Origin: a virus
Length of the DNA stretch: 20,027 nucleotides
Virus record (IMG/VR): IMGVR_UViG_3300030333_000409
Coordinates: 1 to 20,027 of that record
Strand: one strand, 5' to 3'
Positions 1-20,027 of the stretch are shown here, piece after piece (position 1 is the stretch's first letter; each line of letters starts with the position of its first letter). The position numbers and the translations under genes were made by a program. The notes below the pieces were generated by a model. The model was not told where the DNA came from and searched no databases. It saw only the letters and a list, made by a program, of their open reading frames with translations.

Positions 1-1768
1 CAGCGTCAGGAGCAGCACTTATAATAGGTACTGTTTTTTTGACCATCTGACCATAAGTAGGTGAGTTTATATCCAGATCTTTTACAAGAGTTTCTATGTC
101 GACAACTTTACCCTCAACTTTACCCGCTTTGTTATAAGCTCTTATCTGATCTGGTGTAGTTTGAGATAATTCAAGTAAGTGTTCCATAGCGTCTTTGCTT
201 TGCTTCGCTCTACCAAATATCACTTTAAATATTTCATCTGTGTACATTAAACCACGCTCTACATCTGGTCCTGGTCCAAAGATATTAGAGTTAACTTGTT
301 TCATATTAGCCGCAACCCCACCTTCAAATGTAGGCATTGTATGTGCAAAAAATTCATTAGCTGCAGATAACTTAGCTAATGCTGTATTAAACACAGTCTC
401 ATCTATAGCGTTGTCAATATTTTTTAAATTTAAAATATCGTACTCTAATCTTGCAGCTAGATTACCAATAGCTTGTGCTTGTTCTTTAGGAATTGTGCCC
501 TTAAATTCTGATTTAAAATTTGTAACAAAATCGTTAAACATTTGCCTCATTGTAACGGCTTGTTCTAAAGTAATGTTTTCATCCAACTTACTCATGGTTT
601 CATAAAATCTACCAAAAGCTTTTTTTGTCCCGTCACCTGGAAATTCAAATGTGCCATAACCTTTCATTCCTGGTATAGCTTCTTTAAATTGTGCTGCTGT
701 ATCTTTTGCTACATCTATGAAACCTGAGATATTGATTACTTTTTTACCTTTCAATCTTTTTGCATATTCTTCAAAGTTTTCATACATGTACTGTTGTGCG
801 TTTCTTACTGCATCGTAGTTTTTACTCATTATTTGTGAGAAGTCTGCACCTAACATAGTCATAGTTTGCATCGGTGCCATACCATTAGCCATAGATTTCA
901 AATATTGTCTTGATCCTTCATCAACGGCTTGAGCTTGTTTCTTAAAAGCTGTGCCAATCCATGGGAATACACCGATAACTTTACTATACCCTTTCCAAAA
1001 AGGCATATTAGATGCTTGAATTATACCCATGGGCATACCGTATGTTTCTGAAATCTGTGCAATCTTTTCTAAATTTTCTTTCTCAGGTCTAATTCCAAAA
1101 ATATTTTTTCCTATGAAAGCTTTACTAGCATTGAATATAGGTGCCATGGTCATAGCGCCACCAGTAAACATAATATTCATAGAGGTGTCATATAACGCTT
1201 GACTCATTTGAGTAGCTAAATCTTCCTCAGGTAAATCTAACAAACTTCTAATTATGTTATTTCCTAGCCTATATACTTTCGATCCGATATCAGACCCTGC
1301 AGCTTCTGCAACTAAAAGTTCACCTGGTGATAATATCGCAAAAGGGTTTCTAGTGGCAGCTATTTTAGCTGCTTGCGCAGCACCGATACCCAGAAAACCT
1401 CCTGACATCGAAAATGAGGGTTCTGATATTATGCCATCCATCGGCAAAAATGTATTACCATAATATTGTAATGGGTTTTTAATAAGCTCTGCTCTCTCAG
1501 CTACGTCAGCAGCTCTTTCATACAATTCACCAAATGCTGCTTGTCCCTCTGGTAAATTAGCAAGTGGTGACTTTATTTCTCCTGCTTCGATTTTATTTAA
1601 TAAATCTCTTGTTTGTTCTAATGTTGTGTCTTGGTCAATACCATACGCTTCTTTTATTTTAGAAATATCCTCTTCAGTAGGCTGACTTGGATTTTGCAAA
1701 TAAAAACTTTTTTGGTTTTCAGTGCCTTCCATTAAGGTAATATAATTTTGTGCTTTTAAAGGTGCCAT
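1..1768 (-). CDS. Large probable internal virion/structural protein (partial, runs off left edge)
   Basis: An uninterrupted reading frame starts at the ATG at 1768 and is still open at the left edge, giving 589 visible residues and no C-terminus. Its start overlaps the stop of the preceding gene by one base (TAATG). The protein begins MAPLKAQNYITLMEGTENQ and has an acidic, helical N-terminal part. A Gly/Ala- and hydrophobic-rich stretch follows at about residues 115-160 (FLGIGAAQAAKIA, NPFAILSPGELLVAEAAGS), then further mostly helical sequence including MPFWKGYSKVIGVFPWIGTA. No enzymatic motif was recognised in the visible part. Size, helical character and place at the end of a run of structural genes suggest a large internal virion protein ejected with the DNA, as in podoviruses. 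That role is inference; another large structural protein is possible. Confidence 0.72.
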   Translation of the reverse strand, partial: MAPLKAQNYITLMEGTENQKSFYLQNPSQPTEEDISKIKEAYGIDQDTTLEQTRDLLNKIEAGEIKSPLANLPEGQAAFGELYERAADVAERAELIKNPLQYYGNTFLPMDGIISEPSFSMSGGFLGIGAAQAAKIAATRNPFAILSPGELLVAEAAGSDIGSKVYRLGNNIIRSLLDLPEEDLATQMSQALYDTSMNIMFTGGAMTMAPIFNASKAFIGKNIFGIRPEKENLEKIAQISETYGMPMGIIQASNMPFWKGYSKVIGVFPWIGTAFKKQAQAVDEGSRQYLKSMANGMAPMQTMTMLGADFSQIMSKNYDAVRNAQQYMYENFEEYAKRLKGKKVINISGFIDVAKDTAAQFKEAIPGMKGYGTFEFPGDGTKKAFGRFYETMSKLDENITLEQAVTMRQMFNDFVTNFKSEFKGTIPKEQAQAIGNLAARLEYDILNLKNIDNAIDETVFNTALAKLSAANEFFAHTMPTFEGGVAANMKQVNSNIFGPGPDVERGLMYTDEIFKVIFGRAKQSKDAMEHLLELSQTTPDQIRAYNKAGKVEGKVVDIETLVKDLDINSPTYGQMVKKTVPIISAAPDA

Positions 1769-3618
1769 TAAAATGTACTAAATAAGTCCTCCACTTTTAA
1801 AGATTGTGATCCCTCAGGTGCAGCAGTTATTGATTGCGTAACAGCTTCGTCTATTGTCGTAGGTAATGTGCCTTTTGGTTGTGTGGCTGTCACAGCCCCA
1901 CTAGCACTTGGTTGCATAAAATACTGTCTATATGGCTCGATTGGTAGATTTAATCTCTCTAACATAGGAATAATAACTTCATTTACTTCAGGTGTTGTGC
2001 CGAGAACCTCAGGTGTAGATCTGATGATAGCTTTTTGTGCATCTGATAATTTCAATGCGACCTGCTCTAATTTTGCAATAGCTTGTTGTGGTGATTGTAA
2101 ACCATAAATAGATACAGCTTCAGATGCTCTTTGTATATCGTCCACGTTTAATCGACCCGTGGATTTTAAGGCTCTTGCTAAACCATAAATAATAAATATT
2201 TCTTTCACTTTGTTTTGAGCGTATGTTGGATCATATCCTTGACCCTCCCACCAACTCGTTTGAACAATGTCATTTAATGAAGCCTGCACAACCTTTGTTG
2301 TATTTTTAAAAGGTATTCCAGTAGGCACATCTTTCAGTATAATGTCATCTTTAATTGTAGTATCTACTGTACCGCCTGTAGGTAATGCACCAGGGTTACC
2401 TTGATCATAAGAAAATAACATTTGTCCTTCATCAACAAGACCTGTTCCGTAAGCTCCTCCTATACCTGCATCATTACCTAATAAATTAAGTATAGCTTCT
2501 GTTGTTGCTCCAACTTCTTGAAACGCTTTTTTAATAGAACCAGATACACCAACTTTAGATGGATCTTGTCTTGCAACATCCAAAATACTAATTACGTCAT
2601 TGTATTGATTCTGTAATGTGAATAAGTTCGATGAGCCTTCTCTCACCTTTGACTCTGACAATTGTAAATTTTTAAAATTAGCAGTGTCTTCCGCAGCGCC
2701 AGTTTTGCTTGGAAAGAATAAATTAAACCTACCTTGTTCGTCACCTGGTATCTTCACATCAAAAATTTGATCACCCGTGTCAGGATCTACTCTACCTAAT
2801 CTGTACTGAATACCAATGTCAGTAAGAATCGGCATTGCAGCTATGGGTCCTACTGTTTTACCGTCTGGGCCAACATAAGCCACTTGAATTGGTTGTTGAG
2901 GATTTTTTAAAAAGTGTAAACTAGCTTTTAGTTTTTCTTCTTCCATATCTAAATTTGTTTGTGCTATTTTCTTTATTATGTCTGATGTAAAACCAAGATA
3001 CCTTTCTGCGTTTGCATTATCGTAGCCCATTTTTTTTAAATAAAAATCTGCTTCTACAGCTTTAATATTTTCATTAGCCTCTGCTGCTTGCTTTGCGGCT
3101 AACTCACCAACCATTAATCTTCTTGCTAGTTTATTTTGTTTAATAATATCTTCTCTTTCCATTCTTTTACCGACTGTTTGTAAATAAATATCAAGAGCTC
3201 CCGCTGCACCTCTAAAGGGAGTCCTTGCATTAAAAGCATCCACTAAAAATCTTGTAAACTTTCGCCCAGCAGGTGTTTCTTCAATCGGCCCTATTGACTC
3301 TTCAATAGTTTTTTTAAAGTCTTCAGGACTATATCTTTTACCTAAGCCGAGCATCTCTGCATAGTTTGCCATGTTTAAATTAGCTGCATCTATTACAGGT
3401 AGCATCTGTCCTGCATATTGATTTGCGTAATAATTAAAAAGATTAGTGTCTTGTTCTATTCTTGCTGCTTGATCTAAAGATACTTGATCTAAAGCAGCTT
3501 TTTCTTGCTCATACTCGATAGGTTTATCCTGAGGAACAATAGGTGTATATGGTTCATAAGTTATTGAACCGCCCTCTGGTTGAAAACCTTTTAGTACGTC
3601 AAATCCTGACTCACTCAT
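1768..3618 (-). CDS. Probable internal virion/structural protein, 616 aa
   Basis: ATG at 3618, stop TAA at 1768-1770 fused to the next start as TAATG, which suggests translational coupling. The 616-residue protein starts MSESGFDVLKGFQPEGGS. It continues with a Glu/Gln/Ala-rich, probably helical region (about residues 30-230, with segments such as EKAALDQVSLDQAARIEQ). A more mixed middle follows (about 245-310, including a glycine/aspartate-rich VAYVGPDGKTVGP), then a long C-terminal part. No catalytic motif or signal peptide is visible. It lies between two other probable internal virion proteins and has the length expected of an ejection-type protein of a short-tailed phage. I do not recognise a named family, so the functional assignment rests on context. 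Confidence 0.78.
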   Translation of the reverse strand: MSESGFDVLKGFQPEGGSITYEPYTPIVPQDKPIEYEQEKAALDQVSLDQAARIEQDTNLFNYYANQYAGQMLPVIDAANLNMANYAEMLGLGKRYSPEDFKKTIEESIGPIEETPAGRKFTRFLVDAFNARTPFRGAAGALDIYLQTVGKRMEREDIIKQNKLARRLMVGELAAKQAAEANENIKAVEADFYLKKMGYDNANAERYLGFTSDIIKKIAQTNLDMEEEKLKASLHFLKNPQQPIQVAYVGPDGKTVGPIAAMPILTDIGIQYRLGRVDPDTGDQIFDVKIPGDEQGRFNLFFPSKTGAAEDTANFKNLQLSESKVREGSSNLFTLQNQYNDVISILDVARQDPSKVGVSGSIKKAFQEVGATTEAILNLLGNDAGIGGAYGTGLVDEGQMLFSYDQGNPGALPTGGTVDTTIKDDIILKDVPTGIPFKNTTKVVQASLNDIVQTSWWEGQGYDPTYAQNKVKEIFIIYGLARALKSTGRLNVDDIQRASEAVSIYGLQSPQQAIAKLEQVALKLSDAQKAIIRSTPEVLGTTPEVNEVIIPMLERLNLPIEPYRQYFMQPSASGAVTATQPKGTLPTTIDEAVTQSITAAPEGSQSLKVEDLFSTF

Positions 3619-3621
3619 GGA

Positions 3622-4503
3622 TTACGCCGTTCCGGTACCTGGAAATAATGAACCAATACCTGTAAATAATGGATTATATAATTGTGCAGTTTGGCTTTCA
3701 GCGTATGTAGGAAAACCACCTAATATACCTGACTGTCTTGCTAACGCATCAAAAGGTTGCATGTATTGCCTTGATAAATTTGCAAACTCTGCAGCTCTTT
3801 CAGCTTGACCAACACCTCTTTCTGTTGCACCAATTCTAGCCAAGGTGCTAACATCTCTTTCTAAAACTCCTGATGCGATAGGGTCAAATGAACCGAATAC
3901 TTGTCCTATGCCTGTTTGCGTTCTACCTATGTTAGCTAAGTTTTGTGCAGCCAACTGTCCTCGTCTTTGTTGATTTTCAAAAGCTTGTTGTGCTGCTCTC
4001 TGCGCTTGTTGAAAACCACTTGATAATAAACCAGCTATGCCCTGACCTAGTTGTCTTTGAAAACCTGTTGCAGCTTCAGCGTCTAACACACCTTGTCTAC
4101 TGCCACCAAAAGCACCAGCACCCACAGCCTTCGCATCTCTACCAGCTTGTTGAATATTAAACTGACGTTGCATTTCTTTAGCGTATTCATCTATAACCTG
4201 CTGCTGAAAGGGGTTCATAAATGCTTCAGTCATCTGAGGATCAAAAGCTTCTGTAGATCCCGCAGCTTTTGTAGCTGCGTCAGCCGCTGTCAATGACGCT
4301 GTGCCTAATGCACCGACACCCATATTCATAAAGTCTGGTCTATTAGCTACCCCTGTTCTAGCTAAATTTAATGCATCTGTCTCAGCACCCGAGAGAGGCT
4401 CAACAGTTTCTTTAGGTAGTGGTGGTAAATCAGTAATTAGGTCTTGTCCTGATTTCATCAGGTTAGCGTAATATTGATTTCTTAATTCTTCTAAAGTTGC
4501 CAT
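3622..4503 (-). CDS. Probable virion (DNA-ejection-type) protein with GAFGGSRQG motif
   Basis: This 293-residue protein starts at the ATG at 4503, which overlaps the preceding stop by one base (TAATG). Its centre (about residues 95-195) is strongly helical and Gln/Ala-rich: NPFQQQVIDEYAKEMQRQFN, then GAGAFGGSRQGVLDAEAA, then FQQAQRAAQQAFENQQRRGQ. The combination of 'NPfqqQV', a long Gln-rich helix and 'GAFGGSRQGV' is one I recognise from hypothetical virion-associated proteins of many short-tailed phages. The C-terminal third carries LSRQYMQPFDALARQSGILGG and ends in a Gly/Phe-rich tail. It is neither an enzyme nor a membrane protein by inspection. Neighbours on both sides are likely internal or tail virion proteins, so a role in the ejected core or a tail accessory is likely but unproven. 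Confidence 0.78.
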   Translation of the reverse strand: MATLEELRNQYYANLMKSGQDLITDLPPLPKETVEPLSGAETDALNLARTGVANRPDFMNMGVGALGTASLTAADAATKAAGSTEAFDPQMTEAFMNPFQQQVIDEYAKEMQRQFNIQQAGRDAKAVGAGAFGGSRQGVLDAEAATGFQRQLGQGIAGLLSSGFQQAQRAAQQAFENQQRRGQLAAQNLANIGRTQTGIGQVFGSFDPIASGVLERDVSTLARIGATERGVGQAERAAEFANLSRQYMQPFDALARQSGILGGFPTYAESQTAQLYNPLFTGIGSLFPGTGTA

Positions 4504-5345
4504 TATACCATCGCCATCCTCTCTTGGCCCTCTTCAAATGTTTCTGCGTCTTTATCAAAAGCAGTCTGTAGTGCATAAAGATTTTCTGGTCCTATTTTAT
4601 CTGTGGCCTCTTTCGTAATTATAAACTCACCATTTGAAATATCTGTAGGCACTTTAGCCTCGCTACTTACAAATCTTATTGAGTCACTCTTACCGGTCCC
4701 TGGTCCGGTGACCAAGCCACTAGGTTCGCCCGTATTTCTATTTATGCCTATGCTAGTCAACTTCTCTCCACCAGTTGCATAACCTGCTATGCCGCCTGAT
4801 GCGTTTTGAAATTTACTTTTCTCTAACTCTTCTTTATAGCTTCTTCTTGCATCTTCTATTCCAGATATACCAGTTGGATCTACGTCTATCATTCTAGGAT
4901 CATCCTGTCCTTGTACAAAAGCAGTGGCTAGTAAACCAAGCTCTGCTGCTTTAACTGGATTCTTAACAATAAAATCTAAAATTTTTCCTGGAGCACCAGT
5001 AATTAAATCTGAGATGCCACCACCAAACCCTCCTGGTACGCTCATCAAATCTTCAACACTTTTAGCATCGGACATAGACATACCTATTTTACCAGTGGGT
5101 GTTTTAAAAGTATCCATCACACCCTCAGAAAATGTTTTACCTGGACCAGCTGTAGCTCCACCTAGCAAGGCGGTTATTCCAATATTTCTTGCTATGTTTT
5201 CTGGTTTGTCTCCAGCGATCAAAGCTCCAATACCTTGCGCTAATGCGGGATTAAATCCAAAACCAGGGGCTAATAAACCTATTCCAATCTGTCCTACTGG
5301 ACTTTTTAAAAGTTTTTTAGCGCTTTTGAATATATTTTTTAACAT
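4503..5345 (-). CDS. Virion-associated protein with C-terminal GTGKSDSI/SNGEF motif
   Basis: A 280-residue protein starting at the ATG at 5345 (TAATG overlap with the upstream stop). The N-terminus is basic (MLKNIFKSAKKLLKSPVGQI). A Gly/Ala-rich hydrophobic region follows at about 18-66, which could be amphipathic or membrane-interacting. Glycine-rich turns (PGGFGGG, about 104-110) and SGGIAGYATGG (about 173-183) lie in the middle. Near the C-terminus are PGTGKSDSI (205-213) and ISNGEFIIT (226-234). The pair 'GTGkSDSI...lSdGEfvmt' recurs at the C-terminus of many phage tape-measure-like and internal virion proteins; that is family knowledge. The hydrophobic Gly/Ala-rich half fits a protein that contacts or crosses the host envelope during DNA entry, which is inference. 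Confidence 0.78.
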   Translation of the reverse strand: MLKNIFKSAKKLLKSPVGQIGIGLLAPGFGFNPALAQGIGALIAGDKPENIARNIGITALLGGATAGPGKTFSEGVMDTFKTPTGKIGMSMSDAKSVEDLMSVPGGFGGGISDLITGAPGKILDFIVKNPVKAAELGLLATAFVQGQDDPRMIDVDPTGISGIEDARRSYKEELEKSKFQNASGGIAGYATGGEKLTSIGINRNTGEPSGLVTGPGTGKSDSIRFVSSEAKVPTDISNGEFIITKEATDKIGPENLYALQTAFDKDAETFEEGQERMAMV

Positions 5346-5596
5346 TACTCATCCCCTGTTGCTGCTCCACTAAATAAATTTGGTGCGATAACGTGAACAT
5401 CTCTACGTATATCGTCTTCTGTCGTCTCAGTTGCAGGGTTGGCGATGTCAGCTTCCACTTCTTCGTGAGAGCTATATTCATGTCCTGTTTTAGTATTTGT
5501 AACTGTAGTTTCTACTTTAGCACTATAAACGGGTATTTGTTTACCGCCTATGATGTCATAACGTAGAAGCTTTGGTTCATCTACAATTTTTGCCAT
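5345..5596 (-). CDS. Small acidic hypothetical protein, 83 aa
   Basis: ATG at 5596, stop TAA overlapping the next start (TAATG). The product starts MAKIVDEPKLLRYDIIGGKQ and is acidic in its second half (SSHEEVEADIAN, TETTEDDIRRD). The first half alternates hydrophobic and polar residues (IPVYSAKVETTVTNTK) and is probably beta-rich. There is no clear Shine-Dalgarno sequence in front of the ATG: the preceding bases are A/T-rich (AAACTATACT). No family recognised. Coupling to the four virion genes downstream suggests a small structural or assembly protein. Confidence 0.7.
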   Translation of the reverse strand: MAKIVDEPKLLRYDIIGGKQIPVYSAKVETTVTNTKTGHEYSSHEEVEADIANPATETTEDDIRRDVHVIAPNLFSGAATGDE

Positions 5597-5637
5597 AGTA
5601 TAGTTTTATATATGAAAAACTAAGAAATCAATAGGTA
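5597..5637 (-). promoter_or_regulatory. A/T-rich gap with 7-bp inverted repeat; possible weak promoter
   Basis: This is one of the two longest gaps in the window, between the 2OG oxygenase stop and the start at 5596. It holds an inverted repeat, TAGTTTT at 5601-5607 and AAAACTA at 5616-5622, with an 8-base loop. On the minus strand there is a TTGATT box and, right before the ATG, TATACT. They could form a weak bacterial-type promoter, but the spacing is not ideal. A TATAAA string also lies within it. The stem is purely A/T-rich at its loop side and lacks the GC stem of an intrinsic terminator. Confidence 0.22.
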
Positions 5638-6129
5638 TTAACCACAAATAAAATCAGTATTAAAGGCTATAACTGTCTTTTTACATCCTTTTTCTATAGG
5701 TGGAGAGCAATGAGGTAGAAATGCTGGAAAGCTAATGATATCTCCCTCTTCACAAATTTCTTCAAAATTTCTAAATTGTGTTGAATAACCTGCAGGGCAT
5801 TCTAAAAAGTAAACATTAGCATAATTAGTCTGTGGATGAGTATGCCAACTATGTTTGCCATTTTCACCATAAGTTTGAAACCAAAAGTTATCTATTTTAG
5901 CCTCCTGAACTTTGAACTCATCTACCATTTTATGTATGTGTGGGGTAACTGTTTCTATAAATAATTTTGCATATTCCCTGTGCATTTCTCGTGGCAGATT
6001 CCAGTCAGTGTGTATGATATTTTGGCCCTCGCTTCGCATGGGATTGTTAGGGATTTTATTTATTTGTTCTAAAAGTTTATCTTTTATCTCTGAGTGAGAT
6101 TTTACCTTTGTTTTAAAAATATAATTCAC
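5638..6129 (-). CDS. 2OG-Fe(II) oxygenase-like protein (PF13759-type)
   Basis: A 163-residue protein with a GTG start at 6129 that overlaps the preceding TAG stop (TAGTG). The double-stranded beta-helix core is visible: HSWHTHPQTNYANVYFLE (about 93-110) aligns by eye with the 'HxH...SGVYYL' iron site of the TIGR02466/PF13759 group, using H96 and H98. GDIISFPAFLPH (129-140) gives the second metal His, H140. KKTVIAFN (150-157) is the last strand, where relatives usually have an Arg for 2-oxoglutarate; here it is Lys. The likely activity is Fe(II)- and 2-oxoglutarate-dependent hydroxylation of an unknown substrate. It stands apart from the other oxygenases, between a small beta-rich protein and the internal virion genes. 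Loss of activity cannot be excluded because of the Lys substitution. Confidence 0.75.
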   Translation of the reverse strand: MNYIFKTKVKSHSEIKDKLLEQINKIPNNPMRSEGQNIIHTDWNLPREMHREYAKLFIETVTPHIHKMVDEFKVQEAKIDNFWFQTYGENGKHSWHTHPQTNYANVYFLECPAGYSTQFRNFEEICEEGDIISFPAFLPHCSPPIEKGCKKTVIAFNTDFICG

Positions 6130-6485
6130 TACAATTGTTGTTTTACTTCTAAAACAGATATTTCAACCATGGCTCTAGAGGCTGCATTAGCTTGTAATTT
6201 AAGTTTATCGCCTTCTTGATAAACCATACTAGAATTAATTGTATTAGTATTTGAGGCTGAGACATCTATTTGAAATATTTGAAAATCGTTACTACCATCA
6301 TGGTGATCTAAATTTACTGTTACGGCTGCAGATCCATCATAATTATGTGTGTTAATTGTTTTTACAATAAAAGTTGAAACAGGAACTGGAGGAGAGGCAG
6401 CAACATTAGCCGTAGGAACAGTAAACACAGTTGTAAGATCTGTGGTTGTTAAATTAGCTATAAATCTTTTAAAAACATCAGCCAT
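6129..6485 (-). CDS. Small beta-rich probable virion protein, 118 aa
   Basis: ATG at 6485; the stop TAG is fused to the next start (TAGTG), and the start lies within the end of the preceding small gene (8-base overlap). The protein starts MADVFKRFIANLTTTDLTTV and consists of alternating beta-prone segments such as VFTVPTANVAASPPVPVS, STFIVKTINTHNYDGSAAVT and SSMVYQEGDKLKLQANA. The pattern, a hydrophobic strand, a turn and then 'EGDkLklqa' near the end, looks like a compact beta-sandwich as in virion decoration or tail accessory proteins. No catalytic residues are apparent. Its place next to the propeller-like tail protein supports a structural role, but I cannot name the family. Confidence 0.72.
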   Translation of the reverse strand: MADVFKRFIANLTTTDLTTVFTVPTANVAASPPVPVSTFIVKTINTHNYDGSAAVTVNLDHHDGSNDFQIFQIDVSASNTNTINSSMVYQEGDKLKLQANAASRAMVEISVLEVKQQL

Positions 6486-6648
6486 TTAAAAACCAAGTCC
6501 TTCTTGTAGCTTCTTCTTGTGTATCTAGTGTGTATTGAGTATTAAGTTGCTGTATCATCTCTTCTAGTTGTCTAATAAGTTCAGCGGATTGTTGTGGATC
6601 ATACTCCGGTCTGGGATCTGGAAATCTCTGTAATACTAATTTTGCCAT
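6478..6648 (-). CDS. 56-residue conserved-looking small protein
   Basis: A short frame begins with ATG at 6648, overlapping the preceding stop by one base (TAATG), and ends with TGA at 6478-6480, inside the start region of the next gene. It fills what would otherwise be a 160-base hole in a tightly packed operon. It starts MAKLVLQRFPDPRPEYDPQQ, has an amphipathic helix with LIRQLEEMIQQLNTQYTL (about residues 24-41), and ends RRTWFLNG. Small proteins with this arrangement (basic start, a helix containing 'QLN', terminal 'WFL') are familiar to me next to the propeller-like tail gene of marine podophages. Function unknown; a small tail or connector component is plausible. Confidence 0.72.
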   Translation of the reverse strand: MAKLVLQRFPDPRPEYDPQQSAELIRQLEEMIQQLNTQYTLDTQEEATRRTWFLNG

Positions 6649-8477
6649 TATCTTCTACCATCTGGTTGAATATCAAATCTTTGTGTACCCAATCTCCATG
6701 CAGTCCCCGTGGTGTTAGATACTACGTTGACCGTAAACTCTCTACCTCTTCCACGTAAACTCACAAACTCTGTAGCATCAGTAAACGTTGCTGTTTTAAT
6801 TGTGCTTGTGCTAGTGTTAGGGTAATTTTTAAATTCGAGTTTTGCATTTAGGGTGCCCTCTTGATTTTGAACATCAGGTATTAATTTAGATACAAATAAT
6901 AAGTCATTTCCTTCTCCTAATTCAACGGAGCCTGATTTAACAAAAGCAGTCATAGCCTCACCGTCAGCATTATTACCTGTTTCATGTAAAAGTAATTTAG
7001 ATGCTCCCGCTGTTAAGCCAGATATAACCTCATTATTTGCCACAACATCATCAAAATACTCAGTTGCAACAGGATTATCAAAAACCTCTCTATCAATCCA
7101 TGTTGTTCTACTAAGAGTGCCTATCCACCATGTGCGCTCTAAATAATTATAAGCCACCACTGCATTAATTTGATCAGAGCCTGTCCTATTATAAAACCAC
7201 AATATTTCATTAAATTCACCATTATGTCCAACAAACGCATTTTCTGAACCAGTGACATTAATATTATCAAAAACAAATTGTTCTACAGTGCAAGGTAATT
7301 TTTTTACTGTACCATCAAATAGAAAGAATGAGTCTTGAGACATCCAATAAGAAACACCATTTAAGTCTATACCTGCGTGCTGTCCTATTATACCACAGTT
7401 CTGACCTAATTGTCTAAGACCAAAAGTAAAAGGAGGGCCAATAAATTGTAATGAATGTAAGGACGTGTCTGTCCATACAAGAATTTGACCTCTCGATCTT
7501 TCAGAGGCTACGATTCGTGATCCGTCAGCTATTCTTAAAGAACCAGCAGTGTTTTCTGCTGTAGGTTGATAAGTATTTATATCTTCCTGACTAGAAAATC
7601 TTATTAACAAATCGTCTTGTTTGCTTGGATCACCTATATCATTCTCTGTCCCCATAAAAATTAAATGTCTATCTGGAGTAGATACTAAACCAATTCTTGA
7701 GGCTGTTGGTGCGCCTGTTATCGCACTTGCTCTAGTTGATACTGAAGTAGAGGGATTCCATTCAAATGCGCCACCATTAAGAACCGTTGCAATTAATTTT
7801 TCACCAAAGTTATCTAAAGACCATTGTCTAGCTTCTAACGTAACATTAGAAGCAGTAGATGGTGTGCCCCAAGTACCTGAACTCCAAGTATCAGTGCCCC
7901 AACCAAATGCAGGTAATGAAAATTCTGGACCTACGTTAATTTGATATTTTGCGTTACCCGTTCCTCCACCACCAGATGTCGAGCCTGACGCTGCTGCAGT
8001 GGTTGTAACTGTATATGCATTATTATTTGCAACAGTTATGACTTCAAACTCTTTGTTCATGTCAAGTCCGTCTATGGTTGAAAAAGAGTCGAATGTTACA
8101 AAGTCTCCGACTTGTGCCCCGTGGCCTGTGTCTGTAACCACAACTGTGGTTGTTGCATTTGTTGTGAAAGGGTTGGATAGTGATGTGGTAGTTTTTCTTA
8201 ATGGGGTGATGTCATAGGCTCTACCCTCTTCAATAACATACAGTTTTCTATCAGTTCCGACAGCATCATATCTTGTGCCATCTAATGCTACCCAGGCGTG
8301 TTGATCCCGAGCAACACCGACTATTGTAGTGTTTATAAATTTCTCCCAACCTTTAATTTTTTGTGGCAAACCCTGAAAAAAACGCACATTATCGCCATCA
8401 GTCCACTTACCTTCACCTGTGTAATCGGTTACTTCTTTATTAATACCTGGTGCTGGTCTAAAATTTACTAGGGGCAT
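6648..8477 (-). CDS. Large beta-rich tail protein, probably propeller-like (P22 gp10 / T7 gp12-like role)
   Basis: A 609-residue protein with ATG at 8477. The N-terminus reads PLVNFRPAPGINKEVTDYTG and then NVRFFQGLPQKIKGWEKF, a 'few arginine, GWE' opening I recognise from marine podophage structural proteins. The body is rich in short beta strands and turns. It includes repeated blade-like pieces: WVALDGTRYDAVGTDRKLYV (about 62-81), RHLIFMGTENDIGDP, RGQILVWTDTSLHSLQFIGP, GVSYWMSQDSFFLFDGTVK and YNYLERTWWIGTLSRTTWI. Similar patterns occur in the beta-propeller tail hub/nozzle proteins (P22 gp10, T7 gp12). No enzyme motif is visible. Likely role: part of the short tail tube that closes the head after packaging. 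The fold assignment is inferred from strand pattern and context, not from a search. Confidence 0.78.
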   Translation of the reverse strand: MPLVNFRPAPGINKEVTDYTGEGKWTDGDNVRFFQGLPQKIKGWEKFINTTIVGVARDQHAWVALDGTRYDAVGTDRKLYVIEEGRAYDITPLRKTTTSLSNPFTTNATTTVVVTDTGHGAQVGDFVTFDSFSTIDGLDMNKEFEVITVANNNAYTVTTTAAASGSTSGGGGTGNAKYQINVGPEFSLPAFGWGTDTWSSGTWGTPSTASNVTLEARQWSLDNFGEKLIATVLNGGAFEWNPSTSVSTRASAITGAPTASRIGLVSTPDRHLIFMGTENDIGDPSKQDDLLIRFSSQEDINTYQPTAENTAGSLRIADGSRIVASERSRGQILVWTDTSLHSLQFIGPPFTFGLRQLGQNCGIIGQHAGIDLNGVSYWMSQDSFFLFDGTVKKLPCTVEQFVFDNINVTGSENAFVGHNGEFNEILWFYNRTGSDQINAVVAYNYLERTWWIGTLSRTTWIDREVFDNPVATEYFDDVVANNEVISGLTAGASKLLLHETGNNADGEAMTAFVKSGSVELGEGNDLLFVSKLIPDVQNQEGTLNAKLEFKNYPNTSTSTIKTATFTDATEFVSLRGRGREFTVNVVSNTTGTAWRLGTQRFDIQPDGRR

Positions 8478-8489
8478 TTAAAAAATATA

Positions 8490-9056
8490 CTACAATTCCT
8501 TGATTGGATCATTAGAAAAATTAAAAGCAACAGATATCCTATCATTCTTACAATCTGTAACCGTATGATATAAGTATGAGGGAAATAATACCAATTTGCC
8601 TTTTGTTTCATTAATTTGCTCATCATTAATAGTCTCAAATGGTTTTGTTTTACCTTCTATCAGTTCAGTTCTTGAAAAGATTAAGTTGCCCTCTCCTGGT
8701 TTAATTATTAAAACACCACAAAAATCTGCAAATCCATGGTTGTGCATTTTGGTAGAATCTCCCTTTTGATAAAAATTAACCCATGCCTCCTTTGTGTGCC
8801 AATTATTGTATCTCCAATTTTGGCTTTGTCCTATTTTTGGTAAAACATTTTGACATATGTATTGTGATAATTCTTGCAAATCTTGATATTGATTTAATCC
8901 GTCCCAACCTGTTGTCAGTGCATTGACATTATTTAAATCTCTTTTCCAATTATCTTTATCTATTACAACTTTTTCTTGCAATTTATTACAAAACTCAATG
9001 TCAATATTAGTGTGAAATATCTTGGTGCTAAACCAATTCTCTAATTTTATTTCCAT
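8490..9056 (-). CDS. 2OG-Fe(II) oxygenase (PF13759-type)
   Basis: A 188-residue protein, ATG at 9056. The metal site is clear: STKMHNHGFADFCGVLII gives H105 and H107 in the HxH form typical of this family. KLVLFPSYLYHTV (about 154-166) gives H164, and NDRISVAFNF (171-180) places R173 where 2-oxoglutarate is bound. This is a complete set for an Fe(II)/2OG dioxygenase of the TIGR02466/PF13759 group; members are common in marine phages but their substrates are unknown. The N-terminal third, with WFSTKIFHTNID near the start, also fits the family. It is the last gene of the enzyme block, 12 bases before the propeller-like tail gene and 6 bases after the previous oxygenase, so it is very likely co-transcribed with both. 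Confidence 0.87.
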   Translation of the reverse strand: MEIKLENWFSTKIFHTNIDIEFCNKLQEKVVIDKDNWKRDLNNVNALTTGWDGLNQYQDLQELSQYICQNVLPKIGQSQNWRYNNWHTKEAWVNFYQKGDSTKMHNHGFADFCGVLIIKPGEGNLIFSRTELIEGKTKPFETINDEQINETKGKLVLFPSYLYHTVTDCKNDRISVAFNFSNDPIKEL

Positions 9057-9062
9057 AAATTA

Positions 9063-9587
9063 TTATTTTAATAATTCTGTTTGAAAAGCTATTGTTACTC
9101 GCAAAAGAGAACTTAATCTTGTTGGTGCTACACCTCTATGTTTTAATGACCCATTAAATACTATTAAACGATCTGGTTTAAAAGAACATACGTTTGTGGC
9201 CTCTTTATTTTCATCATAAATAATAAACTCACCGCCCCACTCTGGATCCCAATGTGGAGCTAAACAATATAAAAAAGTAGGTAAGTTTTCATAATTATCC
9301 TCATGCATTGTGCCATCATATCCAGTAGGATGTATGTTTATAAACCACCTATAGATTCTTATTTTCTTTGTATCCATATGATTTTGATCAATTTTAGTTT
9401 TTAAGTCGTAAATTAATGGTAAGAAAAAATCAGTATTAGGAAGTAAAGTTGTGAAAGAATCCGCAGCTAATTGTCTTTCATGTGCTTTATTTTTAAGACA
9501 CATTTTTATTTCACCCTTATCAATATATTTGTCCCAAAAACCATTAATAAGATCAGGATTATTTAAAAAATTATCTACTTTATTCAT
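9063..9587 (-). CDS. 2OG-Fe(II) oxygenase, prolyl-4-hydroxylase-like
   Basis: A 174-residue protein, ATG at 9587, overlapping the glycosyltransferase stop by four bases (ATGA). It carries the canonical facial triad: DGTMHEDNYENLPTFLYCLA gives H95 and D97, then WGGEFIIYDE, and PDRLIVFNGSLKHRGVAP gives H150, with R163 in SSLLRVTIAFQ for 2-oxoglutarate binding. The strand order 'HxD...WGGEF...vFnGslkHrg...R.tiafq' is that of the P4Hc-type (PF13640-like) dioxygenases. The substrate is unknown and could be a protein side chain, a nucleobase or a sugar. It differs from the HxH-type oxygenase beside it, so the two are not a recent tandem duplication. Confidence 0.87.
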   Translation of the reverse strand: MNKVDNFLNNPDLINGFWDKYIDKGEIKMCLKNKAHERQLAADSFTTLLPNTDFFLPLIYDLKTKIDQNHMDTKKIRIYRWFINIHPTGYDGTMHEDNYENLPTFLYCLAPHWDPEWGGEFIIYDENKEATNVCSFKPDRLIVFNGSLKHRGVAPTRLSSLLRVTIAFQTELLK

Positions 9588-10399
9588 TTTTGAGGTTCTA
9601 CTAAAGCTCCTACATGACCTTTAAATGTTCTGTTACCAAAATGTGATAAAGGCATTGCTAGGTCAGCCCATATTTTACCTCCACACTCTTGCCATAATCT
9701 AGAAAAATAATAATCCTCTGAAAGATATCTTAATTGAGGTTTACCTTCTTTTGTTTTTGTTTCATATGGTCCAACAGCAAATAAATCGTAACAATTATCT
9801 GATTTATAATATCCACCATTTACTATTTGATCAGACTCATATTTTCTCTCTGGAAACTTTTTCATCATGGTTCTAAATACTTGTCTCTTAACTAACATCA
9901 TTCCCGTTGCTGCCTCTTGCACAGGAAAGAAACCCTGTTCTCCCTTTAAATTTGTAGGATCATCAAAATTAATATTGTATCCCAAAGCTCTAGCCTCTAT
10001 TTCATCATTAGATAGATCCGGGTGCTTTTCTAAAATATCTTTAATTTTTTCTAAATGTATATGTTTTCTTGGGTATATACCACATGCTACATCTTTGTCA
10101 GCACATAATAATCTTTCGACATTTTTATGCGTAAAACCTATATCAGCGTCAATAAATAAAAGATGCGTTGCTACAAAATCTTGTTGATCCATCATCATAG
10201 ATACAATCGTGTTTCTAGCTCTTGTTATTAAACTTTCGTTACCCATTGTTTGTATTCTTAAATGCACATTATTTGCCACTGACCATTGTTGTAATTCTAA
10301 TAATCCATGCAAAGTAGGTTCAGTAAGTAACCCTCCATACATAGGCATTCCTAAAAAAACTTTAAAATTTTTATCTTTTAATTCTTCTTGTTTTAACAT
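9584..10399 (-). CDS. GT-A fold glycosyltransferase
   Basis: A 271-residue protein, ATG at 10399, directly after the preceding stop (TAA ATG). The opening strand KVFLGMPMYGG and the segment SLITRARNTIVSMMM are typical of GT2/Anp1-like enzymes. THLLFIDADIGF holds the DxD-type metal/nucleotide-sugar motif at D84-A85-D86. Further on, ATGMMLVKRQVFRTM (about 164-178), LSEDYYFSRLWQECG with E228-D229 as the likely catalytic acidic pair, and MPLSHFGNRTFKGH (about 249-262) complete the pattern. It probably transfers a sugar from a nucleotide donor in the cytoplasm; no membrane segment is visible. The acceptor is unknown. It is surrounded by oxygenases that could make hydroxyl acceptors, which is inference from context. 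Confidence 0.86.
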   Translation of the reverse strand: MLKQEELKDKNFKVFLGMPMYGGLLTEPTLHGLLELQQWSVANNVHLRIQTMGNESLITRARNTIVSMMMDQQDFVATHLLFIDADIGFTHKNVERLLCADKDVACGIYPRKHIHLEKIKDILEKHPDLSNDEIEARALGYNINFDDPTNLKGEQGFFPVQEAATGMMLVKRQVFRTMMKKFPERKYESDQIVNGGYYKSDNCYDLFAVGPYETKTKEGKPQLRYLSEDYYFSRLWQECGGKIWADLAMPLSHFGNRTFKGHVGALVEPQK

Positions 10400-10951
10400 T
10401 TATATATACATACCTTTCCATTGATTACATTTTCTATAATTAAAAGCTAAAGTTATTCTTTGATTATCACTTTCATTAGCTGATACTCTATGCTCTACGG
10501 TGTCTGGAAACAAAACTATTTTGCCAAACTCTGGTTGCACAGATATTGTATCATGAAAATAAAACTGTGTTACCGCATCTGGTGAATCAGTTAAATATAT
10601 AATTCCACATAGCGCTCTATGTATGGGGTCCATATGCACGTGATACTCTTGAAAAAACTCTTTGTGGTATATATTAAACCACGATTTTTCAATAAACCCC
10701 TCATAATATTTACCAGACATTGACATATAATTCTGCACGTGAGCTAAAATATTTAAATGTAAACCTTGTAATTTTAAATCATTAAGTATATTGAAACTTA
10801 AACTATCACTTGTAATACACTTACAAGCATACGGATTATCTGTAATTTTATCCTTCATCTCTTCAATATATTTTATTGCATTATTGCAAACTTCTTTATC
10901 TAGAAAGTTGTAATAAATGTTATTTATTTCAGGTCTTTGTATAAATGACAT
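10400..10951 (-). CDS. 2OG-Fe(II) oxygenase (PF13759-type)
   Basis: A 183-residue protein, ATG at 10951, one base after the methyltransferase stop. SWFNIYHKEFFQEYHVHMDP has the HxH iron ligands H104 and H106, followed by the strand ALCGIIYLTDSP. GKIVLFPDTVEHRVSANES gives H154, and NQRITLAFNYR supplies R165 for 2-oxoglutarate. All core residues are present, so an active dioxygenase is likely. It belongs to the same broad group as the genes at 8490 and 5638, but only the motif residues look alike, so it diverged long ago or came from elsewhere. Substrate unknown. Confidence 0.86.
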   Translation of the reverse strand: MSFIQRPEINNIYYNFLDKEVCNNAIKYIEEMKDKITDNPYACKCITSDSLSFNILNDLKLQGLHLNILAHVQNYMSMSGKYYEGFIEKSWFNIYHKEFFQEYHVHMDPIHRALCGIIYLTDSPDAVTQFYFHDTISVQPEFGKIVLFPDTVEHRVSANESDNQRITLAFNYRKCNQWKGMYI

Positions 10952-10952
10952 T

Positions 10953-11537
10953 CTAAATTTTAAATAAAAAGGTGTTTAGGTACCTATGTATTTTATTTTT
11001 GTTATTATAATATTGTTTAATAGAAGCAATAGGTTTCATAACTTGCTCTATTGCATTTGCATCGTGCCCCATAAAAATACCACCTTTTTTTATTTTTGGA
11101 TAATAAGCATGAGCTTCATTGTAACTTTGTTCTTTAGTCATCATTGCATCAAAAAATATAAAATCTAATGAAAGATCAGATATACTTTTTACTGCATCTA
11201 ATGAGTCCTTTTTAATTATTTCAACATTATCTGACATGCCAGAATATTTAACCTTCAGCCTTGTCAAAAACTCACATAGTTCTATATCCATTCTATTTAC
11301 GCTATAAGCAGGTTTACCATCAGGTTTAGTTTTCAGCCAATCATCATAAGGTTTCCAACTATCTATGAGATATAACTTTTGAATTGAACAATTATGTAGA
11401 ATAGTCAAGCTACTTTCACCTTTGTCTACACCTAACTCTAAACCCACTAAATTCTCACCAAGCATATTAATGGCTTGTATTAATGGTCCTATGTCTGCAG
11501 AGTCACAATCTCTGTAATCACAAGTAATGTCAGTCAT
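10953..11537 (-). CDS. Class I SAM-dependent methyltransferase (Methyltransf_24-like)
   Basis: A 194-residue protein, ATG at 11537 overlapping the previous stop (TAATG). Motif I is VGLELGVDKGESSL (31-44), the glycine-rich loop for S-adenosylmethionine. KLYLIDSW (54-61) gives the acidic residue D59 that usually binds the ribose. LDFIFFDA (124-131) and KKGGIFMGHD (150-159) correspond to the following strands and resemble the PF13578 group, which includes cephalosporin-hydroxylase-like and sugar O-methyltransferases. There is no NPPY-type motif of amino-DNA methyltransferases and no PC motif of cytosine-C5 enzymes, so O-methylation of a small molecule or sugar is more likely than DNA methylation. 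The neighbouring glycosyltransferase and oxygenases could supply a hydroxyl or sugar acceptor. Confidence 0.84.
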   Translation of the reverse strand: MTDITCDYRDCDSADIGPLIQAINMLGENLVGLELGVDKGESSLTILHNCSIQKLYLIDSWKPYDDWLKTKPDGKPAYSVNRMDIELCEFLTRLKVKYSGMSDNVEIIKKDSLDAVKSISDLSLDFIFFDAMMTKEQSYNEAHAYYPKIKKGGIFMGHDANAIEQVMKPIASIKQYYNNKNKIHRYLNTFLFKI

Positions 11538-12145
11538 TAAGAATTTTTAACTTTTTTCTCTCCCAAACATTTTCTCTTATCAAATTTCCATTCTTTGAAT
11601 TCGCCCTCTTGATCTACATAATGTAAAAATACAGTTATAAAATGATCGTGTTTACAATATTCTCTCCAGTGTATTTTATCCATGCCTTTAAATATTAACG
11701 CATTGTTTGGAACCATAGGGAATTTATAATCTATTTTGTATCTATTATAGTCACCTTCATTGGAGTAATACTTGTAATCTGAGTTATTATCCTCTTCTCC
11801 TACAAATATCTCATAAGGCTCCTGAGCAGGATCTGCACCCAAACATAAAGCAACGGTGTATTCACAAGAGGGTCTATCTTTATGTATTTTTAAATCAGAT
11901 CCTTTATCATATATTCTAAAGTAAGAGTATGTTGGAAATAATTTTTTACCTACATTTTGCTCTACAACTGGTGTGCTTGCCTCCATAAGAGTCTCCATAT
12001 ATGTATCAGAATAAACTCCTATAAGTGAGTTAGCCTGATCATCTATTTCAAAAGATTTAGTATTTGAAAATTTTATAAGTGAATAAGAGTAAGACAAATT
12101 TAATATTTGTTTAGGTAAGAACTCAGTAATAAATATTGGCTCCAT
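11537..12145 (-). CDS. 2OG-Fe(II) oxygenase-like protein with HWRE motif
   Basis: I place the start at the ATG at 12145, which overlaps the previous stop by one base (TGATG), the coupling seen throughout this operon, with AGGA about 11 bases upstream. An in-frame ATG at 12157 would add four residues (MGHL) but has no well-placed ribosome binding site. The 202-residue product has FPTYSYFRIYDKGSDLKIHK, whose HKD (H88, D90) is the HxD iron site. It then has a beta strand TVALCLGADP and NNALIFKGMDKIHWREY with the second metal His at H159. The usual Arg two strands later is absent; the segment reads HDHFITVFLHYVDQEGEF. I recognise this 'HKDRPSCE...kHWRE...FLHYVD' layout from marine phage hypothetical oxygenases. 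Substrate unknown; the 2-oxoglutarate contact may be made by R161 or another residue. Confidence 0.78.
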   Translation of the reverse strand: MEPIFITEFLPKQILNLSYSYSLIKFSNTKSFEIDDQANSLIGVYSDTYMETLMEASTPVVEQNVGKKLFPTYSYFRIYDKGSDLKIHKDRPSCEYTVALCLGADPAQEPYEIFVGEEDNNSDYKYYSNEGDYNRYKIDYKFPMVPNNALIFKGMDKIHWREYCKHDHFITVFLHYVDQEGEFKEWKFDKRKCLGEKKVKNS

Positions 12146-12699
12146 CAAATGGCCCATCCTATTAAGGCGTATCTAGTGCCACTTGTTACTTTATTTACCT
12201 GATGAGGAAATATAAAATTTGACGGAAACATAATACAGTCTCCTTCATTTTGTGGATATTGTATTTCGTTGCCATCTATATTAAACATAAACTCTCCACC
12301 TTGAAAATCATTGTTTAAGCAAACAGAAATAGATATAGCTCTATTTTGAGTTTTAGGGCCAAAGTCAGTATGATATTTGTATCCTGCTTCATATTCATTA
12401 GATACATATTTTAAAATGTCTAACTGTGATATTTCTTCAACCTTACTGTATTTGTGTTTATCAGAGTAAGTTTTTAATGCTGAAAAAAATTTACTTAGAA
12501 TATAATTATAGAGAACTGTTTCGCCAAATGTTTGAGGCTGTATAGATTTTGTCGTGCAGTTTCTAATATTTTTTTTTACTGATCCTTCTGAATTTGTGAC
12601 AATACCTGCATCTTCAAATCCATAATCATGGTATTTAATAATTTTTTTACAAATATTTGAGGGAATTAGTTTTCTAATTTCTACAATATAATTTTGCAC
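12145..12699 (-). CDS. 2OG-Fe(II) oxygenase, prolyl-4-hydroxylase-like
   Basis: A 184-residue protein with a GTG start at 12699, three bases after the previous stop; no earlier in-frame ATG is available. The core is textbook: AGYKYHTDFGP gives H110 and D112, NRAISISVCLNNDFQGGEF the central strands, GDCIMFPSNFIFPHQVNKV gives H166, and SGTRYALIGWAI places R176 for 2-oxoglutarate. This is the P4Hc/PF13640 architecture and the clearest oxygenase of the set. It opens the enzyme block, directly following the tail-fibre accessory genes. P4Hc-like proteins can hydroxylate proline or other protein side chains, so a tail or virion protein substrate is conceivable, but nothing in the sequence shows this. 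Confidence 0.88.
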   Translation of the reverse strand: MQNYIVEIRKLIPSNICKKIIKYHDYGFEDAGIVTNSEGSVKKNIRNCTTKSIQPQTFGETVLYNYILSKFFSALKTYSDKHKYSKVEEISQLDILKYVSNEYEAGYKYHTDFGPKTQNRAISISVCLNNDFQGGEFMFNIDGNEIQYPQNEGDCIMFPSNFIFPHQVNKVTSGTRYALIGWAI

Positions 12700-12702
12700 T
12701 TG

Positions 12703-13155
12703 TTAGTAAGTTATACTATGTCCTGAGAGATAATTATCTCTTGCTGTAACACCTGCATTTGTGCCCGCTGTGACTGCAGCTGAGTCATCATCAGTGTTTG
12801 CACTTGCATCGGCAGCGTAAGCAGTGTTGTAGGCTTCAGTATATTTATCCTCTGCTTCTGCTCTAATCACAACATTATTTACCCATGAAGGTAACTCAGT
12901 TATAGATGTATTATCTCTACTGTCAGTGTATTCTATGTGACCTTTATTATTGACTGCATCCCACTGTAATGCATGTATAGAGGCATCTATTTCAGTATGT
13001 GACCTTAAATTGTAGCAAACTTTTGAATCAAAGTAGACATCAGATTCAGTATTGCCTGTGCCCTTTGCTGGACCATTACCATCGAGTTGTCCATCAGCAT
13101 CAAATATAATAGTTAATCTTGTATTTACCGTTGTATTATTTACTGTTGTTGCCAT
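12703..13155 (-). CDS. Acidic Ala/Asp/Thr-rich hypothetical protein, 150 aa
   Basis: ATG at 13155, inside the 3' end of the preceding gene (20-base overlap). The N-terminal part has beta-prone strands (NNTTVNTRLTIIFDADGQ, CYNLRSHTEIDASIHALQW, GHIEYTDSRDNTSITELPSW). The C-terminal 50 residues are low complexity and rich in Ala, Asp and Thr (NTAYAADASANTDDDSAAVT). No family recognised. The location two genes after the tail fibre suggests a tail-associated or fibre-assembly protein; the acidic composition would suit a chaperone-like role, but that is guesswork. Confidence 0.7.
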   Translation of the reverse strand: MATTVNNTTVNTRLTIIFDADGQLDGNGPAKGTGNTESDVYFDSKVCYNLRSHTEIDASIHALQWDAVNNKGHIEYTDSRDNTSITELPSWVNNVVIRAEAEDKYTEAYNTAYAADASANTDDDSAAVTAGTNAGVTARDNYLSGHSITY

Positions 13156-13600
13156 TTTTCTTTACCTTTTTTGTCGAAGCTTTCTTAGTCTTCTTTGTAA
13201 TTTTTATATTATTATTACTTAATTGTCCAATCGTTTTATCCACTTGAGTTTTGTCACCATCCATGACAGCCCTTTGTTGTTTACTTAACAAATTAAAAAT
13301 AGACGTGGTATTCCTCATTAAATTAGACGCTGTATCACTTTTTTGCAAAAGGCCCTCCATAGCTCTATTAGAGTCAACCATCTCATTTCTAAAGGATTCT
13401 GTTGCTGCTTGAACTTTCATGGTTTGTCTTGAATTTTCTACTAAAAGTAAAGGTATCCAAGCTATGGAACATCCCCACTCTTGAACGTCTAATCCAGTTT
13501 GTGGGTTTTTGCCCTGAAGCATATTATACCAGATGCATTTATGTTTAATACATTTCTTTTTTAAAAGGGGGCACGTGCCGTCTGGGTCAAATATAGGCAC
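13136..13600 (-). CDS. Four-cysteine protein with Lys-rich tail, 154 aa
   Basis: GTG start at 13600, overlapping the tail-fibre stop TAG by one base (TAGTG), which supports this start. The N-terminal 45 residues contain C10, C17, C22 and C44 (CPLLKKKCIKHKCIWY ... EWGCSIAW), a spacing that could bind zinc or an iron-sulfur cluster. The middle (about 55-120) is helical (ENSRQTMKVQAATESFRNEM) and the last 20 residues are Lys-rich (KITKKTKKASTKKVKKNG), a possible nucleic-acid contact. I recall proteins with the same 'CPLLKkkCikHkC' start beside tail fibre genes in marine phages, without known function. Confidence 0.74.
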   Translation of the reverse strand: MPIFDPDGTCPLLKKKCIKHKCIWYNMLQGKNPQTGLDVQEWGCSIAWIPLLLVENSRQTMKVQAATESFRNEMVDSNRAMEGLLQKSDTASNLMRNTTSIFNLLSKQQRAVMDGDKTQVDKTIGQLSNNNIKITKKTKKASTKKVKKNGNNSK

Positions 13601-14643
13601 TAATCTTTAGCAGCAATAATCACGTTAGCGTATTTTACATCCGCCGCTGGAACTGTTACAGAAACGTCAGCAGTTGCGCCAGATAAAGATCCTGAAAATG
13701 GGTGAGTGTGAGATCCACCACCACCAGCTGATCCACTAGAAATACCACTAGGTGAGTTACCACCACTTCTGATAAGAGGTTTACCTGATTCCTGTGGTCT
13801 TACGTTGTGAGTTGTAAGAGGGTGCGTATGAGATGCAATAGTTGGAGTTGATAATGTTGTATCACCAACTGTACCGGAAAGTGAACCTGAAACAGGAGCG
13901 TCACTATCTGCAGCTGTCTTATCTGTAGTTGCTAAGAAAGAAGAAAAATAAGCTGTGGTACCACCAGTGCCTCCGCCTGAGCCTGTAACCACTGACATTA
14001 CTGCCTCATTTAAAGCAGCAGTTGTATCTTGTGTCCAACCCGTTGGTGCAGATGCTTGATAAAAAACTTGTTTTGTCCCTGAAGGAAAAGGTTCAACACC
14101 TGTTAAATTTGCACCACTACCTGTATATGTAGTTGCAGATACTGTGCCATTACTTCTTAAAATAATATTACCACCACCTGCAGTTAAATCTTTACCTGCT
14201 GCTATTGTTACTGCGCCTAACTTATCTACTGCATTATAAATTTTAAAATTTGATGATCCTTCACAATAAACATGAGAATAAGCACCTTGTGCAATTGCTA
14301 ATCCATTAGCGGTGTGTCCTGTTGCGGCTATAGTTAAAGTTTGTGATCCTGAAGTATTGTTGAAGAAAACATACTCACTCTCAGTAGCGGGTATGAAAAC
14401 AACAATGTCTCCTGTCAAAGCTCCTGTAAGTTCAATAACCCTATTAGCTGATTCTGTGCTAGGATCTGCATCTCCTGTTGATAATGTTATATTGGCTGAT
14501 CCTGCTACTGATTTTGCAAGGTAGCCACCACCAAAAGCGTCAACAACATCTAAATTATTATTTGTTCTTGTACCCCAGGTATTGGCATTAGCCCCTGTTT
14601 CCATCTTCTCTAGCTTGTATCTACTTGTAAATGTACTTGCCAT
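13600..14643 (-). CDS. Tail fibre protein with HxH metal-site motifs
   Basis: A 347-residue protein, ATG at 14643, with a good ribosome binding site (AGAGGT about 6 bases upstream). It is rich in Gly, Ser, Thr and Ala with few charged residues, typical of fibrous receptor-binding proteins. The N-terminus (TSRYKLEKMETGANANTWGT, residues 6-25) is the kind of short 'NTWG' attachment motif found in marine phage fibres. Residues 186-204 (FPSGTKQVFYQASAPTGWT) resemble the start of a phage tail-collar-like domain. Two SHTHP motifs (271-275 and 311-315), flanked by near-repeated GSLSGT/GSLSGA strands and Gly-rich loops, resemble the HxH iron-binding repeats in the tip of T4 gp37. It probably forms a trimer and determines host recognition at the virion surface. 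Confidence 0.85.
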   Translation of the reverse strand: MASTFTSRYKLEKMETGANANTWGTRTNNNLDVVDAFGGGYLAKSVAGSANITLSTGDADPSTESANRVIELTGALTGDIVVFIPATESEYVFFNNTSGSQTLTIAATGHTANGLAIAQGAYSHVYCEGSSNFKIYNAVDKLGAVTIAAGKDLTAGGGNIILRSNGTVSATTYTGSGANLTGVEPFPSGTKQVFYQASAPTGWTQDTTAALNEAVMSVVTGSGGGTGGTTAYFSSFLATTDKTAADSDAPVSGSLSGTVGDTTLSTPTIASHTHPLTTHNVRPQESGKPLIRSGGNSPSGISSGSAGGGGSHTHPFSGSLSGATADVSVTVPAADVKYANVIIAAKD

Positions 14644-14681
14644 GTTTTTACCTCTTTAAAATATATAGTTTTTCATAAATT
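14644..14681 (-). promoter_or_regulatory. A/T-rich gap before tail fibre; RBS and possible weak promoter
   Basis: This 38-base gap is one of the two longest in the window. On the minus strand it ends in AAAGAGGTAAAAAC before the fibre ATG, a good ribosome binding site. Upstream, TTGTAG (which includes the end of the carbamoyltransferase stop) and TATATT are separated by about 18 bases and could form a weak promoter. The 12-mer TAGTTTTTCATA on the plus strand here (14666-14677) occurs as its reverse complement at 5611-5622 in the other long gap. Confidence 0.25.
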
Positions 14682-16214
14682 CTACAACAGTTTTGTATGT
14701 ATCTCATCTCCCATTACTAATACATCTGCTTCTGACTTGTCAAACATTATTTTAGCTTGTTTTTTTGTGCCTATAATAGGTTTACCAGGTAAATTCATTG
14801 ATGTGTTGATTAATACAGAACTCCCTGTGATTTGTTTGAATTCCTTTAATAAATTTAAAAATGTCGGATTTTTATTATCTACAGTTTGTATACGACATGT
14901 ACCATCTGCATGTGTTATAGTAGCATATTTCCAAGGATCTTTCACTTTAGCCTGATACAACATCCAAGGACTTTCATATTTTAAATCAAAATAATTTTCA
15001 TAATCGTCAACAGGCACACTAGCTCCGTAGGGTCTAAACCATATTCTTTTTTTTATTTTATCATTTAAAATTTCTTTCGCATTTGGAACCGTAGGATCAA
15101 AAAGTATAGATCTATAACCAAGCGCTCTTGGACCTAACTCTCCCCAACCTTGTCCCCACATTACAATTTTTCCCTCATCAAGATATTTTGCAACTTTTTT
15201 TATTGTGCTATGTTTTGCATATCCAAAGTTTTCGTCATGTTGTTTAATATCAACAATTGATTGTTTTAATCTAAACCTTTTGTAAAACTCACCACCTAGA
15301 AGAAAGATAACAGCACCAATAGATAATCCCTCATCACCACAGTGAGGAGTAGGAGTATAATTAGGAAAATCCTCTTTTAACATTGTGTTTAATATTATGT
15401 TATGCCCAACACCACCTGATACACCAATTTTATCATGCTTGTTAAAATTATTACTAAGATGTCTTCTTAATTTTTTATACCAATAGTAATGTAATGATGT
15501 AACGAAAGAGTTAGATATAAATGATTCATCTTTACTATTAATCTTTTTCTTAAAGTTTGACAAATTTTCAAAGGTATTAGGAACATGTACAAGTTTATTT
15601 TTTTTATTTTTATATCTCTTGTATGTAGGCATATCTAGAAGATGTGAATAGTCTTTACCAAAAGCATGTAAAGCCATTGTATGTCCTGCAAAATCAAGGT
15701 TTTCTCTAAACTCATTGTACCTTTCCACATATAAATCATCATCTTTTTTTGTTGTAAACCATTGCATCCATAATTTGTCTAAGTCTCTACCAAGACATGA
15801 ATGTTGATAAGCATTAAGTTTTAATTTTGGTTGGTTTTTTTTGTAAATAGTTACACAATCAAAGCTACTTCCAACACTATCTACTATTAAAGAATTATAA
15901 TTTGATGTGCCCATTATGGAATGATGATGACATAAATGATGATCTACGAATATAGGTGTTAAATATTTGTATGGAAACTCTACACCATAAATACCACCTG
16001 CATCAACTATGGCTAAATTAGTTATATCTCCAATGTCATAACCTAAGTGATTAAGATATTTAACCCACGTGCTTAAATCATCATGAGCTTGACCTTTATA
16101 ACCTGTAATTCTTTCGAATTTTAAATATTTAAGAGTATTTGTATCATGATCGTAAACAGAAATATTACCATCGTGACAGTAAGTGTGAACACCTACGGTT
16201 AGTTTATCTTTCAC
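14682..16214 (-). CDS. NodU/TobZ-family carbamoyltransferase
   Basis: A 510-residue protein with a GTG start at 16214, one base after the upstream stop. It carries the family signature from end to end: HDGN at 14-17, the metal-binding His cluster HHLCHHHS at 92-99, SGGVGHNIILN at 266-276 (Kae1-like nucleotide-binding fold), CGDEGLSIGA at 292-301, GWGELGPRALGYRS at 356-369, RPYGASV at 394-400, HADGTCR at 435-441 and LINTSMNLPGKPI at 468-480. Family members use carbamoyl phosphate and ATP to make carbamoyl-AMP and then carbamoylate a hydroxyl group, for example on Nod factor, tobramycin or cephalosporin precursors. It is slightly shorter than bacterial NodU proteins of about 560 residues but appears complete. 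Such genes are known in cyanophages. It lies between a tail repeat protein and the tail fibre, which suggests late expression; its acceptor is unknown. Confidence 0.93.
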   Translation of the reverse strand: MKDKLTVGVHTYCHDGNISVYDHDTNTLKYLKFERITGYKGQAHDDLSTWVKYLNHLGYDIGDITNLAIVDAGGIYGVEFPYKYLTPIFVDHHLCHHHSIMGTSNYNSLIVDSVGSSFDCVTIYKKNQPKLKLNAYQHSCLGRDLDKLWMQWFTTKKDDDLYVERYNEFRENLDFAGHTMALHAFGKDYSHLLDMPTYKRYKNKKNKLVHVPNTFENLSNFKKKINSKDESFISNSFVTSLHYYWYKKLRRHLSNNFNKHDKIGVSGGVGHNIILNTMLKEDFPNYTPTPHCGDEGLSIGAVIFLLGGEFYKRFRLKQSIVDIKQHDENFGYAKHSTIKKVAKYLDEGKIVMWGQGWGELGPRALGYRSILFDPTVPNAKEILNDKIKKRIWFRPYGASVPVDDYENYFDLKYESPWMLYQAKVKDPWKYATITHADGTCRIQTVDNKNPTFLNLLKEFKQITGSSVLINTSMNLPGKPIIGTKKQAKIMFDKSEADVLVMGDEIHTKLL

Positions 16215-16215
16215 T

Positions 16216-17205
16216 TTAAGCTGCGTTTACCTCTGTCCATGTATTACTTGCACCCGTCACCACGTTGGCCCAAGGCGTAGCAAAAGGTTTACCTGAAACT
16301 ATTGATAAATCAAGTCCAGTCACGTTTACTGTGGCTCCCGCTAAAGGAGTTACTGTGCCCTCTGCGAAGCTAAGAGCGACTGTTGATACGTTTACTATTA
16401 CTCCTGTGCCTGTCTCTACAGTTTCTGTGCCTAATGAGAAAGCGCTAGATAAACTACCGAGTGTTACTAAAGCGTCCGCAGTTGGGGTCACACTACCTAA
16501 TGCTGAAGCCATTGTAACGGCAGTAGGATCTACTTGAGTAAAGATATCGATTACTGGGGTGCCAATAGCAAAATCTAATTGATCTGAAGGCGCAACAACC
16601 GCAACACTTCCCTCACCTGAAACAGTTGCTCCTGATAAGGCTGCACCGATTGTCAATGCTGTTGGATTTACTAATGCTGAAGCCTCTGATATTGTTACAG
16701 AGTTTAAAGAAGATGTCATTGACAATCCTGTTGGACTTACAATTACACCTGTTCCCACTTCTTGAGTAGTGGTGCCTAATGCAGTAGACATTGATACGCT
16801 ACTGACGTTAGTAATAAATTCTATATTTTCATTCCAAGCAAAAGAACCCCATGTCGATCTTCCCCAACCTGCATCAACAGTACCTGATCCTGTTTCATCA
16901 CCAACGGCAAAAGAAACAGATAAACTACCTAGGACGACACCTGCGCCCTCTTCGATAGCTAAAGCTCCTGATAATTGTGTTTGAAACGAAAGACCTGTAG
17001 GTGAAACAACGTGTTCCGGTTCTGCTATAGGGGTGCCTAAAGCAGCTGTAAGTGTAACTGGAGAAGGTGGAACTGATACATCAGCAGTAGCTGAGGCTGT
17101 ACCTAATGCGGATGTTACTGAAACACCCGTTACTGATACGGTAATTGAACTTTGTTGGCCCCATGCGCCTTCGCCCCAATTATTTTCACCCCAAGCGTCT
17201 GCCAT
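16216..17205 (-). CDS. Repeat-containing tail/virion protein with Trp-Gly motifs
   Basis: ATG at 17205 behind a very good ribosome binding site (AGGAGGT). The 329-residue protein is almost without Cys, Lys or Arg and is built from about twelve degenerate repeats of 20-25 residues. Each has a form like 'V-s-p-t-G-l-s-h-x-x-s-L-G-x-x', for example VSVTGVSVTSALGTASATAD, IVSPTGLSMTSSLNSVT and QVDPTAVTMASALGSVT. Two Trp-Gly clusters, WGENNWGEGAWGQ at about 5-17 and WGRSTWGSFAW at about 114-124, separate the N-terminus and the repeat blocks. Such a layout suggests a beta-solenoid or beta-sandwich fibre. Related 'WGrstWGsg.W' repeat proteins are familiar to me from marine phage structural clusters, where their function is unknown. 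Likely part of the tail or virion surface. Confidence 0.78.
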   Translation of the reverse strand: MADAWGENNWGEGAWGQQSSITVSVTGVSVTSALGTASATADVSVPPSPVTLTAALGTPIAEPEHVVSPTGLSFQTQLSGALAIEEGAGVVLGSLSVSFAVGDETGSGTVDAGWGRSTWGSFAWNENIEFITNVSSVSMSTALGTTTQEVGTGVIVSPTGLSMTSSLNSVTISEASALVNPTALTIGAALSGATVSGEGSVAVVAPSDQLDFAIGTPVIDIFTQVDPTAVTMASALGSVTPTADALVTLGSLSSAFSLGTETVETGTGVIVNVSTVALSFAEGTVTPLAGATVNVTGLDLSIVSGKPFATPWANVVTGASNTWTEVNAA

Positions 17206-17220
17206 GGTAATGACCTCCTA
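17206..17220 (-). promoter_or_regulatory. Strong ribosome binding site of the repeat-protein gene
   Basis: On the minus strand TAGGAGGTCATTACC directly precedes the ATG at 17205; GGAGGT lies 7 bases before the start. It is a near-perfect anti-16S match and stronger than those before most enzyme genes in the window, which fits high output of a virion component. Confidence 0.75.
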
Positions 17221-17222
17221 TA

Positions 17223-17666
17223 TTAAGATAGTCTTAATATAGCACTTGATGCATCATTAGTTGGGAATGCGATTGTAAATGTACCGTTTGTTGATGTCTT
17301 AACACTACCAAAATCTAAAACTGCGATAGCTGCATTAGTATTTGATGATGATCGATTGTAAATTAAAGCTGCTTGAGCAGAAATTGTTGCTGAAGTAAAA
17401 CTTACATTTGCAAAATCAACAAATGCTGTTGAAGCTGTTGCGCTAGTTGCTGTTAAGCCAATGGTTGGACTTGTTAAAGTTGCACCACCACTCGCATATG
17501 TTCCTGAGTTTGGAACTTCGTTAGTTGCTGAAAATGCTGTAGTGTTTCCATTTAAGGTTGCTGAATTTGTGTAGAGAGCAAGATTGATAGTGTCATTATC
17601 AATATCATGATCCCCTGCCAATAACTCTTTCTTAAATGAAGCACAGACTGCTTGATTTATTGCCAT
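17223..17666 (-). CDS. Probable virion structural protein, 147 aa
   Basis: ATG at 17666 with a strong ribosome binding site (AAGGAGGG). The product starts MAINQAVCASFKKELLAGDH and continues with NLALYTNSATLNGNTTAF and GTYASGGATLTSPTIGLTAT. It has many short beta strands and high Thr/Ser/Ala content. The opening 'MAI.Qa.C.SFKkELL.G.H' followed by 'i.lALYT.sAtl...t..y' is a pattern I recognise from structural-cluster proteins of cyanophages and other marine phages. Its function is unknown; a tail or decoration protein is likely. Position between the adaptor-like genes and the repeat protein agrees with this. Confidence 0.78.
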   Translation of the reverse strand: MAINQAVCASFKKELLAGDHDIDNDTINLALYTNSATLNGNTTAFSATNEVPNSGTYASGGATLTSPTIGLTATSATASTAFVDFANVSFTSATISAQAALIYNRSSSNTNAAIAVLDFGSVKTSTNGTFTIAFPTNDASSAILRLS

Positions 17667-17682
17667 GTTTTATGCCCTCCTT
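17667..17682 (-). promoter_or_regulatory. Strong ribosome binding site of the 147-aa structural gene
   Basis: On the minus strand AAGGAGGGCATAAAAC lies directly before the ATG at 17666, with AAGGAGG about 9 bases upstream of the start. It overlaps the stop codon of the adaptor-like gene, so ribosomes could reinitiate here. Confidence 0.72.
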
Positions 17683-18373
17683 AGGCTTTTGGGTCTGCTG
17701 ATGGTAAGGGTACTCGTAGCACACCATCAGTATACTCATCTCTTCGTTTACGTCCCATTTGCTCATTAGCAAAAGCTTGAAGAGCTGTTTGGAACTTCTG
17801 CGTGTATAATTGCATATCTTGAGTATTTTTCAAGTATGAATAAGCCTCTGATACCACACCATATAACAATACCTCAGGCGCATTATTAGATACAAAAGTT
17901 GTGGTGCTTGTGCTACCTGATCCATTACCTAAACGCTCTGGAGTTTCAGAATACCATAACTCAACTGTGTAAGATAAATTTGGTGTAGGAGCTACAACTA
18001 ACGTATTAGAATCCCAATTGGCCCAGTATCTAGGCTCACCTGTGAAACTTGTGTTAGATGAAGATCTTTCTTTTGCGTACTCATCTATAAAAGTTGCATC
18101 TACTTGTTCTAACCATACTATTTCTCCATCTGATTTATGTAATTGTAAGCCTCTGGCAAATCTAAAACCGCCCTCTGGACCTGAAACATCCAAAAAGGAG
18201 TTATTAGCTATAAAAGCTGAAGTGGCATATCGTCTTTGAGAGTCTGAATCAAGAAGTCTATCTATTTGATTTTCTATATTTGTAATAAAAACATTAACTA
18301 CACTATTAGATAATACGTCTGATGTAACCTCTGTATAATTTCTAACATTGTCTAAAAGCTCAGAATAATTCAT
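17681..18373 (-). CDS. Head-tail adaptor-like protein, 230 aa
   Basis: ATG at 18373, overlapping the zinc-ribbon gene's stop by four bases (ATGA). The 230-residue protein has an N-terminal helical part (MNYSELLDNVRNYTEVTSDV ... FITNIENQIDRLLDS), a beta-rich centre (PRYWANWDSNTLVVAPTPNL, YTVELWYSETPERLG), and C-terminal helices (PEVLLYGVVSEAYSYLKNTQ, then QKFQTALQAFANEQMGRKRR). This helix-beta-helix plan, with 'p..y......l.v.P.p.....v.l.Y' and a closing helical pair, is that of phage adaptor proteins that join portal and tail (P22 gp4, T7 gp11 and SU10-type adaptors). It would form a ring under the portal. Assigned by pattern and position; the exact family needs a profile search. Confidence 0.78.
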   Translation of the reverse strand: MNYSELLDNVRNYTEVTSDVLSNSVVNVFITNIENQIDRLLDSDSQRRYATSAFIANNSFLDVSGPEGGFRFARGLQLHKSDGEIVWLEQVDATFIDEYAKERSSSNTSFTGEPRYWANWDSNTLVVAPTPNLSYTVELWYSETPERLGNGSGSTSTTTFVSNNAPEVLLYGVVSEAYSYLKNTQDMQLYTQKFQTALQAFANEQMGRKRRDEYTDGVLRVPLPSADPKA

Positions 18374-18699
18374 GATATCACCACGCTAACTGTACCAACA
18401 CTTGATGCAATTAGCAACTCATTGCTTTGTATAGATGGTAACATACCACTTGACTCAAAAGCTGAGTCTCCTGGCGCTCCTGCAAAAACTACAACAGGCT
18501 CTTGTCTTGCTGGTCTAGGATCTTTTAATGCGATTGCGTCAGCTGGATGATGACCTGGATCTAATTGCGGATGTTTTGGCTCAAAACAATCTGGGCAAGT
18601 AAATAATCCGTTCCATTCTTGTCTAAGCTGTAAGTATTTGTACTGTTGTCCGCACCTATCACATAAAGCTATGGCACGATTACCGTTCGCAAAAGTCAT
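18370..18699 (-). CDS. Small zinc-ribbon protein, 109 aa
   Basis: ATG at 18699; three bases separate it from the previous stop, and its own stop overlaps the adaptor-like start (ATGA). CDRCGQQY gives C13 and C16, and TCPDCFEPKHPQLDPG gives C35 and C38: two CxxC knuckles about 20 residues apart, the classic zinc ribbon. The rest is Pro/Ala-rich (DPRPARQEPVVVFAGAPG) and ends in beta-prone SSVGTVSVVIS. I recognise 'CDRCG..y....LR.EW.GL.vCp.C.epkhPQl.p' from marine phage structural clusters. A zinc ribbon between two adaptor-like genes might be a small virion stabilising or assembly factor; it could also bind nucleic acid. Confidence 0.82.
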   Translation of the reverse strand: MTFANGNRAIALCDRCGQQYKYLQLRQEWNGLFTCPDCFEPKHPQLDPGHHPADAIALKDPRPARQEPVVVFAGAPGDSAFESSGMLPSIQSNELLIASSVGTVSVVIS

Positions 18700-18702
18700 C
18701 TA

Positions 18703-19380
18703 TTACCCCACGTAAAAGCTTCTAGGCACTATGTTAACAGAGGTTGATTGACTGTCCTCAGTCAATGCCCTTTGTAACTCTGCCTCATATCTTCTTTCTA
18801 ATTCTTGTGATCTTTCTGGTGCTATCTCTTGTCCAAGATAGTATGCTAAACCCGCAACAGTACATGGTAAAAATCTAAAAGGTGCATCAGGTTGATTTGT
18901 GTATTCACCTACGTCTTCTATTCTACCTACATAAAAATAATTGAGTTGTGTATCTGTTGTATCTGGAGTTTGGTATACGTTTATCTCTACATTAGATAAA
19001 TTTCTTTGTACAAAATATTGACTAGGTTGACCCTGTTGAAATTTGTTTGGTATATTTTCATATTCTGACCTTGATATTTTAGTCATACTAGTATCTGTAG
19101 TAGTGCTTCCATCGACTGTTCTAAATACTAATTCTAAAACATCAGAAGCGTCAGCCGGAGCTGTGTATGTTGTAGTTCCTGCTGTTAAATTTTGTGTGTG
19201 ATTTTTCACTTTCCATAAGTGAATACCTCGATTACCCCACTCTGAAAACAACAAGTTAAGATTATCTCTTGCTGCTCTCAGTTCATAACCTGTTCTCATA
19301 GACTTCCCACAACGAGCGTAAGCACGTTCAATGATGCTATCAAAACTAAGATTAAAAGTGGTGGTATTCGAGGTAGCCAT
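18703..19380 (-). CDS. Head-tail adaptor/connector-like protein, 225 aa
   Basis: ATG at 19380, one base after the stop of the Lys-rich small protein. It starts MATSNTTTFNLSFDSIIERA and continues with YARCGKSMRTGYELRAARDN, where helices with 'iieeAyrr.G' and 'a...L..ll..w...g..lW' are typical of tail-tube/adaptor proteins of short-tailed phages. A beta-rich centre follows (LTAGTTTYTAPADASDVLEL), then VEINVYQTPDTTDTQLNYFY. The C-terminal helical part (PFRFLPCTVAGLAYYLGQEI, then RSQELERRYEAELQRALTED) resembles in layout that of the protein at 17681, so the two may be distant paralogues. Likely a ring component between portal and tail. Confidence 0.78.
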   Translation of the reverse strand: MATSNTTTFNLSFDSIIERAYARCGKSMRTGYELRAARDNLNLLFSEWGNRGIHLWKVKNHTQNLTAGTTTYTAPADASDVLELVFRTVDGSTTTDTSMTKISRSEYENIPNKFQQGQPSQYFVQRNLSNVEINVYQTPDTTDTQLNYFYVGRIEDVGEYTNQPDAPFRFLPCTVAGLAYYLGQEIAPERSQELERRYEAELQRALTEDSQSTSVNIVPRSFYVG

Positions 19381-19381
19381 A

Positions 19382-19543
19382 TTACATTTTTGGCTTCATG
19401 CCGCCGCCACGCTTTTTTACTGCGCCACGTTTTTTAGGTTTTTTCTTTACGACATTCTTTTTCTTGCCGCCTTTTTTCATGACGTTTTTCTTTTTACCGC
19501 CACCCATCATGCCCATTCCAGGCATTTTTTTTGCTCCCATCAT
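19382..19543 (-). CDS. Tiny Lys/Gly/Met-rich basic protein, 53 aa
   Basis: Two in-frame ATGs stand side by side at 19543 and 19540; the second overlaps the preceding TGA as TGATG. The frame ends with TAA at 19382-19384, two bases before the next ATG. The product is extremely biased: MMGAKKMPGMGMMGGGKKKN, then runs of KKGGKKKN and KKKPKKRG, ending GGGMKPKM. About two fifths of the residues are Lys or Arg, with many Gly and Met and no acidic residue. Similar Lys/Gly/Met-rich small proteins occur at this position in marine phage genomes as far as I recall. Binding DNA or RNA or neutralising packaged DNA is plausible. The frame fills the only gap between its neighbours, which supports a real gene. 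Confidence 0.65.
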   Translation of the reverse strand: MMGAKKMPGMGMMGGGKKKNVMKKGGKKKNVVKKKPKKRGAVKKRGGGMKPKM

Positions 19544-20027
19544 GATGTTACTCCTTTTTTAAATAGTTTTTCATATGTTTTTTGCCTTGTTGCAACAACC
19601 TCCTCGTAGTATTCAGGAGGCCATTTTTTATAATAACCTATCTTATGTAGTTTGCAACTTGCTTCGTAAAGCTGTTTAAACTTTTGTATTAGCATCATGG
19701 AGTAAGGTATGGGATTATCATAGGTAGTTTCATCAGTAGGCTCTACTAAAAATTCTTGCTCTTCTATAGAGGCAGGGTTGTCAGGGTGAAATCCCATAAA
19801 AAATAAGTCTTTGGTATTATACCAATCATTATACTCATCTATAACATCTTGAAAATCATCCGTGGAGTAGTTGAAATAAGGGTCACAAAATATAAGTAAA
19901 TCATACCCTTCTTTTCCATAAATCTTATTATTAAAAGTTATATTATCTAAATGATGATTAAGTTGTGATTTGTACCATTTGTTTTTTGGCTTCACTTCAA
20001 CAAGAACATTTTTTTCTTGCCAAGTTT
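19540..20027 (-). CDS. Unidentified protein, partial at right edge; possible nuclease-like motif
   Basis: The frame stays open from the TGA at 19540-19542 to the right edge, so the true start probably lies outside the window. A GTG at 19995 is possible but has no ribosome binding site, and the sequence before it (TWQEKNVLVEVKPKNKWYKS across the boundary) reads like continuous protein. About 162 residues are visible. It is rich in aromatic and charged residues (YDLLIFCDPYFNYSTDDFQD, VIDEYNDWYNTKDLFFMGFH, IGYYKKWPPEYYEEVVATRQ) and probably alpha/beta. The strand VLVEVKPK contains an E-x-K that resembles the last part of a PD-(D/E)XK nuclease site, but the preceding acidic residue would be off the edge. 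No family is recognised with confidence. Confidence 0.65.
   Translation of the reverse strand, partial: TWQEKNVLVEVKPKNKWYKSQLNHHLDNITFNNKIYGKEGYDLLIFCDPYFNYSTDDFQDVIDEYNDWYNTKDLFFMGFHPDNPASIEEQEFLVEPTDETTYDNPIPYSMMLIQKFKQLYEASCKLHKIGYYKKWPPEYYEEVVATRQKTYEKLFKKGVTS

What the first reader, a model, noticed from the sequence alone, without database searches (positions are those of the whole stretch)
8490..12699. Enzyme block in the tail operon: oxygenases, glycosyltransferase and methyltransferase
Between the tail-fibre accessory genes and the propeller-like tail gene lie, in order, a P4Hc-type oxygenase, an HWRE-type oxygenase, a methyltransferase, an HxH-type oxygenase, a GT-A glycosyltransferase, a P4Hc-type oxygenase and an HxH-type oxygenase, all on one strand with 1- to 13-base junctions. 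Seen directly: gene order, motifs and coupling. Inference: they form a decoration pathway in which hydroxyl groups are installed and then glycosylated or methylated. Targets could be the tail fibre, virion proteins, DNA bases or host surface glycans. Individual enzymes of these families are known in marine phages; I do not know of a described pathway of this composition.
Basis: partly seen in the sequence, partly recalled or inferred. Interest (0 to 1): 0.72.

Follow-up and report, generated by a model that had tools for sequence, protein, structure and literature searches.

The report
Swappable enzyme cassette beside phage fibre
Viruses related to those of the ocean bacterium SAR11 carry, next to the tail-fibre gene, a constant pair of hydroxylase-type genes, a constant sugar-transferase gene and a frequently swapped set of other decorating enzymes, and the hydroxylase pair is inherited together with the fibre, so it probably modifies the fibre protein.

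Summary
In detail: seven same-strand, tightly coupled genes, namely four 2OG-Fe(II) oxygenases, an HWRE protein that folding shows to be a fifth, a class-I methyltransferase and a GT-A glycosyltransferase. Two related genes were missed: a NodU/CmcH-type carbamoyltransferase (14682-16214) and a sixth oxygenase (5638-6129).

"One seven-step pathway" does not hold. In 88 related loci the slot is a mosaic (46 arrangements among 59 non-redundant loci). All seven genes recur together in only three near-identical contigs. Two parts are constant: the glycosyltransferase (54/54 propeller-seeded loci) and a coupled or fused pair OX1-OX2 (50/54). The methyltransferase, OX4, the carbamoyltransferase and others come and go independently; relatives also carry sulfotransferases and a tryptophan halogenase.

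OX1 and OX2 track the fibre's C-terminal domain (Mantel rho 0.82 and 0.74), not the glycosyltransferase (0.13, 0.08). The fused pair also follows a fibre gene in an unrelated phage, and cellular homologues lie beside lasso-cyclase-like genes. The likeliest role is hydroxylation of the fibre module; tailoring of virion proteins by the other enzymes is inference.

OX2 is the "ferrochelatase" reported as a pelagiphage auxiliary metabolic gene (phrog_2954). That label is very probably wrong: its model is a prolyl-hydroxylase-like 2OG fold.

The parts
13600..14643 (-). FIBRE: tail fibre; conserved N-terminal part, variable C-terminal part with His-rich 'SHTHP' motifs resembling those of T4-type fibre tips (the resemblance is from memory, untested)
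   Evidence: phrog_12796 tail fiber protein 3e-7, phrog_31104 2e-21; median identity 0.69 N-terminal, 0.23 C-terminal among relatives; no PDB sequence match of note
13136..13600 (-). c13136: fibre accessory protein with four invariant Cys, found only with one fibre type
   Evidence: 54/88 slots, always with c12703; alignment A4; no Pfam or PHROG hit
12703..13155 (-). c12703: fibre accessory or chaperone-like protein; other loci carry a Phage_tail_APC chaperone or a glycine-rich adhesin in this place
   Evidence: no match in phage records
12145..12699 (-). OX1: P4Hc-type 2OG-Fe(II) oxygenase, first half of the constant pair
   Evidence: PF13640 1e-13; HxD...H in 149/150; tracks the fibre
11537..12157 (-). 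OX2: HWRE 2OG-Fe(II) oxygenase (PHROG 'ferrochelatase'), second half of the pair; likely start 12145 (TGATG overlap with OX1)
   Evidence: AlphaFold model pLDDT 92, VIA-align Z 15.3 to a prolyl hydroxylase, Foldseek P4H 4e-7; H92/D94/H163 invariant 114/114
10953..11537 (-). MT: class-I SAM methyltransferase (Methyltransf_24), a rare swappable gene
   Evidence: PF13578 2e-12; 3/88 slots, 1/54 propeller-seeded slots; elsewhere downstream of the propeller gene
10400..10951 (-). OX3: HxH...H oxygenase (PF13759), swappable
9584..10399 (-). GT: GT-A glycosyltransferase, the constant core gene of the slot
   Evidence: 88/88 slots and 54/54 propeller-seeded slots; model pLDDT 76, VIA Z 15.0 to an LH3 GT-type domain, 14.1 STIV A197, 13.0 Mnn9; Anp1 weak in 13/44 members
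9063..9587 (-). OX4: P4Hc-type oxygenase, swappable
   Evidence: PF13640 3e-7; 10 carriers need 8 changes on the propeller tree
8490..9056 (-). OX5: HxH...H oxygenase, swappable
   Evidence: PF13759 1e-10; absent or relocated in most relatives
6648..8477 (-). PROP: conserved virion structural or stabilisation protein that closes the slot
   Evidence: phrog_3287 6e-84; 81-99% identical in the 80 best relatives
5638..6129 (-).
   Evidence: phrog_81 6e-23
14682..16214 (-). CARB: NodU/CmcH-type carbamoyltransferase just upstream of FIBRE; in relatives also inside the slot or downstream of PROP
   Evidence: PF16861 3e-50, PF02543 2e-9; phrog_1601 3e-106; positions

Best explanation
This is a hypervariable tailoring locus in the late tail operon of a pelagiphage-like virus. 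It has three layers. (1) A constant pair of 2OG-Fe(II) oxygenases, OX1 and OX2, made from overlapping genes or as one fused protein, travels with the tail-fibre module (FIBRE, its accessory proteins, OX1, OX2) and most likely hydroxylates side chains of the fibre or its accessory proteins as they are made. (2) A constant GT-A glycosyltransferase belongs to the conserved backbone and most likely glycosylates a virion (tail) protein, possibly through hydroxyls set by oxygenases. (3) A swappable set of further oxygenases, methyltransferases, carbamoyltransferases and, in relatives, sulfotransferases and a tryptophan halogenase alters the same surface further, so that phages differ in the chemistry as well as the sequence of what they present to hosts. 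Shown here: gene content, fold of OX2, GT-A fold, intact metal sites, coupling and fusion of the pair, its co-inheritance with the fibre, mosaicism of the rest. Inferred: that the pair's substrate is the fibre module; that GT and the swappable enzymes act on virion proteins; any order of steps; the benefit to the phage.
For: Location in the tail operon. OX1 and OX2 distances follow FIBRE (Mantel rho 0.78 and 0.71, its C-terminal part 0.82 and 0.74; p 0.002-0.003, the floor of the permutations used) but not GT (0.13, 0.08) or PROP (0.10, 0.08). Within one fibre type the link to FIBRE remains after controlling for the two genes between (partial r 0.43 for OX2, p 0.002; 0.32 for OX1, p 0.012), whereas c12703 loses its link to FIBRE once OX1 and OX2 are controlled (0.09, p 0.21). 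Each fibre-accessory type has its own OX1/OX2 alleles: OX2 identity 0.62 within and 0.34 between types, GT 0.82 and 0.80. The pair is fused in 7 pelagiphage ORFs and directly adjacent in 73/79 OX2 genes of the slots; in more distant phages 64 of 70 OX2 genes not at a contig edge have another 2OG gene directly upstream, mostly overlapping it. A Betaproteobacteria-MAG contig of phage type has glycine-rich fibre gene, f47-like gene (E 1e-17), OX2-OX1 fusion (44% identical), then holin- and endolysin-like genes. Cellular OX2 homologues have an OX1-like gene within 4 kb in 12/27 loci; in two of them the pair lies beside a lasso-cyclase-like Asn synthase (NF033535 1e-77 and 6.5e-137), one with a sulfotransferase-like, an HprK-related and a PqqD-like ORF. 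A 2OG enzyme hydroxylating a lasso precursor is established (CanE, PMC9266682). OX2's nearest folds are prolyl hydroxylases. Virion glycosylation by phage-encoded glycosyltransferases is known in mycobacteriophages (cited in PMC12363180).
Against: No mass spectrometry; no substrate residue identified. Adjacency alone can cause co-inheritance. In the 12 loci where OX2 abuts GT the difference is clear for OX1 (0.66 FIBRE, 0.08 GT) but small for OX2 (0.38, 0.28). The content of the swappable intervals does not track the fibre: OX2-GT interval rho 0.20, GT-PROP -0.01, PROP-u5345 0.07, so nothing ties these enzymes to the fibre beyond location. GT relatives (about 30% identity) lie beside replication genes in several T4-like phages. 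Lasso-like context is seen in only 2-3 of 27 cellular loci and both cyclase scores are below NCBI's cut-offs. The GT model has pLDDT 76 only.
Confidence: 0.5

Rival explanations
1. Host-envelope modification: GT, carbamoyl-, methyl- and sulfotransferases and oxygenases change the host's LPS or surface glycans during infection, for example to block co-infection or re-adsorption to debris. The genes lie near the fibre because receptor and fibre co-vary.
For: Proposed for the glycosyltransferases in the host-recognition cluster of pelagimyophages (PMC7029224). NodU-type carbamoyltransferases, methyltransferases and sulfotransferases classically decorate surface or signal glycans (established knowledge). 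GT structural neighbours include Mnn9 and mannosylglycerate synthase.
Against: Genes sit in the tail operon coupled to structural genes, presumably expressed late, when a new surface has little time to act (inference). OX1-OX2 is fused or adjacent to fibre genes in unrelated phages, and cellular homologues can lie beside peptide-cyclase-like genes. No sugar-nucleotide synthesis or lipid-carrier genes were recognised in the window.
Confidence: 0.17
2. Hitch-hiking only: the fibre-GT-PROP region is a recombination hot spot that collects unrelated cargo genes. OX1-OX2 follow the fibre through linkage, and the enzymes have separate, unrelated substrates.
For: 46 arrangements among 59 loci; near-maximal numbers of changes for swappable genes (OX4 10 carriers/8 changes, f16 18/15, f39 7/7, CARB 4/4). 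Swappable content does not track the fibre. Low GC of the block, 0.29-0.31 against 0.37-0.42 in much of the flanks.
Against: Constancy of GT and of the OX1-OX2 pair inside the hot spot; partial correlations that skip the intervening genes; the same fibre-f47-fusion order in a distant phage; the chemistry is consistently of the tailoring kind.
Confidence: 0.18
3. DNA hypermodification: GT glycosylates a hydroxylated base made by the oxygenases; methyl or carbamoyl groups are added later.
For: GT homologues (about 30% identity) lie beside gp45 (sliding clamp) or gp46 in phiM12, Cr30, DLP6, OC and RHph_I1_18, much as T4 alpha-gt lies near gp46/47 (from memory). Some HTVC023P-type phages carry thymidine hypermodification genes elsewhere in the genome (PMC9599517).
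Against: No thymidylate-synthase-type hydroxymethylase (PF00303) in 13 relatives, most of them fragments, with working controls. MT is Methyltransf_24, not a DNA C5-methylase. Cultured pelagiphages carry the GT homologue in the tail operon. OX1 and OX2 track the fibre.
Confidence: 0.08
4. Metabolic help: oxygenases and 'ferrochelatase' act as auxiliary metabolic genes on 2-oxoglutarate, nitrogen or haem metabolism of the host.
For: Suggested in the literature: 2OG-NtcA control in cyanophages (PMC3037559); the ferrochelatase plus oxygenase pair in pelagiphages (PMC9599517, PMC11561400).
Against: OX2 is a 2OG-oxygenase fold, not a ferrochelatase (no ferrochelatase Pfam hit in 57 members). Many small, diverse single-domain oxygenases per phage fit distinct substrates better than 2OG removal (inference).
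Confidence: 0.07

Closest known systems
Metaviromic islands / host-recognition clusters of marine phages (PMC3909814; PMC7029224)
   Same: Hypervariable region around the fibre carrying Fe(II)-dependent oxygenases or glycosyltransferases; Mizuno et al. list the oxygenases under 'Host recognition'.
   Different: Those papers give no roles to the oxygenases. Here a constant OX1-OX2 pair tracking the fibre, a constant GT and a swappable remainder are separated.
2OG oxygenase plus 'ferrochelatase' partner genes of HTVC023P-type pelagiphages (PMC9599517; PMC11561400, phrog61 and phrog2954)
   Same: The same gene families and the same adjacency in the same phage group.
   Different: They were read as auxiliary metabolic genes; the 'ferrochelatase' is here a second 2OG oxygenase, and the pair goes with the fibre.
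Virion glycosylation of mycobacteriophages (Freeman et al. 2023, as cited in PMC12363180)
   Same: Phage-encoded glycosyltransferases that decorate virion proteins.
   Different: There shown by experiment; here no product is known, and oxygenases, not glycosyltransferases, dominate the locus.
Collagen lysyl hydroxylation and glycosylation (LH3, ColGalT1; mimivirus R699)
   Same: Oxygenase plus GT-A logic; the GT model aligns best with LH3 (Z 15.0) and also with R699 (13.3) and ColGalT1 (12.4).
   Different: Sequence identity 12-14%; the LH3 match is to residues 293-519; STIV A197 (14.1) and Mnn9 (13.0) score similarly; no collagen repeats were noted in FIBRE.
2OG hydroxylases of RiPP clusters (CanE of canucin, PMC9266682)
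   Same: 2OG hydroxylation of a ribosomal peptide; cellular OX2/OX1 homologues lie beside lasso-cyclase-like genes.
   Different: CanE works as a single oxygenase with lasso partners; the phage pair has no peptide precursor or cyclase and a fibre gene instead. Homology of CanE with OX1/OX2 was not tested.

Membership tests
2OG-Fe(II) oxygenase superfamily (OX1, OX3, OX4, OX5, OX6) | Profile match over the double-stranded beta-helix core | tested here: met
   PF13640 or PF13759 above gathering cut-off for OX1, OX3, OX4, OX5; OX6 just below (25.3 of 27 bits) but phrog_81 6e-23
2OG-Fe(II) oxygenase superfamily (OX1, OX3, OX4, OX5, OX6) | HxD/E...H facial triad | tested here: inconclusive
   Met for OX1 (149/150) and OX4 (22/22); OX3, OX5 and OX6 have an invariant HxH...H instead (176 members), so the carboxylate is replaced by His
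2OG-Fe(II) oxygenase superfamily (OX2) | Double-stranded beta-helix fold | tested here: met
   Model pLDDT 92; P. putida P4H 4e-7; VIA Z 15.3, rmsd 3.1, 166 aligned residues with prolyl hydroxylase 6ey1
2OG-Fe(II) oxygenase superfamily (OX2) | HxD...H triad | tested here: met
   H92, D94, H163 in 114/114
2OG-Fe(II) oxygenase superfamily (OX2) | 2OG-dependent turnover | not testable with these tools
   needs a biochemical assay; the residue that binds 2OG was not identified
Ferrochelatase (PHROG label of OX2) | Ferrochelatase profile and alpha/beta fold | tested here: not met
   No ferrochelatase Pfam hit at E 1 in 57 members; model is a beta-helix oxygenase fold
GT-A glycosyltransferase (GT) | GT-A fold with DxD | tested here: met
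   Conserved D84-A-D86; Z 11-15 to many GT-A structures, model pLDDT 76
GT-A glycosyltransferase (GT) | Membership in the Anp1 family (GT62) | tested here: inconclusive
   Pfam Anp1 hit in 13/44 members, best E 0.007
NodU/CmcH carbamoyltransferase (CARB) | Both N- and C-terminal domains | tested here: met
   PF02543 2e-9 and PF16861 3e-50, both above cut-off
Phage host-recognition island | Hypervariable gene content next to the fibre between conserved genes | tested here: met
   46 arrangements among 59 loci; GT and PROP constant
Virion protein glycosylation system | Glycan on virion proteins that depends on the phage GT | not testable with these tools
   needs mass spectrometry
DNA hypermodification system | Thymidylate-synthase-type nucleotide hydroxymethylase (PF00303) in the genome | tested here: inconclusive
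   Absent in 13 related records (PF00303 controls positive), but most records are fragments
DNA hypermodification system | TET/JBP oxygenase in the genome | tested here: inconclusive
   No match, but the positive controls did not ring either

The most novel reading that the evidence does not exclude
Abundant marine phages run a combinatorial protein-tailoring system on their receptor-binding tail parts: a dedicated dual hydroxylase goes with each fibre type, and swappable hydroxylases, methyl-, carbamoyl- and sulfotransferases, a halogenase and a constant glycosyltransferase create surface chemistries that sequence alone does not show.
Probability: 0.3. Interest if true: 0.85.

Novelty: new variant of a known kind. 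Interest (0 to 1): 0.6.

Why it matters
[quoted passage not shown] The co-inheritance of OX1-OX2 with the fibre gives a concrete, testable substrate and suggests that phages may vary their receptor-binding chemistry after translation. It also corrects a reported auxiliary metabolic gene: the 'ferrochelatase' (phrog_2954) used in pelagiphage and seasonal virome studies is very probably a 2OG oxygenase, so haem-based readings of it should be revisited.

Tried and rejected
Megablast of the whole window against phage records: no match. The window is its whole IMG/VR record, so no wider genome could be read. c12703 has no match in phage records and neither accessory protein has a Pfam or PHROG hit. 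OX2 and GT profiles against PDB sequences gave only chance hits, so folds were predicted. FIBRE against PDB sequences gave only weak antibody-chain matches, judged chance. TET/JBP search: controls failed, not used as evidence. Swappable interval content against fibre distance: little or no correlation, so I do not claim that those enzymes follow the fibre. Promoter and terminator scan: no more sites than shuffles. Rejected: ferrochelatase for OX2; one seven-gene pathway; PHROG names 'DNA endonuclease (V)' for phrog_274 and phrog_2297 matches, which here are 2OG oxygenases by Pfam. A Foldseek ranking of LH3 first was not taken as proof of a hydroxylysine glycosyltransferase, because other GT-A enzymes score nearly as well.


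Full report
What is there. The window is a complete 20,027-base IMG/VR record with no near relative in the phage collection. Its genes read on the - strand and encode late structural proteins. The nearest cultured relatives by the 'propeller' gene are Phage DSL-LC04 and pelagiphages HTVC027P and HTVC023P, at about 40-44% identity. The seven genes of the finding exist as described. A carbamoyltransferase (14682-16214) and a sixth oxygenase (5638-6129) belong to the same set.

Related loci. Two scans of viral contigs, one seeded with the propeller protein and one with the glycosyltransferase, gave 146 loci. In 88 the slot from FIBRE to PROP is complete. GT is present in all 88, but half of the search was seeded with GT; in the 54 slots seeded with PROP alone it is also 54/54, and OX1 plus OX2, or their fusion, occur in 50/54. 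The methyltransferase occurs in 3/88 and OX4 in 13/88. The full set of seven recurs only in L002, L082 and L083, which are 94-100% identical to the window in these genes. L061 shows the mosaic directly: OX1, OX2, OX3 and OX4 at 87-94% identity, no methyltransferase, and a diverged OX5-like gene in a new place. Among 59 non-redundant loci there are 46 arrangements. On a tree of the PROP protein the swappable genes change almost as often as they occur, whereas OX1 and OX2 (51 carriers) need 5 changes. In relatives the same operon also holds sulfotransferases, a tryptophan halogenase, other methyltransferases and JmjC/cupin-like proteins.

The constant pair. OX2 has no Pfam match of its own and is called 'ferrochelatase' in PHROGs. 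Its model (pLDDT 92) is a 2OG-oxygenase fold, closest to prolyl hydroxylases, with H92, D94 and H163 invariant in 114 sequences. OX2 follows OX1 directly in 73 of 79 cases. Seven pelagiphage ORFs fuse the two, OX2-like part first. In pelagimyophages and other distant phages, 64 of 70 OX2 genes not at a contig edge lie directly behind another 2OG gene, mostly overlapping it. Wittmers et al. 2022 (PMC9599517) already noted that each ferrochelatase gene has an oxygenase neighbour.

Co-inheritance with the fibre. Distances between OX1 or OX2 proteins rank with distances between fibres (rho 0.78, 0.71; C-terminal part 0.82, 0.74) and not with GT (0.13, 0.08) or PROP (0.10, 0.08). Within one fibre type the link survives control for the two genes between fibre and OX1. 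Four fibre-accessory types occur: c13136 plus c12703; a Phage_tail_APC chaperone; f27, mostly with a glycine-rich adhesin; f47. Each has its own OX1/OX2 alleles. Limits: physical linkage contributes; the accessory proteins are short and their distances noisy; and where OX2 abuts GT the contrast is clear only for OX1.

Independent contexts. A contig in a Betaproteobacteria MAG, of phage type, has a glycine-rich fibre gene, an f47-like gene, the fused pair (44% identical) and holin- and endolysin-like genes in a row (the last two read from sequence). In bacterial genomes 12 of 27 OX2 homologues have an OX1-like gene within 4 kb. In Methylomonas fluvii and a Mucilaginibacter strain the pair lies beside a lasso-cyclase-like Asn synthase; in Methylomonas sulfotransferase-like, HprK-related and PqqD-like ORFs are close by. 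Both cyclase scores are below NCBI's cut-off, so the clusters are called lasso-like only. CanE shows that 2OG enzymes hydroxylate lasso precursors (PMC9266682). Together these point to ribosomally made polypeptides as substrates of the pair.

The glycosyltransferase. The model (pLDDT 76) is a GT-A fold, with LH3, STIV A197, mimivirus R699, Mnn9 and ColGalT1 as best matches. The LH3 match is suggestive for a hydroxylysine route but is not well separated from the others. GT homologues lie in the tail operon of HTVC023P and HTVC027P and beside fibre genes in ACG-2014f, but beside replication genes in several T4-like phages. The DNA rival therefore stays open at low weight; PF00303 was absent in 13 relatives.

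Verdict. The seven-step pathway is replaced by a three-layer picture: a fibre-linked dual oxygenase, a constant GT, and swappable tailoring enzymes. Hydroxylation of the fibre module by OX1-OX2 is the best-supported function, at about 0.5. Action of the remaining enzymes on virion proteins is inference from location. The general phenomenon (oxygenases in marine host-recognition islands) is known; the pair, its tie to the fibre and the correction of the ferrochelatase label were not found in the papers that could be searched here, which do not include most subscription journals.

Noticed in passing
window 11537-12157; phrog_2954 and phrog_3531: The 'ferrochelatase' label used for this family in PHROGs, RefSeq phage records and two papers on pelagiphages and seasonal viromes is very probably wrong; the family is a 2OG oxygenase.
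   Followed up: yes
window 10400-10951, 8490-9056, 5638-6129: The PF13759-type oxygenases have an invariant HxH...H motif (176 members), that is three His in place of the usual HxD/E...H, which is unusual for 2OG enzymes.
   Followed up: partly
L137:13105-14595 and L044:5657-6418: A tryptophan halogenase (PF04820 3e-102) and a sulfotransferase (PF13469 7e-11) lie in the downstream variable interval of related phages.
   Followed up: partly
L254:1910-8489 and L251:1206-5137: Bacterial OX2 plus OX1 homologues lie next to lasso-cyclase-like Asn synthases; in L254 also sulfotransferase-like, HprK-related and PqqD-like ORFs, possibly an undescribed kind of peptide cluster.
   Followed up: partly
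L158, L159, L160, L161, L163: Homologues of the GT (phrog_1574, function unknown) lie beside the sliding-clamp or gp46 genes in T4-like phages of alphaproteobacteria and Stenotrophomonas, possibly as DNA glycosyltransferases.
   Followed up: no
phrog_274 and phrog_2297 (window 9063-9587, 10400-10951, 12145-12699): PHROG names 'DNA endonuclease V' and 'DNA endonuclease' are attached to families that match 2OG oxygenases here.
   Followed up: no
window 16216-17205: A repeat-rich 329-aa protein with no PHROG match sits at a fixed place just upstream of the carbamoyltransferase/fibre and is 33-82% identical in most relatives.
   Followed up: no
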